From assembly GCA_009837395.1 (NCBI GenBank), contig VXTP01000008.1, positions 124,001-188,000 on the forward strand: a DNA stretch of 64,000 nucleotides. Direction: 5' to 3'. The notes under the pieces were generated by a model that was not told where the DNA came from, ran no database searches, and saw only the letters and a program-made list of their open reading frames with translations. Both the position numbers and the translations under genes were made by a program. The stretch is from Gemmatimonadota bacterium (GTDB lineage: Bacteria; JAAXHH01). Shown here piece by piece: positions 1 through 64,000 of the stretch; positions within the stretch are counted from its first letter, which is position 1, and every line of letters begins with the position of its first letter.

Positions 1-178
1 CTGGCACGGCGACGAACGCCGCACCCTCTTCTACAAGTACTCGCCCAATTCGGTATCCTGGTGCGCGGAGTACTACGAAGCCAATGATTACGAGGGACTG
101 ACGGAACGGCAGCAACAGATCCTCGAGGCGCCGAACGCCAGGTACCGGGAGCGGTCCAAGCGTGGGGTTGTGGTGTAG
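1..178 (+). CDS. Phytanoyl-CoA dioxygenase family protein, C-terminal end (partial)
   Basis: Only the last 58 codons are present, reading in frame from base 2 to a TAG at 176-178; the gene starts outside the window. The peptide opens WHGDERRTLFYKYSP and continues NSVSWCAEYY, which resembles the C-terminal strand of PhyH (phytanoyl-CoA dioxygenase) Fe(II)/2-oxoglutarate oxygenases, in which a late Arg binds 2-oxoglutarate. Such genes are abundant in Latescibacteria- and Poribacteria-type genomes. The catalytic HxD..H residues are not in the window, so activity and substrate cannot be judged. Confidence 0.6.
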   Translation, partial: WHGDERRTLFYKYSPNSVSWCAEYYEANDYEGLTERQQQILEAPNARYRERSKRGVVV

Positions 179-304
179 GTGGGCTGGTAGGATCGTAGGA
201 AAGACTAGCCAATCTTCGGCAACATAACTCGGCATCGAAGCTGACTGGATCGTTTGGTTAGGGACAACACCGATATCGAAATCAAGAAAAACGGAAATGT
301 GATT

Positions 305-336
305 TCATTGACATCAACGATATCAATGACTATATT
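305..336 (+). promoter_or_regulatory. Promoter with overlapping dyad operator for the FitAB-type toxin-antitoxin pair
   Basis: TTGACA (308-313), a 17-bp spacer and TATATT (331-336) match a housekeeping promoter in 11 of 12 positions. A 7-bp inverted repeat, TCATTGA (305-311) and TCAATGA (323-329), overlaps the -35 and the spacer. That is the expected position for an operator bound by the ribbon-helix-helix antitoxin encoded from 366. The positions are read directly; repressor binding is inferred from how toxin-antitoxin operons are usually regulated. Confidence 0.65.
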
Positions 337-365
337 GAATCCAAACTAAAAATTTGGAGACCAAA

Positions 366-608
366 ATGGCAAGTATGACAATCCGAAACCTAAGCGAAGA
401 CATAAAAAGGCGACTGCGCATCCAAGCAGCCGAGCACGGCCATTCCATGGAGGAAGAAGCCCGGGAAATCCTTCGAATAGCATTGACCGTAAACAGACCT
501 CCCGTGAAATTGGCACAGTCTATTCGGGCTCGTTTTGAACCCTTAGGCGGTGTCGAACTGGAAGTTCCCCCCCGCAAGCCGATGCGTGATCCACCGAAAT
601 TAGGCTGA
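366..608 (+). CDS. FitA/VapB-type ribbon-helix-helix antitoxin
   Basis: An 80-residue protein. The N-terminal MASMTIRNLSEDIKRRL is the ribbon-helix-helix DNA-binding segment typical of FitA-like antitoxins (strand TIRN, then two helices with the 'GHSMEEEAREIL' pattern). The acidic/proline-rich C-terminal tail should wrap the partner toxin. I chose ATG 366 over the in-frame TTG 354 because GGAG at 356-359 sits six bases before it; ATG 375 is also possible. The stop is 11 bp before the PIN toxin gene, so the two are co-transcribed from the promoter at 308-336. Expected role: neutralise the toxin and repress its own operon. Confidence 0.8.
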   Translation: MASMTIRNLSEDIKRRLRIQAAEHGHSMEEEAREILRIALTVNRPPVKLAQSIRARFEPLGGVELEVPPRKPMRDPPKLG

Positions 609-619
609 CTTCCTTCTGA

Positions 620-1039
620 ATGATTCTTCTCGATACTAATGTCGTATCAGAACTGACGCGTCTCGCGCCTAATCCCTCTGTGATTAACTGGCTTGATGCT
701 CAAGCTGCCAAAGATGTGTTTCTTTCGGCTATCACAGAAGCTGAGCTGCGCTTTGGCGTTGCGATTCTGCCCGAGGGACGTCGGCGTGAAAGACTCGCAT
801 TTGAAGTCGAGAATATGCTACGGGAGGATTTCGAGCGACGCATTCTACCCTTTGATAGCTTTGCGGCTCGTATGTTTGCAGAAATCGCTGCCGATCGACG
901 AGCTATAGGGAAGCCAATCAGCGATGCAGATTGCCAGGTGGCGGCCATCGCAAGATGCTATGGAGCGGCAGTCGCCACACGTAATGTCGGAGATTTCGAA
1001 GACTGCGGAATTGAGTTAATAAATCCGTGGTCCAGTTAA
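620..1039 (+). CDS. PIN-domain toxin of the FitB/VapC type
   Basis: A 139-residue PIN-domain ribonuclease. The acidic metal-binding residues are visible: D5 (MILLDTN), E42 in TEAEL, D104 in SDADCQ and D125 in VGDFED. Length and motif order match FitB-type VapC toxins, Mg-dependent RNases that commonly cleave tRNA or other structured RNA. It follows the antitoxin by 11 bp, the usual antitoxin-first order. Nothing looks broken, so the module is probably functional. The cleaved RNA cannot be predicted from sequence. Confidence 0.85.
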   Translation: MILLDTNVVSELTRLAPNPSVINWLDAQAAKDVFLSAITEAELRFGVAILPEGRRRERLAFEVENMLREDFERRILPFDSFAARMFAEIAADRRAIGKPISDADCQVAAIARCYGAAVATRNVGDFEDCGIELINPWSS

Positions 1040-1150
1040 AGGCATTATAGACAGTCGCAGGATTGAACTACCGGCCGTATCCTCGCTAGAATCCCTGACG
1101 AATGTGAGACTGTCTGCCTCCACTGATCCCAAGTCGGAGAGCATTAAATC

Positions 1151-1243
1151 ATGAGTAAAGTCGACTAACAGGAGATTCTAACGCAGCAACGAGTCTTCGC
1201 GTTGTTTGAAGATAAGATTGGGCACGCCTATCTCGGTGATTGA
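1151..1243 (+). pseudogene. Decayed fragment resembling the N-terminus of a type I restriction subunit (HsdR)
   Basis: Reading frame 1151 gives MSKVD, a TAA at 1166, then QEILTQQRVFALFEDKIG and HAYLGD, then TGA at 1241-1243. The pattern TQxRVxxLFxxxLGYxYLG is typical of the N-terminal nuclease region of HsdR-family proteins. The two in-frame stops and absence of any continuation make this a relic, not a gene. It lies between the FitAB pair and the HNH nuclease operon. The similarity is recalled from the family, not computed, and the stretch is only about 25 residues. Confidence 0.4.
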
Positions 1244-1292
1244 AAAGATCAAATCGACAAAGGGATCTTTCGGCGCGACTCACCGGCGCGAC

Positions 1293-2219
1293 TCACCCCG
1301 CCTTCCTGAAGGTCTCGAACCGACGTTCCAATCGCTCCGGATCTGGATGATCTATTGTGCGTGACGGCAGGTGCAGCCCCGATCCGTCGAGCTGCTTAAG
1401 TGCCTGGAGCATGGGACCATTTTTCTTTTCTAACAGCCGTTCGGATACGTGCAGTCGGTAGTCGGGATCAATGCCGATCAGGTGGGCGTCGAAGGCAGCG
1501 TGATGGATCTTGGACAGGGCCAGTCCGTTCGGTACGACGGGTTGTCCAAGTGCCTCGTCACCATCTGAAATGATGTGTGCTGCGTCAAGCAACTGCGTTT
1601 CCGGCAGGCCGGAAATTGCGCAACGATCGCGATATGCGTGAAGGACGGCTTCGCGAAAGGTGGCCTGATGGAGGCGTTCTTTTACCATGCGCAAAGCATA
1701 CCGACGCTCTACCTCGTTGCTGGGGGCTTCGAACGTCGTCAAACTGGGATTTCCAAAAACCAGTGAAGACTTGAGAGCGAATCCATCCCAGTGGGAGATG
1801 TATGTAGGGACAATCGGCTGATAACGACCGGGTGACACGCCAAGAAAGTAGATAACAGGAATCTGTTTTTCCCAGGCCTCTTTCAGCCACTGGTTGTCCG
1901 CCGCTTCCGGATCCTGACCCATGAAGGCGTAGTCCACGGTCTCCTCGCCCTCAAAGATCTGATGATGGACCTGCCGCTGGTCGTCGTACCAGACCCGGGC
2001 ACCCGGCCTTGGGAACACGGTCCTGATCGAAAGCAGGTACGGCATCTGACGGGGTTTGAAAATCCCTCGCTGCGGGTTTACCAGGGGTATACGATTCCCT
2101 TCATACATGAACCCCGGCGCAAGTTCATTCCTGGTCAGGTGGCCGTGGGTTTCACTCAGCCTTCGTACATGGTCGAAGGCGGCCATCCGCATCCTGGTAT
2201 CGCGGTCCTCAACGTTCAT
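1293..2219 (-). CDS. HNH endonuclease, putative restriction-type nuclease
   Basis: A 308-residue member of the COG3440-like predicted restriction endonuclease family. The N-terminal domain (about 20-170) has the family motifs RGIFKPRQMPYLLSI and IPVIYFLGVSPGRY. The HNH core lies at about 195-255, with CAISGLPE, LLDAAHI (catalytic His), PNGLALSKIHHAAFD and a closing IGIDPDY. The gene sits 9 bp downstream of the next HNH gene, and its ribosome-binding site (AAGGG) lies in that gene's last codons, so translation is probably coupled. The likely role is cleavage of foreign or modified DNA; the target is unknown and there is no cognate methyltransferase in the window, which suggests a type IV-like system. 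Both HNH residues and length appear intact. Confidence 0.75.
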   Translation of the reverse strand: MNVEDRDTRMRMAAFDHVRRLSETHGHLTRNELAPGFMYEGNRIPLVNPQRGIFKPRQMPYLLSIRTVFPRPGARVWYDDQRQVHHQIFEGEETVDYAFMGQDPEAADNQWLKEAWEKQIPVIYFLGVSPGRYQPIVPTYISHWDGFALKSSLVFGNPSLTTFEAPSNEVERRYALRMVKERLHQATFREAVLHAYRDRCAISGLPETQLLDAAHIISDGDEALGQPVVPNGLALSKIHHAAFDAHLIGIDPDYRLHVSERLLEKKNGPMLQALKQLDGSGLHLPSRTIDHPDPERLERRFETFRKAG

Positions 2220-2228
2220 AGCGGTCCA

Positions 2229-3191
2229 TCACCCTTTGTAGATCTTTTCGTTGTGCCAGGATAGCACCTCAGTATCCGGCTGGTCCGCGACCTTCTTTGG
2301 AACGACGATCTGTTTCCCATGCATTGCGTAGTAATCACGACCGTTCTCGAATTCTTCCCGGACCTTTCCGCTGACCTCAAAGTGCAGATCCGGTGTCACG
2401 GTGACGTAACCATAGTCAAACAGTCCGTGAATGTCCTTCCTGAGTAGCAGCCCGTTTGTAGCCTCGTGGACGCCGCCTTTACTAAATGGCTTAATGTGCG
2501 CTGCATCCAGGGCTGGTAACGTCCGCTCACGGGTAACCGCGCAACGTCTGTCATATAGGTCGGTTACAAGTGTCCTGAATGCACCCTGACCGAGGCGAGG
2601 TTTTACCAACTGCGGTTTGCCATAGTGCGCTTGCCCGGTAACAAGGTCCGTGGGTTCGGCGACAATGCCCGCAGGATCGGTGGGCATACTGGTCGCCTGT
2701 CGGAAAACCAACCGGCCATTGACCGCATCCCATAGTTCCCGCCCTTCGGAGTCGTTTGTACTGAAAGTCTTAAATGACACGATATTGGGCGACCAGGACG
2801 ACGGTACCGTAATGAACTCGGATTCCTCGAAGAAGAAGGGTTGGGTAAGGATCCGGCAACCTATCCTGAAATCGCCCAGGTCGTTCGGGTCGGAATTTCG
2901 ATAATGCGAGATCCGATCACGCATTTCCTGGAGTGTGCTGGCGCCGTTTGCTTCTCCGAAGGCTTCCCAGGCCAGGGAGCAGGGCATTTCATTGGCGTAG
3001 GCAAAGACGCCTCCGCCTACGATCACGTTATGGGGTGCGTGCCGTTTGAACAGGAACAGTTCGCCAGGACGAAGCGCTTTAAAGTTTGTGGCAGAAGGCG
3101 CCCAGAAGTTGACTTCGTCAAGATGCGGTTTCTGTCGGAGCGTCTTGAACCAGTCACCATCGGTAACGGCAACGACGAGCTTGATGTCCAT
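2229..3191 (-). CDS. HNH endonuclease with N-terminal EVE/PUA-like reader domain
   Basis: A 320-residue protein. The first ~155 residues (DEVNFWAPSATNFKALRPGE, FLFKRHAPHNVIVGGGVF, SLAWEAFGEANGASTLQEM) form the PUA/EVE-like fold seen in a common HNH family, proposed to recognise modified bases. An HNH core follows at about 205-275: RRCAVTRERTLPALDAAHI, NGLLLRKDIHGLFD and YVTVTPDLHFEV. The ATG at 3191 is preceded by AGGAA with an 8-base spacing. It is the first gene of a two-HNH operon. Modification-dependent restriction is inferred from domain architecture; the modified base is not predictable. Confidence 0.75.
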   Translation of the reverse strand: MDIKLVVAVTDGDWFKTLRQKPHLDEVNFWAPSATNFKALRPGELFLFKRHAPHNVIVGGGVFAYANEMPCSLAWEAFGEANGASTLQEMRDRISHYRNSDPNDLGDFRIGCRILTQPFFFEESEFITVPSSWSPNIVSFKTFSTNDSEGRELWDAVNGRLVFRQATSMPTDPAGIVAEPTDLVTGQAHYGKPQLVKPRLGQGAFRTLVTDLYDRRCAVTRERTLPALDAAHIKPFSKGGVHEATNGLLLRKDIHGLFDYGYVTVTPDLHFEVSGKVREEFENGRDYYAMHGKQIVVPKKVADQPDTEVLSWHNEKIYKG

Positions 3192-3295
3192 CGAAATGAT
3201 TCCTGTTGTCTTCGATGACGAATGGACTCAGGTCGAACCGAAAGCTGAAAGATTCCAGCGGGACAATTCAGTATTCCAGATGTCTGAATATTCAA

Positions 3296-3324
3296 AATAA
3301 AAAATGTATGATGTGACAGGTCAA
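3296..3324 (-). promoter_or_regulatory. Candidate promoter of the HNH operon
   Basis: On the minus strand TTGACC (complement of 3319-3324) is followed after 17 bp by TTTATT (complement of 3296-3301). Matches are 5/6 and 4/6 to the housekeeping consensus. The predicted leader is about 95 bases. Read from sequence only. Confidence 0.4.
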
Positions 3325-3389
3325 GTCTCACGTGTACGAGAAAGCATTATTCAGATCCAATATATAAATGGGACATAGCGGAACTCAGG

Positions 3390-3410
3390 TTGAGTGCTTG
3401 AAATACTCAA
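3390..3410. promoter_or_regulatory. Inverted repeat TTGAGT-N9-ACTCAA
   Basis: Perfect 6-bp arms at 3390-3395 and 3405-3410 are separated by nine bases in the AT-rich divergent region. They could be an operator for either flanking gene; no regulator can be assigned. Confidence 0.3.
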
Positions 3411-3558
3411 TCGGTGATGTTACATAATGACTGAAGGCAAACGGAACACCTGCGAGGTACAGTGACGACTTTTAAGGAATCTGTCCGACCGCCTCGACCA
3501 AATTGCTTTTTTAAACGTTCCTGATTCCATCACACCCCCACACCCACAAGGACACCCC

Positions 3559-4995
3559 ATGACTCCCATCGCCCTGGGATCGCAACGTGAACTCTTCGTA
3601 GATCCCTACCTGATCGACACCCTTAATGGCACTCGTCTGCACCTGCACGCACCTGTTCGGAAGGAGACAGTCTTCCGCGTCGTCGAACCCCTGGAGAACG
3701 CCTGCACGGGATGCTACAACCTGGTTCAGGTGGACGGAAAGATCCTGGTGTACTACCGCGGCTACCACCCCACGGGGAAGCACGAAGATCTGCCCGAGGG
3801 GTGGGCGCAGACGCAGACGACGAACCTGCTGGTCAGCGACGACGGCATCCATTTCGAGCGGCCCGGCCTGGGTCTGGTAGAATCGGAGGGGTCCACGGAC
3901 AACAATATCCTCATCCGGGGCGCCCAGGCGCACAACTTCTGCGTCTTTCTGGACGGCAATCCGTCCGCACCGCCCGAACAGCGTTTCAAGGCCATCGGCG
4001 GAGAGGGCCGGAACATGCTGTTCGGGTTTACTTCTCCCGATGGGCTCGTCTGGGAATCGATCGTGGACGGTCCCCTCAAGATCGAGGGCGCCTTCGATTC
4101 GGTGAACGTGCCCATGTGGGACGACTATGTGGGTTGCTACCGCATCTTCAGCCGGTACTTCGAACAGACCGGGGAGGACGGCGTCGGGGTCCGCGCCATT
4201 CAGAGTTGCACCTCGGATGATTTCATCCACTGGACCACGCCCGAGCATCACTTGTACGACGAAGGCGTTCCGTACGAGCATTTCTACACAAACGCCACCA
4301 CGCTATGCCCCGGGGCGGAACACATCCTGCTGTCCTTTCCCATGCGGTTCGTGCCGGAGCGTACGAAGGATACGGAGGGCATGGACTATCCCGGCGGCGG
4401 GATCTCCGACGCGGTGTTCATGTCGAGCCGGGACGGCGTCCACTGGGACCGCACGTTCATGGACGCGTGGATGAGGGCCGGCCTGGACCAGCGAAACTGG
4501 ACCCATCGCAACCAGACGCCGGCCGCGGGGATCATTCCGACCGCGCCGGACGAATGGTCCATGTACGTCGCCGAGCACTACGGATGGAACACCAACGCCG
4601 TGCGGCGGGTGACCGTCCGTCCCCACGGCTTCGCCTCGGTACGCTCTGGTTACCACGGCGGCGAACTGCGCACGAAACCTCTGACCTTCACCGGGTCGAC
4701 GTTGTTTATCAACTACTCGACGTCGGCCGTCGGAAGCGTATCCGTGGAAATACAGGACGCGGAGGGCCGTCCCCTTGAGGGATTCGCCGCGGGAGACATG
4801 GAACCGCTGTTCGGCGACGACCTCGACGCCCCGGTCGCGTGGCGCGGGGGCAATGGCCCGGTCGGCGGATCGGGTGGTAGCTCGGGCGGTCCGGTCGGCA
4901 AGTCCGACCTGTCCCGCCTGAACGGAACGCCGGTCCGCCTGCGTTTCGTGCTGAAGGACGCGGACCTGTTTTCCATCCGGTTCGGGGATTCCTGA
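3559..4995 (+). CDS. Beta-propeller glycosidase-like protein
   Basis: A 478-residue cytoplasmic-looking protein with no signal peptide. The opening LGSQRELFVDPYLIDTLNG and repeated blocks such as YNLVQVDGKILVYYRGY, LVSDDGIHFERPGLGLVE and SRDGVHWDRTFMDAWMRAG are the Asp-box-like, five-bladed propeller repeats seen in GH43/GH32/sialidase-type enzymes and related uncharacterised proteins of Planctomycetes and Latescibacteria. The C-terminal ~100 residues look like a beta-sandwich with a Gly/Ser-rich linker (GGSGGSSGGPVG). The start at ATG 3559 has AAGGAC upstream. It stands alone on the plus strand. Catalytic residues cannot be assigned, so the substrate is unknown. Confidence 0.6.
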   Translation: MTPIALGSQRELFVDPYLIDTLNGTRLHLHAPVRKETVFRVVEPLENACTGCYNLVQVDGKILVYYRGYHPTGKHEDLPEGWAQTQTTNLLVSDDGIHFERPGLGLVESEGSTDNNILIRGAQAHNFCVFLDGNPSAPPEQRFKAIGGEGRNMLFGFTSPDGLVWESIVDGPLKIEGAFDSVNVPMWDDYVGCYRIFSRYFEQTGEDGVGVRAIQSCTSDDFIHWTTPEHHLYDEGVPYEHFYTNATTLCPGAEHILLSFPMRFVPERTKDTEGMDYPGGGISDAVFMSSRDGVHWDRTFMDAWMRAGLDQRNWTHRNQTPAAGIIPTAPDEWSMYVAEHYGWNTNAVRRVTVRPHGFASVRSGYHGGELRTKPLTFTGSTLFINYSTSAVGSVSVEIQDAEGRPLEGFAAGDMEPLFGDDLDAPVAWRGGNGPVGGSGGSSGGPVGKSDLSRLNGTPVRLRFVLKDADLFSIRFGDS

Positions 4996-5108
4996 TCAGG
5001 GCCACGTCAGGGACCGGCCATTCCAATGACGGCCCGTCGCCGACGTTCAAGTCTTGTCAGCGACACCACGACAGACTGAGGGCTGGCACCAGTAGCTGGC
5101 CCGACCCC

Positions 5109-5939
5109 CTACTCCGCCTGAATCGGTTTTCCGCGAAGCTTTCGGTAGATGGCCGGGGCCATGGAGATGGCAATGAGCAGGACGAGGGCGATGACCAGGT
5201 TGGTCAGGGCCGAGGTGCGCAGGGCGGCGCGCGTCACCTCGTCGAGTTCGGCGCCGGCCAGGTAGACCTGCATCAGCGACGCTGCGGTATAGGCGTAGAT
5301 GAAGGTGCCCGGGGTGATCCCGATCATGGTCGCCAGCGCGAAATGAAGCTTGCGCAGGCCGGAGAGTCCGGCGGCGAAGTTCAGCACGTTGAAGGGGATG
5401 ACCGGGATCAGCCGAAGCTGGAGCATGCGCAGGAACCCCTTTTTCCGGAGTCGACGGTCGATCCGGTCGATGGGTCCTTTTATGTAGCGGGATACGAAAT
5501 CGCGGCCCAGGTACCGGGCCAGGTCGAAGGCGAGGTTGGCACCGATGTTCGCGCCGATCATGACGTACAGCGCGCCTTCCAGGGCGCCGAAGGTGAAACC
5601 CGCGAAGAAGGTCAGGATCACCATCGGCAAACCCAGCACGGTGAGGACGACGTAGACGCCGATAAACACCAGGGGCGCCCACCAGAATCCCTCGATCGAC
5701 TCGAAGAACCCCTCCATCACCGCGGGCTGGAGATAGTTGCCCAGGGGCGTGAAGCTGTAGGCCAGAAAGCCGGACAAGGCGATTACGAGCAGGATGACCG
5801 GCTTGACGAACTGTCGCTTCCGGCCGGAAGTCTCTACTGTGGCCTCGACAGCGCCCTCGCCTGCGTTCTCGGCAGCGGCTTCGCCGGTTCCCTCGACGGT
5901 ACCTTCGCCTGTGCCTTCGCCGGGGTCTAATTGCGACAC
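5109..5939 (-). CDS. TVP38/TMEM64 (VTT-domain) family membrane protein
   Basis: A 276-residue integral membrane protein. After a low-complexity cytoplasmic N-terminus rich in GEGT/GEG repeats (residues 5-38) comes a TM helix (PVILLVIALSGFLAYSF) and the VTT core: GFWWAPLVFIGVYVVLTVLG, FFAGFTFGALEGALYVMIGA and NIGANLAFDLARYLGRDFV, then LRLIPVIPFNVLNFAAGLSG, the family signature. VTT/DedA-superfamily proteins are implicated in lipid scrambling and membrane homeostasis. GTG at 5939 is the only in-frame start before the repeats. The acidic repeat N-terminus is unusual for the family. DUF547 is encoded just upstream on the same strand, 40 bp away. Confidence 0.85.
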   Translation of the reverse strand: MSQLDPGEGTGEGTVEGTGEAAAENAGEGAVEATVETSGRKRQFVKPVILLVIALSGFLAYSFTPLGNYLQPAVMEGFFESIEGFWWAPLVFIGVYVVLTVLGLPMVILTFFAGFTFGALEGALYVMIGANIGANLAFDLARYLGRDFVSRYIKGPIDRIDRRLRKKGFLRMLQLRLIPVIPFNVLNFAAGLSGLRKLHFALATMIGITPGTFIYAYTAASLMQVYLAGAELDEVTRAALRTSALTNLVIALVLLIAISMAPAIYRKLRGKPIQAE

Positions 5940-5979
5940 GGCGCGTCTGGTTTTTTCATGGATTCATTAGTCCGTGCGC

Positions 5980-6804
5980 TTAATCCGCAGGCTGCTCGTT
6001 AATGCCCCAGTCGTAGTGCAGGTAGTCCACGTCCACGTCTTCCCGCTTCAGCAGCGCGCGGGCCGCGTCATCCGGCACGTAGGGGGTGATGTAATCCAGG
6101 ACCTCCCGCTGGTTCTTCCCGAAGTCGTCCTTGTACCAGTCCATGATCGGCGAAAGCCAGACGGTATTGTCCTCCGGATCGGCTCGGAACTTACTGGGAT
6201 CGGCGAAAAAGACAAGGGTATTCGCCTTCATCTGCCGCTGCACGTCCTCCGCGGTGAACGCTTCGGTCATGAGCGGCGGGCATCCTATGGAGGCGCACAC
6301 GAGGGCGAAATGGACCAGGGGCTCGTTCATCTTGCGCAGGATGTTGTGCTCGATGTCGTCCAGCGAGTATTCCCGGCCCTGGATGTCGATCTTGTAATCC
6401 TTCCAGATGCTGTACCCGAGGACGCTGACGTGATCCCTGATACTGCTGGTTGGATAGAAATGCAGCATACCGCGGATCGTGAGTGCGTTGTAGGTGTTGA
6501 TCCAGTATGCGAAGACCTCGTTCCGGTCCTTCAGTCCGGCGGGGTCCACGCCCTTGATCGTCTCAAGGTAGCCGTCCAGCGTGCCCACGTCGCGGGCCTT
6601 CCAGGTCCGGTAGTCGATCATGCCCCGATCGTCGACGTATTTCTTCAGCAGTCCGTCGTACACGGAGTGATCCACCATGCCACCTCCCTGCGCGTCGGCC
6701 GTCCCCGTAAACATGACGGCCGTCAGCGCAACGGTCATCAGGGCACTCCATTTTCCTGTTCGCAACGCTCGTGAACGCATCAGTCTTGTACGCATCGCTC
6801 GCAT
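5980..6804 (-). CDS. DUF547 domain exported protein
   Basis: A 274-residue protein with a basic N-terminus and hydrophobic signal segment ending TGTADAQGG (about residues 18-40), so it is probably exported. The DUF547 domain fills most of the rest: VDDRGMIDYRTWKARD, NEVFAYWINTYNALTI, LVHFALVCASIGCPPL (with the conserved Cys and Pro) and VWLSPIMDWYKDDFG. The function of DUF547 is unsettled; similarity to thiol-protease/transglutaminase folds has been suggested. Several in-frame Met codons near the start make the exact start uncertain. It precedes the TVP38 gene on the same strand and is divergent from the TlpA-like gene. Confidence 0.85.
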   Translation of the reverse strand: MRAMRTRLMRSRALRTGKWSALMTVALTAVMFTGTADAQGGGMVDHSVYDGLLKKYVDDRGMIDYRTWKARDVGTLDGYLETIKGVDPAGLKDRNEVFAYWINTYNALTIRGMLHFYPTSSIRDHVSVLGYSIWKDYKIDIQGREYSLDDIEHNILRKMNEPLVHFALVCASIGCPPLMTEAFTAEDVQRQMKANTLVFFADPSKFRADPEDNTVWLSPIMDWYKDDFGKNQREVLDYITPYVPDDAARALLKREDVDVDYLHYDWGINEQPAD

Positions 6805-6917
6805 CCCCTATTTCCCTTGCCCCGCATGGGATTTCCTGCTATATTTCATTGACTTCCGCAGAACGTTCCGCAAACGTTTTGCGCACCGGATTCACCCTTC
6901 CCAGGCGGTAAGAAACC

Positions 6918-7484
6918 ATGGAAACGAAATCCCGTGGCAGCATCATCTACGTCCTCGCTGCGATCCTGATCCTGGCCGGACTGATCTCGGCCATCGTGGG
7001 CGAAATGAGATCGCCTGAAGTGGCTGTTATCTACGATGCGGACAACCCCATGTCTGCGGATCCCTACTCCGTCGATCTGGAATTCGCCCTGATGGACGCC
7101 GACGAGAACGAATTCACTATCGCCCAGTTCGACGGCCAGGTCCGGGTCGTCAATTTCTGGGCCACCTGGTGCCCCCCGTGCCGCGACGAGATCCCCGACT
7201 TCCAGGCGTTCCATGAGAAATATGAAGATCAGGGCGTCAAGCTCATCGGCATCGCCCTCGACGAACAAGGCGCGGAAATCGTGCAGCCCTTCGTCGAGGA
7301 AATGAACATGACCTACCTGTCCCTCATCGACACCACGCAGATGGCCGCCGCAAAGTTCGGCGGGATCTACGGCGTCCCGACCACTTTCATCATCGACCGG
7401 GACGGGATGGTCCGGAAGAAGCACGTAGGTTACATGTCCTACGAGAACCTGGAATCCGCCGTGCTTCCCCTGCTGGCGAACTAG
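6918..7484 (+). CDS. TlpA/ResA-like membrane-anchored thiol-disulfide oxidoreductase
   Basis: A 188-residue protein with one N-terminal membrane segment (IIYVLAAILILAGLISAIVG, residues 9-28), then an extracytoplasmic thioredoxin fold. The active site is WCPPC (C85, C88) in the context VVNFWATWCPPCRDEIPDF. The cis-proline loop is GIYGVPTTFIIDRDG. This is the TlpA/ResA family, used to reduce apocytochrome c or other exported Cys proteins. Candidate clients encoded in the window are the CxxCH lipoprotein and the Cys-rich protein of the metal-efflux operon, though that link is inference. It is monocistronic. Confidence 0.85.
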   Translation: METKSRGSIIYVLAAILILAGLISAIVGEMRSPEVAVIYDADNPMSADPYSVDLEFALMDADENEFTIAQFDGQVRVVNFWATWCPPCRDEIPDFQAFHEKYEDQGVKLIGIALDEQGAEIVQPFVEEMNMTYLSLIDTTQMAAAKFGGIYGVPTTFIIDRDGMVRKKHVGYMSYENLESAVLPLLAN

Positions 7485-7542
7485 GTTACTGAAGGCCGAT
7501 GCACGTCAGGCCGTTTTACTAACGCAAGCCGGACCGGTCCTC

Positions 7543-8148
7543 CTACTCGTTCCTGTTTAATGCAGTGGCCCCGTGCAGTCTCCCGAGCGTTTCCGCCAGG
7601 TTACGTCCCAGTCCCTCCACCGCCGCCTGGCGCCTTTCGTCTTTCAAACGCCCGTCGTCCGTGAACGCGCCGTGCGCGCCCGGTAGCGCCACCTGGTCCG
7701 GCAGGACCATCACGTGGATGTTGCTCAGGATCGATCGCACGTGCACGAGTCCGCGCAGACCGCCGAGCGACCCCGGCGACGCGCTCATCAGCGCGGCCGT
7801 CTTGTTTTGGAAGACCGCCAGTCTCTCCTCGCCCGGCGCGGGCCTCGATGCCCAGTCGATCGTGTTCTTGAGGAGGGGCGTGATGGAGCTGTTGTACTCC
7901 GGCGCGGCGATCAGCAGGCCCTGGCTGGCCATCATCAGCGCCTTGAAGCGGACCGCGTTCTCCGGTAGCCCATCCCGTTCTTCCAGGTCGCCGTCGTAGA
8001 GCGGCATGGGAAAGTCGCGCAGGTCGACCAGGTCGACCTCGGCCCCGGCTTCCTCCGCGCCGCGCGCCGCGATACCCACCAGTTTCCGGTTGAATGAACC
8101 GGTCCGCGCACTGCCGGCAAAGGCGAGTATCCTGGGCACATAGCTCAT
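7543..8148 (-). CDS. NAD(P)H-dependent FMN reductase
   Basis: A 201-residue flavodoxin-like protein. The phosphate-binding loop ILAFAGSARTGSFNRKL (residues 7-23), LVDLRDFPMPLYDGD and the flavin-contact motif APEYNSSITPLLKNTIDW are diagnostic of the NADPH-dependent FMN reductase family, to which chromate, quinone and azo reductases belong. AAGGTGA lies upstream of the ATG at 8148. It stands alone, convergent with the TlpA-like gene and divergent from mutS. The physiological electron acceptor cannot be told from sequence. Confidence 0.88.
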   Translation of the reverse strand: MSYVPRILAFAGSARTGSFNRKLVGIAARGAEEAGAEVDLVDLRDFPMPLYDGDLEERDGLPENAVRFKALMMASQGLLIAAPEYNSSITPLLKNTIDWASRPAPGEERLAVFQNKTAALMSASPGSLGGLRGLVHVRSILSNIHVMVLPDQVALPGAHGAFTDDGRLKDERRQAAVEGLGRNLAETLGRLHGATALNRNE

Positions 8149-8365
8149 AATGCATAGTCACCTTTCAGACCACGAAAGTCAAGGGCGGATTGAACGCCCG
8201 GCGGGGCCGCGCCGATCGGCCGTTTCACCCCATGCCGCAAGGCCTTTCAAGCCGGACACGCAGAAGAGAAACACCTTGACGGAAGGGCCTGGCATGGCTA
8301 TCGTTCAAACATCGTAAATACACCGTCCGGAAGCCGGTCGCTCGCCCCAAAATCCATTCCCGCCC

Positions 8366-11176
8366 ATGCCCCGATCCAAAGGAACGCTGACCCCCGCCAT
8401 GGCGCAATACGCCAGGATGAAGGATCGGCACAAGGATGCGATTCTCTTCTTCCGCATGGGGGATTTCTACGAGACTTTCGACGACGACGCCAGGCTGGTC
8501 TCCCGCGTCCTGGGTATCACGTTGACCGCCCGCAATTCCGGTACCGGCGGCGCGGAGAAGACGCCGCTGGCCGGCGTGCCCTACCACGCGGTGGAGAAGT
8601 ACATCGCCGAACTCGTGGGATCGGGATACAAGGTGGCTGTCTGCGAACAGGTCGAAGACCCGAAGAAGGCCCGCGGCGTGGTCAAGCGGGACGTGGTGGA
8701 GGTCGTCACGCCGGGGACGACCATGCTGGCGCAGACCCTCGATCCCGGCGAGAACAACTACATGGTCGCCCTCGCCTTCGACGAGGACGCCTACGGCATG
8801 GTTTTTCTGGACCTGTCCACGGGCGAGTTCCGAGTATCCGAACTGGGCGAGGACGACCTGCTCAGCGAATTGAGCCGCCTCGACCCCGCCGAGGCGATCG
8901 TGTCCTACGACCGGGCGGAGCAGGCCGAGGCGCTCCTCGAACCCCGTTTCTCCGACATCGCGATCAGCCGGCTCGAGGAGTGGGCTTTCGACTACGACCA
9001 GGCGCACCAGGCACTGCTCGATCATTTCGAGGTGCTGACGCTCAAGGGCTTCGGTTGCGATGAAATGACCGCCGGCGTCTGCGCGGCGGGCAGCATGCTG
9101 GTCTACCTGCGGGATACCCAGAAGAACCGGCTGGCCCACCTGAAGACGATGGCGCGCCATGATGTCGCCGACGCGATGCTCATGGATTCGGCGACGCAGC
9201 GCAACCTGGAGCTGATCACCTCGCTGCGGGACGGCGGCCGCGAGGGCACGCTCCTTTCCGTGATGGACCGGACGTACACGCCCATGGGCGCCCGTTTCAT
9301 GCGCCAGGCCATCACCCGGCCGCTGGTCTCTACCGAAGCCGTCCTGGCCCGCCAGGAAGCGGTGGGCGAACTCCACGAAGAACACGGTGCGCGGGACGAA
9401 TTCGCCGGACTGCTCAAGTCCATGGGGGACCTGGAACGGCTGGCCGCCCGCGTCGGGTCGGAGCGCGCCAATGCCCGCGACCTGATCGCGCTCAAGGCCG
9501 CCCTGCACGTCATCCCGGTCATCAAGGAGAAGCTATCGGGCCTGAAGGCCGGGTTTTCCGCCGGCCTCCGGGACGGGTTGCAGGAACTCAGGCCCCTGGC
9601 GGAGAAACTCGAACGGGCCCTGGTGGACGATCCGCCCCTTTCGCTGACGGAGGGCGGGCTCATCCGCGCGGGATACAACGAGGATCTCGACGACCTTCGC
9701 GTGATCAGTTCGGGCGGAAAGCGCTGGATCGCCGAACTGCAGCTGAAGGAACGCGAACGCACCGGGATCCAGTCCCTCAAGGTGGATTACAACCGCGTTT
9801 TCGGCTATTACATCGAAGTCACGAAACCGAACCTGCACCGGCTGGAAGGCGAGTACATCCGCAAGCAGACCATGCGCAACGCGGAGCGGTTCATCACGCC
9901 GGAACTGAAAGAATACGAGGAGAAGATCCTGGGCGCCGAGGAGAAGATCGGCGAACTGGAATACGCCCTCTTTCTCGAACTGCGGGAGGAAGTGGCCGCG
10001 AGCCTGGGCGAGATCCAGGGCAACGCCCGGGCCATCGCGCAGCTGGACTTCCTGACCGCGCTGGCGGAACTTGCCGTACAGAACGACTACGTGGCCCCGG
10101 AAATCGTGGACGGTCCGGTCCTGGAAATCGACGACGGCCGCCACCCGGTGGTGGAGCAGCTGCTGCAGGGCGAGGCCTTCGTGCCCAACGATACGCAGCT
10201 CGACAACCGGACCAAGCAGATCGCCCTGATCACCGGGCCGAACATGGCCGGCAAGAGCACCTATCTCCGCCAGGTGGGCCTCATCGTCCTCATGGCCCAG
10301 ATCGGTTCCTTCGTCCCTGCGCGCTCCGCGAAGATCGGCATCGTGGACCGCATCTTCACCCGCGTGGGCGCCTCCGACAACCTGGCCAGGGGCGAGAGCA
10401 CCTTCCTCGTCGAGATGAACGAGACCGCGAACATCCTCAACAACGCGACGCCGAACAGCCTCGTCCTCCTCGACGAGATCGGCCGGGGCACGAGCACCTT
10501 CGACGGCCTGAGCATCGCCTGGGCGGTCACGGAATACCTCCACAACACGCCGGAACGGGCGGCCAAGACGCTCTTCGCCACGCATTACCACGAGCTGATC
10601 GAGCTGGCGTCGAGCCTCGACCGTATCGCCAACTACAATGTGGCCATCCGGGAGCAGGACGACCAGATCGTGTTCCTGCGCAAGGTGATGCCCGGCGGGA
10701 GCGACCGGAGTTACGGGATCCAGGTGGCGCGCATGGCCGGACTGCCGCGCAGCGTGGTCGAACGGGCCCGGGTCATCCTGGCCGACCTGGAGGACGAGGA
10801 TCTGTCTTCGGACGGCGTGGACGGCGCGGACGGCAGAGGTGGTGTGGACGGCGCGGACGGTGCGGGCGGTGTGGGCGCGGCGGGCGGAGCAGACGGAGCA
10901 GACGGAGCAGACGGACCAGCAGGATCCGGCGGACTGCATGGGCAGGGTGGCGCGTCCGGCGGCCCGCATGGTCAGCGTGGACCGGGCACGCCCCGCCACG
11001 GAAAGCCGACGGCGGAAAGCCCCGAATACCAGCTCAGCCTGTTCCTGCCGGCGGACCATCCGGTCGTCGAGGACATCAAGGAACTCGACCTGGATCTCAT
11101 GACGCCGGTGGAAGCCATGAACGCCCTGTACCGGCTTCAGCAGAAAGCCGCCGACCCCGATCCCGACGGTGCGTAG
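8366..11176 (+). CDS. mutS: DNA mismatch repair protein MutS
   Basis: A 936-residue MutS. The mismatch-reading F34-Y35-E36 is in FFRMGDFYETF. Domain order is mismatch recognition, connector, lever/clamp and ATPase, with Walker A GPNMAGKST near residue 625 and Walker B LVLLDEIGRGTSTFDG near 700. The helix-turn-helix region SYGIQVARMAGLP follows. Unlike typical MutS (about 850-880 residues) it has a ~70-residue Gly/Asp/Ala-rich, collagen-like insert at about 816-884, before the conserved C-terminal segment that ends MNALYRLQQ. The insert is built from short in-frame DNA repeats. The NUDIX gene starts two bases after the stop, so both are probably one transcript. No mutL is visible. Confidence 0.97.
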   Translation: MPRSKGTLTPAMAQYARMKDRHKDAILFFRMGDFYETFDDDARLVSRVLGITLTARNSGTGGAEKTPLAGVPYHAVEKYIAELVGSGYKVAVCEQVEDPKKARGVVKRDVVEVVTPGTTMLAQTLDPGENNYMVALAFDEDAYGMVFLDLSTGEFRVSELGEDDLLSELSRLDPAEAIVSYDRAEQAEALLEPRFSDIAISRLEEWAFDYDQAHQALLDHFEVLTLKGFGCDEMTAGVCAAGSMLVYLRDTQKNRLAHLKTMARHDVADAMLMDSATQRNLELITSLRDGGREGTLLSVMDRTYTPMGARFMRQAITRPLVSTEAVLARQEAVGELHEEHGARDEFAGLLKSMGDLERLAARVGSERANARDLIALKAALHVIPVIKEKLSGLKAGFSAGLRDGLQELRPLAEKLERALVDDPPLSLTEGGLIRAGYNEDLDDLRVISSGGKRWIAELQLKERERTGIQSLKVDYNRVFGYYIEVTKPNLHRLEGEYIRKQTMRNAERFITPELKEYEEKILGAEEKIGELEYALFLELREEVAASLGEIQGNARAIAQLDFLTALAELAVQNDYVAPEIVDGPVLEIDDGRHPVVEQLLQGEAFVPNDTQLDNRTKQIALITGPNMAGKSTYLRQVGLIVLMAQIGSFVPARSAKIGIVDRIFTRVGASDNLARGESTFLVEMNETANILNNATPNSLVLLDEIGRGTSTFDGLSIAWAVTEYLHNTPERAAKTLFATHYHELIELASSLDRIANYNVAIREQDDQIVFLRKVMPGGSDRSYGIQVARMAGLPRSVVERARVILADLEDEDLSSDGVDGADGRGGVDGADGAGGVGAAGGADGADGADGPAGSGGLHGQGGASGGPHGQRGPGTPRHGKPTAESPEYQLSLFLPADHPVVEDIKELDLDLMTPVEAMNALYRLQQKAADPDPDGA
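10811..11017 (+). repeat. GC-rich low-complexity insert of mutS with 9-bp repeats
   Basis: The segment encodes residues ~816-884 of MutS, mostly GAD, GVD, GG and GP triplets. Three perfect GCAGACGGA units run in tandem at 10889-10915, and degenerate GACGGCGCG-type units precede them. All units keep frame. Confidence 0.8.
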
Positions 11177-11178
11177 CC

Positions 11179-11598
11179 ATGTCCATCATCTCTTCCGCCA
11201 TGCTCGTCAATCCCGACGGCGACATCCTCGTTAACCTCCGCGACGACGATCCCCGGATCATCTTCCCGAACAAGTGGAGCCTCATAGGCGGCCACGTGGA
11301 GGACGGCGAAAGCCCGGAAGATGGCCTGGTCCGAGAAGTGGAGGAGGAGATCGGCTACCGGCTGGACGACTACCATCTTCTGGCGACTTTCTTCGACGGC
11401 GCGGACGTGCGCCACCTCTTTCTCGTCCCGATCGACGTTCCCTTAGGCGACCTGGTACTGGGCGAAGGACAGGCCATCCGGTACATGGACCCCGCGCGGG
11501 CGCTGGCCGAACTGGATCTCTGCGTCACCGGCCGGCGGTGCATCGAGGTCTACCTGCGCCACCTCGAGTTCCAGGAGTATGTCCGCACGCGGGGATGA
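11179..11598 (+). CDS. NUDIX hydrolase
   Basis: A 139-residue NUDIX-fold hydrolase. The Nudix box runs from G38 to G59 (GHVEDGESPEDGLVREVEEE, then IG) and has the full GX5EX7REUXEEXGU signature, with metal-binding E53, E56 and E57. Substrate is a nucleoside diphosphate linked to another moiety; the short single-domain form fits MutT-like or ADP-ribose pyrophosphatase roles. It begins two bases after mutS, so a nucleotide-pool sanitising role beside mismatch repair is plausible but inferred. Confidence 0.88.
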   Translation: MSIISSAMLVNPDGDILVNLRDDDPRIIFPNKWSLIGGHVEDGESPEDGLVREVEEEIGYRLDDYHLLATFFDGADVRHLFLVPIDVPLGDLVLGEGQAIRYMDPARALAELDLCVTGRRCIEVYLRHLEFQEYVRTRG

Positions 11599-11610
11599 GT
11601 GACTGCCGCG

Positions 11611-11685
11611 CGGCCCTCTGCCGGCCTCTCCTCTGCAGTCACATGCGTGACCCTCTGCAGTCACATGCGCGGCCCTCTGCCGGCC
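11611..11685. repeat. Short direct repeats downstream of the NUDIX gene
   Basis: A 16-bp element, CGGCCCTCTGCCGGCC, occurs at 11611-11626 and 11670-11685. Between its copies, a 17-bp element, CTCTGCAGTCACATGCG, occurs at 11631-11647 and 11653-11669. The copies are perfect and lie in the 127-bp gap between the convergent NUDIX and cusA-like genes. Confidence 0.75.
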
Positions 11686-11725
11686 CCTTACGTGTCGGTC
11701 CCTACGCGCCGACCTTCCTAATCCC

Positions 11726-14700
11726 CTACGCCTTCCTTAACCCCCACGACTTGACCATGTAGTAGATGACCGGGATGACCACGAGGGTCAGTACCGTGGA
11801 CGTCACCATGCCGCCGACCATGGGCGCGGCGATGCGCTGCATGACCTCCGAACCCGTGCCCGTGCCCCACATGATGGGCATCAGGGCGGCGATGGTGGCC
11901 GCCACCGTCATCATCTTGGGCCGCACCCGTTCCACGGCCCCGTGCATGACGACCTCGTAGAGATCCTGCCGCGTGTTGAGCGCGTCGCGGCTGACGCGGT
12001 CCCGGTAGGCCTGTTTGAGATAGAGCAGCATGACGACCCCCGTTTCCGCCGCCACGCCGGCCAGGGCGATGAAGCCGACCCCCACCGCGATGCTGAAGTC
12101 GTAGTCCAGCAGGTACATCAGCCATACGCCCCCGATCAGTGCGAAGGGCAGCGACAGCATGACGATCAGGCTGTCCGCGACGTTCCGGAAGTTCATGTAG
12201 AGGAGCAGCAGAATGATGGCCAGGGTCACCGGAACGACGATCTGCAGGCGCCGCTGCGCCCGTTCCAGGTACTCGTACTGCCCGCTCCACACCATGCTGT
12301 ATCCCACGGGCAGTGAAACCCGCTCCGTGATGAGCCGGCGGGCGGATTCGACGTAGGCGCCGATGTCCGTATCCGTGAGATCCACGTACACCCAGGCCGT
12401 GGGCCGGGCGTTCTCCGACTTGATGCCGGACGGCCCCTTGCGGATCCGGATGTCGGCCACCTGGCTGATGGGGATCTGCGCCCCCGAGGGCGTGGGGATC
12501 AGGACGCGCCTCAAGTCCGACACTTCGTCCCGCAGTTCCCGGGCGTAACGGACGTTCACCGGGTAGCGCGCCAGACCCTCCACCGTATAGGTCACGTCCA
12601 CGCCGCCCACCGCCGACATGATGATGTCCTGCACGTCACCCACGGTCATCCCGTAGCGCGCCGCCTCGACGCGGTCGATCTCGAAGTCGAGATAGTTGCC
12701 GCCCATGGTCTTCTCGGGGAAGGCGCTGAGCGTGCCGGGAAGCTCCTGCAGTTCAACGGCGACCCGCTGCGCCAGGTCCGACAGCACGGCCAGGTCGTCC
12801 CCCATGATCTTGATGCCGACCGGGGTGCGGATCCCCGTGGACAGCATGTCGATCCGCGTGCGGATGGGCATGGTCCAGGCGTTGGTCAGGCCCGGGAACT
12901 GGATGGCGTCGTTGAGCGCCTCCACGAGCCCTTCGCGGGTCATCCCCGGCCGCCAGTCCTCCTCGGGCCGGAGCATGATGGTGGTCTCGATCATGGACAG
13001 CGGCGCGGGATCGGTCGCCGTGTCCGCCCGCCCTACCTTCCCGAAGACCCGGTCCACTTCCGGGAAGGAACTGATGATCTTGTCGGTCTGTTGCAGGAGC
13101 TGGCGCGCCTTGGTGATCGATATGCCCGGGTCCGTGGTGGGCATATAGAGCAGGTCGCCTTCGTAGAGGGGCGGCATGAACTCGGAGCCGATCCGCTGCA
13201 GGGGATACCACGTGGCCGAAAGGGCGATGACCGCGACTCCGATGGTCAGCCACCTCACGCGGATCGCCGCCCGGATCACGGGCCGGTAGAGGAAGACGAG
13301 CAGCCGGCTCAAGGGGTTCCTGCGCTCCGGCAGCAGGCGGCCCCGGACCAGGTACCCCGTCACGACCGGCACGAAGGTGATGGCCAGCAGGGCGGCCGCG
13401 GCCATCGTGTAGGTCTTGGTGAAGGCCAGCGGCTTGAAGAGCCGGCCCTCCTGGGCCTGCAGGGCGAAGATCGGCACGAAGGAGAGCGTGATGATCAGCA
13501 GCGAGTAGAAGAGGGACGGTCCCACTTCCTTTGTGGCGTCGAGCACGATCCGCCAGTGGTCCTTCTTCCCGCGGTCCCGCTCCATGTGCTTGTGGGTGTT
13601 CTCGATCATGACGATGGCGGCGTCCACCAGCGTGCCGATGGCGATGGCGATCCCACCGAGGGACATGATGTTGGCGTTGATCCCCTGCCAGGACATGACG
13701 AGGAAAGCGGCGAGCACGCTGATCGGCAGGGTGAGGATGACCACCAGGGCCGAACGGAAGTGGATCAGGAAGATGATGCAGACCAGGGCGACGATGAGGC
13801 TTTCCACCAGCAGCTTGTCGCCCAGGTTGTCGATGGCCCGTTCGATCAGGCTCGACCGGTCGTAGGCCGTGATGATCTCCACGCCCACCGGCAGGCCCGA
13901 CTTGAGGGACTCCAGCTTCTCCTCGACGTTCCGGATGACCTCCATGGCGTTCTCGCCGTACCGCATGACGATGATGCCGCCGACGATCTCGCCCTCGCCG
14001 TCCCATTCCGCCAGTCCGCGCCGCAGCTCCGGTCCCGTCGTGACCCGGGCGACCTGGTGAAGGAGGACGGGCGTCCCGAATCCGTCGACGCCCAGGGGCA
14101 CGTTCTCCAGGTCCTCCACGGACTCGATGTACCCCAGCCCGCGGACCATGTACTCCGTCTCCGCCATCTCCACGACCCGGCCGCCCACGTCGTTATTGCT
14201 CCGCTGGATCGCCGTCTTGATCCGGTTGAGCGGTATGTCGTAGATCAGGAGCTTGTTGGGGTCGACCTCCACCTGGTACTGCTTGACGAACCCGCCGATG
14301 CTGGCGACCTCGGACACCCCGTCGACCGAAGTGAGTTCGTACCGGAGGAACCAGTCCTGGATGCTCCGCAGTTCCGCCAGGTTGTGCCGGTCGCTCCGGA
14401 GCACGTATTGGTAAACCCAGCCCACGCCCGTGGCGTCGGGCCCGAGACTGGGGTTTACGCCCGGCGGCAGGCGGTCGGTCACGTAGCTCAGGTACTCCAG
14501 CACGCGGCTGCGCGCCCAGTAGATGTCCGTGCCGTCCTCGAAAATGATGTACACGAAACTGAGCCCGAAGAAACTGTAGCCGCGGACCGTCTCCGCGTAG
14601 GGCACAGCAAGCATGGCCGTGGTCAGGGGATAGGTTACCTGGTCCTCCACCACCTGGGGCGCCTGGCCGGGGTACTCGGTCAGGACGATCACCTGCACGT

Positions 14701-14830
14701 CCGAGAGGTCCGGGATGGCGTCGAGCGGGATCTCCACCAGGGCCACGGTCCCGCCCGCGATCAGCAGCAGCGTGACCAGGATCACGAGGAACCGGTTCTT
14801 CACGGAATACTCGATTATGCGTTGTAACAT
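11726..14830 (-). CDS. cusA: CusA/CzcA-family heavy-metal efflux RND transporter
   Basis: A 1034-residue inner-membrane RND pump with the HME-RND layout: a first TM (FLVILVTLLLIAGGTVALVE), two large periplasmic loops and two six-helix bundles. Characteristic blocks are PLDAIPDLSDVQVIV, MSLGGIAIAIGTLVDAAIVM, RVFGKVGRADTATDPAPLSM and RIDMLSTGIRTPVGIKIMG. Of three methionines reported for Cu/Ag transport in E. coli CusA, the ones in RIDML and ARYGM are conserved. The third region reads IPTPSGAQIPIS and has no Met, so metal choice may differ. It is last of an adaptor-porin-pump set: CusB-like upstream by 31 bp, TolC-like before that. It works with both to export metal cations across the envelope using the proton gradient. 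Confidence 0.93.
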   Translation of the reverse strand: MLQRIIEYSVKNRFLVILVTLLLIAGGTVALVEIPLDAIPDLSDVQVIVLTEYPGQAPQVVEDQVTYPLTTAMLAVPYAETVRGYSFFGLSFVYIIFEDGTDIYWARSRVLEYLSYVTDRLPPGVNPSLGPDATGVGWVYQYVLRSDRHNLAELRSIQDWFLRYELTSVDGVSEVASIGGFVKQYQVEVDPNKLLIYDIPLNRIKTAIQRSNNDVGGRVVEMAETEYMVRGLGYIESVEDLENVPLGVDGFGTPVLLHQVARVTTGPELRRGLAEWDGEGEIVGGIIVMRYGENAMEVIRNVEEKLESLKSGLPVGVEIITAYDRSSLIERAIDNLGDKLLVESLIVALVCIIFLIHFRSALVVILTLPISVLAAFLVMSWQGINANIMSLGGIAIAIGTLVDAAIVMIENTHKHMERDRGKKDHWRIVLDATKEVGPSLFYSLLIITLSFVPIFALQAQEGRLFKPLAFTKTYTMAAAALLAITFVPVVTGYLVRGRLLPERRNPLSRLLVFLYRPVIRAAIRVRWLTIGVAVIALSATWYPLQRIGSEFMPPLYEGDLLYMPTTDPGISITKARQLLQQTDKIISSFPEVDRVFGKVGRADTATDPAPLSMIETTIMLRPEEDWRPGMTREGLVEALNDAIQFPGLTNAWTMPIRTRIDMLSTGIRTPVGIKIMGDDLAVLSDLAQRVAVELQELPGTLSAFPEKTMGGNYLDFEIDRVEAARYGMTVGDVQDIIMSAVGGVDVTYTVEGLARYPVNVRYARELRDEVSDLRRVLIPTPSGAQIPISQVADIRIRKGPSGIKSENARPTAWVYVDLTDTDIGAYVESARRLITERVSLPVGYSMVWSGQYEYLERAQRRLQIVVPVTLAIILLLLYMNFRNVADSLIVMLSLPFALIGGVWLMYLLDYDFSIAVGVGFIALAGVAAETGVVMLLYLKQAYRDRVSRDALNTRQDLYEVVMHGAVERVRPKMMTVAATIAALMPIMWGTGTGSEVMQRIAAPMVGGMVTSTVLTLVVIPVIYYMVKSWGLRKA

Positions 14831-14861
14831 GATGGATTCCTTTAAGTTCCGGTCTGTCCCA

Positions 14862-16295
14862 TCAATGCATCATCCGATGGTCGAGCATCTTCTGGATCGC
14901 CTCCTGGAGCCGGCTTTCCGAATCGATGAGGAACTGGGCCGACGTCACGACCTGTTCGCCGTCGCGGACGCCGTCCGTGGCCTGCACGTAGCCGCCCTCC
15001 CCTTCCATGCCGAGGGTCACCTCGCGCGGCTCGAACCGGCCGCCTTCGAGGGCTATGAAGACCACGTTGCGCTCGCCGCTGTGGATGACCGCGCTTTCCG
15101 GGATGACGAGCACGGGCCGATCCCCGCGTGCGGAAAGCCGGATATTGGCGTACATCTGGGGTTTCAGTTCGAGATTCCGGTTGGGGAAGACCAGCCGGAT
15201 CTTGATGTCCCGCGACGCGCGGTCCAGGTAGGGGTAGATGTAATCGATCGTGCCGCGGTAGACCTTCCCGGGGTTGTAGGGCAGTTCCATTTCGGCCGTC
15301 AGCCCCGGACTCAGCCACGGGGTGTCCGCGTCGTACACGTGGGCGAAGGCCCAGATGGTGGACAGGTCAGCCATGCGATACAGGTCCATGCCGGGCGTGA
15401 CCCGCATGCCCAGTTCGGCCATACGCTCGACGACGATGCCTTTCGAAGGCGCATGGATGGTCAGGGTCCGGGCGATCGTGCCCCGTTCTTCAAGTTCCCG
15501 GATCTGCGCCGCGGTCACGTCCCAGTAGAGCAGACGGCGCTTTGATGCGTCCAGCAGCGAACTTGCGCCGCGCGTGATGTTTTCGAACGTGCTGTTTTCG
15601 AGGTTTTTCACGTTCTGGAATGCCAGCAGGTATTCTTCCTGCGCCGCGACGAGTTCCGGCGAGTAGATGTCCAGCATCGGATCGCCCTCGGCGATTTGCT
15701 GGCCGGTCTCGTTCACGTACAGTTTCTCGATCCACCCCGCGTACTTCACGTTGATCCGGGAGAACATCTCCTCGTTGTAGTCCAGGTGGCCGACCGTCCG
15801 TATGGACCGGGTCAGCGGCCGTTCCTGGACGGTCGCGGTCTGGACGCCGATATTCTGTATGGTGACCGGGTCGATCACGATGGCGGCGCCGCTTGCGGCA
15901 GCCGTCGATGTGGCGGTGGGCTGCCCGGACGGCTCCTCCCCGGCCGTATCGTCGTGCATGTGGCCTTCGTGACCCGTGGCCTGTTCCCCGGCGTCCTGGT
16001 CCCCTGAGGCCTGGTCTCCCGAGGCCAACTCATCCGCTTCGGCCGTACGCTTAAGCGGCGTCAGGTTCATCCCGCAGATCGGGCACTGGCCCGGTTCTTC
16101 GGTGATCACGTTCGGGTGCATGCCACAAGTCCACAACTGGACCTGCGCCGTTTCGCCGCCCTCGGAAGAGCCCGTCGACTCGGGGTCGCCGCAACCGGCG
16201 AGCATCGCGGCCGGTATGGCGGTCACCGCGACGGCCAGCCACAGCAAGATCAATACCCGAGAGGCCCTGCGGCGTATATCGTTGACGAATCCCAT
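14862..16295 (-). CDS. cusB: CusB-family periplasmic adaptor with N-terminal heavy-metal-binding domain
   Basis: A 477-residue membrane-fusion protein. A signal/anchor (VLILLWLAVAVTAIPAAMLA, then GC) suggests a lipoprotein or membrane anchor. The next segment, LWTCGMHPNVITEEPGQCPI followed by CGMNLTPL, is the heavy-metal-binding domain found in many CusB-type adaptors, with paired Cys and Met ligands. A His/Asp-rich linker (GHEGHMHDD) follows, then lipoyl, hairpin and beta-barrel domains. It ends in MLDHRMMH, another possible metal ligand cluster. It bridges the inner-membrane pump and TolC-like porin and may hand over metal. It lies 16 bp downstream of the TolC-like gene. Confidence 0.92.
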   Translation of the reverse strand: MGFVNDIRRRASRVLILLWLAVAVTAIPAAMLAGCGDPESTGSSEGGETAQVQLWTCGMHPNVITEEPGQCPICGMNLTPLKRTAEADELASGDQASGDQDAGEQATGHEGHMHDDTAGEEPSGQPTATSTAAASGAAIVIDPVTIQNIGVQTATVQERPLTRSIRTVGHLDYNEEMFSRINVKYAGWIEKLYVNETGQQIAEGDPMLDIYSPELVAAQEEYLLAFQNVKNLENSTFENITRGASSLLDASKRRLLYWDVTAAQIRELEERGTIARTLTIHAPSKGIVVERMAELGMRVTPGMDLYRMADLSTIWAFAHVYDADTPWLSPGLTAEMELPYNPGKVYRGTIDYIYPYLDRASRDIKIRLVFPNRNLELKPQMYANIRLSARGDRPVLVIPESAVIHSGERNVVFIALEGGRFEPREVTLGMEGEGGYVQATDGVRDGEQVVTSAQFLIDSESRLQEAIQKMLDHRMMH

Positions 16296-16311
16296 GATGG
16301 TCCTCCTGTGG

Positions 16312-17592
16312 CTACGGGAGCGATCCTCCGGCGGCCCGTTCCAGCTGGCTAAGGTACTTTCGATAGTTTGCCGTCTCCGCCACGTAACCGAGCCGGGTAC
16401 GCAGCACCATGCGTTCCGCGTCGAGTAGGTCGAGAAAGTCCATCTGCCCCGTCTGGTAGGCGGCCAGCGTCGCCAGCACGCTGTTTTCCGCCTGGACGAT
16501 CAGGCCCTGCTCGTAGACGTCGAGGGCCCGCCCGGAATGGCTGAGTCGTCCGTAGGCCCCCGCGACCTCCGCCGCGACGGCATCCCGGATGCGCTGCCTG
16601 GCATATCGGCTTTCTTCCACCCGTGCCATGGCCTCCTGCACTTCTGCCCGGGTGCGACTTCGAAACACCGGCAGATTTACGCTCAGCATGACGCCGAAAG
16701 CGTCTTTCCCCGCGTCCGAAGCCGGATGGTCCCCGATCTTCGGTACGGTGATATAGGAACCCTGCACCATGAAATCGGGCCGGTTGGCGAGGCGGGCGAG
16801 GCGGACGCCCAGTTCGTTTCGCCGGATCCGTGCGTCGGCCCCATCCAGCTCCTGACGGACGGCCAGTGCCCGTTCGACCACCACGGACTCGGGCTGCGCG
16901 TATCTCGTGGTGTCAATGACCGCCACCGGGTCGACCGGTGTATCGGACGAACGGCTCAGCACGCCGTTGAGCCGGGCCGAGAGGGCGCTGCGCTCGCCTT
17001 CCAGCGTAATGCGCTGCTTCAGAATCTCCGACGCTTCCACGTGAGACTTGAGCACGTCGGCCTGCGAACCGCTCCCGGTGGCGTACTTCTCCTCCGCGGC
17101 GGCGGTGAAGGTCTCCAGGAGAACCAGGTAGTCCTCGAGGATGCGCAGGGACCGATCGACCCGGTACAGATCGTAGTAGACGGACTTTACTTCATAAGCG
17201 ATATCGCGGGCGATGGACTGGATGCCGGCCGTTTCGACTGCCGTTTCTTCTCCGGACATGTCGCCGCGCAGGCTCAGCTTGCCCGGATAGGGGATCGTCT
17301 GACCGAAGGCCAGCACGTTCCGCTGTGGTCCGACGCGCGTTTCCGGCGAGGACAGCCACCGCGTGTACGATAGTGCCGGATCCGGGTAGGATGTTACCTG
17401 TGGCCGCCGATGCTCCGCCGCGTCCCTGCGCTGACGGGCAGCCTGCAGGGCCGGGCTGCGGTCCAGGGCCTCGGCGACCAGGGCCTCGAGACGCGGCGTC
17501 TGCGCCCGGGCCGGCTGAACGGCGGAAGCCATGGCGAAAGATAAGGCGACAATCACGATCAGAACGCCCGTGTATCGTGGGAATACGGACAT
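16312..17592 (-). CDS. TolC-family outer-membrane efflux protein
   Basis: A 426-residue protein with a signal peptide (residues 1-30, cleavage near PARAQ) and two OEP repeats rich in long helices, e.g. EALDRSPALQAARQRRDAAE and YATGSGSQADVLKSHVEASE. GAGGAAG lies just upstream of the ATG. Length and the repeat pattern fit CusC/CzcC-type porins, although no lipobox is visible. It is the first gene of the contiguous three-gene efflux set and forms the outer-membrane exit duct for CusA/CusB. Confidence 0.9.
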   Translation of the reverse strand: MSVFPRYTGVLIVIVALSFAMASAVQPARAQTPRLEALVAEALDRSPALQAARQRRDAAEHRRPQVTSYPDPALSYTRWLSSPETRVGPQRNVLAFGQTIPYPGKLSLRGDMSGEETAVETAGIQSIARDIAYEVKSVYYDLYRVDRSLRILEDYLVLLETFTAAAEEKYATGSGSQADVLKSHVEASEILKQRITLEGERSALSARLNGVLSRSSDTPVDPVAVIDTTRYAQPESVVVERALAVRQELDGADARIRRNELGVRLARLANRPDFMVQGSYITVPKIGDHPASDAGKDAFGVMLSVNLPVFRSRTRAEVQEAMARVEESRYARQRIRDAVAAEVAGAYGRLSHSGRALDVYEQGLIVQAENSVLATLAAYQTGQMDFLDLLDAERMVLRTRLGYVAETANYRKYLSQLERAAGGSLP

Positions 17593-17943
17593 GGGCTTCT
17601 TCCTCGGTTAAATACAGTTGAATGGTTATCAGAGACTACAGCCGGGTGAGCGTACGGGCGGTCCCTGAAGGGATACCGCGCCACATTCCGGACCGGACGC
17701 GTCGCATTTCGGTCGAGCAGTACCACACTCCGGACCGGAAGCACCGCAATGCGACCGGGTCGCCCCGGCGGCCGGACTGAAGCGTAAGCGACAGTCCAGG
17801 TACACGGTACCGGTTGCGCGTCGCGGGTTGCGCGTCACGAGTTGCGCGTCGCGGGTTACACGTCGCGGGTTACACGTCGCGGGTTACGTTACGCGTCGCG
17901 GGTTACGCTCTCGGCCTGTTGTTACACTATGTAGAAAGGGGTA
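17593..17943. other. Intergenic spacer between Cys-rich gene and TolC-like gene, filled by repeats
   Basis: 351 bp without a credible gene. It contains a 20-bp near-repeat (17681-17700 and 17723-17742, two differences) and a degenerate 14-bp tandem array (17812-17906). Whether the upstream small gene and the efflux genes share a transcript across this spacer is not decidable by eye. Confidence 0.6.
17812..17906. repeat. Degenerate tandem array of a 14-bp unit, about 6-7 copies
   Basis: Units resemble GGGTTRCRCGTCGC and run head to tail, with one 'GTTACGTTACGC' interruption. There are no unique spacers and no long repeat, so it is not a CRISPR array. It lies between the stop of the Cys-rich gene and the TolC-like start. 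Confidence 0.75.
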
Positions 17944-18417
17944 TTAAATGAGGTAGGTGCAGAAGAGTGCGCGCAATGGGGGTGAAGACCGGCTGGTTTC
18001 CATGTCGGAAGACCATCGCGTGACAAGAACTACCGGTTCAGCCACCTGGAATCCCCGCAGCGGCGAGGTCAGGTCCAATTGATCGGGTTGAAAGGGAGCG
18101 GATGCGGGCAGCGCGCCCATCCCGGCTTGCCGGTAAGGCGCCGTATCGACGCTGCAGCACGACATGGACAGCATCCCCGCGGCGCAGGTTTCCGGTGTAT
18201 GGGCCGTCGCGCATGAGTCCGGTGCCGGGGTCGTCGCGCAACAGGCGTGCGCGCCGCCGGACGGAGCCGCGCTGGGAGTCGGGGCCATAGCCGTGATGCA
18301 CGTGCCGACGGCGGCCGTGGCCGCCAAAGACGGCGACGACAACGAGAGGGCAAGTATGAGGGCGGTGAATCGCCTGGTCAGCCTGGTCAGCCTGGTCAGC
18401 CTGGTCAGCCTGGTCAT
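17944..18417 (-). CDS. Small exported Cys-rich protein at the head of the metal-efflux locus
   Basis: Starting at ATG 18417 this is 157 residues. A five-unit 9-bp DNA repeat encodes MTRLTRLTRLTRLTR, giving a highly basic n-region, followed by a hydrophobic core and a likely cleavage near SLAATAA. The mature part carries HACCATTPAPDSCATAHTPE, then TCAAGML and SMSCCSVD, so eight or so Cys plus His that could bind Cu, Zn or similar ions. It resembles in outline small Cys/His proteins encoded beside CusABC in other phyla, but I cannot name a family. A longer in-frame extension to 18534 lacks a signal peptide at its start and is less likely. A palindrome-containing promoter lies directly upstream. 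Confidence 0.6.
   Translation of the reverse strand: MTRLTRLTRLTRLTRRFTALILALSLSSPSLAATAAVGTCITAMAPTPSAAPSGGAHACCATTPAPDSCATAHTPETCAAGMLSMSCCSVDTAPYRQAGMGALPASAPFQPDQLDLTSPLRGFQVAEPVVLVTRWSSDMETSRSSPPLRALFCTYLI
18373..18417 (-). repeat. Five 9-bp tandem repeats inside a signal-peptide coding region
   Basis: Four perfect CCTGGTCAG units and a fifth (CCTGGTCAT) end exactly at the start codon. On the coding strand they give repeated Leu-Thr-Arg. Gain or loss of units keeps frame but changes the charge of the signal peptide. Confidence 0.85.
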
Positions 18418-18450
18418 GAACGGATGCTCCGGGGAATCTACGGCGATCAA

Positions 18451-18486
18451 TACATTGAATGTACGCACAACCCGGCGGAAAGGCAA
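18451..18486 (-). promoter_or_regulatory. Candidate promoter with perfect palindrome for the metal-efflux locus
   Basis: TACATTGAATGTA (18451-18463) is a perfect 13-bp dyad. On the minus strand its first half is the -10 (TACATT), placed 17 bp after TTGCCT (complement of 18481-18486). Each hexamer matches consensus in 4/6 positions. A dyad over the -10 fits a metal-responsive regulator; none is encoded adjacent except the toxin-antitoxin and MarR genes. Confidence 0.45.
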
Positions 18487-18549
18487 TCGGAAACCGGACC
18501 ACTGATCACCATGCGGGGCCGGGCCGGCCTCCACCGCGGCCTGCTTTTC

Positions 18550-18789
18550 TCACTCGGAACCCCTCTTTTTTCCCCTGACACGCTGGCGTCTCACGAGCTT
18601 GACCACTTCCTTCACCGTGATGCTCGTCTCGACCGTCGGTATATCCAGCGGCGATACGGGAGCCAGCTCGGGAACGACGGCATACCTCCTGCCATCCTTC
18701 CTCCGAATGATGACCTTGCCGGTCGATTCCGCTTCGTCGAGCAAACTCGACAGATGCTGCCTCGCTTCGGAATAGGTATATACATCCAT
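18550..18789 (-). CDS. Phd/YefM-type antitoxin
   Basis: A 79-residue protein starting MDVYTYSEARQHLSSLLDEA, then TGKVIIRRKDGRRYAVVPE: the beta-strand/helix pattern of Phd/YefM antitoxins, which bind DNA through the N-terminus and the toxin through the C-terminal tail. It starts seven bases after the PIN toxin stop, so it is the second gene, the reverse of the usual order. Its role would be to neutralise the PIN ribonuclease. Confidence 0.78.
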   Translation of the reverse strand: MDVYTYSEARQHLSSLLDEAESTGKVIIRRKDGRRYAVVPELAPVSPLDIPTVETSITVKEVVKLVRRQRVRGKKRGSE

Positions 18790-18796
18790 GACGTCG

Positions 18797-19204
18797 TCAG
18801 CCCCCCTCTTCTTCCAAACGTACCACGTCGATACCGAGCGACTCCGCGGCGCGGCCCAACGACCGGTCCAGGGTCAGCAGCGGCGCGTTGTACCTGATGG
18901 CGGTCTCCAGCAGAAACGCGTCTGCCGCCACCCCCTTCATTCGAGACGCGATCGAAAGCACCTGCGCCATGTCCACCTCCACGTAACGCAAGGGGATGTT
19001 ATCCAGGATCTCCATCCCTCTTCGCGCTTCCACGACGTCTATACCTTTTTGCCGAATCATGACGGATAAGGCCTGGCAGACTTCCCACCGGACGAACCCC
19101 GGCGCGATGAGGACATGGCCCGAAGCCGCTTCGGCAAGGGCATCCCGCTCAGGACCACGCATGACGGATGCGATAATCGCCGATGTATCGATGACCATAT
19201 TCAT
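18797..19204 (-). CDS. PIN-domain toxin, first gene of a toxin-antitoxin pair
   Basis: A 135-residue PIN-domain protein. Acidic residues are D6 (MNMVIDTSAI), E41 (VRWEVCQAL), D95 (GVAADAFLLE) and D113 (LLTLDRSLG). ATG 19204 is chosen because AAGGAGG (complement of 19213-19219) lies eight bases upstream, one of the strongest ribosome-binding sites in the window; the longer frame to 19234 lacks one. A perfect 14-bp palindrome lies 23 bp upstream. It is expected to be an RNase held in check by the Phd-like protein. Toxin-first order implies transcriptional or translational control that keeps antitoxin in excess. Confidence 0.82.
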   Translation of the reverse strand: MNMVIDTSAIIASVMRGPERDALAEAASGHVLIAPGFVRWEVCQALSVMIRQKGIDVVEARRGMEILDNIPLRYVEVDMAQVLSIASRMKGVAADAFLLETAIRYNAPLLTLDRSLGRAAESLGIDVVRLEEEGG

Positions 19205-19566
19205 TACAGAAACCTCCTTTTGGATATTGTACAATTGTACATCAGCGTGTCAACGAAATCCGCGAAAGATCCGAATTTCCGGGCTTATGGGGGAGTAATC
19301 GGCAGGATTACTATGCATTGTCCGGCCTCAAAGTCGCGGGTCGCCGTTCGAAGGGGGTTGCACGTATTCATTCCCTGATTTTTCGCGCAATTGTCCTCTT
19401 ACAGCGCCAATTGTTCACACACTGGTCACACTTTTTCCGTTATACTCGGGTAGAATGGGCGGTTTTGGACCGACGCACTTCCAGAACCTGAATCGTCGTC
19501 ACCTTATAGACATTGGACCACAGGCCGTATATACGCACGTTAATCACGTATTCGGGGAAGGTGCTC
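19205..19566. other. Divergent region between PIN/Phd pair and first MarR gene
   Basis: About 360 bp without a gene. It holds the TA palindrome (19228-19241) and a TATACT hexamer at 19441-19446 that could be the -10 of the rightward MarR gene; I cannot find a good -35 at the right distance. AT content rises around 19380-19440. Confidence 0.5.
19228..19241. promoter_or_regulatory. Perfect 14-bp palindrome TGTACAATTGTACA, likely TA operator
   Basis: The sequence equals its own reverse complement over 14 bases and lies just upstream of the Shine-Dalgarno of the PIN toxin gene. Phd-type antitoxins autoregulate by binding such palindromes. Binding is inferred. Confidence 0.6.
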
Positions 19567-20073
19567 ATGAACGGTGCAATGGGAGACGGTGTCAGAGGAG
19601 AGTTGACGGACCGGTTTGTCTGTGCGGTAGATCATCTGAGTCGATTGATGCAAAATGAACGTCTTGGCGAGCTGAAGAAACTCGGATTGAACTCGCACCA
19701 GGCAAATACACTGATGACGTTGTACTACCTCGGACCCACCAGGATGGGTGCCCTGGCGGATCACCTGGGCAGCAAGCTGCCTCATATGTCCATCATCGTA
19801 GATCACCTGGTTGGCAAGGGTTACCTGCAACGAAGTTCGGACCCAAGCGATCGCAGGGTGGTGATCTGCGAGTTTACCGATGATGGCAGGAAGGCTGCGC
19901 AGCGAATCATGAAACATACGAGGATTCGCGCAAAAAAGGTGGCCGAAAAATGGGATTTCAAGCAATTCGAATCCGTGGTCGAGTCGCTGGAATCGTTATG
20001 GAGCACCGACGAAGTAAGGTCGGTCCGCATCGTTTCGGATGAAAATAAAGACAGGCTGTTCAACAAGACGTAA
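19567..20073 (+). CDS. MarR-family transcriptional regulator
   Basis: A 168-residue winged-helix protein from ATG 19567, preceded by GGGGAAGG with a five-base gap. The core includes LGLNSHQANTLMTLYYLGPT, MGALADHLGSKLPHMSIIVD (recognition helix) and the wing GYLQRSSDPSDRRVVICEFT, with the MarR DR-x-V wing signature. The flanking helices would dimerise. A longer frame to 19513 has no ribosome-binding site. It is related to the MarR gene 770 bp downstream (RRVVICE motif identical). Its target and ligand are unknown. Confidence 0.85.
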   Translation: MNGAMGDGVRGELTDRFVCAVDHLSRLMQNERLGELKKLGLNSHQANTLMTLYYLGPTRMGALADHLGSKLPHMSIIVDHLVGKGYLQRSSDPSDRRVVICEFTDDGRKAAQRIMKHTRIRAKKVAEKWDFKQFESVVESLESLWSTDEVRSVRIVSDENKDRLFNKT

Positions 20074-20700
20074 AGCCTGGCCAGCAGTAAGCACTCAGCT
20101 GGCCGGATTGAAGAGGTCCTGCCCGACCGGATCGGTGTGCCAGCCCCACATCCGGACGCCAACCCAGCGCCAGGATGCCCACCCTGCCAGAGCGCTATGC
20201 AACCTCGCCCAGTAATTAACACATAAACGCTAATCCGGTGGTCGCCGCCTGACACGCGACGGTGGTCGCCGTCTGACGTGCTCCGGCAGTCCTCAATTTC
20301 TCGCTGCCCCCAAGGCGGCCCGCCGCCCCAACCACACCCGGCGATCGACGGACCTTGATCTCTTCAAGGCGATCCCCGCCAAAGTACCACGGAAATCGTC
20401 TCCTTTCTGCACCTGGTAATCGGCGTCCTGCCCTCCCACCGGTGATCGCCGCCGCTATCCGCCTACGTATGCCCCCCGGCCCGAATCCGGCCGCCCCCTG
20501 AATCGGACCGATCCGGTTCGGACGGATTCGGTGGTACCTGCTTAATCCCAATGAAATCGCTCCAACATGCCGGATTGCGGCAACACACACCATTGGACCA
20601 GGCAAATAACTTAGCCGAGTTAAAGTTTGATTTGACAAATGTTAATTTGCTGGATAGTTTCTTATCAGTTTTGTTGGAATGTGTGATTTTTCTCCGGGCA

Positions 20701-20729
20701 TTCACCGCCCCGGAGCATTCGACTATAAT
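20701..20729 (+). promoter_or_regulatory. Strong promoter candidate for second MarR gene
   Basis: TTCACC (20701-20706), exactly 17 bp, then a perfect TATAAT (20724-20729). The predicted start near 20736 falls in the first arm of a long inverted repeat, so the transcript would carry a ~110-base structured leader. Confidence 0.6.
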
Positions 20730-20730
20730 T

Positions 20731-20806
20731 GACCCGGGAACGGCCCGTAAGCATCGAAAGAAGTACCACAGCCGCCTTCCGGTCTGAGTCGACCGTTCCC
20801 GGGGTC
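20731..20806 (+). promoter_or_regulatory. Leader inverted repeat upstream of second MarR gene
   Basis: Arms GACCCGGGAACGG (20731-20743) and CCGTTCCCGGGGTC (20793-20806) are complementary over 13 bases apart from one extra G. They enclose 49 bases. The arms could form the base of a leader RNA stem or be two half-sites for a repressor; MarR autoregulation is common. Confidence 0.45.
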
Positions 20807-20845
20807 GTTGCTTAAGAACCGGAATCTTTCGATCTCGCAGAAAAG

Positions 20846-21361
20846 TTGCCTTACGAACCGCTCGCTTTACCCCTGGTGACCGATTTGAACAACGAACGCA
20901 CGCAGGATATCTCAGACCGCTACCTGAGTTCCGTGGAAGAAATCAACCGGATCATGTACAGCGGGCGTCTGCATGAATGGCAGGGGATGGACCTCTCGAT
21001 TTCCCAGTTCAATACCCTGGTCATGCTGAAGCAGATGGGTTCCATGAGGATGGGGATGATCTCCTACTATCTGAAGAACACGCTGGCCGCCACTACATCG
21101 ATCGTAGACCGCCTGGAGAAAAAAAACCTGGTGGTCCGGACCAAGGATCCCGAAGACCGGAGAGTGGTCATCTGCGAACTGACAGAAGAGGGACAGAAAG
21201 CCACAGAGCGGTTCTGGCGTGTCGCCCGGGAGGCGGCATTGAGGGTTGCCGGAAAGTGGGACCAGGAACAGTTGGAGTCCGTGGTCAACGCGCTGGAACT
21301 GATCCTGCGGACCCATAAGGAGATCGTTCAGTCTGGCGTTTCGTCCAGGGCCAACGAGTAG
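20846..21361 (+). CDS. MarR-family transcriptional regulator (second copy)
   Basis: A 171-residue MarR-type winged-helix protein. Recognisable parts: MDLSISQFNTLVMLKQMGSM, MGMISYYLKNTLAATTSIVD (recognition helix), RLEKKNLVVRTKDPEDRRVV and ICELTEEGQKA (wing). The only long in-frame start is TTG at 20846; GTG near 20876 is the alternative, so the start is unsure. Sequence and layout show it is a diverged paralogue of the MarR gene at 19567. The unusual leader suggests autoregulation. Confidence 0.82.
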   Translation: MPYEPLALPLVTDLNNERTQDISDRYLSSVEEINRIMYSGRLHEWQGMDLSISQFNTLVMLKQMGSMRMGMISYYLKNTLAATTSIVDRLEKKNLVVRTKDPEDRRVVICELTEEGQKATERFWRVAREAALRVAGKWDQEQLESVVNALELILRTHKEIVQSGVSSRANE

Positions 21362-21410
21362 TCCCAGCCTGCCTTATTACCTTAACACGAACAACTGAAT
21401 AAAACCGAAG

Positions 21411-22376
21411 TTACGTGGTACGGGTCAGCATGAAGTGCCGCGCGGCACCGATTATTCCGGCGTCGTCGCCGAGTTTGGCAGGCACGATTTCGAGGATGCC
21501 GGCGGACCACTTGTAGGCGCGCCGCGCCACCTCCGCGCGGACGGGGCCGAAGATCAGATCGCCCGCCTTGATGACGCCCCCGCCTATGACGATCAATTCG
21601 GGATTAAGCAGGTTGGTGAGACTGGAGACGGCCGTACCCAGGAGCGTGGCGGACCGGTGCATCACCTCGCGCGCCGTCTCATCGCCCCGGTCGGCCGCCT
21701 CGGCGATCATCGCGGCATCGATGCGTCCGGGGTCGCCGCCGGCCAGTTCAGTCAATACGCTCGTCCGTCCGTCCCGCAGCAATTCCCGCGCCTGTTCGGC
21801 GATGGCCGTCGCCGAAGCATAGGCTTCCAGGCATCCCGGCGCGCCGCAACCGCACATTCTGCCGTTCTCCACGACAGTCATATGGCCGATCTCGCCGCCT
21901 GCGCCATTGGAACCGCGCCAGACTTCATGGTTCATGATAATCGCGCCGCCGACGCCCGTCCCGAGGGTGATGCATATGATATTGGCGTAACCGGCGGCGC
22001 CTCCGACCCAGTGCTCCCCGATGGCCGCCGCGTTGGCGTCGTTCTCGATCGCTACCGGAAGCCCCATGCGTTCCCGGAGCAGCGACTGGAGAGGGAGATC
22101 CACCCATTCCGGCACGTTCGGCGCGTAGACCACGGTACCCGAACCCTCGGGGATCAGCCCGGGCGTACCCACGCCCACGCCCGCCACGCGGTCCCGTCCA
22201 CAGGAATCCATAGTCGTCTCGACGCAGGCCACCAGGCGGTCGATCACCTCGCCGGCGGTGCGGCTCCCCGATATGGACTGCCAGGCCCGGTGGGATATGC
22301 GGCCGCCGTCATCCACCACGGCGCTGTTGACGTTGGTTCCGCCCAGGTCCACACCTATGACCAGGTCTCGCTTCAT
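21411..22376 (-). CDS. ROK-family sugar kinase (glucokinase-like)
   Basis: A 321-residue ROK protein. The phosphate-binding GVDLGGTNVNSAVVD opens the chain; the catalytic Asp is in AIENDANAAAIGEHW; the zinc-binding ROK motif reads GRMCGCGAPGCLEAYAS; LNPELIVIGGGVI closes the ATP fold. There is no N-terminal helix-turn-helix, so it is a kinase and not a ROK repressor. Glucokinase activity is the family default. It follows gpmI on the same strand, a glycolytic pairing. Confidence 0.9.
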   Translation of the reverse strand: MKRDLVIGVDLGGTNVNSAVVDDGGRISHRAWQSISGSRTAGEVIDRLVACVETTMDSCGRDRVAGVGVGTPGLIPEGSGTVVYAPNVPEWVDLPLQSLLRERMGLPVAIENDANAAAIGEHWVGGAAGYANIICITLGTGVGGAIIMNHEVWRGSNGAGGEIGHMTVVENGRMCGCGAPGCLEAYASATAIAEQARELLRDGRTSVLTELAGGDPGRIDAAMIAEAADRGDETAREVMHRSATLLGTAVSSLTNLLNPELIVIGGGVIKAGDLIFGPVRAEVARRAYKWSAGILEIVPAKLGDDAGIIGAARHFMLTRTT

Positions 22377-22451
22377 GTCCGCTCCGCGTTTCCGGCCGGA
22401 TTGGCTCGATCATCCGGCCCGGCCCGATCGACCGGACGGTCTCGCTTCATG
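22364..22451. repeat. 14-bp duplication of the ROK start region
   Basis: GGTCTCGCTTCATG occurs at 22364-22377 (over the ROK start codon) and again at 22438-22451 beside the gpmI stop, 74 bp away. The upstream copy puts a second ATGAAGCGAGACC ahead of the true start. Confidence 0.6.
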
Positions 22452-23991
22452 CCAGGTCCGTGCCCGTCATCGATTCTGACCAGGAAATGCCCATCATGGA
22501 CAGCACGGTCGGCGCCACGTCCGCCAGCCGTCCGCCGGTGCGCAACGGTTCGTTTTCCCGCTGATCATCCACGAGAATGAGCGGCACGGGATTCGTCGTG
22601 TGCGCCGTGTGGGGTTCGGAGGTGGCGGGGTCGACCATCATCTCCGCGTTGCCGTGGTCTGCCGTCACGATCGCCCCGCCGCCGGCCGAACGGACTGCAT
22701 CCATCACCTCTCCCAGGCACCGGTCGACCGTTTCCACGGCCGCGATCGCCGCAGGGAGCGAACCCGTGTGGCCCACCATGTCCGGATTGGCGAAATTCAC
22801 CAGCACGAAGTCGTATTCCCCGCCGCGCACGGCACCGGCCACCCGGGCCGCGACCTCGGGCGCGCTCATTTCGGGCTTCTCGTCGTAGGTGGCCACGTCC
22901 CGCGGAGAGGGGACCAGGATCCGGTCCTCGCCATCGAAGGGCCGCTCATCGCCGCCATTGAAGAAATAGGTGACGTGTGGGTACTTTTCCGTTTCCGCCA
23001 CGCGCAACTGACGCCGGCCGGCCAGGCTGATCGTTTCTCCCAGGATTTCGCGCATGCGTTCCGGGGGACGAAAGGCGCAGGGCACATCGAAACGCGTATC
23101 GTAGGGCGTCATGGTGGCGATGTGCACGTCCGGCACGGCCCCGCGGTCGAATCCGTCGAAATCCTTTTCGATGAAGGCCCGGACGATCTGGCGCCCCCGG
23201 TCGGCCCGGAAATTGAAGACGATCACCGCGTCGCCGTTCGAGATTAAACCGGCCGGGCCGTCCGCTGCCGGCGCGATCACGGTGGGCGATACGAACTCGT
23301 CCGTTTCGCCTCGATCATACGCCGCCTGAACGGCTTCCGCCGCGGTGCCGGCCCGGTACCCTTTTCCTCCGATAAAAAGCTCGTAGGCCCTGCGCACCCG
23401 CTCCCACCGGTTGTCCCGATCCATGGGGTAGTATCGCCCGGTCACGGTGGCGATGCGGCCCACGCCGAGTCGCTCAATGGCCTCCTGCAGCGTCTCGAGA
23501 TAGGCCGGCGCGCTCCGGGGCGCTGTATCGCGGCCGTCCAGGATGGCGTGTACCAGGACGCGATCGCCGGTCAGGTCCCGGCGCCGGGCCATTTCGAGCA
23601 GCGCCAGGTAATGCTTCTCGGCGCTGTGGACCAGTCCGTCCGACGTGAGTCCCAGCAGGTGCAGCCGGCCTTCGGTTCCCCGAAGCCGTTCCATGATTTC
23701 GACGAGTGCGGCGTTCTCGTAGAATGAGCCGTCGTCGATGGCCTCGTTGATCCGGCTGACTTCCTGGCGGACCACCCGCCCGGCGCCCAGGTTGAGGTGG
23801 CCGACTTCCGAGTTGCCCATGATCCCGGGCGGAAGCCCCACGTCCTCGCCTGATGCGCTAAGCATGGTATGGGGATACTGCTGCCACAGCCTGTCGAAGT
23901 TCGGCGTCTCCGCAAGCAGAACGGCGTTGGCATCGCCGCGGGGGGCGATGCCCCAGCCGTCCAGGATGACCAGCGCGACGGGAGCATTCAT
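22447..23991 (-). CDS. gpmI: 2,3-bisphosphoglycerate-independent phosphoglycerate mutase
   Basis: A 514-residue alkaline-phosphatase-superfamily enzyme of usual GpmI length. VALVILDGWGIAPRGD carries the metal-binding D11, and the phosphoserine nucleophile is S61 in GIMGNSEVGHLNLGAGR. Late metal ligands are in NPDMVGHTG and IVTADHGNAEMM. It interconverts 3- and 2-phosphoglycerate in glycolysis/gluconeogenesis in the cytoplasm, needing Mn(II). It lies after a bidirectional terminator that separates it from the DegQ gene and runs into the ROK gene (70-bp gap). Confidence 0.96.
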   Translation of the reverse strand: MNAPVALVILDGWGIAPRGDANAVLLAETPNFDRLWQQYPHTMLSASGEDVGLPPGIMGNSEVGHLNLGAGRVVRQEVSRINEAIDDGSFYENAALVEIMERLRGTEGRLHLLGLTSDGLVHSAEKHYLALLEMARRRDLTGDRVLVHAILDGRDTAPRSAPAYLETLQEAIERLGVGRIATVTGRYYPMDRDNRWERVRRAYELFIGGKGYRAGTAAEAVQAAYDRGETDEFVSPTVIAPAADGPAGLISNGDAVIVFNFRADRGRQIVRAFIEKDFDGFDRGAVPDVHIATMTPYDTRFDVPCAFRPPERMREILGETISLAGRRQLRVAETEKYPHVTYFFNGGDERPFDGEDRILVPSPRDVATYDEKPEMSAPEVAARVAGAVRGGEYDFVLVNFANPDMVGHTGSLPAAIAAVETVDRCLGEVMDAVRSAGGGAIVTADHGNAEMMVDPATSEPHTAHTTNPVPLILVDDQRENEPLRTGGRLADVAPTVLSMMGISWSESMTGTDLA

Positions 23992-24060
23992 CTGGAAGTA
24001 CGTATCCCGGCCGTATGGATTCGGGTGCCCGATACCCTTCGGCCGAAAGGCCCATTATGA

Positions 24061-24090
24061 AGAAAACGCGGAAGGCGCTCCGCGTTTTCT
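24061..24090. terminator. Bidirectional hairpin terminator between the DegQ-like gene and gpmI
   Basis: A perfect 12-bp inverted repeat (24061-24072 and 24079-24090) with a six-base loop. Each stem has a GC-rich centre and an A4/T4 tract near its end, so either strand ends in a U-rich tract. It lies about 100 bp past the stop of the DegQ-like gene and 70 bp before gpmI. Confidence 0.65.
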
Positions 24091-24192
24091 GATGAGTTAA
24101 ACGATGTTCCTGGAAGCCGGACGCGCGGCGGTGTGCCGGATGCCCGGTGGTGTGCCGGACGCGGCTTCACAGTCTCGCGTTCGTACTATATG

Positions 24193-25689
24193 TTATTCTT
24201 CGGGAATCCGCAGGCCCACCAGGAATTGTGCGTTGCCGCGCTGAATTCTGAAGCGGATCGCCTGGCCGGTTTCGAACTCCCGGACGACGCCGAGGAATTC
24301 CTGTACGCTGGACACCACTTCGCCGTTCACCTCGCGGATCAGGTCGCCCCGCTGGAGTCCCCGGTCCTCGGCCACGCTGCCCGACCGCACGACGGTAATC
24401 ACCACGCCGGATCCCCGCTCGAAAAACCTGGACCACTGACTGGAAACATCCATTACGTCAATGCCGAGGTTGGACACGGGACTCTTTGGCGGTTCCTCTC
24501 TCGATACTATGCTCGTGGGCTCGTCTCCAGGCAACTCGCCCAGTTCGATCGCGACCGTCACGGGTGCTCCGTCACGGATCACCTCGAGTTCCACTTCCGT
24601 GCCCGGTGCGATGTCGGCAATGCGGTACCGCAGGTCGTCCGTATCCTCCACTACCTTTCCGTTCAGGGCTACGACCACGTCGTCTTGCTGGAGATTGGAG
24701 TCTCTCGCCGGACCATCGTCCGTGATCCCTTCGATGAGCACTCCGTTCGAGTTCTCAAGCCCCATGGACTCTGCCACGACCTCATCGAGGTTGTTGATCC
24801 TTACACCCAGGTAACCGCGCGCAACACGTCCGTCCTCGACCAGCCGGGTCATGATGTTGCGGGCCATGTTCGCCGGAACGGCAAAGCCGATGCCCTGGTA
24901 ACCGCCCGTCCGGGTATAAATGGCCGTGTTGATGCCCATGAGATTGCCTTCCATGTCCACCAGGGCACCGCCGCTGTTCCCGGGATTGATAGCGGCGTCC
25001 GTCTGTATGAAGTTCTCGTAAGTGACCTGGCCCGGCTGCGTAGGCAGTACCCGCCCCCGGCCCTTGGCGCTGACGATCCCCGCCGTGACGCTGTGGTTCA
25101 GCCCGAAAGGATTGCCCACGGCCATGACCCATTCGCCCACGCGCAGCTGTTCCGAATCGCCGAAAGGCAGCGCGGGAAGATCATCGAAATCGACTTTGAT
25201 AACGGCCAGGTCCGTCCTTGGATCCAGCCCGATGACTTCAGCGTTCACCTCACGCTCGTCCGACAACTGGACCTTCAGTTCATCTGCGTTTTCCACCACG
25301 TGATTGTTCGTCAGGATGTAGCCATCCTCCGACACGATGACCCCGGAACCCACGCCCCTGAATTGCCTGGGCTGGTCGTTCCGCGGCTGACCACCGCCGA
25401 AAAACTCCTCCCAGGGACTCCAGAAACGCTGCGCCTGCGCCTGCCTGACCACGCGTTTACTCTTAATCAGCACGACCGAAGGCTTGACTCTTTCCGCTAT
25501 AGTCGCAAAGGTCTCGCTGAAATCCTCGAGCGATCGCTGGTCCGCCGCCACGACCGGCGTGATCGACCGGTATACGTCGCGATCTGCAACCGATGCGTCC
25601 CAGTTGGAAATGAACAGTGCCCCAAGCACCATGCCCGTGACGAGCAGCGCCGCGGCGGCCAGGCTGCCGAACTTCCTTTTCACCTTCAT
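24193..25689 (-). CDS. DegQ/HtrA-family periplasmic serine protease
   Basis: A 498-residue Do-like protease. An N-terminal signal/anchor (LAAAALLVTGMVLGALFISN, residues 10-29) sends it to the periplasm. The triad is H130 (LTNNHVVENA), D160 (DPRTDLAVIKV) and S239 (AINPGNSGGALVD). Two PDZ domains follow (about 295-385 and 405-495), typical of DegP/DegQ, where they gate substrate access. GGGAG precedes the ATG. It is directly downstream of lon, giving an envelope plus cytoplasmic protein-quality pair, but it also has its own promoter at 25738-25766. Confidence 0.95.
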   Translation of the reverse strand: MKVKRKFGSLAAAALLVTGMVLGALFISNWDASVADRDVYRSITPVVAADQRSLEDFSETFATIAERVKPSVVLIKSKRVVRQAQAQRFWSPWEEFFGGGQPRNDQPRQFRGVGSGVIVSEDGYILTNNHVVENADELKVQLSDEREVNAEVIGLDPRTDLAVIKVDFDDLPALPFGDSEQLRVGEWVMAVGNPFGLNHSVTAGIVSAKGRGRVLPTQPGQVTYENFIQTDAAINPGNSGGALVDMEGNLMGINTAIYTRTGGYQGIGFAVPANMARNIMTRLVEDGRVARGYLGVRINNLDEVVAESMGLENSNGVLIEGITDDGPARDSNLQQDDVVVALNGKVVEDTDDLRYRIADIAPGTEVELEVIRDGAPVTVAIELGELPGDEPTSIVSREEPPKSPVSNLGIDVMDVSSQWSRFFERGSGVVITVVRSGSVAEDRGLQRGDLIREVNGEVVSSVQEFLGVVREFETGQAIRFRIQRGNAQFLVGLRIPEE

Positions 25690-25737
25690 GCTCGATCTCC
25701 CTTTTTACAGGCTGAACCCTACTTGATCCAACAATGC

Positions 25738-25766
25738 ATAATACCGGGCGCGCGTCCCGGCGTCAA
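25738..25766 (-). promoter_or_regulatory. Strong promoter candidate for the DegQ-like protease
   Basis: On the minus strand TTGACG (complement of 25761-25766), exactly 17 bp, and TATTAT (complement of 25738-25743): 5/6 and 5/6 matches. The spacer is itself a dyad with CCGGG and CCCGG arms, a possible regulator site. The leader would be about 42 bases. Confidence 0.6.
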
Positions 25767-25775
25767 TCGTTTACC

Positions 25776-28244
25776 TCAGTTCAGATTCGCGTCGCGAGGC
25801 GCAACCGTCAAGCCGCCTTCCAGGCTCTCCGCCCACGCCTCGTCGTTTTCCGGCGCGTCGACGGGTGCGTCTTCGACCGGTCCGTCCATGAGCGCCAGTT
25901 CCAGGACCTGGTCGATGTGGTCGACCAGGCAGAAACCGAGCTTCTCCTTGACGGCCGCGGGCACGTCGTCCAGGTCTTTCTCGTTCCGGCGGGGCAGGAT
26001 GATGGTGGTGATGCCGGCCCGCATCGCCCCGAGGACCTTCTCCTTGATGCCGCCCACGGGCATGACCTTACCGCGGAGGGTGACCTCGCCGGTCATGGCC
26101 AGGTCGTTCCGTACGGGACGGCCCGTGAACAGGGAGGTCAGCACCGTCACGAGCGCCACGCCCGCGGAGGGCCCGTCCTTGGGAATGGCGCCCACGGGCA
26201 GATGGATGTGGATGTCGTGCGCGCCGAAGAACGCCGGGTCGATCTGCCATTCCGCGGCGTGCGACCGCACGTACGTCAGGGCGGCCCGGGCGGATTCCTT
26301 CATTACGTCGCCCAGCTGGCCCGTTAGCGTCAGGCCCTTGCCGCCGGACATCTTGCTGGCTTCCACGAACATGATTTCGCCGCCGGCAGGGGTCCACGCC
26401 AGGCCGATGGCCACGCCGGGTTCGCCGGTGCGCTCCGCGGTCTCGGAGAAGTACTCCGGCGGCCCCAGGTACTGGTGAAGGTCGTCTTCGGAAACCGGGA
26501 ACGGGGGCGCCTTTCCTTCGGCGACCGAACGGGCGGACTTGCGGGCCACCGTGCGGATCTTGCGTTCCAGGTTGCGCAGGCCCGCCTCCCGGGTGTAGTC
26601 GGCGATGATCCGGCCGATCGCGCGGTCGTCGAAGACCACGTCCTCGTTAGACAGCCCGTGCGTCTCCAGTTCCCGCGGGACGAGGTAGCGGCGGGCGATC
26701 TCGATCTTCTCCTCCTCCGTGTACCCCGACAGCTCGATGACCTCCATGCGGTCGCGCAACGGCTCCGGTATGCCGGCCAGCATGTTGGCCGTGGTCACGA
26801 ACATGACGTTGGACAGGTCGAAGGGCAGATCGATGTAGTGATCCGTGAAGGTGTCGTTCTGCTCCGGGTCGAGCACTTCGAGCAGCGCCGAGGAGGGATC
26901 TCCCCGGAAGTCCCGTCCAAGCTTGTCGATTTCGTCCAGCATGAAGACCGGGTTGTTGGTGCCCGCCTTGCGGATGCTCTGGATGATGCGGCCGGGCAGC
27001 GCGCCGATGTAGGTCCTGCGGTGCCCCCTGATCTCGGCCTCGTCGTGCACGCCGCCCAGCGAAATGCGCACGAACCGGCGGTCCAGGGCGCGGGCGATGG
27101 ACTTGCCCAGCGAGGTCTTGCCCACCCCAGGCGGTCCGACGAAGCACAGGATGGAACCCTTCAGGTCCGGCTTCAGGCTGCGCACGGCCAGGTGTTCGAG
27201 GATGCGGTCCTTGATCTTCTCGAGGCCGTAGTGGTCTTCGTCCAGGATCTCCCTGGCGCGCTCGATGTCCAGCTGATCCTCCGACGAGACCGACCAGGGC
27301 AGTTCCGACAGCCACTCGAGGTAGGTCCGCAGCGTCGAATACTCGGGAGAGATGGACGGGATGCGCTCCAGGCGCTGGAGCTCGCGCTCCGCCTCCACCC
27401 GGGCCAAATCCGGCAGGCCCGCTTCATCGATCTTCTCGCGCAGATCGGACAGGTCCTCGCCCTGGCCTTCGCCGTCTTCGCCGAGTTCCCGCCGGATGGC
27501 CTTCATCTGCTCGCGGAGATAGTACTCGCGCTGGGCCTTGCCCATCTTGTCCTCGACCTGGGACTGGATGCGGCTGCCCGTCTCCGCCACCTCGATTTCG
27601 TGGGCGATCAGGAAGGTCAGCGCCTTCAGCCGGTCCTTGACGTCGCTCAATTCCAGCATGGCCTGCTGGTCTTCGAGGGAGATCTTCAGGTTGAAGGCGA
27701 TGAAATCGGCCATCTTGGAGGGCTGGTCCTCCAGGTTGAGCAGGGGAATCCGCAACTCCTCGGACATGGTCGGGACCAGTTCGATAAGACGCTGGAACTG
27801 CTCCGCCAGGTTGTGGGCCAGGGCCTTGCCTTCCATGGACTCGTTCTTCCGCTCGGCCTGAAGCTCCACCCGGGCACGCATGATGGGCTCGGTTTCGAGC
27901 ACTTCCAGCACCCTGGCGCGCGAGACCCCGTGCACGACGGCGTGGAGGCTGTCTTCCGGCAGTTTCATCGTCTTGTAGATCCGGACCAGCGTTCCGAACT
28001 TGTAGAGATCGTCCGGCGCCGGCCGGTCGGTCTCCGGGTCCCGCTGCGCCAGGATCAGGACCATCTTGTCCTGCTGCAGCGCTTCGTCCAGCGCCTTGAC
28101 GGAACCCGGCCGGTCGGCCACCAGCGCGGCGGCCATGTGGGGATACACGACCAGGTTGCGCACGGGCAGCACGGCGATGGACTCGATCACCGAATCTTCC
28201 TGCAGATTCGTCTGGATTTCCTGGAGTGCCTTGACCTCGGCCAT
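25776..28244 (-). CDS. lon: ATP-dependent Lon protease
   Basis: An 822-residue LonA from ATG 28244, where GAGG (complement of 28252-28255) lies seven bases upstream; a longer in-frame extension to 28328 has no such site. Order: N-terminal substrate domain (SIAVLPVRNLVVYPHMAAAL), coiled coil, AAA+ module with Walker A GPPGVGKTSLGKS near residue 370 and Walker B-type VFMLDEIDKLG, and a C-terminal protease domain with the catalytic Ser in PKDGPSAGVAL (near 692) and Lys in GIKEKVLGAMRAG (near 734). It degrades misfolded and regulatory proteins in the cytoplasm. A sigma-54-type promoter with distant dyads lies upstream. Confidence 0.97.
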   Translation of the reverse strand: MAEVKALQEIQTNLQEDSVIESIAVLPVRNLVVYPHMAAALVADRPGSVKALDEALQQDKMVLILAQRDPETDRPAPDDLYKFGTLVRIYKTMKLPEDSLHAVVHGVSRARVLEVLETEPIMRARVELQAERKNESMEGKALAHNLAEQFQRLIELVPTMSEELRIPLLNLEDQPSKMADFIAFNLKISLEDQQAMLELSDVKDRLKALTFLIAHEIEVAETGSRIQSQVEDKMGKAQREYYLREQMKAIRRELGEDGEGQGEDLSDLREKIDEAGLPDLARVEAERELQRLERIPSISPEYSTLRTYLEWLSELPWSVSSEDQLDIERAREILDEDHYGLEKIKDRILEHLAVRSLKPDLKGSILCFVGPPGVGKTSLGKSIARALDRRFVRISLGGVHDEAEIRGHRRTYIGALPGRIIQSIRKAGTNNPVFMLDEIDKLGRDFRGDPSSALLEVLDPEQNDTFTDHYIDLPFDLSNVMFVTTANMLAGIPEPLRDRMEVIELSGYTEEEKIEIARRYLVPRELETHGLSNEDVVFDDRAIGRIIADYTREAGLRNLERKIRTVARKSARSVAEGKAPPFPVSEDDLHQYLGPPEYFSETAERTGEPGVAIGLAWTPAGGEIMFVEASKMSGGKGLTLTGQLGDVMKESARAALTYVRSHAAEWQIDPAFFGAHDIHIHLPVGAIPKDGPSAGVALVTVLTSLFTGRPVRNDLAMTGEVTLRGKVMPVGGIKEKVLGAMRAGITTIILPRRNEKDLDDVPAAVKEKLGFCLVDHIDQVLELALMDGPVEDAPVDAPENDEAWAESLEGGLTVAPRDANLN

Positions 28245-28463
28245 GCTTGTGCCTCGCTTTCCCTGCCTTCGCTTTACAGCCGCTTCGAGAGACGACCGGC
28301 CGCACGGGAGACGGTCAGCCGGTTGCACGTACCACCCTGTGGTGCGCCAAGTCGGCGGACGACCGGCCGCCCTCGTGGCTGCTTACCCTCTTTATACGCA
28401 CGAACCGGCCTGTACGCTTCATTTGGACCGGAAGTTCGTGCCTTAATGCTATAAAAGGAAGGC

Positions 28464-28478
28464 GCAAACATCATGCCA
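28464..28478 (-). promoter_or_regulatory. Sigma-54 (-24/-12) promoter candidate for lon
   Basis: The minus strand reads TGGCATG, four bases, TTGC (complement of 28464-28478). This is the sigma-54 signature TGGCACG-N4-TTGC with one mismatch, and it has the required GG-N10-GC spacing. The predicted start is near 28452, giving a ~208-base leader to lon. Confidence 0.55.
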
Positions 28479-28520
28479 CGGCGATTCCGGGCCGGTGTAA
28501 CGGCGATTCCGGGCCGGTGT
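28479..28520. repeat. 20-bp direct repeat next to the lon promoter
   Basis: CGGCGATTCCGGGCCGGTGT occurs at 28479-28498 and 28501-28520, separated by two bases, directly upstream of the -24 element. A truncated third copy (GACGATTCCGGGC) is at 28565-28577. Confidence 0.75.
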
Positions 28521-28605
28521 GGGAGTAATTGGGGCGCCGGCGCCCCGATTCCGCCCGCGAGCAAGACGATTCCGGGCTTTCTCACTACGAATCGCCATCG
28601 GAATA

Positions 28606-28649
28606 TGCCAATTTGGCAGTTTCATACGACAACAACTGCCATTTTGGCA
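28606..28649. promoter_or_regulatory. Two dyad elements, candidate upstream activator sites
   Basis: TGCCAATTTGGCA (28606-28618) and TGCCATTTTGGCA (28637-28649) are near-identical 13-bp dyads with TGCCA/TGGCA arms. They are spaced 31 bp, about three helical turns. Their centres are about 160 and 190 bp upstream of the predicted lon start, the distance expected for enhancer-binding-protein sites of sigma-54 promoters. Confidence 0.55.
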
Positions 28650-28654
28650 GATCA

Positions 28655-28670
28655 TGGCACTTTCAGTGCA
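28655..28670 (+). promoter_or_regulatory. Weak sigma-54-like element facing the DUF5683-like gene
   Basis: TGGCAC, five bases, GTGCA keeps the GG-N10-GC spacing but has GTGC instead of TTGC. It lies about 150 bp before the DUF5683-like start, immediately beside the dyads. Confidence 0.3.
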
Positions 28671-28818
28671 TAGCGCACTTGACCGGCCGATACGCGATCC
28701 CCGGATAAGGCGTACACGGCGTGTTGCGAAGCAAACGATCTGCGTCAAGGGAGTTTTCATTGACCTTATCGCCAACTCTCCTACCTTGTTGTTGAATCCC
28801 ACCATGGAAGGAGATTAT

Positions 28819-29325
28819 ATGTATCGCATTATTGGATATGTATTGATTGCCGCGGTCATCTCACCGGTCTATGCCCAACAGACGGAGGTGATGATGCTTA
28901 ACAGCGGTCAGATAACGTCGCCTGAGGATTTCTATACTCCTCCACAGGAGATGGTGAAAGTAAAGAAACCGTGGATTGCGTTTTTGTTATCGACCGCTAT
29001 TGTAGGCAGTGGGCAGTTTTATAACGAACAATTCGGCAAGGGTTCCGCCATGTTCCTTGGTGCTGCGACCGGAATCGGTATGTATTTCCACGCAACCAGA
29101 GACAACAAGTTTAACTTCGTATCCGGCAAAGAAATGGATCTTGATGACAACGATCATCTGCGTGGAGTCGGAGCAGGTATATTGCTGGGATTCATCGTAT
29201 GGTCCATGATCGATGCGCCCCTTTCATCCATCAAAATAAACGAGCGCAATCAGCAGGTTATGACCGTGGGACCGATGATAGACCGGAACAGGGTAGGGGT
29301 AGTATTCAGCCTGAATCTCGATTGA
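28819..29325 (+). CDS. DUF5683-like exported/membrane protein
   Basis: A 168-residue protein from ATG 28819, five bases after AAGGAG; the much longer upstream frame is noncoding. MYRIIGYVLIAAVISPVYAQ is a signal peptide. PWIAFLLSTAIVGSGQFYNE and GKGSAMFLGAATGIGMYFH match the 'PGxGQxYNxxxxKG' helical hairpin of DUF5683-type proteins, and GVGAGILLGFIVWSMIDAP is a second membrane pair. The C-terminus ends in alternating hydrophobics (VGVVFSLNLD), as in outer-membrane strands. Function is unknown. The gene is AT-richer than its neighbours and divergent from lon. Confidence 0.6.
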   Translation: MYRIIGYVLIAAVISPVYAQQTEVMMLNSGQITSPEDFYTPPQEMVKVKKPWIAFLLSTAIVGSGQFYNEQFGKGSAMFLGAATGIGMYFHATRDNKFNFVSGKEMDLDDNDHLRGVGAGILLGFIVWSMIDAPLSSIKINERNQQVMTVGPMIDRNRVGVVFSLNLD

Positions 29326-29386
29326 GCGCAGGTCTTCCAAAGTGCGTAGCGCTCCTCCATCCATTTCTTCATAACGAGGAACACCC

Positions 29387-29857
29387 ATGAATCGTCCTTT
29401 CAATCGGATCATGACGTCCGCGCTGGCCTGCTTCCTGATCGCGGGATGGGCCGTGGCGGGTTGCGGCGGCGAAGACGGCGGCGAAAGCCAGGACCACGGA
29501 GCGGAACCGGCCGAAGTCGAAGCGCCTGATCCCAATACGGAAGCCCGCCAGGAGCACATGAGAGAGATCGCCCGGCTTTGCGAAGGGATCGCCGCGGCGG
29601 TAGAGAATGGTTCTCTGGGGACGATCACGGCCGACGTGACCCATCTCAAGGAGATCATGGAAGACGTCTCGACGATGCCGCCGCGGTACGACTCCTCCAG
29701 GTACGGGTTCTACGCCTCCGACTTCCAGATACGCGCCGAGACGCTCATTGCCGCCGCCCGGACCGGTTCCACCATCGAGGCCGACTCGGCGCTGCAGGAC
29801 CTGACCATTACTTGCGGCGTGTGCCACTACAACTGCCAGTATCCGGCCGATCCGTAA
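29387..29857 (+). CDS. Lipoprotein with C-terminal CxxCH haem-binding motif
   Basis: A 156-residue protein. The lipobox VAGC gives C26 as the lipidated residue, followed by an acidic Gly/Glu-rich linker. Helical segments (EHMREIARLCEGIAAAVENG, YASDFQIRAETLIAAARTG) end in TITCGVCHYNCQYPADP, where C143-x-x-C146-H147 is a c-type haem site at the very C-terminus, the layout of helical-bundle cytochromes of the c'/c556 type. A further Cys (C150) follows. It would be an outer-surface or periplasmic redox lipoprotein. It is the first of three closely spaced plus-strand genes, 19 bp before the VOC lipoprotein. Confidence 0.6.
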   Translation: MNRPFNRIMTSALACFLIAGWAVAGCGGEDGGESQDHGAEPAEVEAPDPNTEARQEHMREIARLCEGIAAAVENGSLGTITADVTHLKEIMEDVSTMPPRYDSSRYGFYASDFQIRAETLIAAARTGSTIEADSALQDLTITCGVCHYNCQYPADP

Positions 29858-29876
29858 ACCCCGGCAAGGAGGAATC

Positions 29877-30866
29877 ATGATTCGCCAGATCACCGCCGCG
29901 CTGGCCTGCGCGGCGCTCATAGGCGCGGCGTGCGGCCAGTCCGAAACGACCGAAGCACCCCCGCCGCCCGAAGAGGAGTCCGCACCCGTGAATCCGATGA
30001 ACGAATACGGCATGACGGCCAGCAACGTTTTCCTGTACTACGCCGACGTGGAAGCGGCGACGACGTTCTACACCCGGACCCTGGGATTCGCCGTGGCGGC
30101 TGACTACGGGTTCGCCAAGATCCTCCGCGTGGGGCCGAGTTCCTTCATCACCCTCGTTGACGAAGAGATGGGCATGCACAGCGCCAGCGATCCCAAGACC
30201 GTCGCCATCGCCCTCATTACGGACCAGCTCGACGAGTGGTGGGACTACATGAAGGACCAGGACGTGGAGATGCGCTTCCCGTACAACCCGGTCGAGGGGC
30301 GTCCCCATCACGGCTTCGTGGCCATCGACCCGGAGGGCTATCTCCTGGAGTTCGAGCGGTTCAACGATCACCCCGAGAATGAGTTGCTGACCCCGGTGCT
30401 GAACGAGACCGAGACCATCTATCCCGCCGAAGGAGCGTCCGATGTGCCTCCGGGGCTGGGTTTCAAGGCGACGGTGGTGTGGTTCTACTACAAGGACATG
30501 CCCGCGATCCAGGCCTTCTACGAAGAGGTCATGGGCTTCGACCTGATCGTGGATCAGGGATGGACCAAGATCTACCGCATATCGCCATCGGGCTACATGG
30601 GCCTCGTGGACGAAACGCGCGGCATGCACAACTTCACGGAGAAGAAGGCCGTCACCATGTCCTTCTGGACGGACCGCATCGACGACTGGTACGCCTACGT
30701 CAGTAGCCACGGTTCCTTCGAGATGCGTTCGGAGAAGGTCGAGGAAACGGACCGCTACCGCGCTTTCGTCGCCTATGACCCGGAGGGCTACTACCTCGAG
30801 TGGAACGTATTCAAGGACGCACCGGACAACGAGACCCTGCACCGGATGCTGCGGGGCGAGGAATAG
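29877..30866 (+). CDS. Lipoprotein with two VOC (glyoxalase-fold) domains
   Basis: A 329-residue protein with lipobox IGAAC (C19) and a Pro/Glu-rich linker, so it is exported and anchored. Two VOC modules follow: NVFLYYADVEAATTFYTRTL to HHGFVAIDPEGYLLEFERF (about 42-162), and VVWFYYKDMPAIQAFYEEVM to YRAFVAYDPEGYYLEWNVF (about 198-315). The first-strand His that binds metal in glyoxalases is Asn or Val here, so metal chemistry may be lost or altered. GGAGG precedes the ATG. An extracytoplasmic double VOC protein beside a haem lipoprotein is unusual; the substrate is unknown. Confidence 0.8.
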   Translation: MIRQITAALACAALIGAACGQSETTEAPPPPEEESAPVNPMNEYGMTASNVFLYYADVEAATTFYTRTLGFAVAADYGFAKILRVGPSSFITLVDEEMGMHSASDPKTVAIALITDQLDEWWDYMKDQDVEMRFPYNPVEGRPHHGFVAIDPEGYLLEFERFNDHPENELLTPVLNETETIYPAEGASDVPPGLGFKATVVWFYYKDMPAIQAFYEEVMGFDLIVDQGWTKIYRISPSGYMGLVDETRGMHNFTEKKAVTMSFWTDRIDDWYAYVSSHGSFEMRSEKVEETDRYRAFVAYDPEGYYLEWNVFKDAPDNETLHRMLRGEE

Positions 30867-30935
30867 CTCGGGGCAGGAATAGCTCGGGGCAGGAGTAGCC
30901 CGGGGCGGGGAGTAGCTCGGGGCGAGGAGTAATAG
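30861..30935. repeat. Tandem 16-bp repeats over the VOC stop codon
   Basis: GAATAGCTCGGGGCAG occurs twice perfectly (30861-30876 and 30877-30892), followed by two or three diverged units to about 30935. The first unit carries the TAG stop of the VOC gene, so each unit repeats the end of that gene. The array fills the gap before the Eis-like gene. Confidence 0.8.
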
Positions 30936-30943
30936 GAACAGCA

Positions 30944-32179
30944 ATGGCGATTATCCGGCCCTATGACGCCGAGCGCGACCAGGACGCGATCATCCGGGTC
31001 TGGCGGGAAGTCCACTGGATCACCAGCGACGAGCAGGCCAAGTGGGCGCCTCAGTTCATGGAGAAAGCCCGTACCGACGTGGCCGAGGTCAACGGCGAAG
31101 CGGAGTGCCAGGCCTCTTCGACCGACGGCACGTTCCGGTACCTGGAAGAAGACCTCACCATGTCCGCCATCGTGGGCGTGACGACCAGCCGGATCGCCCG
31201 GAAACAGCGCCTCGCCCAGCAGGTCACCGCGCACCGTATCGCCCAGGACGCGGCGAACGGCGTGGAGATCTGCACGCTGACCATGTTCGAACAGGGATTC
31301 TATGACCTGATGGGCTTCGGCACGGGTCCCTACGGCCACAGAGTACGCTTCGATCCCGCCGACCTCACGATAGACCGTCCGTTCCGCGTACCCAGGCGCC
31401 TGAAGGCCGACGACTGGGAGATGATCCATGCCGCCATGATAAACCGAAGGCTGACGCACGGCGGCTGCAGGTTATTTCCCGCGGAATTGTTGCAGGTCGA
31501 GCTGAATCATGCGGAGAAATCCTATCTGCTGGGGTATTGCGATGGCCCGAACGGCGAACTGACCCACTTCTTCTGGGCCAGCGATCATGAAGAACACGGT
31601 CCCAGCTATATCTACATGATGGCATACCAGGACCACGACCAGTTCATGGAACTGCTCGCGCTCATGAGATCCCTCGGCGACCAGATCCGGCTCTTCCAGA
31701 TGGTCGAACCCCCTGACGTGCAGCTCCAGGACCTGATCAAACAGCCCTTCCGGGCCAGAATGGTATCCGAAAAGGGATCCTTCAACACCCTGATCCGGGG
31801 TGATGGTTACTGGCAGGCCCGGATCTGCAACCTGGAAGCCTGCATGGCCAAGACCCGCCTGGACGGGCCGACTGCGCGGTTCAACCTCGTGCTGAAGGAC
31901 CCGATCGAGAAGTATCTGGACGCCGATGCGCCCTGGCGCGGACTGAGCGGCGAGTACGTGATCACGCTCGGTCCGGAATCCAGCGCCGAAACCGGAGCCG
32001 ACTCCGCCCTGCCCACGCTGACCGCCTCGGTAGGCGCCTTCACCCGTATGTGGCTCGGTGTCCGTCCCGCCACCGGCCTGGCCGTCACCGACGACCTCGA
32101 CGGTTCCCCCGAACTGCTGTCCGCGCTGGACCGGACCCTGCGCCTGCCCGTGCCGGGATTGTGCGGATGGGAGTACTAG
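30944..32179 (+). CDS. Eis-like GNAT N-acetyltransferase
   Basis: A 411-residue protein with the tripartite Eis layout: an N-terminal GNAT domain (IRPYDAERDQDAIIRVWREV; SAIVGVTTSRIARKQRLAQQ with the acetyl-CoA loop RKQRLAQ; CTLTMFEQGFYDLMGFG), a second degenerate GNAT domain (THFFWASDHEEHGPSYIYMM), and a C-terminal SCP2-like domain ending VPGLCGWEY, whose free carboxylate serves as a catalytic element in Eis enzymes. Eis proteins acetylate amines at several positions. Chromosomal copies are common in environmental bacteria, so drug resistance cannot be assumed. It follows the VOC gene after a tandem repeat array. Confidence 0.8.
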   Translation: MAIIRPYDAERDQDAIIRVWREVHWITSDEQAKWAPQFMEKARTDVAEVNGEAECQASSTDGTFRYLEEDLTMSAIVGVTTSRIARKQRLAQQVTAHRIAQDAANGVEICTLTMFEQGFYDLMGFGTGPYGHRVRFDPADLTIDRPFRVPRRLKADDWEMIHAAMINRRLTHGGCRLFPAELLQVELNHAEKSYLLGYCDGPNGELTHFFWASDHEEHGPSYIYMMAYQDHDQFMELLALMRSLGDQIRLFQMVEPPDVQLQDLIKQPFRARMVSEKGSFNTLIRGDGYWQARICNLEACMAKTRLDGPTARFNLVLKDPIEKYLDADAPWRGLSGEYVITLGPESSAETGADSALPTLTASVGAFTRMWLGVRPATGLAVTDDLDGSPELLSALDRTLRLPVPGLCGWEY

Positions 32180-32295
32180 GTTTCTTAGGACTTTTTCGAC
32201 TAACGCATTTAATTGTTTCCCGGTGGATCTATATCGTTCGAAGAATCCCGGTCGAGAAAGTACTGCGTGGTCGAGCTAACGGAACGAGGTTCGAT

Positions 32296-32541
32296 ATGTT
32301 GATTAAGATTGATGCTGAATGACGGGTCACCTTACCGACCAGTGTTCTGGACACCCTCGGTATGGGTCCCGGCGACCGGATCGAAATCATAGTGGGGCCG
32401 GATGGGTTCATCCTCAGGCCACCAAGGAAAATCGACTACTCCAGTCTGGGGACATTGAAGGACAAAATCACGGGCGATCATGAACCGCTCGATATCCACG
32501 TCTTCCGCGAGCAGGGTTATGACCCGTCGCTTAGGGAATGA
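32296..32541 (+). pseudogene. AbrB/SpoVT-type antitoxin interrupted by one in-frame TGA
   Basis: ATG 32296 has GAGG at 32286-32289, six bases upstream. The frame reads MLIKIDAE, TGA (32320-32322), then RVTLPTSVLDTLGMGPGDRI and EIIVGPDGFILRPP to a TGA at 32539-32541. The expected family sequence is DAxGRVTLP, so the stop replaces the conserved Gly; GGA to TGA is a single-base change. Everything else is intact over 82 codons. TGA ends many normal genes here, so recoding is unlikely. The following bases (32549-32596) read VPVDIIDSLVLMALR then stop, which could be the stump of a PIN toxin partner. Confidence 0.7.
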
Positions 32542-32615
32542 TGCTGCGGTGCCTGTTGACATCATAGATTCATTGGTCTTGATGGCGCTGAGATAATCAG
32601 TAGTTCGGAACAACG

Positions 32616-32801
32616 ATGAAAAACAAGTTCAGGGCTATTATCGAACGGGACGAAAACCTATTCATAGCCTTTTGTCCCGATATTCCGGAAGCAAATGGTC
32701 AAGGGACGACCAAGGATGAGGCCCGCGAGAGTTTGTCGGAGGCCATCACCCTTGTACTAGAGGATCGTAGGGAAGAGGGTCTCCGCGGAGCAACCCTGTA
32801 G
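32616..32801 (+). CDS. Orphan HicB-family antitoxin
   Basis: A 61-residue protein with the HicB fold signature: FRAIIERDENLFIAFCPDIP (strand pair), EANGQGTTKDEARESLSEAI (helix) and TLVLEDRRE. It is slightly shorter than most solo HicB proteins (about 70-75 residues), as if its C-terminus were clipped. There is no hicA gene on either side; the space up to DUF1330 is only about 50 bp. It may be inactive or act in trans. Confidence 0.7.
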   Translation: MKNKFRAIIERDENLFIAFCPDIPEANGQGTTKDEARESLSEAITLVLEDRREEGLRGATL

Positions 32802-32848
32802 TAAGAAGTGACCTTTCCCGCCTGTAGCGACCACGCACGATCGCCCCA

Positions 32849-33169
32849 TCACAACTTCGGGTCCGGATCCCGAGTATTCTCGCCACCCTCCTGGATCAGC
32901 AGATAGTTCATCGTAGACGCGGCCTGGCGAAACTTCATCGCCTCCTGGTAGGCCGGATCGTTGTACCATGCCTCTGCATGCGCCCTGCTCGGGAACTCCA
33001 AAATCACCATCCTTCCGTCGTAATCCCTGCCTTCGACACAGGCGATTTCCTCGCCCCGCGTCAGGAACCTGCCCCCGTGTTTCTTGACGATGGGCGGGGT
33101 CCGGTCGGTGTATTTCCGGTAGGTCTCGGGATCGTGGACGGACATCATGGAGATGACATAAGCAGGCAT
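32849..33169 (-). CDS. DUF1330 family protein
   Basis: A 106-residue protein from ATG 33169, with AGGAGAG (complement of 33178-33184) eight bases upstream. MPAYVISMMSVHDPETYRKY, then GGRFLTRGEEIACVEGRDYD, RMVILEFPSRAHAEAWYNDP and YQEAMKFR match the dimeric ferredoxin-like DUF1330 fold. The extended frame to 33304 is not translated plausibly. The role of DUF1330 proteins is unknown. It follows the solute-binding lipoprotein gene by 47 bp and is the last gene of that leftward run. Confidence 0.88.
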   Translation of the reverse strand: MPAYVISMMSVHDPETYRKYTDRTPPIVKKHGGRFLTRGEEIACVEGRDYDGRMVILEFPSRAHAEAWYNDPAYQEAMKFRQAASTMNYLLIQEGGENTRDPDPKL

Positions 33170-33216
33170 TGAAGTTGCTCTCCTGTCTGGTTGGCGTGAA
33201 CTGGCAAACGATGAAT

Positions 33217-34479
33217 TCAGCGCGTGAAGCACAACGACGCCTGGCTGACCTCCGGCGGATGTACGATGCGACTGACCAGGCCCCCCGCTCCGTCGTCCTG
33301 CCACTGGATCTGTATGCCCTTAAGATCGCGTTGCGCACCGGCCTGGGCGTCACCCAGCGGATAGACGCCAAAGGGCCCCAGTACGGTCTGTTTGGAGGTC
33401 GCGAATAAAAAGTCGCGGATTGACGCGCGGTCGATTTCCCCGGTGGGCGTGGCGGCCCGATTGATGCCCTCCGCCAGAAGTTCCACGGCGCCGAAACCTG
33501 AGGCGGCCTGGTAGTCCGGCATCTTGTTGTAGGCCGCTTCGTAACGTCGAATGAACGTATCGTTCGTGGTGATGTATCCCTCCGTGCGGATCGATGGATC
33601 CCAGGCCGCGTTGCCGATGACGCACCGGCCGGCCGCGCCTGCCTCGCCTATGAAGGATGCTCCGCTCGCCAGGAGGAGGGACGTCAGGAGCGGTCTGTAT
33701 TCCACAGCGGTTACGGCCCTCGCGAACGCGATCGCGTCGTCGGAATACCCTCCGCCGATGAACAGATCGGCACCCGCATCCCGCGCCATGGCGGCCAGTG
33801 CCTTGTGGTCCGCGCTTCCCGCCGCGTAGGCTTGCTCCATCACGAGGTCCAGCTCCCAGGTCCGGGCCGCATCGCGAATGCCCTGGGCCACCGCGGTGGG
33901 GAAGGCCGTATCCTCCCACACCAACGCCACCGTGCGCGCACCGGCCTGCGCGGCCAGTTCCACGGAACCCTCGAGATAAGTCGGGCCCGGATTCGACATC
34001 TGCACGCTCCACTGCCGACCTCGATTCGCCCAGATCTCGGGAGCCGCTGCCGCCGCGGAAACGAGCGGGATGCCGACCGGTTCCGTCACGCTGATCACGG
34101 GTTCGGTGATCCCGCTGCCGTAAGGACCGAGAAAGGCGGTGATGGAATCCGAGGCGATCATCTCCTGGTAAAGGCGAACGCTCGCGTCCGCGTCGCTTCC
34201 ATCGTCGTGAATCACCAACTGCACCTTCCGCCCGCCGATGCCGCCCTGCTCGTTCAGCATTTCGACGGCAAGCCGATAACCTCGGCTGACCTCCGCCCCG
34301 GGCGTGCTGAGGCGACCGGTCTCGGCGACGGCCGCTCCAAGCACGATGGGTTTCGGTTCCGGCATCGGCGTCGGATCAGGCCCCGTCGGATCTTCGTTGC
34401 CGCACGCGGTCGTCGTGAGTACCATGGCCAATACAAGCATCGGCACCATCGCCAGTACGCCAGGCCGTCTATGCATCAT
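33217..34479 (-). CDS. ABC-type branched-chain amino-acid/amide solute-binding lipoprotein (orphan)
   Basis: A 420-residue protein from ATG 34479, seven bases after GAGG; the longer 594-residue frame crosses the previous gene and is rejected. The lipobox LTTTAC gives C26. A Peripla_BP_6 (LivK/AmiC-like type I) fold follows: IVLGAAVAETGRLSTPGAEV, GYRLAVEMLNEQGGIGGRKV, IVPLVSAAAA-type motif GIPLVSAAAA, and RTVALVWEDTAFPTAVAQGI. No permease or ATPase genes flank it, so it may be a sensor or serve a distant transporter. It is 50 bp downstream of the serine-hydrolase-like gene. Confidence 0.85.
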   Translation of the reverse strand: MMHRRPGVLAMVPMLVLAMVLTTTACGNEDPTGPDPTPMPEPKPIVLGAAVAETGRLSTPGAEVSRGYRLAVEMLNEQGGIGGRKVQLVIHDDGSDADASVRLYQEMIASDSITAFLGPYGSGITEPVISVTEPVGIPLVSAAAAAPEIWANRGRQWSVQMSNPGPTYLEGSVELAAQAGARTVALVWEDTAFPTAVAQGIRDAARTWELDLVMEQAYAAGSADHKALAAMARDAGADLFIGGGYSDDAIAFARAVTAVEYRPLLTSLLLASGASFIGEAGAAGRCVIGNAAWDPSIRTEGYITTNDTFIRRYEAAYNKMPDYQAASGFGAVELLAEGINRAATPTGEIDRASIRDFLFATSKQTVLGPFGVYPLGDAQAGAQRDLKGIQIQWQDDGAGGLVSRIVHPPEVSQASLCFTR

Positions 34480-34529
34480 GATCGCGCCTCTCATGTCGTA
34501 TTGTGCGGGGTATGGCGGCGATTCGAATC

Positions 34530-36251
34530 CTACCTCACCCGTTCCGCCCTGTGAGTCTGTCCGTCCTGGAGAAAGAGGAAGTGGTCGACATTTCCCTCTT
34601 CGTCCGGGACGAAGGTGATCCGGGCGTCTTCTTCTTCCAGGTAGAAATCGCCTGACGATTCGAGGACGAGTTCGCTCCGGGGCTGGCCGGGCGGCTGGCC
34701 GTAGAGCATGCCGTCGCTGTAGGTGATTTCCACGGTGAATTCGGGGGAGAAGGCGTAGGTGCCCGTGAATGCCACGTAGGCGTCCTCGGTCATTTGCACG
34801 ACCTTCCTCGGGGGAGGCGCCAGGGGGTTCCGGGCGTTCAGCAGGTGAAACCCGATGTCCTCGACGCTGGCCGAGCTGTTGGACAGGACCACGACGCCCT
34901 TGCGCCACTGCTTGAGGAAGGCGGCGAAGGCGTAGAACCCGTTGGTCCGGCCGGAAAGCCAGTGGATGTCGCGTCCCCGCTCGTCCTGGCGCACCTTCCA
35001 TCCCAGCGCGGTCCGGACGCCTTCCTCGTCCGTTGGATTCCGGGCGACGATGAGGCTGTCGAAGGACGCGTGGTAACGGGTCGAATCGTTTTCGGTGAAG
35101 TCCTCCGGCAGGGCGTAGATGATCCCCATGCTGGCCGACACCAGGGTCATCATGTCCAGGAGATTGGACCGCAGCCCCGTGCCGCCCACGAGGGTCGTGT
35201 CGGACCAGGCGGGTACGGGCCGGCGGCCGTCGTCGTGTCCGGTCGCCAGGTACGTCCGCATGGACGGCGTAGACGCATTGGCCGTGTTGGCCAGCTTGAG
35301 GGGATCGCTGAGCAACACCCGGATCAATTGGTCATAGGATTCGCCGGCGGCCCGTTCGAGCACGTGTCCCAGGAGCCCCATGCCGAGATCGGAATAGGCG
35401 TATCGGTCTTCCGTCCCGATAAGGCCCTCCATACCGTCGCGGTCCTCCGGTACATTCCGGCCCGGCGAATCCGAACGGTCTTCGCCTCCGCGATCCAGGG
35501 GACCTTCGCCAGCCGTATCTACGCCGTCCCGATCCATGGGACCTTCGCCATCCGAATCTTGGCCGACCGGACCTTCGACGTCCGGATTTTCGAAATCAAA
35601 CGGGATCTTGTGTCCCTCGCGCTGCGCCTCCGCGTACCGGTCGAGGAAGGCGTACATCAGTTCCACCGAGTACCCTTTCAGCGGATCGTCCGGTGCTGAA
35701 GAAACCAGGTTGTCCGGCAGGCGGGGCAGTCCCGAGGTGTGGGTGGCGAGGTGCTCGATCAGGATGGGGTGTCCTGCACGCGTGGTCGGGACGGTCACCG
35801 TCTCCGGGAGATAGGCGGACACCTCGTCGGTCAGATTTACGTCGCCCCGCTGGACCATGAGGGACAGCATGGCCGTCGTGTACAGGCTGCTCAACTGCCC
35901 GATCTCGAAGACCGTCATGCCACTCACGCGCCGGATCGTGCCGCGGTTGAGCGTGCCGTGGGCATAGACGTACCGGTTGATACCGCGGATGATCCCGGCG
36001 ACGACGCCCACCGTCTGGCCGGATTCGTCGACGCGCTCCCGCAGCACGCGCTGCACGGGATCCTCTTCCTCGGCCTCTTCCGCGCCGGGACTTCCCGCGC
36101 TGCCAGGCACATTGCCCCGCGTGCCCTGCGCGTGGGCGGCGTCTTGCGCGTACACCGCGCGCGGCGTGCCCGCCACTGTTGACGCGGCGAGTAAAAACAG
36201 GAGGCCGAAACAACACAACCAGGTGATAGAAAATGTCGAGGAGAACCGCAT
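34530..36251 (-). CDS. Serine-hydrolase (class C beta-lactamase-fold) protein lacking the S-x-x-K motif
   Basis: From ATG 36251 it is 573 residues with a signal peptide ending AVYAQ; ATG 36263 is an alternative but its GGGAG abuts the codon. The fold is clear: VGVVAGIIRGINRYVYAHGT, FEIGQLSSLYTTAM, GHPILIEHLATHTSGLPRLP, YAYSDLGMGLLGHVLERAAG and LGWKVRQDERGRDIHWLSGR. In active members the third element reads FEIGSxSKxFT; here the nucleophile Ser is Q119 and the Lys is S122, so it is probably a pseudoenzyme. An acidic insert of ~75 residues with repeated EGPxDR units sits before the YSD motif. It heads a run with the solute-binding protein and DUF1330. Confidence 0.75.
   Translation of the reverse strand: MRFSSTFSITWLCCFGLLFLLAASTVAGTPRAVYAQDAAHAQGTRGNVPGSAGSPGAEEAEEEDPVQRVLRERVDESGQTVGVVAGIIRGINRYVYAHGTLNRGTIRRVSGMTVFEIGQLSSLYTTAMLSLMVQRGDVNLTDEVSAYLPETVTVPTTRAGHPILIEHLATHTSGLPRLPDNLVSSAPDDPLKGYSVELMYAFLDRYAEAQREGHKIPFDFENPDVEGPVGQDSDGEGPMDRDGVDTAGEGPLDRGGEDRSDSPGRNVPEDRDGMEGLIGTEDRYAYSDLGMGLLGHVLERAAGESYDQLIRVLLSDPLKLANTANASTPSMRTYLATGHDDGRRPVPAWSDTTLVGGTGLRSNLLDMMTLVSASMGIIYALPEDFTENDSTRYHASFDSLIVARNPTDEEGVRTALGWKVRQDERGRDIHWLSGRTNGFYAFAAFLKQWRKGVVVLSNSSASVEDIGFHLLNARNPLAPPPRKVVQMTEDAYVAFTGTYAFSPEFTVEITYSDGMLYGQPPGQPRSELVLESSGDFYLEEEDARITFVPDEEGNVDHFLFLQDGQTHRAERVR
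35491..35559 (-). repeat. Imperfect 30-bp repeat inside the serine-hydrolase-like gene
   Basis: Two near-identical 30-bp units at 35491-35520 and 35530-35559 (offset 39 bp, 13 codons) encode the acidic EGPLDRG/EGPMDRD insert. A shorter diverged unit follows near 35561-35583. Confidence 0.6.
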
Positions 36252-36302
36252 TACGCCGACCATCTCCCAGTATGCTTAGTTTGCCCGATGCGCTCTGCGC
36301 GC

Positions 36303-37085
36303 TCAGTGCCGAGGCACCAGCACTTCGTTGACGCAGTCCATCCGGACGGGTTCCGCGTAGTGGTACACGTTGACGCCCTCGGCGACCGGCGTGGGAACCC
36401 GGACGATGAACTCCACCCAGTCCGGTGTATTGAACGCCGCGAAGGCCAGTTCGATCCCTTCCATCATGGCTGCAGGGTCGCGGGACAGGTCCGGCAGCAG
36501 CACTGGACCCGTGTCCGGCTGGTAGATCCAGTCCCGCTCATTGGCATTGATCGTCTTGACCGGGTACTCGAGCACCGCGGCGTACCGGTCGTTCCCGATG
36601 GTCGTCCGGGCGTTCAGGGGGACGTTGCCGAGGACGGCCTCCACGATGGCCCGCGGCGTCTCCAGGACGCGGCCTTCGACGCGGGACAGGTCGATCCGGA
36701 CGTCTTCGAAGGTCTCCTCGATGGCTACGATCTGCCGCTCGGGCTGCTCGCCCAGGGAGGGCGGGTAGAGCGTGGCGCCCCGGTCGGCCACTTCGTAGGT
36801 CTTGATGGCCATGAAGGTGTCCGACGAGAAGATCGGCTTGAAATCCGCGTTTGGGATGTGCCAGATATCCCGCTCCACTCCGACCTGTTCGGTCTTGCAA
36901 CTCACCCCCAGGACGTATTCTTCCCGGAATCCACCGTCCTTCGCGGTAACGGTCAGGGCGGCCTCTATGGGTATGCGGGCGTTGTTCAGGGAGTAGGGCA
37001 CCTTCCGGGTCACGGTCTTCGGCGGCTTCTTTTCGGAATCCACCCGGAAAGTAAAGGTCGAACGCGCGAAATCAACGGTCTGCAT
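36303..37085 (-). CDS. Conserved-looking hypothetical protein
   Basis: I do not recognise the family. From ATG 37085 it is 260 residues, with no signal peptide or membrane segment. It is rich in beta-prone stretches (FARSTFTFRVDSEKKPP, IPIEAALTVTAKDGGFREEY) and has a distinctive ERDIWHIPNADFKPIFSSD segment. The last third includes YHYAEPVRMDCVNEVLVP. The codon pattern is that of a real gene: high GC at third positions and a long frame with good context. A 29-codon extension to 37172 is possible. It lies 51 bp upstream of the serine-hydrolase-like gene and may be in the same transcript. Confidence 0.6.
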   Translation of the reverse strand: MQTVDFARSTFTFRVDSEKKPPKTVTRKVPYSLNNARIPIEAALTVTAKDGGFREEYVLGVSCKTEQVGVERDIWHIPNADFKPIFSSDTFMAIKTYEVADRGATLYPPSLGEQPERQIVAIEETFEDVRIDLSRVEGRVLETPRAIVEAVLGNVPLNARTTIGNDRYAAVLEYPVKTINANERDWIYQPDTGPVLLPDLSRDPAAMMEGIELAFAAFNTPDWVEFIVRVPTPVAEGVNVYHYAEPVRMDCVNEVLVPRH

Positions 37086-37251
37086 GGGTCCCCCGAAAAT
37101 GTGTGGAGCACGGTGTATCCAGGTTCCGCATAATATAGTGTTCCCCTCGGGAATCCGGTATAGATTATGCATGGCGAAATCGCCGATGATCGGAGTGGTG
37201 TTGTCAAAAACAACCGTCTTGTCGAAAGGCGGTCATGTCAAAAGGGCAGCC

Positions 37252-39096
37252 ATGTCGAACGAACTGACCAGGACCTACCGGCCCTTTTCGGACTCCCGTC
37301 CCTACACGCGCTGGTGGTGGTTCTACGACGACATCAGGATGGAACACGTCCGGACACAGCTCAAATGGGTGCGGGACCAGGGGTTCGGCGGGGTGGAGAT
37401 CGCCTTCATGTATCCGCAGCCCGGGGCAGGGGAAGGACCCCGCTGGCTGAGCGAGGCGTGGACCGACCTGGTCGCCGGCGCCAAGGAGGAGGCGGACCGG
37501 CTGGGCATCGGGTGCGACTTCACCTTCAGCACCTCCTGGCCCTTCGGCGGGTCGATCGTACCGGAGGAGGACGGGGGACAGGTATTCGACGGACCATCGG
37601 ACCAACGGCTCGAGAAATCGTGGGAGTTGTCGTATTACGGCCAGGGCCGGATCCTGAACCACCTGGATCCGGACGCGCTGGAACGGTACGCCGGTCACGT
37701 CGGCGGCGCGCTGGAACCGGCCCTTCGGGGCACCACCTCGGGGCTGTTCTCCGATTCATGGGAGGTGTTCCCGGAGGGGCTCTGGAGCGCGCACCTGGAT
37801 CCGGTCTTCCGGGACCGATTCGGGTACGACCTGGAACCCTTCAAGGCATCGATCGACGAGCATCCCGACGTGCGGTACGACTACCGGAAGCTCCTGTCGG
37901 ACGCGGCGATCGAGGGTTTCTTCAGGCCCTACGCCGACATCTGCCGCCGCCTCGGCGCCGTGAGCCGCGTGCAGTGCCACGGAGCGCCGGCCGACCTGCT
38001 CGAAGCCTTCGCGCTCGTGGACGTCCCGGAATCCGAGGCCCTGCTGTTCGAGACCTTCTTCTCGGCCATCCCAGGGTCGGCGGCGGCCCTGGGCGCGCGG
38101 CCCGTCGTGACCTGCGAGACCTTCACCTGTATCTACGGCTACGCGCCGTGGCCCGCGCCGTCGCCCCATCACGGCGAGGAGAAGGTCGAGGACCTGAAGC
38201 TCATGGCGGATGCGGTGTTCGCCAACGGTGTCAACCACATCGTCTGGCACGGGATGCCGTATAATGCGCCGGGCGGGTCCAACACCTTCTACGCGACCAC
38301 GCACGTCGGTCCGGACAGCGGGTTCGCCGGCCGCCTTCCGGCCTTCAACGCCTACCTTGCGGAGGCCGCCGATTTCGTCAAGCAGGGCAGGACCTACACG
38401 GACGTGGCGGTATACCTCCCGCTGGAAGACCATTGGATGCGCCACATGCTGCCCGAGGACCGGCGCGGACCGGCCGCCAACTACTACTGGGAGCTGCAGA
38501 CCGTTGAACGGCCCGGCAGCCTGCTTGGATACCATCCCCTGTGGATCTCGATGCCCTTCCTGGAAGAGGCGGTGGTGGCGGACGGGCGCGTCCGGTACGG
38601 TGAGGCGGCGTTTACGACGATCTACGTGGACGTGGAGTGGCTGGACGGCGAAGGCCTTTCCGCCCTGCTTCGCCTTGCCCGGGAGGGCGCCCGTATTTGC
38701 GTCTCGCGCCGACCCGCCGCGCCGGGACACCGACCGCCAGCAGATTACGCGGATCGGCTGGGGGAACTGATGAGCCAGCCCGCGGTCACCTCGGATCCGG
38801 GCGCCGCGCTTCGCCATCCTCCCCTCGTCAGCGGCCGTGACACGCCCGAGTTCTGGTGCCGGGAGGTCGATGGCGACCATCACGTCTTCTTCGCCCATCC
38901 CGATACGAAGCGGATCCGGTACCCTATGGCCTACGAGGGCTGGCGTTCCACGGAACGGATCGAGCGGGAAGTGGTCCTGCACGTGAACGGCCGGGAGCGG
39001 ACGGTGCACCTGGCCTTCGAACCCGAAGACGCCCTGCTGGTCAGGATATCGGCGTCCGGGGCGGTGGACGCGACGCCCGGGCGGATCGATGGGTGA
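37252..39096 (+). CDS. GH106-like (alpha-L-rhamnosidase-type) protein
   Basis: A 614-residue protein from ATG 37252, five bases after AAAGGG; the in-frame extension to 37084 is doubtful. The N-terminal RPYTRWWWFYDDIRMEHVRT, GVEIAFMYPQPGAGEGPRWL and DFTFSTSWPFGGS are the TIM-barrel opening of GH106-like enzymes, as are VVTCETFTCIYGYAPWP and DAVFANGVNHIVWHGMPYN later on. It is shorter than typical GH106 (800-1100 residues) and lacks a signal peptide, so it may be a reduced cytoplasmic form acting on imported rhamnosides. The C-terminus ends in a small beta domain. It is followed by the M29 peptidase gene on the same strand. Confidence 0.7.
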   Translation: MSNELTRTYRPFSDSRPYTRWWWFYDDIRMEHVRTQLKWVRDQGFGGVEIAFMYPQPGAGEGPRWLSEAWTDLVAGAKEEADRLGIGCDFTFSTSWPFGGSIVPEEDGGQVFDGPSDQRLEKSWELSYYGQGRILNHLDPDALERYAGHVGGALEPALRGTTSGLFSDSWEVFPEGLWSAHLDPVFRDRFGYDLEPFKASIDEHPDVRYDYRKLLSDAAIEGFFRPYADICRRLGAVSRVQCHGAPADLLEAFALVDVPESEALLFETFFSAIPGSAAALGARPVVTCETFTCIYGYAPWPAPSPHHGEEKVEDLKLMADAVFANGVNHIVWHGMPYNAPGGSNTFYATTHVGPDSGFAGRLPAFNAYLAEAADFVKQGRTYTDVAVYLPLEDHWMRHMLPEDRRGPAANYYWELQTVERPGSLLGYHPLWISMPFLEEAVVADGRVRYGEAAFTTIYVDVEWLDGEGLSALLRLAREGARICVSRRPAAPGHRPPADYADRLGELMSQPAVTSDPGAALRHPPLVSGRDTPEFWCREVDGDHHVFFAHPDTKRIRYPMAYEGWRSTERIEREVVLHVNGRERTVHLAFEPEDALLVRISASGAVDATPGRIDG

Positions 39097-39219
39097 CCCG
39101 CGGGCGGGGGCGGCGCCAGGACGGCAGACGCGGGCACCGGCCAATATCCCGAGTGACTCGAGCGGCCAGCCACTCAACCTGAACAATTACAAAATATAAC
39201 CCACGGAGAACAAACACCC

Positions 39220-40335
39220 ATGCGCGACCCACGATACGGCGACCTGGCGAAAGTGCTCACCGACCATTCGACGAAGATCAAGGCGGGAGACCGGGTACTC
39301 GTCGAGGCCTTCGACGTGCCCGACGATATGGTGATCTCGCTCATCCGCGCGATCCGGGAGGCGGGCGGCGTGCCGCTGGTCTCCATCAAGCACCAGCGCG
39401 TCATGCGGGAACTGGTCCGCGCCGGGGACGAGGACGCCATGGAAGCCGCCGGCGCCCATGAATCCCATCGCATGGAACGGGTGCAGGCCTACATGGCCCT
39501 GCGCGGCAGCCGTAATGTGATGGAGATGTCGGACGTGCCGGGCGACGCCATGCGACTCTACGAGCAACGCTGGATGAAGCCCGTGCACTTCGAAATCCGG
39601 GTGCCGAAGACCCGGTGGGTGGTGCTGCGCTGGCCGACCCCGTCCATGGCGCAGCAGGCCGGCATGAGCACCGAGGCCTTCGAGGACTTCTTCTTCGACG
39701 TGTGCACGCTGGATTACGGCAAGATGGAACGGGCGCTCGCGCCGCTCAAAGAACGCATGGACCGCACGGACCGCGTCCGGCTGACGGGTCCGGGTACCGA
39801 CCTGGCCTTCAGCATCCGCGGCATCCCTACCGTGGGATGCTCGGGCGACCGCAACATCCCCGATGGCGAGTGCTTTACCGCGCCCGTGCGCGACTCGGTC
39901 AACGGCGTCATCCGGTTCAACACGCCGACGCTGTACCACGGCGTGACGTTTACGGACGTGCAGTTGAGATTCGAGGAGGGCAGGAACATCGAGGCCACGG
40001 GCAACCGGACGGAGAAGCTCAACGAGATCTTCGACACGGACGAGGGGGCGCGCTACATCGGCGAGTTCGCCATCGGCTTCAACCCCCACATCACCGCGCC
40101 CATGTTGGACATCCTCTTCGACGAGAAGATCGCCGGGTCTTTCCACTTCACACCCGGGCAGGCCTACGAGGAGGCCGACAACGGCAACCGGTCGGCCGTC
40201 CACTGGGACATGGTCATGATCCAGACGCCGGAATTCGGCGGCGGGACCATCGAGTTCGACGGGGAGGTGATCCGGAGGGACGGCAGGTTCGTCGTTCCGG
40301 AACTGGAAGACCTGAACCCGGAGCGGTTGAAGTGA
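39220..40335 (+). CDS. M29-family metallo-aminopeptidase
   Basis: A 371-residue M29 (aminopeptidase T-like) protein. RYGDLAKVLTDHSTKIKAGD and VLVEAFDVPDDMVISLIRA form the N-terminal domain. Metal ligands expected for the family are visible in order: E in NIPDGECFTAPV, E in YIGEFAIGFNP, H in GSFHFTPGQAY, and H and D in SAVHWDMVMIQ. The final FDGEVIRRDGRFV is a family tail. It removes N-terminal amino acids from peptides in the cytoplasm, using a two-metal site. Monocistronic or read through from the GH106-like gene, 123 bp upstream. Confidence 0.88.
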   Translation: MRDPRYGDLAKVLTDHSTKIKAGDRVLVEAFDVPDDMVISLIRAIREAGGVPLVSIKHQRVMRELVRAGDEDAMEAAGAHESHRMERVQAYMALRGSRNVMEMSDVPGDAMRLYEQRWMKPVHFEIRVPKTRWVVLRWPTPSMAQQAGMSTEAFEDFFFDVCTLDYGKMERALAPLKERMDRTDRVRLTGPGTDLAFSIRGIPTVGCSGDRNIPDGECFTAPVRDSVNGVIRFNTPTLYHGVTFTDVQLRFEEGRNIEATGNRTEKLNEIFDTDEGARYIGEFAIGFNPHITAPMLDILFDEKIAGSFHFTPGQAYEEADNGNRSAVHWDMVMIQTPEFGGGTIEFDGEVIRRDGRFVVPELEDLNPERLK

Positions 40336-40372
40336 ACCCGAAACGGCTGAGGTGACGGACCGGCGCGACTTT

Positions 40373-42841
40373 CTACTGATCCAATAGAATGAAGCTGGTC
40401 GATCGGGCTGCGCGCTCCCCGGTTTGCCGGTCCTCCACCGTCACATTGAGCACGTAGACACCGGAGGGCAGGTCGGCGGTGTCGATCGCCGTGTACTCGA
40501 CTTCCTCAGACGCTTCGCCCTCGTCCTCGTAAGTCAGGACGACGGTCTGCTGGTCACCGGGCCGACCAGGCCGTCCGTCAAATCGACTGCGCGTATCCGG
40601 AATGCCCTCGGGGTTGATCTCGTAGTTGGTCTCGTAGGATGTCCTGCCTGCTTCGTCCTGCTCCAGGTTGTATACTTCGTAGTACACGTAAACCAATTGT
40701 CCCCGTCCGTAGGCGCGCAGGGGATGAGGTACAATGTTCAGACCCTGCCGGACGAAGGGACCGGCATCGTTCGTCGGCGTGATACCCGTGGACAGTTTGA
40801 GATCGCTTATCATCAGATTGCTCCCCCGGTAGTCTGGAACGGTAACCGGTCTCTCGTAGACGCCGATGCGCCGGGAGGCTTCGTCATTCATCTCCACGGC
40901 CGCCGTGAATTGGCCCGGAGGAACCTGTACGTCGACAGCCAGCGTGTAGGCTGACACCCGAGCCTGATCGGAGCTTATCTTACGCTTCGGCCGTTCGATA
41001 GGCCCGAAGCGGAACTTCTGATTGAATGCCGGGCTGAAAACCGAGTCGCGCAGCGTGGCCTGATTGTTCAGGAAAGTTTTGAGTCCCTGTCCGTCGGTAA
41101 CTTCACCGAACTGCCAGACGGGAATGCTGTAGGCCAGTTCCATCACCGTCTTGTCGCCGGCCCCCCGGAAGGTGGTGATGTCGAAGGCATAGTCCAGAGA
41201 CTCGCCGCCGAAGTCATGCGTATAGACCTCCGGACTACGGGTGATCAGTTCGGCTGCGCGCTGGCGAGGGTGGAAACGATCTTGCTGGACCATGTCCTGG
41301 GTGATGTGGGTGACGGTCTTGAGCGGATAGTCGAATCTCCCGTCCTTCAACGTGTCCACGAAGTACAGTTCCAGGTCGTGTGGTACGTAGACCCAGCTTT
41401 CCACCACGTATCCCGGTTGGGTCTCCATCCTGCTCCGCGCATTGAACCAGATAAATTCCACCCAGTTTACCGTCCCTTGTATCATGCCAATTGGCGACCC
41501 GCCGGTATGAAGCTGCAACCTGTAGCCGGCCAGAAGGTTCCTTTCGCGAATCGCGTCCACGGCCGGGTTTCCGGTAAGCATATGGGGAATGTCCGGGTTT
41601 TCAAAGTGGCGAAATACGAAACGGCGCCGATCGTCCGGCGCTCCGTAACGGACATACATCTCTCCACGGCGATCATAGGGGTGTTGTCCATCGGCAAAGT
41701 GCAGCCGAGCGTACATCACCCGCTTGTAATGCTCGACCAGGCGTTCGTTTTCGACCGTGGCCGGATTGGAATCCCGGGCGTTCCAGAAATCCTGCCATAC
41801 CTTGTCCCGGTCTGCGCCTTCCGCGGCCTGCCAGGCTTCCAATACGTCCGGCGGCGCCACGTGGGACAGGTCCGCGTACACCTCCTGTTCCGCCGGATCA
41901 AGCGACTTGATGTAGGTCTCCAGCGACCGCTGCAGCAGATCGTATTGTTTCTCTTTGCTCATGGTCAGCGCTTCGAACTGCGTGAGCATGGCCCGGATAA
42001 CATCCGGCGCGATGCCCTCCATTTCCGCCGCCATCTCCCTCAGCCGCTCCGCGCCCCGTTCGTAGTATTCGAACCTGTGGCAGATTCCCGCGAATCGCCG
42101 AAGCGTCTCGGGATGCTCCGGATTGACCTGGTACTGTTTCAGATAGGCGTTCAACGCCTGTATGTAGTCGTCGTAGCGGTCCCTGACCAGCTTATCATGG
42201 TCGGCAAGGTTCAGTTCCTCGTAACATCGTCCCAGTTGAAACCAGGCATCCGGATGCAATGGATCCAGCTCCACAGCCCGCTGGAAGTACTTCCGTCCAT
42301 CCGGGTCACTGCCGATCAGCCAGCCCTTGTCGGCCTGGTCCATGAAGGTCAGCCCCATGATGTACTGGTATTCCGCGCTTCCGGGGTCAAGTCTTAACGC
42401 CGTGCGAAGCGCCTTCCGCGCATCGAGCCTCCGGCGGGGCATGCGCACGTATACGAGTCCCATGCCCACGTGACCCGGCGCCCAGTGCTTGTCCCGCCGC
42501 ACCGCCGTCTTGAAGGACTCGAGCGCTTCCTCGTCCCTTGACATTTTGTACAAGGCCATCCCCAGCCAGTAGTGGGCGGGGGCCGCTTTTTCGTCATCGC
42601 GGACCGCTTGCTCCAGGTGGGACAATGCTTCGGTGTGCCTTCCCAGTTCGTAGAGGCGTTTACCCTCTTCGAGCGGGGACAGGCTGGCCGGCGTAGACTC
42701 CGGCGGACCGGTCGATGTCGATGTCGACACGGACGGACCGGACTGGGCCTGCAACGGACCGCTTGGCGCTCCAATGACCAACATCAGCGCTGCAGCCGGA
42801 ATGAAACGAGCCGCCATCGGAATCAAACGGATTAAAATCAT
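40373..42841 (-). CDS. TPR and GWxTD-domain exported protein (second paralogue)
   Basis: An 822-residue exported protein with signal peptide (ALMLVIGAPSGPLQAQSG). TPR units fill about 50-330: LYELGRHTEALSHLEQAVRD, APAHYWLGMALYKMSRDEEA, LDPLHPDAWFQLGRCYEELN. The centre reads FWNARDSNPATVENERLVEH and HPYDRRGEMYVRYGAPDDRR, the position of the GWxTD signature, here diverged. The C-terminal half has beta-sandwich repeats ending AARSTSFILLDQ. GWxTD proteins are common in Acidobacteria and FCB phyla; their function is unknown. It lies 18 bp after a paralogue with the same layout, a clear tandem duplication. Confidence 0.8.
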   Translation of the reverse strand: MILIRLIPMAARFIPAAALMLVIGAPSGPLQAQSGPSVSTSTSTGPPESTPASLSPLEEGKRLYELGRHTEALSHLEQAVRDDEKAAPAHYWLGMALYKMSRDEEALESFKTAVRRDKHWAPGHVGMGLVYVRMPRRRLDARKALRTALRLDPGSAEYQYIMGLTFMDQADKGWLIGSDPDGRKYFQRAVELDPLHPDAWFQLGRCYEELNLADHDKLVRDRYDDYIQALNAYLKQYQVNPEHPETLRRFAGICHRFEYYERGAERLREMAAEMEGIAPDVIRAMLTQFEALTMSKEKQYDLLQRSLETYIKSLDPAEQEVYADLSHVAPPDVLEAWQAAEGADRDKVWQDFWNARDSNPATVENERLVEHYKRVMYARLHFADGQHPYDRRGEMYVRYGAPDDRRRFVFRHFENPDIPHMLTGNPAVDAIRERNLLAGYRLQLHTGGSPIGMIQGTVNWVEFIWFNARSRMETQPGYVVESWVYVPHDLELYFVDTLKDGRFDYPLKTVTHITQDMVQQDRFHPRQRAAELITRSPEVYTHDFGGESLDYAFDITTFRGAGDKTVMELAYSIPVWQFGEVTDGQGLKTFLNNQATLRDSVFSPAFNQKFRFGPIERPKRKISSDQARVSAYTLAVDVQVPPGQFTAAVEMNDEASRRIGVYERPVTVPDYRGSNLMISDLKLSTGITPTNDAGPFVRQGLNIVPHPLRAYGRGQLVYVYYEVYNLEQDEAGRTSYETNYEINPEGIPDTRSRFDGRPGRPGDQQTVVLTYEDEGEASEEVEYTAIDTADLPSGVYVLNVTVEDRQTGERAARSTSFILLDQ

Positions 42842-42859
42842 GGTCTCCGCGATACTCCG

Positions 42860-45334
42860 CTACCGTTCCATGACCAGGAAGTTGGCCGACCGGGTGACGT
42901 CCCTTCCCGCGTTCTGATCGGTGAAGGTGACAGTGAGCACGTACTCTCCGGCCGGCAGACCGGAGGTATCCAGCGACGTGTATTCATGGTCCTCGGTCGT
43001 ATATCCTTGTCCCGAGAATGCCATCATCACCGTCTGCATGTCTCCCTGCCTGCGGCCCGTCCAGCCGCGTCGCCTGTTGCCGTCCCGGGGGCTGATCTCG
43101 TAGAGGATTTCGTACGCCGTTCTCCCTTCCCTGTCCAGGCTGAGATTGTATACCTCGTAGTAGACGTAAACGGGGTTTTCCCGTATGTAGAGGCGCCCCG
43201 GATTCGGCGTGATATTCAATCCATTGCGCACGAAGGGGCCCTGCACGCCGGACGGCGTGATCAGCGTGGCCAGCTTGAGATCGCTGATGAGCAGTTCCTC
43301 GCCGCTGTAATCGGACAAGGCGACCGGCCTTAGATACACCCCGATTCTTTGCGACGTTTCGTCCCGCACCTGGACCGCCATCGTGAAGCGTCCCGACGGC
43401 GCCACGACGCGCTCGGGCAAGGTATACACCGGGACTTTCACGTGGCTTTCGGCCATCTTCCGCTTCGGCCGGTCGAAGGGGCCGAATCCGAAGGCGTGGG
43501 TAAACTGCGGGCTCATGGCCGAATCGCGCAGCGTGACCTGGTGTTCAAGCCGGGTACGGATCCCCTGGCCGTCCGATACGTCGCCGAACTGCCAGACGGG
43601 GATGCTGTAGGACAGGTCCAGTTCCGTCGCACCGTTGTCCGCCCTGAAGCTAACGGCGTCGAAGGCGTACTCGAGTTGTGCGCCGCCGAGGTCATAGAGG
43701 TATTCCTCGGGCGCTTTGGCGATCATTTCCTCCGCGAGCCGCCGGGGGCTGAACTGTTCCTGCCGGACCATCTCCTGCTGGGAGGAAAGCAGGTTTCCCC
43801 AGGGGTAATCGAACCGGCCCCCACCGAACTGGTCGACGAAGAACAATTCGACGCCATACCGGGCGTATACCCAGCTTTCGGTGGCGTATCCATGCCCCAT
43901 CAACTTTCTCTCATCCTGCATGGTCAGCTGTCCGGATGATGCGACGATCCCGTCGGCCAGCAATCCGCCGGCATCATTGATTTCTTCTTCAGTCAGTCCC
44001 TCGGGCGGGACGATCGTCATGCGGCCCCGGTCGACACGCAATCGATAACCGTAACGGTCATTCTGCTCCCGGATCGCGTCCACGACCGGATCATCGGAAA
44101 TCGCGGCCGACCTGTAGGCGTTTCGATCTGCTATATGGACGTCGCTCCGGCGGTCTTCCGGTGCGCCGTAGCGGACGTAGATCTCGCCGCGGCGGTCATA
44201 GGGGTGCTGCCCCTGCGAGAAATGGTACCGGGCGAACATGACCCGCCGGTAATGCTCCACGAGGCGTTCATTCACCACCGAGACAGGGTTCGAGTCCCTG
44301 GCGTTCCAGAAGGCGTGCCAGCGCGCATCGCGTTCGCTGCCGCCGGCTTCCTGCCAGGACGCCAGTTCGTCAGGCGGGGCTACATGCGCCAGGTCCCGGT
44401 AGGCTTCTTTTTCTTCAGGTTCAATAAGGGAAAGGTAGGTTTCAATCACCTCATGCAACACGTCGGGCCGTGGTTCTGCGGCTTCGGAAAGCGTGCTGAA
44501 TTGCTTCCGCAGGGTTCCGACGATCGCCGGTCCCGATGCGCCCAGGTCGTCCGCTGCGCCCAGGTCGTCGGCTGCGCCCAGGTCGTCCACGACCCCTTCG
44601 AGCAGCGCTACGGCCAGACCATACTCTTCGGCTAGCAAGGCCAGGTAGACGAAACGGCTGAGCGCGTCGTCATGCAGAGGATTCACTCTGAACTGCGAGA
44701 GATAGGCCGCCATCGCCTTGTCGAATTCGGGCGACCCGGGCGACCCGCGCGACACGGGCCGTTCGTAACAACGTCCGGCCTGAAAAAACGCATCGGGATG
44801 GGCGGGATCCAGTACCGCCGCCTTGAGGAAGAAGGAACGGCCGTCCCTGGCGCCGCCGACAATCTGGTCGGTCAGTCGCAGGTTCATATGGGCCATGCCC
44901 AGTTGGTACTGGATTTCCGGGTCCTCCGGCGCCAGTCGGGCTGCCATTCGCAAGGCGTTGCGAGCGTCCAGTCTCCGGTATTCCATCTGCAGGTAGGCCT
45001 TGCCCAGTCCCGCGTAGCCCAATGATGCCCACTTCTCGTCCAGATCGACGGTACGCTTGAAAGAGACGACCGCCTTCCGGTATGCTGCAAGTTCGTATTG
45101 TGCCATGCCCCTCCAGTAGTGCGCGGGGGCCGAATTCCCATCTTCTCGCACCGCTTGTTGGAAATGAGTGAGAGCGTCTTTGAATCGTCCCTGCTGGAAC
45201 AGGATCTTACCCGCTTCAACATTGCCCTGGTTAACCGGGTTGACCACGGATCCCCTGGCATGAGATTGGGGTTGGGCATATGTCAACGCCGGACAGATGA
45301 TCAACGCTGTAAACAGGAGGAGCCGGAAAAACAA
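42860..45334 (-). CDS. TPR and GWxTD-domain exported protein (first paralogue)
   Basis: An 824-residue protein from TTG 45334 (MFFRLLLFTALIICPALTYA signal peptide). It has the same order as the next gene: TPR units (LTHFQQAVREDGNSAPAHYW, LDEKWASLGYAGLGKAYLQM), the diverged GWxTD region FWNARDSNPVSVVNERLVEH then HPYDRRGEIYVRYGAPEDRR, and a beta-rich C-terminus. A three-copy 18-bp DNA repeat gives DDLGAA repeats at about residues 249-266. The two paralogues align end to end. It is first in a two-gene operon; duplicates are likely to form a hetero-complex or to have specialised, but that is inference. Confidence 0.8.
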   Translation of the reverse strand: MFFRLLLFTALIICPALTYAQPQSHARGSVVNPVNQGNVEAGKILFQQGRFKDALTHFQQAVREDGNSAPAHYWRGMAQYELAAYRKAVVSFKRTVDLDEKWASLGYAGLGKAYLQMEYRRLDARNALRMAARLAPEDPEIQYQLGMAHMNLRLTDQIVGGARDGRSFFLKAAVLDPAHPDAFFQAGRCYERPVSRGSPGSPEFDKAMAAYLSQFRVNPLHDDALSRFVYLALLAEEYGLAVALLEGVVDDLGAADDLGAADDLGASGPAIVGTLRKQFSTLSEAAEPRPDVLHEVIETYLSLIEPEEKEAYRDLAHVAPPDELASWQEAGGSERDARWHAFWNARDSNPVSVVNERLVEHYRRVMFARYHFSQGQHPYDRRGEIYVRYGAPEDRRSDVHIADRNAYRSAAISDDPVVDAIREQNDRYGYRLRVDRGRMTIVPPEGLTEEEINDAGGLLADGIVASSGQLTMQDERKLMGHGYATESWVYARYGVELFFVDQFGGGRFDYPWGNLLSSQQEMVRQEQFSPRRLAEEMIAKAPEEYLYDLGGAQLEYAFDAVSFRADNGATELDLSYSIPVWQFGDVSDGQGIRTRLEHQVTLRDSAMSPQFTHAFGFGPFDRPKRKMAESHVKVPVYTLPERVVAPSGRFTMAVQVRDETSQRIGVYLRPVALSDYSGEELLISDLKLATLITPSGVQGPFVRNGLNITPNPGRLYIRENPVYVYYEVYNLSLDREGRTAYEILYEISPRDGNRRRGWTGRRQGDMQTVMMAFSGQGYTTEDHEYTSLDTSGLPAGEYVLTVTFTDQNAGRDVTRSANFLVMER
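44537..44590 (-). repeat. Three in-frame 18-bp tandem repeats in the first GWxTD gene
   Basis: TGCGCCCAGGTCGTCCGC and two copies with one or two differences occupy 44537-44554, 44555-44572 and 44573-44590. They encode DDLGAA repeats. The second paralogue has no such array. Confidence 0.8.
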
Positions 45335-45652
45335 CCTAATGCCTGCCTTTGTTCGGTAGTGCGTTCATATTCTACAGCTACCTGCTGAGGAACCGATCTG
45401 TGGGCATGACCGGTAACCACGACCCTCTGAATCGGTAGGAGTGCGCCATTTACCGTTAAAGTAAGGCCTGGAGAGACCGAGTTACCATAGGGTGAAACCC
45501 TACTTGCCCAGTTTTTCAACGTGTATACAACAAACGTTGAGCATGGGCATGCCGTGACGACAGCGGTGTATAACAGAAAGCTACCGGAACGGCCCTCAAA
45601 GATCAAACGGTCTTGCCGATTCAGTAGTATCGCATCCCGGTCATGTGTGCAC
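45335..45652. other. Intergenic region between the permease and GWxTD operon
   Basis: 318 bp with no gene. Both flanking genes run leftward, so this is downstream of the permease and upstream of the first GWxTD gene. It holds a short hairpin and a separate 7-bp dyad (45488-45540). I see no clear terminator or promoter. Confidence 0.5.
45488..45540. promoter_or_regulatory. Short hairpin and dyad upstream of the GWxTD operon
   Basis: TAGGGT-GAA-ACCCTA (45488-45502) is a tight 6-bp hairpin. TCAACGT (45516-45522) and ACGTTGA (45534-45540) are perfect 7-bp arms, 11 bases apart. Either may be a regulator site for the leftward GWxTD operon; neither has a T-tract suited to termination. Confidence 0.3.
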
Positions 45653-48025
45653 TTACTCGCGCCGCAGGGCGTCCGCGGGATCGAGCATGGCGCTTCGGAA
45701 GGCATGCGTGCTGACGGTGAGCAAAGCGATCGCCATGACGACCAGTCCCGCCGCGACGAAGGGGACGGCACCGATTTCGGTGCGGTAGGCGAAGTCCGCC
45801 AGCCACGCGTTCATGAGCCACCACGCCGCCGGCCAGGCCAGGAAGTTGCCGATGACCACGAGGACGACGAACTGTCTCGACAGCAGGGTGACGATATCGC
45901 CTGCCGCGGCGCCCATCACCTTGCGTATGCCGACCTCCCGCGTGCGGCGGGCGGCATCCAGCGACACGAGTCCGTAGACGCCGAGGCAGGCGATCAGCAG
46001 GGCGAAGGCCGCCGAGTAGCTGAAGATGCGCGCCAGATTCCGTTCATCCTGGTAGAATCGTGCGATATCGTCTTCCAGGAAAGTATACTCGAAGGGGGCT
46101 TCGGGCACGGTTTCTCTCCACGCGTCCCCGAGCAGGGAAAGCGTGGCGGACGTGTCCTCGCCGCCGATACGGACCAGGATAAACCTGAACTGGTTCGAGA
46201 TCTCTCCCATGGCTAAAGGGGCGAGAGACAGAATGGCCGGTTCGACCTCCTGGTGCTTGGACTGGAAGTTGAAGTCCCTGACCACGCCGATTACCGTATA
46301 GCCATGGGGCAGTTTGCGGCCGACGGGATCGTCCCACTCCATCTCCCGTGCCGCGGCTTCGTTGATGATGCACGACCCGGCCTCGTCGCCTCCGAACTCC
46401 CGGGAAAAGTCGCGTCCGGAGACGACGTGCAGCTGGAGCGTGTTCAAATAGTCGTAATCCACGGTGAACATGTATGCCTCGAGCTGGTTCCCGTCCCGGT
46501 CAGTGTAGGATGATTGCCCAAGGCCCCGTCCATCGCCTATGGTATTGGACGCGCCGGACACCTGGAGGACCACTTCGTACGAAGCGATCCTGTTTCGATA
46601 CACGTCGTAGATGGCTGAACCGGGATCGGTTTGAATGACGACGACGTTCTCGGCGTTAAATCCCACGTCCCCGGTCCGGACGAAATCCAATTGCCGGGTC
46701 ATGACGAGGATGGAAATGACGAGCAGCGCGGACAGCCCGAACTGCACGGCCATGAGGCCCCGGACGAACAGGTTGGGTCCGCCGATCTGAACCTGCCGCC
46801 TGAAGATGGCGACGGGATTGAAACGGGAGAGCACCAGGGAAGGATAGCTGCCGGACACCAGGGCGATCAATGCAGTCAGGGCCAACAGCGCGGCGATCGT
46901 GGAGCCGCTGGAAAGGTAGTCGAGGACCAGCGTTCTCCCCGCCAGCATGTTAAATACGGGCAGGAAAAGGTGGGCCAGCACTACGCCGAGGACCAGGGCG
47001 AAGCCGCACTGGACCGTGGTCTCGCCCATGTATCGTCCCATGACCTGGATCTGCTTCGCCCCGAAGACCTTCCGCAGTCCGACCTCCTTGGCCCGCGAGG
47101 ACGAACGGCAGACCGCCAGGTTCATGAAGTTGACGCAGGCGATGAAGAGGACGAGCAGCGCCGTGCAGATCAGGATGTAGGACAGGCTGGGGTCGCTGGT
47201 GGGTCCCAGGCCGAAACGCACTTCCTGGTCCAGGTACATCGTGGTTATGGGCTGAAGGATCAGTTGCGGCAACATGTACGACGGGTAATTTGACTTTACG
47301 AAATCCGGCAGTTGACCTTCGAGCGACGCGGCCTGTTCCGGACCCGAAAGTTCGACGAAAGTGGACGCGGAAGAGTAGTTCCACCGCCCGATAGCGTTGG
47401 AGATCCAGGGATCTATTTCAGGTGCCTTGTCGAAGGGAATGAGCAGGTCGAACTGGATAGTGGAATTGGCAGGGGCGTTCTCTGTAACGCCGGTTACGGT
47501 CAACAACGCGCCTTCGGCGAGGAGTTGTCTTCCCAACGGCCTGTCCCCGCCAAAGTACTTCTCCGCGGCGGTCCGGCTGATCACCACGGAATTCACGTCG
47601 TTCAATGCCGTGGATCGATCGCCTTCGATCAGTGGGAAGGAGAACGTCTCGAGGAAGGACGCGTCGCATAACAGCGCCTCCTCCCCCCGGAACTGTTCTT
47701 CACCGATGCGGATTTCCACATCCCTACTCCGAATGCGAACGGTCCTTACTACGTCGGGATACTGCTGTTTCAGGGCGGATGCGAGCGGAAGGGGTGTTCT
47801 CGCGGAGGTGTACGGGTTATCGGCGGCACCGAATCCGGCGGCGACGACCTGGTACAACCGGTCGGACTTCTCGTGAAAGGCATCGTAGGTCCATTCGTGC
47901 CGGACGAAAAGGAAGATGAGGAGGCAGCTCGCAATGCCGATGGACAGCCCCATCGTGTTGATGAAGAAGTAGCCCTTGTTGGCGAAGAGGTGCCGCAACG
48001 CGATGACGAGGTGGTTTTTGAGCAT
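45653..48025 (-). CDS. MacB/FtsX-type ABC transporter permease
   Basis: A 790-residue permease with the Bacteroidetes/FCB-style duplicated layout. MLKNHLVIALRHLFANKGYF and FINTMGLSIGIASCLLIFLF open with the first TM, followed by a MacB periplasmic core domain and three TM helices (LSYILICTALLVLFIACVNF). A second MacB/FtsX half follows, ending FLAWPAAWWLMNAWLADFAY and TVSTHAFRSAMLDPADALRR. No ATPase gene is adjacent. Such permeases move lipoproteins, peptides or antimicrobials, or transmit force across the envelope. The substrate is unknown. Confidence 0.9.
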   Translation of the reverse strand: MLKNHLVIALRHLFANKGYFFINTMGLSIGIASCLLIFLFVRHEWTYDAFHEKSDRLYQVVAAGFGAADNPYTSARTPLPLASALKQQYPDVVRTVRIRSRDVEIRIGEEQFRGEEALLCDASFLETFSFPLIEGDRSTALNDVNSVVISRTAAEKYFGGDRPLGRQLLAEGALLTVTGVTENAPANSTIQFDLLIPFDKAPEIDPWISNAIGRWNYSSASTFVELSGPEQAASLEGQLPDFVKSNYPSYMLPQLILQPITTMYLDQEVRFGLGPTSDPSLSYILICTALLVLFIACVNFMNLAVCRSSSRAKEVGLRKVFGAKQIQVMGRYMGETTVQCGFALVLGVVLAHLFLPVFNMLAGRTLVLDYLSSGSTIAALLALTALIALVSGSYPSLVLSRFNPVAIFRRQVQIGGPNLFVRGLMAVQFGLSALLVISILVMTRQLDFVRTGDVGFNAENVVVIQTDPGSAIYDVYRNRIASYEVVLQVSGASNTIGDGRGLGQSSYTDRDGNQLEAYMFTVDYDYLNTLQLHVVSGRDFSREFGGDEAGSCIINEAAAREMEWDDPVGRKLPHGYTVIGVVRDFNFQSKHQEVEPAILSLAPLAMGEISNQFRFILVRIGGEDTSATLSLLGDAWRETVPEAPFEYTFLEDDIARFYQDERNLARIFSYSAAFALLIACLGVYGLVSLDAARRTREVGIRKVMGAAAGDIVTLLSRQFVVLVVIGNFLAWPAAWWLMNAWLADFAYRTEIGAVPFVAAGLVVMAIALLTVSTHAFRSAMLDPADALRRE

Positions 48026-48096
48026 GGCCGCTATGTCCCCTGCGACTTACGATTACATGACGGCAAGACTTCACGGATGCAACTCGAACCTCGAGG

Positions 48097-48136
48097 TTAA
48101 AAAGGGGATCTACGGATTTGACCCGCCGATCCCCTT
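48097..48136 (-). terminator. Rho-independent terminator of the BIG2 lipoprotein gene
   Basis: Arms 48102-48110 and 48128-48136 (AAGGGGATC/GATCCCCTT) form a 9-bp stem with a smaller CGG/CCG stem inside the loop. On the minus strand the stem runs into T5 (48103-48099). It lies 60 bp past the stop of the BIG2 gene and before the permease gene. Confidence 0.75.
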
Positions 48137-48195
48137 GAAGGTTGCATGTTGGAAACTGTTACGATGCAGAAACTTACAATACGCGTTCCAGGCGA

Positions 48196-49800
48196 TCAGG
48201 GAACGACGAACGTGTTTTCGCTGCGGCGGAAATTCCTCACATCGTCGAGCGTCACATCACCCACCAGTCTGTACTTGCCGGCGGCAACGGGATCGTATGC
48301 GCAAGCGTCATACATCACCCGTGTGTCCTCGATATCCGTCCACGTACTGCCCATGTCGTCGCTTCGTTGCCATACGGAGTAATGGACAGTAATCTTAAAT
48401 CCCAAAATATCGATGTCCTTCAGCCCGTCGGGTCCAAGCACGCTGACTAGTGGATCTTCGCTGGCACAGCCAGTCAGTGTTAGCGTACCCAGAATTGGTA
48501 TGTTCTCGAAAACCACCCGGCCGGGATAGACCTTCACCCCGTCCCACGGAACGTAGTTGATCTCCTCGACATCCTCACCGTCATCGCCCTCTTCTCCCTC
48601 TTCACCGTCCGCGTCGGCATCCGGATCCATCACCGTAATGCTCACCATGTCCGATACGTCGCCGGATGCGGCCATGACATCGGCCATGCCGTTGCCAACC
48701 GCTTCTATCAGTCCATCCTCGTCCACGGTAACCACGGCCTCGTCACTGCTCATCCACGTGACTTCCGGATCGCTTATGGGTTCTTCGTTCGCGTCGCTGA
48801 CGGAGACCATGAGCTGCAGGGTCTGTCCGATCTCGGTCAGGGTGGTGTCATCGGCGTCAACCTCGATACTGATGTTCGCCGGAACCTGCGAGACGGAGAT
48901 CGCCGCGGTACCCATGGCGTCTCCGGCCTGGGCCGTGATCTCTGCCATGCCGTTATCCACCGCGGTGACGAGACCGTTCTCGTCCACGGTCGCAATGGCT
49001 TCGTCCCCGCTCGACCAGGTCAAGGTCACGTCCATCATCGCGTTCTCACGCTGGTCCAGCACGACGGCCGTGAGTTGCAAGGTGTCCCCGATCGCCCCGA
49101 ACGTGTGCGCCGCAGGCTCGAGCGTGATGGTCGTCGGCACCGGACTCGCGACGGTTATGGTCGCATTGGCAGACAGGCTGCCGGATCTGGCCGTGATCTC
49201 CGCCATGCCGTCGCTCACCGCGGTCACCAGGCCATTGCCGTCCACGGTCGCTACGGCTTCGTCCCCGCTCGACCAGGTTATGGTCTGGCCGGACATGGCG
49301 TTGTTCCGCTGATCCCGTACCGTCGCCCTGAGTTGTACCGTTTCTCCGATCTCCTCCAGCGTATGCGACGCAGGCGCTATCGTGATCCGGGTCGGCATCG
49401 GCTCGGCCACCGTGATGTTCGCGGTACCCGACGCGTTGCCGGCACGCGCCGTGATCTGGGTTGTACCGTTGCTCACCGCCGTTACCAGGCCATTGCCGCT
49501 GACCGTCGCCACCGCGGTATTGCTGCTCGTCCAGGACACCGTCTGGCCGGTCATCGGGTTGTTGTTCTGGTCCCTCACGGTCGCCGACAATTGCACGGTC
49601 GCGCCGATCGACGCGAGCGTATGCGAAGAAGGCGCTACGGTGAGGCTCGTCGCCACGGGTGTCGGTGGCGGCGCCGGGGGCGTCGGTGTGGACGGCGTGG
49701 GGCTCGTCGGACTGCTGTCCCCGCCGCCGCATCCTGCAAGGATCATGAAGTACATGGAAGCCGTGATCATGGCGAACGCACGACTATATGGGCGAATCAC
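48196..49800 (-). CDS. Surface lipoprotein with four BIG2 (bacterial Ig-like) repeats
   Basis: A 534-residue protein with lipobox ILAGC (C24) and a Pro/Thr/Ser linker (TPSTPTPPAPPPTP). Four BIG2 repeats of about 85 residues follow, each with a pattern like GATVQLSATVRDQNNNPMTG, TVSWTSSNTAVATVSGNGLV and TAVSNGTTQITARAG. A very acidic stretch (DADGEEGEEGDDGEDVEE) precedes a ~120-residue C-terminal domain that I cannot place. BIG2 repeats serve as spacers in adhesins and surface proteins. It ends at a clear terminator and is monocistronic. Confidence 0.85.
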   Translation of the reverse strand: MIRPYSRAFAMITASMYFMILAGCGGGDSSPTSPTPSTPTPPAPPPTPVATSLTVAPSSHTLASIGATVQLSATVRDQNNNPMTGQTVSWTSSNTAVATVSGNGLVTAVSNGTTQITARAGNASGTANITVAEPMPTRITIAPASHTLEEIGETVQLRATVRDQRNNAMSGQTITWSSGDEAVATVDGNGLVTAVSDGMAEITARSGSLSANATITVASPVPTTITLEPAAHTFGAIGDTLQLTAVVLDQRENAMMDVTLTWSSGDEAIATVDENGLVTAVDNGMAEITAQAGDAMGTAAISVSQVPANISIEVDADDTTLTEIGQTLQLMVSVSDANEEPISDPEVTWMSSDEAVVTVDEDGLIEAVGNGMADVMAASGDVSDMVSITVMDPDADADGEEGEEGDDGEDVEEINYVPWDGVKVYPGRVVFENIPILGTLTLTGCASEDPLVSVLGPDGLKDIDILGFKITVHYSVWQRSDDMGSTWTDIEDTRVMYDACAYDPVAAGKYRLVGDVTLDDVRNFRRSENTFVVP

Positions 49801-49914
49801 GTTGGACTCCTCTCGGATAAGGTCTGAAAGCGGTTCATGTAAATCTTTTGCACGTGATTTTAATAGATAGGATCTGGATAGTCTATGCTTTTAACAATCT
49901 CGGTCTTTAATAAT

Positions 49915-51204
49915 CTATGGTTTCAAAAGATTCATGCTCTCCCGGGCCGCGTCGAGGGTCCGGTCGATGTCCTCTTCGGTGTGGATCAGGGACACGAATC
50001 CAGTTTCGAGGCGCGAAGGCGCCAGGTAGACGCCCCGGTCCAGCATGTTCCAGAAGTACCGTCCGTACGTATCTGCGTCCGAAGTGGAGGCGGCATCGAA
50101 ACTATCGACAGTCTGGTCGGTGAAGAAGGTACACATCATGGACCCGACGCGCGTCAGGTACGCGGGAACGCGGGCCTCTGCCGCCGCGGCGCGGAGGCCG
50201 TCGCCCAGCCGGGAAGCCAGGTCCTCGAGCCGATCGTAGACCCCGGGTTCCTGAAGCAAACGCACCGTTTCATACCCCGCGGTCATGGCCAGCGGGTTGC
50301 CCGATAGCGTGCCGGCCTGGTAAACCGCGCCGACGGGCGCCACGGTCTCCATGATATCCCTGCGCCCGCCGTAGGCGCCGACGGGGAGGCCCCCGCCGAT
50401 GATCTTGCCCAGGCAGGTCATATCGGCCGTGATGCCGAACCGTTCCTGCGCGCCGCCGAAAGCGATCCTGAATCCGGTGATGATCTCGTCGAAAATCAGG
50501 ATGATCCCCCGCTTCTCCGTCTCTTCCCGAATGGTTTCGAGAAAGCCTTCGGCCGGCGGGATCATACCCATGTTGCCGGCGACCGGCTCGACGATCACGC
50601 AGGCGATATCGTCGCCCCGATCCGACAGGGCGGTCCGGACGGCCCCGATGTCGTTGTACGGCAGGTTGAGAGTCATCTTCGCCAGGTCCGCGGGCACGCC
50701 GGGGCTGTCGGGGATGCCGAACGTGGCGGCGCCCGATCCGGCCTGGATGAGAAAGCTGTCTCCGTGTCCGTGGTATCCCGCCTCGAACTTGACCGCCAGG
50801 TCGCGTCCCGTGTATCCGCGGGCCACGCGCAGGGCGCTCATGGTCGCTTCCGTGCCGGAATTGACCATGCGAATCAGTTCAATGGACGGGAAGGCGGTCT
50901 TGACCAGTTCCGCCAGCCTGATCTCGGCCTCCGTCGGCGTGCCGAAACTCGTGCCCCGCTCACAGGCCTTCTTCAGGGCTTCAACCACGGCGGGATGGCC
51001 GTGGCCCAGGATCAACGGCCCCCAGGATCCCAGGTAGTCGATGTACGCGTTGCCGTCCACGTCGTAGACCTTGGACCCCGCGCCCCGTTCCATGAAGACG
51101 GGACGGCCGCCGACCCGCCCGAAATTACGTACGGGGCTGTTCACCCCGCCAGGCATGGACCGCAGGGCCTGGTCGAAGAGCGTGCTGGATCGGGAACGGT
51201 TCAT
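49915..51204 (-). CDS. hemL: Glutamate-1-semialdehyde 2,1-aminomutase
   Basis: A 429-residue PLP enzyme of usual HemL length. VNSPVRNFGRVGGRPVFMER at the start, the NSGTEATMSALRVARGYTGR phosphate-binding motif, LIFDEIITGFRIAF, and the PLP lysine K267 in CLGKIIGGGLPVGAYGG are diagnostic. It converts glutamate-1-semialdehyde made by HemA to 5-aminolevulinate. Last gene of the haem operon, 28 bp after hemB. Confidence 0.97.
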   Translation of the reverse strand: MNRSRSSTLFDQALRSMPGGVNSPVRNFGRVGGRPVFMERGAGSKVYDVDGNAYIDYLGSWGPLILGHGHPAVVEALKKACERGTSFGTPTEAEIRLAELVKTAFPSIELIRMVNSGTEATMSALRVARGYTGRDLAVKFEAGYHGHGDSFLIQAGSGAATFGIPDSPGVPADLAKMTLNLPYNDIGAVRTALSDRGDDIACVIVEPVAGNMGMIPPAEGFLETIREETEKRGIILIFDEIITGFRIAFGGAQERFGITADMTCLGKIIGGGLPVGAYGGRRDIMETVAPVGAVYQAGTLSGNPLAMTAGYETVRLLQEPGVYDRLEDLASRLGDGLRAAAAEARVPAYLTRVGSMMCTFFTDQTVDSFDAASTSDADTYGRYFWNMLDRGVYLAPSRLETGFVSLIHTEEDIDRTLDAARESMNLLKP

Positions 51205-51232
51205 TCGGTTCGTACCATTCGGTTCGTTCGGT

Positions 51233-52210
51233 TTAATCCGAACGGAGCCCTCGCGCGACTTCCCGCGCGAAGTAGGTGAGGATCATGTCGGCGCCGGCGC
51301 GCTTTATGGCGGTCAGCGACTCCAGAACGACCTGTTCTTCATCGATCCATCCCATCTGTCCCGCCGCCTTGATCATGGCGTATTCCCCGCTCACGTTGTA
51401 GGCGGCCACCGGCACTTCAAAGGTCGATTTCACCCGGTGTATCACATCGAGATAGGCCAGGGCCGGCTTGACCATGACGATATCGGCGCCTTCCTCGAGG
51501 TCCAGCTCCACTTCCCGGAGCGCCTCGTTGGAGTTTGCCGGGTCCATCTGGTAGGAACGGCGGTCGCCGAACTGCGGGACCGAGTCCGCGGCGTCGCGAA
51601 AGGGCCCGTAGTAGGCCGAAGCGTACTTGGCGGAATAGGCCATGATCGGGATGTGTGTGAGCTGCTCGCCGTCGAGGGCCTCCCGTATTGCACCCACGCG
51701 GCCGTCCATCATATCCGACGGCGCGACCAGGTCGGCGCCGGCCTTCGCCTGCGAAAGCGCGGTCCGGACGAGCAGCCGAAGGGTGGGGTCGTTCGCCACG
51801 TCGTCTTCTTTGATGACACCGCAGTGGCCGTGATCGGTGTACTCGCAAAGGCACACGTCGCCGATGACGGTGAGTTCCGGCGTCGCCTGCTTGATCGCGC
51901 GGATGGCCCTTTGGACAATGCCGTCGTCTGCGTAAGCGCCGCCACCGTAGGCATCCTTGTGCTCCGGGATGCCGAATAGCATGACGGCCGGAATGCCCAG
52001 GTCCGAGACTTCGCGGCAGACCTCCACGCCCTGGTCCACCGACAGCCGCTCCACGCCGGGCATGGAATCCACCGGAGCCCGGACACCTTCTCCCGGGCAG
52101 ATGAACAGGGGGTAGATCAGGTCGTCCACGGAAAGCCGGGTCTCGCCGACCATCCTGCGCAGACTTTCGGTGCGGCGCAGGCGCCGCAGTCTGTGTACGG
52201 GAAATGCCAT
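51233..52210 (-). CDS. hemB: Porphobilinogen synthase (zinc-type)
   Basis: A 325-residue HemB. The catalytic zinc site is intact: C120, C122 and C130 in [15 protein letters not shown]. Schiff-base lysines are K196 ([18 protein letters not shown]) and K249 ([11 protein letters not shown]). It condenses two 5-aminolevulinate molecules. The start codon overlaps the stop of the zinc-ribbon gene (TGATG, shared base 52210), which points to translational coupling of the two. hemL follows by 28 bp. Confidence 0.97.
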
Positions 52211-52830
52211 CAGGACCCACCGCAGTTGGCGCAGCCACCGCCGTCGAACCCGTTCAGGGCGCTGCAGCGTTCACACTGGAAAAGGACATGCCCTTTGTCG
52301 ATGGATCGCGACGCCATCCACTCCCGCGCCGGCCCCTGGTGTTTCGAAGGCACGATTATCCTGGCCTCGTCGATCGATCGCGTGTCCAGGAGGAGGCCGG
52401 CGTCCTGTTCGGCCGAAAACACCCGGCAATCCACGCCCTGCTGCGCGAGGTAGCGCCGGTAGTTCAGCGCTTCCCGGTCTTCGGCCCGGTAGAGGATCTC
52501 CTCCTCGACCGGCGATTCTTCTTCCAACCCGTGTCTTTGACAGAAATACCGGCCCTGCCGGCGGATCCCGCAGTCCCCGCACACGTGCTGGCCGCAGACG
52601 ACACACCGTCCGTGGGCGGGCTGGTCCGGTTGGGCCAGGCAGCGCAGGTCGTCGACGAAGGCCGTCCCGCAGACCGGACAAAACCGCGCGTCGCCCGGGA
52701 TCTCCTCCTTGCATTCATCGCAGACCCAGGTCGACGCCTCGTTCAGCGTTTCGACCAGGGGTGATGCGCAGATGGGGCACTGCGCCACACCCTGGGCATA
52801 TTTGCATTCGCATTCCGGACAGAAAGGCAT
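52210..52830 (-). CDS. Zinc-ribbon protein with DUF2007-like segment, embedded in the haem operon
   Basis: A 206-residue protein from ATG 52830; a TTG at 52869 is the alternative and neither has a strong ribosome-binding site. It carries four or five paired-Cys motifs: [44 protein letters not shown], and a C-terminal [20 protein letters not shown]. Between them, [19 protein letters not shown] and [16 protein letters not shown] resemble a DUF2007 putative-signal-transducing domain. Its stop overlaps the hemB start by one base. Metal binding is near certain; a link to zinc supply for HemB is inference. I know of no named haem function for this type. Confidence 0.75.
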
Positions 52831-52904
52831 AGTATTCGGCTGTATGTTAACTGTACTTACGCCCGACAAATATATACCGGGGCGTCATTTCAGGGCAATC
52901 GTTA

Positions 52905-54512
52905 TTACGCGGGCCGCTCCCCCGCGGCCAGCCGGTCGCGCACGATCGCATCCACGAGCGCGGGGACCGTGGCCTGGCCGGGCACGATATCCACGGACAG
53001 GCCCGCCTCCGCGGCGGTTTCCGCCGTGGAAGGACCAATGCAGGCGATGCGTACGCCCCGGGTCCAACGTTGCGGACCTTCCGGCCCCGCGGCCTTCGCG
53101 AACGCCGACACGGCCGACGAACTCGCGAACACGGCCAGGTGGATCTTCCCGTCCTCCAGCATGGACGCTATGTCGTCCGGCATGCCCTCCACCAGGACCG
53201 TCCGGTAGACCGTCACCCGGTTCACGGACGCTCCGGCGGCGGCCAGTCCCTCCACTACGGCGGGACCCGCGATGTCCGCCGCGGGGAAGAGGATACGCGC
53301 ACCCTTAAGGTCGCGGTCTCCGGCCAGGGCTTCCACAAGCTTTTCGGCCCGGAAGACCTCGGGTTGATCGTCCGCTTCGATCCCGTGACTTCGCAGCGCG
53401 CCGGCCGTAGCCCGGCCTACCGCGGCAACACCGACTCCGCCCAGGGCCCGGGCATCACGGCCCTTGTGACTCAGCCGGGAGAAAAACGCCTCCACGGCGT
53501 TACGGCTGGTGAATACCACGTGATCGAATCCCGAGAGATCGGCCAGCGCGGTATCCACTGCCGACCAGTCATCGGGCGCTTCGATCCGGATCAGCGGCGC
53601 TTCGACCGGTTCCGCGCCCTGGCGGACGAGCAGTTCCGACAGCTCGCCGGCCTGGTTCCGGGCGCGCGTGACCAGCACACGCACACCGAAAAGCGGTTTC
53701 GATTCGAACCAGTCGAGTTGCGGCCGCAGCGCCACCACCTCGCCCACGACGATCAGCACAGGCGGCGTGAAGGAAGCGGTCCGGGCCCGGGACACTATGT
53801 CGTCCAACGTGCCGACGAGCGTCCTCTGCTCCGCCGTGGTGCCCCACTGGATCAGCGCGACGGGCGTGTCCTTCGGCCGCCCGTGTTCGATCAGTCTTTC
53901 TGCGATGAAAGGCAGGTTCCGCGCGCCCATGTAGAAGATCAACGTGCCGATCCGTTTGGCCAACGCCTCCCAGTCGAGATCCGTCCGTTCCCTGTCCGGC
54001 GACACGTGGCCGGTGACGACCGTCATCGACGAGGTGATCTCCCGGTGAGTCACCGGTATGCCGGCGTAGGCCGGTACCGCGACGGCCGCCGTGATGCCGG
54101 GAACGACCTCGAAGGGGATCCCGGAACGCTGGAGATGCAGACCCTCCTCTCCACCCCGGCCGAACACGAAGGGATCGCCGCCCTTCAGCCGGACCACGGT
54201 CTTCCCGGCCCGGCTGTGCCGCACCAGCAAGTCGTTGATCTCCGCCTGCCGGCCCGGCCGCCAGGGCACGCGGATACGCTCGGCGTGTCCCGGTGCTTCC
54301 GCCACCAGCCGGTCGTCGGCGAGGAAGTCGGCAACGACGACATCGGCCCGCCGCACGCAGGAAAGACCCTTCACGGTAATCAGTCCGGGGTCGCCGGGGC
54401 CCGCGCCGACCAGGTATACCATGCCCGGCGCCGGGGCGATCGTGGAGCCCGACGGTGGGGCGGATGCGGGCCCGCCCGGGGATTCGCGGTTGCCTGGAGA
54501 TTCGTCGTTCAT
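52905..54512 (-). CDS. cobA-hemD: Uroporphyrinogen-III C-methyltransferase / uroporphyrinogen-III synthase fusion
   Basis: A 535-residue fusion. Residues ~27-265 are SUMT: YLVGAGPGDPGLITVKGLSC, KTVVRLKGGDPFVFGRGGEE, VVPGITAAVAVPAYAGIPVT and LIFYMGARNLPFIAERLI. Residues ~280-525 are HemD: FGVRVLVTRARNQAGELSEL, FDHVVFTSRNAVEAFFSRL and ACIGPSTAETAAEAGLSVD. HemD makes uroporphyrinogen III from hydroxymethylbilane; SUMT methylates it to precorrin-2 for sirohaem or cobalamin. Such fusions occur in other bacteria. The start overlaps the hemC stop by four bases (ATGA). Confidence 0.95.
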   Translation of the reverse strand: MNDESPGNRESPGGPASAPPSGSTIAPAPGMVYLVGAGPGDPGLITVKGLSCVRRADVVVADFLADDRLVAEAPGHAERIRVPWRPGRQAEINDLLVRHSRAGKTVVRLKGGDPFVFGRGGEEGLHLQRSGIPFEVVPGITAAVAVPAYAGIPVTHREITSSMTVVTGHVSPDRERTDLDWEALAKRIGTLIFYMGARNLPFIAERLIEHGRPKDTPVALIQWGTTAEQRTLVGTLDDIVSRARTASFTPPVLIVVGEVVALRPQLDWFESKPLFGVRVLVTRARNQAGELSELLVRQGAEPVEAPLIRIEAPDDWSAVDTALADLSGFDHVVFTSRNAVEAFFSRLSHKGRDARALGGVGVAAVGRATAGALRSHGIEADDQPEVFRAEKLVEALAGDRDLKGARILFPAADIAGPAVVEGLAAAGASVNRVTVYRTVLVEGMPDDIASMLEDGKIHLAVFASSSAVSAFAKAAGPEGPQRWTRGVRIACIGPSTAETAAEAGLSVDIVPGQATVPALVDAIVRDRLAAGERPA

Positions 54513-55498
54513 TGAGATTCCGTAGTCGGGCTATGCGGCCGGGACGGCCGAGCGGGATCAGTCGGCGCGGCCGAATCGGCCTGGCCGGCCTGACGGGCCT
54601 GCTCGGCTTGATCCAGCACCGCCTCGGCCAGCCGGCGGCCCAGATCTTCGCCTTCTTCCGGCTGTCCGCGCAGGGATTGACGCACGAGCCATCCGCCGTC
54701 ATCGGCGGCCAGGGCGGCATCCAGCACCAGGCTGCCTTCCTCGATCCTCCCCCACGCGCCGACCGGGGTATGGCAGCCGCCGCCGATACGATGGAGAAAG
54801 GACCGTTCCGCCGTCACGGCCCGCCTGGCCGGAAGGTCTTCGATGCGCCGCGCCGCTTCCAGGGCGGACCGATCGTCCTTCCGGGTTTCGATCGCGAGCG
54901 CGGCCTGGCCGACGGCCGGCATGCAGACTTCCGAAGACAATACCTCGGAGATGCGGTCCGTCCAGCCCAGCCGCTGCAACCCCGCCACGGCCAGCACGAT
55001 GGCGTCCGGACCGTCCGGTTCTTCCAGCTTCATCAGCCGCGTGTCGATGTTCCCGCGGATCCCGGTGAAGCGCAGGTCCGGACGGTAATGCTGCAGTTGA
55101 GCCCGCCGCCTCGGACTCCCCGTGGCGACGCGGGCGCCCGGCGGAAGGTCGTCCAGTCCGGCGCCGTCGCGGCTGATCAGGGCGTCGCGCGCGTCCACGC
55201 GTTCCGGAACAGAGGCGATCGCCAGGCCGCCGGGAAGGGACGTGGGCAGGTCCTTGAGACTGTGCACGGCCGCGTCGATCTCTCCCGAGACCAGGGCCCG
55301 TTCCAGTTCCTTGACGAAGACGCCCTCGCCGCCGAAGGTGTCCAGGGAGGCGTCACGGTCCGCGTCGCCCTTCGTCGTGAGGACGCGCACCTCCACGGCC
55401 AGACCGTCGCGGCCCGCTTCCAGGTCCCTGGCCACCGAATGGGCCTGGACGAGGGCCAGCCTGCTTCCGCGGGTGCCTATGATCAGTGAAGAAGCCAT
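54509..55498 (-). CDS. hemC: Hydroxymethylbilane synthase (porphobilinogen deaminase)
   Basis: A 329-residue HemC. IIGTRGSRLALVQAHSVARD at the start, DAAVHSLKDLPTSLPGGLAI, ATGSPRRRAQLQHYRPDLRF and the dipyrromethane cofactor Cys C242 in RIGGGCHTPVGAWG are all present. It polymerises four porphobilinogens. The last ~30 residues are low-complexity (QAEQARQAGQADSAAPTDPA), longer than usual. It follows hemA after a duplicated 28-bp element and overlaps the cobA-hemD start by four bases. Confidence 0.96.
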   Translation of the reverse strand: MASSLIIGTRGSRLALVQAHSVARDLEAGRDGLAVEVRVLTTKGDADRDASLDTFGGEGVFVKELERALVSGEIDAAVHSLKDLPTSLPGGLAIASVPERVDARDALISRDGAGLDDLPPGARVATGSPRRRAQLQHYRPDLRFTGIRGNIDTRLMKLEEPDGPDAIVLAVAGLQRLGWTDRISEVLSSEVCMPAVGQAALAIETRKDDRSALEAARRIEDLPARRAVTAERSFLHRIGGGCHTPVGAWGRIEEGSLVLDAALAADDGGWLVRQSLRGQPEEGEDLGRRLAEAVLDQAEQARQAGQADSAAPTDPARPSRPHSPTTESQ

Positions 55499-55518
55499 GG
55501 ACAGGGGATCGGTGTCGC

Positions 55519-55578
55519 GGCCAACCGGACGCGCCGCGCTATTCGTGGCTGGCCAACCGGACGCGCCGCGCTATTCGT
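55519..55578. repeat. 28-bp direct repeat spanning the hemA stop
   Basis: The 28-bp element beginning GGCCAACCGGACGCGCCGCG occurs at 55519-55546 and 55551-55578 (offset 32 bp). The right copy contains the hemA stop codon, so the left copy is a duplicated gene end lying in the hemA-hemC gap. Confidence 0.8.
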
Positions 55579-56869
55579 TTTCGGCGCCGTTCTTGTCGTT
55601 CCCGTGCTCGTCGAGTCCGAAGAGATGACGCAGGCTGTAGAGGTGGTAGTCCCTGTGCTCCGGGTCGGAAGAGTTCCTGAGCTGGACCGTCGGTTGATGG
55701 AGCAACTTGTTCACGATGGCGCGGGTCATCTTCTCCACCGTCTGTCGGTCCTCATCGGAGAGATGACCGAGCTGGGCGAAGGCGCGGTCGACCTCCTGGT
55801 GCCGGACATCGTCCGCGTAATGGCGGAGCTGGGCGATGGTGGGCGCGATGGAGAGGTTCTGGTACCACGTGAGCAACCGCTCTACCTCGGTATCGACGAT
55901 CGCCTCCACCTTCAGCGCTTCCGCCTTCCGTGCTTCCGCGTTGTCGTCCACCACCGACTGCAGGTCGTCCATGTCGTAGAGGATGACATTATAAAGGTCG
56001 CGCACGCGGGGGTCGATGTCCCGGGGCGCGGCGATATCGATCAGGAATATGGGACGGTTGCGGCGGTCGTGCATGATCTCCGCCATCCGGTCCCTGCCCA
56101 CCACCGGTTCCGTGGCGCCGGTGGAACTGATGACGATATCGACGTCGGAGATCATCTGCAGTCCGTCCTGCAGGGAAACGGCGATCCCGTCGTAGCGGTG
56201 GGCCAGGTCGGCGGCCCGGTCGTAGGTCCGGTTGGCGACGATCAGCCGCTTCACGCCCTGGTCGACGAGGTACTCCGCGGTCCGTTCGCCGGTCTCTCCC
56301 GCGCCGATCAGCATGGCCGTATGCTGCCGCAGGTCCTTGAAGATCTTCCGCGCGAGTTCGACCGCCACGGAACTGACGGAGACCGAGCCCGTCCCGATCT
56401 CCGTCGTCTCCCGCACCTGCTTACCCACGGCCAGCGCCTTTTCGAACAACCGGTTCAGGACCAGTCCCGTGTTCTTCGAGTTCAGCGACTGCATGTAGGC
56501 CTCTCTGACCTGGCCTAGGATCTGCTGCTCCCCGACGACCATCGAATCCAGGCTGGAGACCACCCGGAACAGGTGCCGGATGACCGCCTCGTCCCTCCGG
56601 TGATAGAGGTAGGGGGACAGTACGCCTTCGTCCACGCCGTGGATCTCGTGAAACCACGCCTCGATCGGGCCGGGATCGGTATGTTCCTCGTCGGTGGTCG
56701 CGTACATCTCGCTGCGGTTGCACGTGGACAGCAACACCGCTTCCAGGATGCCGCTCGACGCCTTGACGAAGGAGAGGGCCTTTTCCTGGAGCGACTTCGT
56801 CAGCACCGCCTGGTCGCGCACGTCGATAGGCGCGGTATGGTGGCTCAGTCCGACGAGTGTGAGATGCAT
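55571..56869 (-). CDS. hemA: Glutamyl-tRNA reductase
   Basis: A 432-residue HemA from ATG 56869 (MHLTLVGLSHHTAPIDVRDQ). The catalytic Cys is C50 in AVLLSTCNRSEMYA. NADPH domain: MLIGAGETGERTAEYL; the dimerisation domain and the conserved IVNKLLHQP follow. It reduces glutamyl-tRNA to glutamate-1-semialdehyde, the first committed C5-pathway step. It overlaps the upstream precorrin-2 dehydrogenase gene by 25 bases, so translation is probably coupled. A longer frame to 56950 runs through that gene and is rejected. Confidence 0.96.
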   Translation of the reverse strand: MHLTLVGLSHHTAPIDVRDQAVLTKSLQEKALSFVKASSGILEAVLLSTCNRSEMYATTDEEHTDPGPIEAWFHEIHGVDEGVLSPYLYHRRDEAVIRHLFRVVSSLDSMVVGEQQILGQVREAYMQSLNSKNTGLVLNRLFEKALAVGKQVRETTEIGTGSVSVSSVAVELARKIFKDLRQHTAMLIGAGETGERTAEYLVDQGVKRLIVANRTYDRAADLAHRYDGIAVSLQDGLQMISDVDIVISSTGATEPVVGRDRMAEIMHDRRNRPIFLIDIAAPRDIDPRVRDLYNVILYDMDDLQSVVDDNAEARKAEALKVEAIVDTEVERLLTWYQNLSIAPTIAQLRHYADDVRHQEVDRAFAQLGHLSDEDRQTVEKMTRAIVNKLLHQPTVQLRNSSDPEHRDYHLYSLRHLFGLDEHGNDKNGAENE

Positions 56870-57489
56870 GACTCCACCCTGTCGCGCGCTTCTTCCGCGC
56901 GTCCGTCGCGCAGGAGGTCGAGGAGGTCGGAATCGACCAGGGACGTCCACAACCTCGCGCGGGTTTCGGTTTCATCGGGGTACGCGGCCTTCATCCGGGG
57001 GCGGTACGCGCCCAGCAGGTCGAGCAGATCGGCGTACTCGGGCCCATAGGCCCCTTCCAGCTGCCTGCGGATCTTCTTCGCCAGCGCGGGACTCTTGCCT
57101 CCAGTGGAAATGGCGATGCACAGGTCGCCCTGCCGGACGATGGAAGGCACGATGTACCGGCACAGCGCGGGCACGTCCACCACGTTGACCATGATGCCCT
57201 CCGCCTCGGCGTCCCCGTAGACCCGCTCGTTGACCTTCGTGGAATTGGTTGCCGAGATGACCAGCCTGAAGCCGCGGACATCGCCGGATTCGTACGACCT
57301 CGCTAACCAGCGCAAGGCGCCGCGGTCGGCATGGTCACGCAGTCCGTCCGTCAGATCGGGGCTGATCACGGTAACGACCCCGCCGCATTCGAGCAGCGAA
57401 CCCGCCTTCTCCTCAGCGATCGCACCGCCGCCCACCAACAGGCACGGCTGTGCTTCGATGTCGACGAAGGCGGGATAGTATTTTTTCAT
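56845..57489 (-). CDS. Precorrin-2 dehydrogenase / sirohydrochlorin ferrochelatase (CysG N-terminal type)
   Basis: A 214-residue protein matching the N-terminal half of CysG (Met8-like). MKKYYPAFVDIEAQPCLLVG runs into GGGAIAEEKAGSLLECG (NAD-binding), then GFRLVISATNSTKVNERVYG, NVVDVPALCRYIVPSIVRQG and LCIAISTGGKSPALAKKIRR, the family's conserved blocks. With the SUMT domain of the fusion it completes sirohaem synthesis, used by sulfite/nitrite reductases or an alternative haem route. Placed second in the haem operon, after hemX-like. Confidence 0.94.
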   Translation of the reverse strand: MKKYYPAFVDIEAQPCLLVGGGAIAEEKAGSLLECGGVVTVISPDLTDGLRDHADRGALRWLARSYESGDVRGFRLVISATNSTKVNERVYGDAEAEGIMVNVVDVPALCRYIVPSIVRQGDLCIAISTGGKSPALAKKIRRQLEGAYGPEYADLLDLLGAYRPRMKAAYPDETETRARLWTSLVDSDLLDLLRDGRAEEARDRVESCISHSSD

Positions 57490-57500
57490 GGCATGATTAC

Positions 57501-57557
57501 CGTCGGTTGTCGTCCGGTCGCCGTCCAGTTGTCGTCGGTTGTCGTCCGGTCGCCGTC
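57501..57557. repeat. 25-bp direct repeat between hemX-like and the precorrin-2 dehydrogenase gene
   Basis: CGTCGGTTGTCGTCCGGTCG plus five more bases occurs at 57501-57525 and 57533-57557 (offset 32 bp), filling the gap after the hemX-like stop. Same offset as the hemA repeat in this operon. Confidence 0.8.
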
Positions 57558-57558
57558 G

Positions 57559-58380
57559 TCAGTCGAATATGTGCAGATTGGTCCAGAGACCGGCGCCGAG
57601 ATAGGCCAGCAGCACGGAGGCAAACCCGGCCATGGAGATGATGGCCGCCCGTTCACCCTGCCAGCCCGCGGTATAGCGGGTAACCAGCTGGCAGGTGTAG
57701 ATGACCCAGGTCAGCATTACGCACAGTACTTTCGGATCCAGCAGCCAGGGCGTGATCGAGTCCCACGCGGCCGTCGCCCACCAGATGCCCGTGGCGATGC
57801 CCGCGGACAGGAACACCCAGCCGATGAGCGTCGCCTTCAGGTTCATTTCGTCCAGCATGCCCAGCGCGGGCAGCCGGGAGAACACCAGGCCCACGCGCCG
57901 GTGGTGGATGTAGTACATCTGCATCACATACAGCAGCCCGGTGATGAAGGAGAAGGAAAAGGCCGCGTAGGCCAGGAAGCTCGCCGTTACGTGGAAATTG
58001 AACCACGGGCTCTGCAACAGGGGCGGCAGCGGGTCGACGGGGCTCATGAACGCCGTGGACGCCGCCTGGGCCGCCAGGACCAGGGGCAGGACGAACACAC
58101 CCAGCGACCGGTCGTGGAATCGGCGTTCCAGGAAGAGATAGACCACGGCGATGAGCCAGGCGAAGAAGCTCATCGACTCGTGCAGACCCACGAAAGGCGC
58201 GTGGCTGGATTCGACGGCTCGGGCGATCAGAAAGGCGCTGTGGCAGGCCAGGGCGAACACCAGGAAGAGGCTGGCATAGATCCCGGACCCGGGATGCTTC
58301 GTCCAGAAATGGCGGAAATAGACCACGGTGGCGACCGCGTAACCCGCCAGAATCATCCCATGCAGAATGTATATGCCCAT
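57559..58380 (-). CDS. CcsA/HemX-family membrane protein (cytochrome c assembly type)
   Basis: A 273-residue, eight-TM protein from ATG 58380, with GGAGG eight bases upstream; a GTG at 58395 overlaps that site. MGIYILHGMILAGYAVATVV begins the first helix. The haem-handling tryptophan motif is GIWWATAAWDSITPWLLDPK, and conserved His residues are in LACHSAFLIARAV and FHVTASFLAYAAF. Families: HemX (regulator of HemA amount in Bacillus) and CcsA/CcmC (haem delivery for cytochrome c). First gene of the haem operon, so a HemX-like role is favoured. A promoter lies upstream at 58436-58464. Confidence 0.88.
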   Translation of the reverse strand: MGIYILHGMILAGYAVATVVYFRHFWTKHPGSGIYASLFLVFALACHSAFLIARAVESSHAPFVGLHESMSFFAWLIAVVYLFLERRFHDRSLGVFVLPLVLAAQAASTAFMSPVDPLPPLLQSPWFNFHVTASFLAYAAFSFSFITGLLYVMQMYYIHHRRVGLVFSRLPALGMLDEMNLKATLIGWVFLSAGIATGIWWATAAWDSITPWLLDPKVLCVMLTWVIYTCQLVTRYTAGWQGERAAIISMAGFASVLLAYLGAGLWTNLHIFD

Positions 58381-58435
58381 GGATCCAGCCTCCACGTGAT
58401 ACCGCTCCAGGAATTCAGGCCCGACAAGGTATCGT

Positions 58436-58464
58436 AAAATACCGTCTTATCAAGTATTTATCAA
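58436..58464 (-). promoter_or_regulatory. Promoter candidate of the haem operon
   Basis: On the minus strand TTGATA (complement of 58459-58464), exactly 17 bp, TATTTT (complement of 58436-58441): 5/6 and 4/6 matches. The CTTGATA element is duplicated 12 bp downstream inside the spacer. The leader is about 50 bases. Confidence 0.5.
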
Positions 58465-58480
58465 GTCGAAAGGGGGCGGT

Positions 58481-59398
58481 TCAGTCCGTGTGCTCGATCT
58501 GCGCCAGGATGTCCATGCCCACCCGCCGACTCCAGGCTTCCATGGTCCGGCCGAACTGCGGACCGGGGCGGCCGTCGCCGATGGGCGTGTCGTTGATGCG
58601 CGTGCAGGGCGCCAGGCAGTACGGCGTACTCGTCAGCCAGGCCTCGTCGGCATTGACGGCGTCGTAGGGCTGCAGATCCTTCTCGACCCAGCCCAGGCCC
58701 AGTTCCGGCGCCATCTCCCGCAGCGTCACCAGACTGACCCCTTCCAGGATATTGCGGCTGGTGGGCGTATAGATCGTACCGTCCTCCACCAGGACGAAGT
58801 TCGCACCGGAACACTCCGTGAGATTGCCGTCCAGGTCGAGCAGCAGCGAGGTGGCGGCGGGGTCGACGGCCTGCGTCTGCCGGTCGGCCAGCCAGTAGTG
58901 CAGGCGCGAGAGGTTCTTGGTCTTGGGATCGACGCACTGGGGCGGCACGTGGCGGATGGAGGGCGTGACCACGTGGGCGCCCTGCCGGAAGTAGGGGCGC
59001 CATACGGAGAAGGGCAGCGGAAAGGAGTGGATGCACAGGGTGGGCTTGAGACGCACCGGCCTGCCCGCGCTCCCCGCGTAGATCGGGTTTTCCCCCGGCG
59101 TGACGAAGTGGACGACGCCCAGGTCCTGCTCCGGGCCGATCAGCCCGCTGTTGGTCTCGATGAGGCTGCGCGTGCACTCGACCAGGCCGTCGTGGTCCAG
59201 GTCCAGCTCGAAGCCCGCGTACTTGCATGACCGAAGCAACCGCCGCACATGTTCGTCCAGGCGGAACGGTTCATGCCTGAAGGTCCGGGTCATTTCGGTC
59301 ACGGTGGCCCCGAGGACGATCCCCAGGTCGTAGATGTTCAGATGGGCCCGGGAAGCGGGGACGAATCCATCGTTGAGATAGACGACCGGTTCATTCAT
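58481..59398 (-). CDS. Class IV PLP aminotransferase (branched-chain / D-amino-acid type)
   Basis: A 305-residue fold-type IV aminotransferase. VVYLNDGFVPASRAHLNIYD and the PLP lysine K161 in DPKTKNLSRLHYWLA, then GNLTECSGANFVLVEDGTIY and PTSRNILEGVSLVTLREMA are the conserved blocks. These do not discriminate well between IlvE, D-amino-acid transaminase and 4-amino-4-deoxychorismate lyase. It ends about 100 bp before the haem operon start and is divergent from era. Confidence 0.88.
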   Translation of the reverse strand: MNEPVVYLNDGFVPASRAHLNIYDLGIVLGATVTEMTRTFRHEPFRLDEHVRRLLRSCKYAGFELDLDHDGLVECTRSLIETNSGLIGPEQDLGVVHFVTPGENPIYAGSAGRPVRLKPTLCIHSFPLPFSVWRPYFRQGAHVVTPSIRHVPPQCVDPKTKNLSRLHYWLADRQTQAVDPAATSLLLDLDGNLTECSGANFVLVEDGTIYTPTSRNILEGVSLVTLREMAPELGLGWVEKDLQPYDAVNADEAWLTSTPYCLAPCTRINDTPIGDGRPGPQFGRTMEAWSRRVGMDILAQIEHTD

Positions 59399-59502
59399 GG
59401 CGCGGTATGCTCCTGTGGGTAAAAGACTTTCTCTTTTGCGGCCGGCGAGTTACGTATAGTGAAACAAGGGAGAACGAAGGGTACCGTAAAGGATAACATC
59501 TC

Positions 59503-60444
59503 ATGGAAAGCACCGGGCATATGTCTGGGCAGATGGCGGGCGCCCCCGGCGACGGATCCCATCGCGCGGGGTTCGTGGCCCTGGTCGGGAAACCGAACGT
59601 GGGCAAATCCACCCTGATGAACGCGCTGCTGCAGCACCGGCTTTCCATCGTGACGCCGAGGCCCCAGACGACACGCCAGCGGGTACTGGGCATTCTGACG
59701 AAAGACGACTGCCAGGTCCTTTTCCTCGATACGCCCGGACTGCTCGAACCTGGCTACCGGCTGCAGGAATACATGCTGCAGTCCGCGGTCCATACGCTGC
59801 ACGACTCGGACGCGGCCGTGGCCATCGTGGACGCCACCCGTTTCGAACGCGATCTCGACGACCGGGTCGCCGGCTTCCTCGAGCAGAGCCGCGGACCGGT
59901 CATCCTGGCCATCAACAAGATCGACCGGACTTCCAGGACCTCCCTGCTGCCCATGATCGACCGGGCCGCGGACCGGTTCCCCTTCACCGAAATCGTGCCC
60001 GTGTCCGCCCTCAAGGGAGACGGCCTGCAGCCGCTTTTGTCCGCCGTGATCCGCGTGCTTCCGGCGGGTCCGGCGCTCTACCCCGCCGACATGCTCACGG
60101 ACCAGCCGGAGCGGTTCTTCGTGGGGGAAATCATCCGCGAGCACCTGTTCCTGGCCCTGCGCGAGGAACTGCCCTACGCGTCGGCCGTGATCGTGGAGGA
60201 CTTCACGGACCGTCCCAACGGCACGGCGTTCATACAGGCTGGGATCATCATCGAGCGGGCTTCCCAGAAGGGCATCATCATCGGCAAGAGCGGTCGCATG
60301 CTCAAACGCATCGGATCGTCCGCGAGGAAGGCCATCGTCGAATTCCTGGACCGCCCCGTATACCTCGACCTGCGGGTCAAGGTCCGGCCCTCCTGGCGGA
60401 AGAATGAGCAGGAGTTGAGGCGGCTGGGCTATACCAGGCGCTGA
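59503..60444 (+). CDS. era: GTPase Era
   Basis: A 313-residue Era. G1 GKPNVGKST (29-37), G2 in RPQTTRQRVLGI, G3 DTPGLLEPG, G4 NKIDR and G5 VSALKGDG, then a C-terminal KH domain with GIIIGKSGRMLKRIG. It binds the 3' end of 16S rRNA and assists 30S subunit maturation. The first ~20 residues are a Gly/Ala extension not usual for Era. The 3' end overlaps the convergent APH-fold kinase gene by 16 bases. Confidence 0.96.
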   Translation: MESTGHMSGQMAGAPGDGSHRAGFVALVGKPNVGKSTLMNALLQHRLSIVTPRPQTTRQRVLGILTKDDCQVLFLDTPGLLEPGYRLQEYMLQSAVHTLHDSDAAVAIVDATRFERDLDDRVAGFLEQSRGPVILAINKIDRTSRTSLLPMIDRAADRFPFTEIVPVSALKGDGLQPLLSAVIRVLPAGPALYPADMLTDQPERFFVGEIIREHLFLALREELPYASAVIVEDFTDRPNGTAFIQAGIIIERASQKGIIIGKSGRMLKRIGSSARKAIVEFLDRPVYLDLRVKVRPSWRKNEQELRRLGYTRR

Positions 60445-61427
60445 GCGGCCATCCCGATGTAGCGTTCCAGGTCCCCCCACAGCGCCTCCAGCGGCCGGGG
60501 TTCGTTCCAGGGCTGGACCGCCTGCCGGCCGTAACCTTCGATCAGGGACAGGACCCGCACGCACCATTGCACGGGAAGTATGGCCTGGTACACTTCCATC
60601 TTGCCGCTCGCGTAGGGGTCGGCGCTCCGTTCGCAGTAACCCGCGATGGCCGCCTCCCGCAACCCCGCCTCCAGGCCCAGACTCTCCGGATGCCACAAAA
60701 AACCGGCGACCTCGTAGAACGGGTCCATGATCCCCGCGTGTTCCCAGTCGACCAGTGCGACGCGGTCCGGATCCTCCTTGATCACGTTGGCCGGCCGGAA
60801 ATCCCCGTGGCACAGGCGCGGCGAAGCATCCGCCCACAGTGCGGGCCGCAGGTCCATCCTGTCCAGGCTGCGTCTCAGTTCGCGCAGCCGGTCCGCGGTC
60901 CGGCGAAACGACGGGTCGTTCATGGTAGTGGACGCGGACAGCGTGCGCAGGCTCTCGTCCATGTACCGGAGGCAGTCTTCGGGTCGGGACGGACCCACCG
61001 GCCGGGCCAGTACCGAATCGCCGGGATCCTGAATACCGTGTACGCGTGTCACGATCCCGAGGAGCTGTTCGAGGTCTTCCCGGGTCATGCCGGCTGGTTC
61101 CACCGGCGATCCCGGAAGTTTCTCGTAGATCAGCACGGGCGCATTCAATCCGGCGGCCCGTGCGTCCGCCGATACGGCGACCGGCACGCCTTCCAGGGCG
61201 GAGAGCCGCCCCATCGCGGCGTATTCCCGTTCAAGGCGCCGGACGCGGTCATGGGGATACACCTTGAGCAGGTAGGACCCGTTGCCTGTATCTACTTCGT
61301 ATATACGGTTGTTGAATCCACCCGCCATCGGCCGGATACTGTGCCGGCCGGCGGCGAACGCGTGTCCGTCAGAAGCCAGCCGGGCCAGGTAACGCGAAAC
61401 GGCCTCTGGGGCCGGTTGTTGATTCAT
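60429..61427 (-). CDS. Aminoglycoside-phosphotransferase-fold (APH) kinase
   Basis: A 332-residue kinase-like protein. K55 lies in SYLLKVYPHD; the catalytic loop is LCHGDFRPANVI (H207, D209) and the Mg-binding Asp is D227 in ALVDWEHAG. The APH fold also covers choline, homoserine and methylthioribose kinases, and nothing here points to drug modification. The substrate is unknown. Convergent overlap with era; divergent from the M48 gene. Confidence 0.85.
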   Translation of the reverse strand: MNQQPAPEAVSRYLARLASDGHAFAAGRHSIRPMAGGFNNRIYEVDTGNGSYLLKVYPHDRVRRLEREYAAMGRLSALEGVPVAVSADARAAGLNAPVLIYEKLPGSPVEPAGMTREDLEQLLGIVTRVHGIQDPGDSVLARPVGPSRPEDCLRYMDESLRTLSASTTMNDPSFRRTADRLRELRRSLDRMDLRPALWADASPRLCHGDFRPANVIKEDPDRVALVDWEHAGIMDPFYEVAGFLWHPESLGLEAGLREAAIAGYCERSADPYASGKMEVYQAILPVQWCVRVLSLIEGYGRQAVQPWNEPRPLEALWGDLERYIGMAAQRLV

Positions 61428-61537
61428 GGATGGCGGTCTCCACCCGGCCTTTTCCGATTGCCCGCGGGTCTCCAGGTCCCTATCTTCAGTGCTCAGAACC
61501 TTTTGCCTGCCTGTCCCGGATTCCGGGGTGATTCCAG

Positions 61538-62482
61538 ATGAGGTCTCTTAGCCTTTTCCGGTGCGCCGCAAATTTCTCGGCACGCCTGGTCCGATCCCTG
61601 TCGCTTAGGACGACGACAAATCGCCTGGCCCGCCTGGCCCGGTCCCTGTCGATCAGGACGGCCGCCGCGTCGCTCACCATCTTCCTGCTTACGGCATCGG
61701 GCTGCGGCAGCGTTTTTAAAGACGTCAACGTGCTCTCCGAGGCGGACGAAATCGCGCTCGGGAGGCAGTTTTCGAGAGAGATCGAAAGAGAGATCAAGCT
61801 GTACCAGGACCCGGAGGTGGTCCGCTACGTCGACGGACTGTGCCAGGCCCTCGTCCTGCATTCCAAACGCTCGAATATACCCTACTACATAAAGGTCGTG
61901 GATACGGATGAAGTCAACGCCTTTGCCCTGCCCGGCGGCTTTCTCTACGTCAACCGGGGGCTCATTTCCATTTCTGAAACCGAGGCGGAACTGGCCGGGG
62001 TGATCGCCCATGAAATCGCCCACGTGGTGGCGCGCCACGGGGCCAAGGCCCTGACCCGGCAACTCGGGCTGGAGATCATTCTGGGCATGATATCGGGAAG
62101 AAACCCCACTGGGGTCCAGCGAATCGCGGCGCAACTGGCGGGAATCGGCGGCATCCTCTCCATGCTGCACCATTCCCGGGAGGCGGAACGGGAAGCGGAC
62201 ACCCTCGCGGTCGTCAACCTCCGGGAGGCCGGTTACGATCCCGAAGGCCTCTCGGGTTTCTTCGAGAAGCTGCTGGAGATCAACGACCGGGATCCCGGTG
62301 CGTTTGCTACCCTGTTCACAACCCATCCGCCGAGCAGGGAACGTATCGAGAACACCCGGGAACAGGCCGCGGCGCTGCCGGTCCTGGAGGGGCTGATCAC
62401 GGATTCGGAACGGTTCAGGCAGATCAAGGACATGCTGCCGCCGCTTGAGAAAAACCCGCTGGAAAAAGAGAAAGCTGAATAA
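61538..62482 (+). CDS. M48-family metalloprotease lipoprotein (BepA-like)
   Basis: A 314-residue protein. A long basic n-region built from a duplicated 30-bp DNA segment (RLVRSLSLRT and RLARSLSIRT) leads to the lipobox LTASGC (C56). The HExxH zinc site is H158-E159-x-x-H162 in VIAHEIAHVVARHGAK, and the third ligand is E in HSREAEREADTLAV. FALPGGFLYVNRGLI is family-typical. It would act on the periplasmic face on outer-membrane or mis-assembled proteins. No TPR tail is present. The amidohydrolase gene begins 15 bp later. Confidence 0.88.
   Translation: MRSLSLFRCAANFSARLVRSLSLRTTTNRLARLARSLSIRTAAASLTIFLLTASGCGSVFKDVNVLSEADEIALGRQFSREIEREIKLYQDPEVVRYVDGLCQALVLHSKRSNIPYYIKVVDTDEVNAFALPGGFLYVNRGLISISETEAELAGVIAHEIAHVVARHGAKALTRQLGLEIILGMISGRNPTGVQRIAAQLAGIGGILSMLHHSREAEREADTLAVVNLREAGYDPEGLSGFFEKLLEINDRDPGAFATLFTTHPPSRERIENTREQAAALPVLEGLITDSERFRQIKDMLPPLEKNPLEKEKAE
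61583..61660 (+). repeat. Imperfect 30-bp duplication in the M48 signal-peptide region
   Basis: CGCCTGGTCCGATCCCTGTC plus ten bases at 61583-61612 recurs with a few changes at 61631-61660 (offset 48 bp, 16 codons). It lengthens the basic n-region of the signal peptide. Confidence 0.7.
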
Positions 62483-62497
62483 CCGGCCGATCATTAC

Positions 62498-63643
62498 ATG
62501 GCAACACACTTCGAAAACCACCCCGGCCTCCTGCTTCGCGGCGGGACCGTCGTGGACCCGTCGCAGGCGCTGAACCGGGTATGCGACGTCGCCATTCGCG
62601 ACGGTTCGATTTCGGCCGTCGGCGACGGCCTGCCGGACGATGGCTGCCGCGTCTATGACGTGTCCGGGCGGTACGTCTTCCCCGGCCTGGTCGACCTGCA
62701 CGCCCACATCTGCTGGGGCTTCACCGACATCGGCCTGGTGCCGGACGACATCTGCCCCTCCACCGGGGTGACGGCCATCGTGGACGCCGGAAGCTCGAGC
62801 TGGCCGAGCCAGGACGCCTTCCGCCGCATCGTGGCGGAACCCTCCAGGACGCGGGTCTTCGGCTTTTCCAATATCTCCAGCGTGGGCATCCCGACGGCGG
62901 GCACGCCCGAACTGGCCAGCCTGCGGTTCGTGGACGTGGACCGTTCCGTGTCTGCGGTGTCCGGGAACCGGGACCTGATGACCGGCATCAAGGTCCGCAT
63001 GGGCCGGCACCTCATCGGCGACAACGGGCTCGAACCGATGCACCTGGCGGTGGAGGCGGCCGGGCAACTCGGCGTCCCCGTCATGGTCCACGTGGGCAAT
63101 ACGCCCTGTCCCCTGTCCGGCATCATGGACCTGCTCCGGCCGGGTGACATCGTCACGCACGCCTATCACGGCCACCCTCACGGCATCCTCGACGATCACC
63201 GGGCCGTCTGGGACGACGTCATCGAGGGGCGTTCCCGGGGCATCCTGATGGACGTGGGGCACGGCGCCGGCAGCTTCAGTTTCGACGTGGCCAAATCGGC
63301 CTTCGAACAGGGGTTCTTCCCGGACGCCATCAGCACGGACCTGTACACGGTGAACGTAAACGGACCGGTCTACGATCTGCCGACCACCATGTCCAAGATG
63401 CTGAACCTGGGCATGCCCCTCGAAGACATCGTGGAGAGCACGACCTCCATACCGGCCGCGGCGATCGGGAGGAACGAGCTGGGCACGCTCCGTCCGGGCG
63501 CGGCCGCCGACGTGGCGGTATTCGAACTGGAGGAGGGCGACTTCGAATTCAGCGATTCGCACCGGAACCGCCGGAGGTGGCCGCGGCGCTTGACCTGTGA
63601 AATGACCCTGCTGGAAGGGGAAATCGTATATGAACGGAGATAA
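62498..63643 (+). CDS. Amidohydrolase/deacetylase-family metallohydrolase
   Basis: A 381-residue amidohydrolase-superfamily protein close to the EF_0837/AHA_3915 deacetylase group. LLLRGGTVVDPSQALNRVCD and the metal motif H68-A-H70 in GLVDLHAHICWGF open the barrel. VTAIVDAGSSSWPSQDAFRR, GQLGVPVMVHVGNTPC, IVTHAYHGHPHGI and MDVGHGAGSFSFDVAK supply the remaining ligands, and FPDAISTDLYTVNVNG holds the catalytic Asp. The substrate may be an N-acyl amino compound; not certain. It follows M48 closely on the same strand. Confidence 0.85.
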   Translation: MATHFENHPGLLLRGGTVVDPSQALNRVCDVAIRDGSISAVGDGLPDDGCRVYDVSGRYVFPGLVDLHAHICWGFTDIGLVPDDICPSTGVTAIVDAGSSSWPSQDAFRRIVAEPSRTRVFGFSNISSVGIPTAGTPELASLRFVDVDRSVSAVSGNRDLMTGIKVRMGRHLIGDNGLEPMHLAVEAAGQLGVPVMVHVGNTPCPLSGIMDLLRPGDIVTHAYHGHPHGILDDHRAVWDDVIEGRSRGILMDVGHGAGSFSFDVAKSAFEQGFFPDAISTDLYTVNVNGPVYDLPTTMSKMLNLGMPLEDIVESTTSIPAAAIGRNELGTLRPGAAADVAVFELEEGDFEFSDSHRNRRRWPRRLTCEMTLLEGEIVYERR

Positions 63644-63649
63644 CGCACC

Positions 63650-64000
63650 ATGAAAACCAGGTACTGGGTGGGTGGATGCCTGTCCGCGATAATCCTGCTC
63701 GCCGTTATCGCCGGCGCAGCCTACTATTTCATCCTCCAGGCGAGCGACGAACTGGTGGAGACCTACACGAGCCCGGAGCCCCGCGATTTCGCCCGCGTGG
63801 ACGAGGGGCGGGATGAAGTGCTCTCCGTAATCGACCGGTTTCGGGACTTCGCCATTGCTCTCGAGCGGGGCGAGGAGACCGAGCGCTTCTCGCTTTCGGC
63901 GGACGACATCAATGCCCTCCTGGAAAATGAAGACCTGCTGCGGGAGTTCCACGGGATGGCGCGCGTGGACATCCAGGACGACCGGCTGCTGGCCGAGATC
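63650..64000 (+). CDS. N-terminal part of a membrane-anchored protein (runs off the window)
   Basis: The first 117 residues only. One TM segment (GCLSAIILLAVIAGAAYYFI, residues 9-28), then a soluble, charged helical region (DEGRDEVLSVIDRFRDFAIA, SADDINALLENEDLLREFHG). I do not recognise a family. Starts six bases after the amidohydrolase stop, so it is co-transcribed. Confidence 0.6.
   Translation, partial: MKTRYWVGGCLSAIILLAVIAGAAYYFILQASDELVETYTSPEPRDFARVDEGRDEVLSVIDRFRDFAIALERGEETERFSLSADDINALLENEDLLREFHGMARVDIQDDRLLAEI

Follow-up and report, generated by a model that had tools for sequence, protein, structure and literature searches.

Two adjacent minus-strand genes, P2 (2229-3191) and P1 (1293-2219), in the 64,000-nucleotide stretch of Gemmatimonadota DNA analysed here (the window) probably encode two independent modification-dependent (type IV-like) restriction endonucleases, each a single polypeptide, arranged as a modular tandem. 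They would be two enzymes with different readers, and not a reader together with a nuclease, because P1 appears to have an SRA-like reader of its own. The closest fold relatives of the two proteins, VcaM4I, TagI and ScoMcrA, are all modification-dependent, which supports this explanation. Such enzymes are known singly; their pairing here, with different readers, recurs in several separate lineages, and each is often retained without the other, so that the two are best seen as a modular defence duo and not as a single new machine.

Both genes are intact open reading frames, with P2 upstream. P2 encodes 320 aa, with a predicted PUA-superfamily (ASCH/EVE-like) reader at about residues 1-145, a helix linker and an HNH_2 domain at about 200-320, while P1 encodes 308 aa, with a predicted SRA-like reader at about 30-155 and an HNH_2 nuclease at about 180-308. 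The stop codon of P2 and the start of P1 are separated by 9 bp (2220-2228, minus strand), and a further two species of the genus have the identical gap (three in all). The initial annotation had described two HNH genes in one tandem with this spacing, and it turned out that its coordinates were exact and that both proteins match PF13391 (HNH_2) at 42 bits against a Pfam cut-off of 21; neither P2 nor P1 passed any NCBIfam cut-off. The HNH motif residues of the two families are invariant in alignments with 21 and 35 relatives. Three species of the genus carry both genes, and comparing their codons gave a dN/dS of 0.10-0.13 for P1 and P2 alike; therefore both are real, selected genes, and both are under purifying selection.

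Upstream of P2 lies an intergenic segment (3192-3558), the presumed promoter region, beyond which a conserved gene for a 478-aa protein (3559-4995, plus strand) runs divergently. A promoter candidate had been proposed here, and a consensus scan of the minus strand upstream of P2 gave no sigma-70-like match; the AT-rich flank described with it is present, only mildly so (47-49% GC at 3001-3750 against 60-67% beyond). On the other side of the pair, and outside it, are two plus-strand hotspot genes, a FitA-like RHH antitoxin (354-608; PF22513) and a PIN-domain toxin (620-1039; PF01850), so the FitAB module of the initial annotation was recovered. The HsdR-like relic that it reported was found as well, at 1151-1246 (plus strand), where the sequence aligns at 72% identity (E 4e-8) with residues 1-32 of a complete HsdR and carries two stop codons. 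That complete gene occupies the corresponding site of a sister species, and the RHH and PIN genes are also at this site in sister species. Positions 1-178, considered as part of an HsdR, belong instead to a PhyH dioxygenase gene, of which they are the 3' end, and the HsdR reading was rejected. No methyltransferase gene is among the window ORFs at the locus, as had been stated, nor at most of the relatives' loci, and a few relatives border Type I or ISP systems.

To describe the folds, we used AF2 models built from 19 sequences for P2 and 29 for P1, in alignments without plasmid-collection rows. The P2 model (pLDDT 82) has a PUA-superfamily N-terminal domain followed by HNH. Its best Foldseek match among solved structures is VcaM4I (E 6e-9), with TagI next, and then come stand-alone ASCH domains (TM 0.63-0.67). 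Against stand-alone EVE-like structures the N-terminal domain reached a lower Foldseek TM, of about 0.4-0.46. The EVE/PUA-like N-terminus proposed for this protein thus stands as a predicted PUA-superfamily fold in a protein whose nearest whole-length structural match is VcaM4I, but by these scores the lone domain appears closer to ASCH than EVE. The whole protein is accordingly predicted to join an ASCH/EVE-like reader of the PUA superfamily to HNH. A viral structure search with P2 returned mostly matches to the HNH part or the ASCH part.

The residues invariant among P2 relatives are W30-x-P32, W75 and the HNH residues C217, H232, N246, H255 and D259. VcaM4I flips the modified base into a pocket made mainly of P24, W82 and Y130 (PMC7897488), and in the VcaM4I sequence P24 belongs to a W-x-P motif that closes the second strand. 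Comparing the model by eye, we infer that W30-x-P32, at the matching second-strand end, and W75 would correspond to this pocket. VcaM4I (EVE-HNH, PDB 6yex; PMC7897488) shares with P2 the plan of a PUA-superfamily reader, a helix linker and HNH, and is its top structural match; no whole-length sequence homology was detected between the two, however, since the HNH part alone aligns and the P2 reader is unalignable by sequence. Sequence-profile searches of the isolated P1 and P2 reader domains against the PDB gave nothing real. On a Nitrospirae contig (L012:691-2778), a full-length homologue of VcaM4I (E 8e-89) stands downstream of a frameshifted P2; therefore P2 and VcaM4I belong to distinct families.

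In the P1 model (pLDDT 85), an SRA-like fold is followed by HNH. The best Foldseek match is TagI (SRA-HNH, PDB 6ghs; E 3.7e-6 over 288 columns), and further matches are VcaM4I, ScoMcrA and SUVH5 SRA domains (probability up to 0.93). P1 looks like an SRA-like reader with an HNH nuclease, and each of the two proteins thus seems complete alone. The initial annotation had taken P1 for a second HNH nuclease of a different family, which is right as to the nuclease and misses the reader. The likeness to TagI lies in this domain plan, whereas at the sequence level the resemblance is marginal (E 0.0055) and confined mostly to the HNH part. For both P1 and P2 the whole-chain Foldseek TM-scores are low (0.26-0.32), probably reflecting a differing domain arrangement or orientation. 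ScoMcrA and the SBD-HNH enzymes have the HNH region and overall plan in common with P1 and P2, but neither protein has a sulfur-binding domain match, and against NF045808 (SBD-HNH) they reach 54-59 bits, far below the cut-off of 180. McrBC, Mrr and GmrSD occur in the same hotspot in sister species and share the presumed role, yet they have unrelated nuclease folds or are NTP-dependent machines.

The best-supported reading, by analogy, is that the pair works like VcaM4I and TagI, with a putative dependence of P1 and P2 on modified bases. P2 and P1 would share one transcription unit. In each protein the reader, an N-terminal domain of the PUA superfamily (SRA-like in P1 and ASCH/EVE-like in P2), would flip out and inspect a modified base, which is probably a cytosine, and the C-terminal HNH, presumably autoinhibited until the reader docks, would cut nearby. 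With both enzymes present, a broader spectrum of modified phage or plasmid DNA might be cut, and P1 and P2 would be exchanged as modules within the defence hotspot, neither needing the other.

Generally, solo copies predominate in both families: among 345 genomes of one class, P1 occurs in 21 and P2 in 30. A sample of 384 genomes, drawn mainly from across the domain, contained full-length P1 in 10, and copies exist on plasmids as well; the class-level search around G044 covered three genomes and that of the window's phylum 16. One solo P1 adjoins an integrase. Three species of the window's genus carry the P2-P1 pair, and so does the viral contig L092, at 64/68% identity. Another family of the order contributes G015 (43/37% identity), where the two genes lie on a contig of 3.1 kb; this MAG is 85% complete, and a binning error is possible. 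Within family f257 of another class, G455 carries the pair with a TGATG stop-start overlap, and in G385 (L124:6197-11252) P2 and P1 are each split by inserts of about 1.5-1.6 kb with the order kept. In the same family, G501 has an intact P1 and a P2 relic, and G419 has an intact P2 with only a C-terminal remnant of P1. In G642 the pair stands in reverse order. In taxonomic terms, the recurrence extends from the window's genus and a viral contig to a second family of the order and two families of another class. Joint occurrence and joint loss of P1 and P2, as an obligate two-gene system would show them, are not the rule, as solo copies dominate and the relics show loss of a single partner. The trees scatter the paired members, and the well-supported branches require a minimum of 5 changes between paired and unpaired for P2 and of 4 for P1; therefore pairing arose, or was lost, repeatedly, and trees alone cannot say which.

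For the same 345 genomes, P1 and P2 turned out to be adjacent in 3 of the 5 genomes holding both. Among the matches listed, P2 is adjacent to Mrr in 1 of 15 and to GmrSD, on the opposite strand, in 1 of 11 (2 of 26 combined), and P1 is adjacent to Mrr or GmrSD in 0 of 16. The Fisher p for P1-P2 adjacency is 0.02 against P2 with Mrr/GmrSD and 0.008 against P1 with Mrr/GmrSD, and becomes 0.07 and 0.03 when family f257 is counted once. The initial annotation had suggested a co-occurrence count of the two families, and adjacency came out above chance; the association is likely specific, though it rests on few independent events.

P2 has several other partners besides P1 and the VcaM4I homologue. 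Mrr lies downstream of a P2 relative in G535 and another HNH protein downstream of one in G441. In G556 (L140:1492-3552), an SBD-HNH enzyme (325 bits against NF045808, phosphorothioate-dependent restriction enzyme) follows P2 at about 190 bp. A recognised restriction gene is present within 1.5 kb in 16 of 45 P2 loci, a figure with no matched control. P2 might be the hub of interchangeable two-nuclease type IV cassettes (with SRA-HNH, EVE-HNH, SBD-HNH, Mrr or other HNH partners) whose pairs act jointly, through a shared transcript and perhaps as hetero-oligomers making double-strand breaks at sites with two different marks close together; we put this forward tentatively, as having a small but appreciable chance. 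If true, P2-hub cassettes would amount to a combinatorial defence against phages whose DNA bears several modifications. The same pair of an AAA ATPase and a subtilase also adjoins P2 in the unrelated L125:1986-7182 and L092:1-3374, with an AbiV HEPN gene in one of them.

The surroundings of the pair were compared across the genus (window 1-4995; L095-L097, L101, L169-L176). The 478-aa gene is kept in all 12 genomes, and the contents of the adjoining slot differ among them. Three species have P2-P1 there, a fourth has a relic of P2, and in G010 the pair is accompanied by Mrr, YgjP and HsdR; other slots contain GmrSD and HsdR-family genes (G003, G006), HARE-Mrr with McrB-like and McrC genes (G007), or UvrD-helicase/PD-(D/E)XK genes (G008, G004). 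Restriction genes thus vary beside a conserved gene, and the window therefore shows a restriction-rich hotspot in one of its states, after the loss of an HsdR. Such turnover of defence genes across the 12 genomes, and the interchangeability of partners, would also be expected if P2 and P1 were chance neighbours in a defence hotspot, both restriction enzymes with an adjacency of no functional meaning. The adjacency counts given above, 3 of 5 against the 2 of 26 (P2) and 0 of 16 (P1) with Mrr/GmrSD among the matches listed, argue against this, and we regard it as doubtful.

The initial annotation had put forward the coupled pair as a possible two-component system. In the strict form of this reading, the opposite extreme, both proteins would be needed in one complex, for example as a heterodimeric HNH pair where each reader takes one base and each nuclease one strand. 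Several observations speak for it: the pairing recurs in several lineages, mostly with P2 first, and is more frequent than adjacency to Mrr or GmrSD with the same genes. A coupling closer than mere neighbourhood is hinted at by the strict 9-bp spacing in three species and by G455, where stop and start codons overlap. Yet most copies of each family are solo and either partner decays independently, so an obligate system is disfavoured; besides, the order is reversed in G642 and P2 adjoins other nucleases elsewhere, including other type IV partners. We consider such a system unlikely. That one or both proteins are homing or mobile HNH nucleases, or type II enzymes left after loss of a methyltransferase, is highly improbable: HNH domains are common in mobile genes, and there is the integrase beside one solo P1, but the predicted PUA-superfamily reader folds, the best matches, which are all modification-dependent nucleases, and the lack of a methyltransferase partner at most loci stand against it.

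With the modular tandem of two modification-dependent enzymes as the preferred reading, two candidate readers of modified DNA are added from families annotated just as HNH endonuclease. The tandem recurrence of type IV-like enzymes that differ in their readers raises the question whether readers are stacked against phages with different or mixed base modifications. What's more, new modification-dependent nucleases would be useful reagents for mapping modified bases. Elsewhere in the host (G000 contig C24:164638-165627, L179) there is an intact C5-cytosine methyltransferase gene beside a UvrD-like helicase gene; therefore a 5mC-reading nuclease would have to tolerate its motif, and a conflict between the two is possible. 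Finally, many P2 copies are decaying through frameshifts, stop codons or fragmentation (L017, L018, L151, L031, L099), which suggests fast turnover or a cost of the gene.

Follow-up and report, generated by a model that had tools for sequence, protein, structure and literature searches.

Heat shock in bacteria is mostly taught as sigma-32 or repressor control, and the RpoH (sigma-32), HrcA/CIRCE, HspR/HAIR and CtsR regulons target dnaK, groESL, clpB, hsp20 and lon. Sigma-54 promoters carry the consensus TGGCAY-N5-TTGC with GG-N10-GC spacing, and their upstream activator sites typically lie about 80-200 bp from the start. HsfA of Myxococcus is NtrC-like. Where COG numbers are given below, we take COG0542 to be ClpA/B and COG0466 to be Lon.

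For Planctomycetota and Bacteroidota, the available text of PMC12316311 (PLoS One 2025) predicts sigma-54 control of GroEL, GroES, IbpA, GrpE, DnaJ and DnaK, and also of COG0542, COG0466 and COG1066. Chlamydia trachomatis hrcA-grpE-dnaK has tandem sigma-66 and sigma-54 promoters with AtoC as activator; on heat shock AtoC rises and rpoN falls, and raised sigma-54 activity under heat shock has been reported for some bacteria, as cited in the same source (PMC8762339, available part). In Myxococcus xanthus, the two-component pair HsfA-HsfB controls the heat-shock gene lonD (Ueki and Inouye 2002, as cited in the available part of PMC9548883). A chaperone COG category is over-represented in the genomic context analysed in PMC3162934 (available part), and in the planctomycete Rhodopirellula no rpoN change was seen on heat shock, a result with no bearing on rpoN activity (PMC2754498, available part). 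The available part of PMC4641369 yielded nothing on heat-shock genes under sigma-54. A preliminary description of the present DNA had called a sigma-54 stress circuit unusual, a remark that needs tempering in view of the predicted or known precedents in Planctomycetota, Bacteroidota, Chlamydia and Myxococcus.

The lon locus considered here was found in a 64-kb window, by which we mean the whole stretch of DNA that was analysed. Its features are listed with the basis for each in brackets.

24193..25689, minus strand: HtrA/DegP-like trypsin-PDZ protease gene (Pfam Trypsin_2 and two PDZ_2 stretches)
25776..28244, minus strand: lon protease gene, 822 aa, ATG at 28244 (Pfam Lon_C, LON_substr_bdg, AAA and Lon_lid)
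28390..28423, minus strand: conserved block in the lon leader, GAAGCGTACAGGCCGGTTCGTGCGTATAA, TATAA-containing (lon-leader alignment, by eye)
28464..28478, minus strand: sigma-54 -24/-12 element of lon, TGGCATGATGTTTGC (sequence read, motif scan and conservation)
28606..28618, no strand: promoter-proximal dyad, TGCCAATTTGGCA, proposed enhancer site (exact read and conservation)
28637..28649, no strand: promoter-distal dyad, TGCCATTTTGGCA, proposed enhancer site (exact read and conservation)

The reading of these elements in the preliminary description holds to the base: the -24/-12 element has the GG-N10-GC spacing and a single departure, C to T, from TGGCAC-N5-TTGC, which counts against the sigma-54 reading, and the two dyads are exact and stand 31 bp apart. 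That the element points at lon is borne out by the Lon_C and LON_substr_bdg domains of the gene ahead, the start-codon region of which is conserved across relatives in the alignment. Were transcription to begin at the predicted start near 28452, the lon leader would be about 208 nt long. The dyads lie 127 and 158 bp upstream of the -24 element, or about 160 and 190 bp from that predicted start, and a tandem repeat, ACGGCGATTCCGGGCCGGTGT, with two copies in the window (28478-28520), is situated between dyads and promoter; its copy number varies between species (relatives L195, L197 and L198). The HtrA-like gene follows 86 bp after lon on the same strand, and the two possibly share a transcript. 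A divergent ORF at 28819 has no Pfam match.

If only the window is considered, sigma-54-like sites that have two mismatches or fewer occur at chance frequency (8 against 8.62 expected), and the lon promoter is therefore not significant by itself. Dyads with at most one mismatch number three in the window against 1.66 expected, a count reached by 24 of 100 shuffles, although two of the three are the perfect, closely spaced pair. The significance of the lon motif and its dyads comes from the genome-wide data and from relatives, not from the window. This chance frequency would suit a reading in which the lon motif is a chance match, lon is served by a housekeeping promoter in its leader, and the dyads serve the divergent gene at 28819. 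The TATAA-containing block at 28390-28423 would also suit it, as this block shows few changes by eye over the seven lon leaders with a correct start; it may be an additional promoter of the housekeeping type or some element of the leader, and the scan gave no sigma-70 site there at its threshold. A chance match is, however, hard to square with a motif kept in all eight species read and a layout that recurs at other heat-shock genes, as set out below. As a possible second promoter we weighed a sigma-54-like site at 28655-28670 that faces the divergent gene, and discarded it since the four relatives readable by eye at this point (L195, L197, L198 and L199) lack its -24 half; this too argues against dyads that serve that gene. 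We consider this reading very improbable as a whole; lon may nonetheless have a housekeeping promoter in addition to the sigma-54 one.

The lon search covered nine of the 12 genomes of the genus. The gene is broken in G005, leaving eight intact 5' ends with that of the own genome, and the alignment comprised eight loci, among them L196 with a wrong start; values for G002 were taken from L037. We see that TGGCATGNNGTTTGC is kept at lon in 8/8 species read, the own one included, and that both dyads are kept alongside it, 30-32 bp apart and with no more than one changed arm base per dyad. Such a change affects the proximal dyad in two of the eight species (G004 and G008) and the distal dyad in two (G004 and G007). 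The DNA between motif and dyads diverges among the eight species while the elements themselves stay. In six of the eight, the end of the dyad is 86-190 bp from the -24 element. In G004 and G008 no more than 21-54 bp separate the lon dyads from the -24 element downstream of them, which is close for looping and counts against our main reading.

These distances bear on an alternative explanation, that the dyads bind a heat-shock repressor (HrcA-, HspR- or CtsR-like, with a new specificity) and that the sigma-54 motifs are activated by an enhancer-binding protein (EBP) bound elsewhere or acting from solution. A proximal dyad 21-22 bp from the -24 element, as found in G004 and G008, fits a repressor well. 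In the other six species the dyads are outside the promoter, which does not fit, and by eye the alignment shows nothing else conserved ahead of the lon promoter, a further point against a repressor at the dyads.

The own genome (G000; 3.80 Mb, 47 contigs, 95.6% complete) holds rpoN (PF04552, E 3.1e-53 in a profile search). With one mismatch allowed, TGCCAWTTTGGCA has 15 strand-wise matches in it against 4 in the reversed control. Dyad pairs are present at four places only: at lon (C23); between a sigma-70-family gene and an hsp20 gene (Pfam HSP20) that is followed by dnaK (C34); at clpB (C36); and between a second hsp20 and a mechanosensitive-channel gene (C42). Lone dyads are found at three places, C17, C24 and C41, and the last of these is upstream of groES-groEL, where a second copy matching at 9 of 10 arm bases makes a variant pair. 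The sigma-70-family gene divergent from hsp20-dnaK (L013 6741-7607) starts 73 bp from the dyad pair. A second lon paralogue, 47% identical, was noted at G000:C42:131544-133841 (L213) and is present in each of the nine genus genomes searched.

Perfect TGGCAC-N5-TTGC motifs are not commoner in this genome than in the reversed control (six against six), a count that goes against our main reading. Four of these six are the promoters of hsp20-dnaK, clpB, groES and hsp20, and they lie 76 to 153 bp downstream of their dyads. With about seven dyad places in 3.8 Mb, our own arithmetic puts the chance of a dyad neighbour for a given motif at about once in several thousand. The GG-N10-GC spacing within TGGCAY-N5-TTGC is common to lon and these four other heat-shock promoters. 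The preliminary description, which had proposed that sigma-54 with distant activator dyads drives lon, had looked among other things to rpoN, to further dyad pairs and to conservation for a check; these were found, the dyad pairs upstream of perfect sigma-54 motifs, and on these sequence data the interpretation is supported and probably correct.

The five promoters were also compared with the consensus sequences of known operators, with no shuffle control, and no good match to CIRCE, HAIR or CtsR boxes was obtained (fewest mismatches 6-9 of 18, 4-7 of 14 and 7-8 of 17, respectively), which argues against the repressor explanation. For RpoH, the best sites for CTTGAA / CCCCAT, likewise with no shuffle control, have 3-4 mismatches of 12.

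The motif scan was extended to 10 of the 12 genus genomes and gave 68 perfect motifs, 62 in nine relatives (G001-G009) and the own six. The surrounding DNA of all 68 was scanned, and a dyad was counted if it lay no more than 260 bp upstream of the motif and matched at 9 or all 10 of its arm bases. Such a dyad accompanies 30 of the 68, and all 30 precede hsp20 (13), clpB (9) or groES (8), at 81-192 bp ahead of the gene. None of the other 38, which lack a dyad, precedes a gene that matches the heat-shock queries. This split between dyad and heat-shock gene is without exception, in genomes that are related and so do not amount to 68 independent trials. In 30/30 cases the dyads are 76-188 bp upstream of the -24 element, again outside the promoter and at odds with a repressor. 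Two motifs recur with a different conserved upstream block and no dyad, TGGCACGTTGTTTGC in eight genomes and TGGCACGCTGTTTGC in four; the dyad is therefore not a general feature of the sigma-54 promoters of the genus. In the own genome a TonB-receptor gene follows the former at a distance of 279 bp, and in G006 a porin gene follows the latter. The TGGCACGTTGTTTGC loci, which form a second sigma-54 promoter class of the genus, are L031, L169, L185, L333, L342, L357, L359 and L177.

Beyond the genus, a scan of named genomes gave at least 118 stretches with tandem dyads. Titles among the matches listed include Planctomycetes, Gemmatimonadetes, Latescibacterota, Krumholzibacteriota, Kuenenia, Bacteroidales, Firmicutes and others, and the nearest named relative among them is 'Gemmatimonadetes bacterium isolate IRC1_bin_16' (L054), with a ClpB 96% identical. 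A heat-shock gene starts within 500 bp downstream of the dyad in 36 of the 118 matches listed (L054 belonging to the genus), and 76 of these 118 are without any match to the heat-shock queries, which counts against our main reading. Heat-shock matches were kept only if they began within the first 60 residues. After exclusion of the genus and of rows that repeat the last 60 bp before the start codon, 47 non-redundant gene starts remained, and sigma-54-like sites were scored in these with hand-set weights at a threshold of 27 of 31. Among the matches listed, such a site is situated between the last dyad and the start codon at 12 of 15 dnaK and 10 of 14 hsp20 genes, and at the single lon (G136). 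A second lon-like case, L317 in G049, has dyads and a similar motif and was left uncounted, its lon match beginning far inside the gene.

For clpB the picture outside the genus differs, with a sigma-54-like site between dyad and start at only 4 of 17 genes among the matches listed. Among the 13 without such a site, ten have their last dyad 38-42 bp away from the start codon and one has it at 95 bp, and this too goes against our main reading. The ten loci are L070, L081, L093, L096, L149, L159, L284, L286, L287 and L319, several of which share a YTGCRYGACC-like stretch after the dyad. We considered whether a -24 element might be contained in the last clpB dyad of Gemmatimonadota-type genomes, and rejected this because the GG-to-GC spacing is, by eye, 12 (L285, L308 and L149) or 13 (L287) rather than 10. 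L093 (G051) is titled Gammaproteobacteria but groups in the phylum of G049, so that the title is probably wrong, and L070 and L081 look alike. The protein that binds the dyad at such clpB genes may be a repressor, may act from a downstream position, or may be another protein altogether.

We also assessed rpoN in dyad-bearing genomes, using 37 loci in 36 genomes from a set of 38 loci, with L153 left out. It scored over the cut-off in 31 of the 36. No match was obtained in four, G042 (Anaeroplasma), G060 (Bacillales), G072 (Clostridia) and G074 (Acholeplasmatales), and the match in G073 (Erysipelotrichaceae) was weak and broken. The titles place all five in Firmicutes/Mollicutes, which runs against our main reading; these five must use the dyad otherwise or carry it by coincidence. 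The tandem TGCCAWWWTGGCA dyads of the rpoN-less Firmicutes/Mollicutes are at L069, L098, L107 and L126, with L100 being the locus of the weak, broken rpoN match, and L069 and L126 also hold a clpB-like gene. Within the phylum of G049, which is Gemmatimonadota going by the title of L088, tandem dyads were found in 19 of 200 genomes (control 0/200), in arrays of up to seven copies with steps of about 42 or 21 bp.

The repressor explanation gains from both of these results, as the short clpB distances with no sigma-54-like site (10/17 outside the genus, among the matches listed) look repressor-like and dyads occur also in genomes that lack rpoN. Weighed with the promoter distances in the genus and the results for known operator boxes, we regard a repressor at the dyads as unlikely.

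If sigma-54 drives these promoters, an EBP would have to act at the dyads, and candidates were sought in the own genome using PF00158, a profile that matched in all 14 control genomes. Three clear EBPs were obtained (229-236 bits), here called A, B and C, and there were three weak matches (20-31 bits), one of them inside clpB. B (561 aa) and C (553 aa) are in tandem on contig C47, and both have a receiver, Sigma54_activat, a lid and HTH_8; by eye, no kinase gene was recognised beside the pair. The GAFT[NDG]A loop reads GAFTDA in the C proteins of the genus and GAFTNA in its B proteins; both proteins of G014 have GAFTGA. A Walker B pattern of our own matched 9 of 13 B and C sequences. At the phospho-acceptor position of B, Glu replaces Asp in the own genome and G013, but four of the six orthologues read retain Asp, and phosphorylation is therefore not lost as a rule. 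Both genes are kept in the family (G012 and G013) and are side by side in G014 of the order.

The recognition stretches of the three proteins are SERSIYRK in C, QRTLFRK in B and VRTIQYK in A. C was used as a query against 18 dyad-bearing genomes from outside the order; 11 gave a best match whose end was readable, with ERTLYRK in eight, ERTLYRM in Kuenenia and another stretch in two. On this basis C may be the protein that reads the dyad, perhaps with B, and the orphan tandem pair B-C is the likely activator candidate. A DNA pattern for ERTLYRK, which may lie inside or outside EBP genes, is present in 170 of 200 Gemmatimonadota genomes (control 2/200), once in 168 and twice in two. It is found in 19 of 19 genomes with tandem dyads and also in 151 of 181 without them; as the pattern is present with dyads or not, the link between dyad and ERTLYRK is weak in Gemmatimonadota, which also counts against our main reading. 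The pattern perhaps marks a nearly universal enhancer-binding protein of that phylum.

In the own genome the B-C operon showed no dyad, a further point against our main reading. Autoregulation was looked for in L001, L019, L044 and L045, none of which has a site that matches at 9 of 10 arm bases. Ahead of the B gene, single 9/10 sites were seen in two of eight genomes (G014 at 40 bp and G012 at 128 bp), a hint only, and in none of the other six, the own one included.

The gene for the remaining protein, A, lies on C17 and has as neighbours the genes for a dCache histidine kinase, a glycosyltransferase and a TonB receptor. As an intact response-regulator EBP with an adjoining kinase gene, it could be the activator at the dyads in place of B or C. 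Its glycosyltransferase and TonB-receptor neighbours would, however, suit the second sigma-54 class, with its TonB-receptor and porin genes and its other upstream block, and its VRTIQYK stretch differs from the ERTLYRK type of dyad-bearing genomes elsewhere. That A acts at the dyads therefore seems to us improbable.

Overall, lon is probably one target of a sigma-54-dependent heat-shock regulon in which an EBP acts on the dyads. RNA polymerase with sigma-54 would wait at the -24/-12 element at 28478-28464, and dimers of an AAA+ EBP would sit on the two upstream dyads. This EBP, likely C alone or together with B, would reach the polymerase by DNA looping and open the promoter through ATP hydrolysis when proteins misfold. 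The signal would arrive by way of a partner kinase or through titration by chaperones, and the same circuit would drive hsp20-dnaK, clpB, the second hsp20 and groES-groEL.

More tentatively, dnaK, groESL, clpB, hsp20 and lon might, in several phyla, be controlled mainly by a heat-shock response that uses sigma-54 and an enhancer of its own, CTGCCA-N3-TGGCAG. This response would be run by an orphan EBP tandem that senses misfolded protein directly (for example by release from DnaK) and not via a kinase. We find this wider proposal possible, if rather doubtful.

Sigma-54 at heat-shock genes is already in print. In the literature searched, with subscription papers mostly outside it and other sources available in part, we found no description of this dyad or of a heat-shock EBP for it; the operator, the compact footprinted regulon of a genus and the candidate activators are new as far as searched. 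The sigma-54 regulons of Planctomycetota and Bacteroidota resemble the present one in having heat-shock genes as targets, but the available text of PMC12316311 names no operator or activator for these genes and contains no Gemmatimonad- word, whereas the present regulon is compact, has a defined paired dyad and candidate EBPs, and is footprinted across a genus. The likeness to Chlamydia lies in chaperone genes with a sigma-54 promoter and an EBP, and in that most sigma-54 targets rise on heat shock; the differences are that HrcA also represses the sigma-66 promoter there and that rpoN itself falls (PMC8762339). The comparison with that source is by text, not DNA, and its available part does not mention the TGCCA-N3-TGGCA dyad. 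In Myxococcus a two-component system likewise switches on a heat-shock lon gene, a likeness drawn from the title of the cited work. The RpoH, HrcA/CIRCE, HspR/HAIR and CtsR regulons have the same target genes, but control here appears to combine sigma-54 with an enhancer. Given the operator sequence, a binding assay could test directly for the missing activator, and if our main reading is true, core chaperones and Lon would all be waiting for an ATP-driven enhancer-binding protein, which would be another heat-shock design beside those known.
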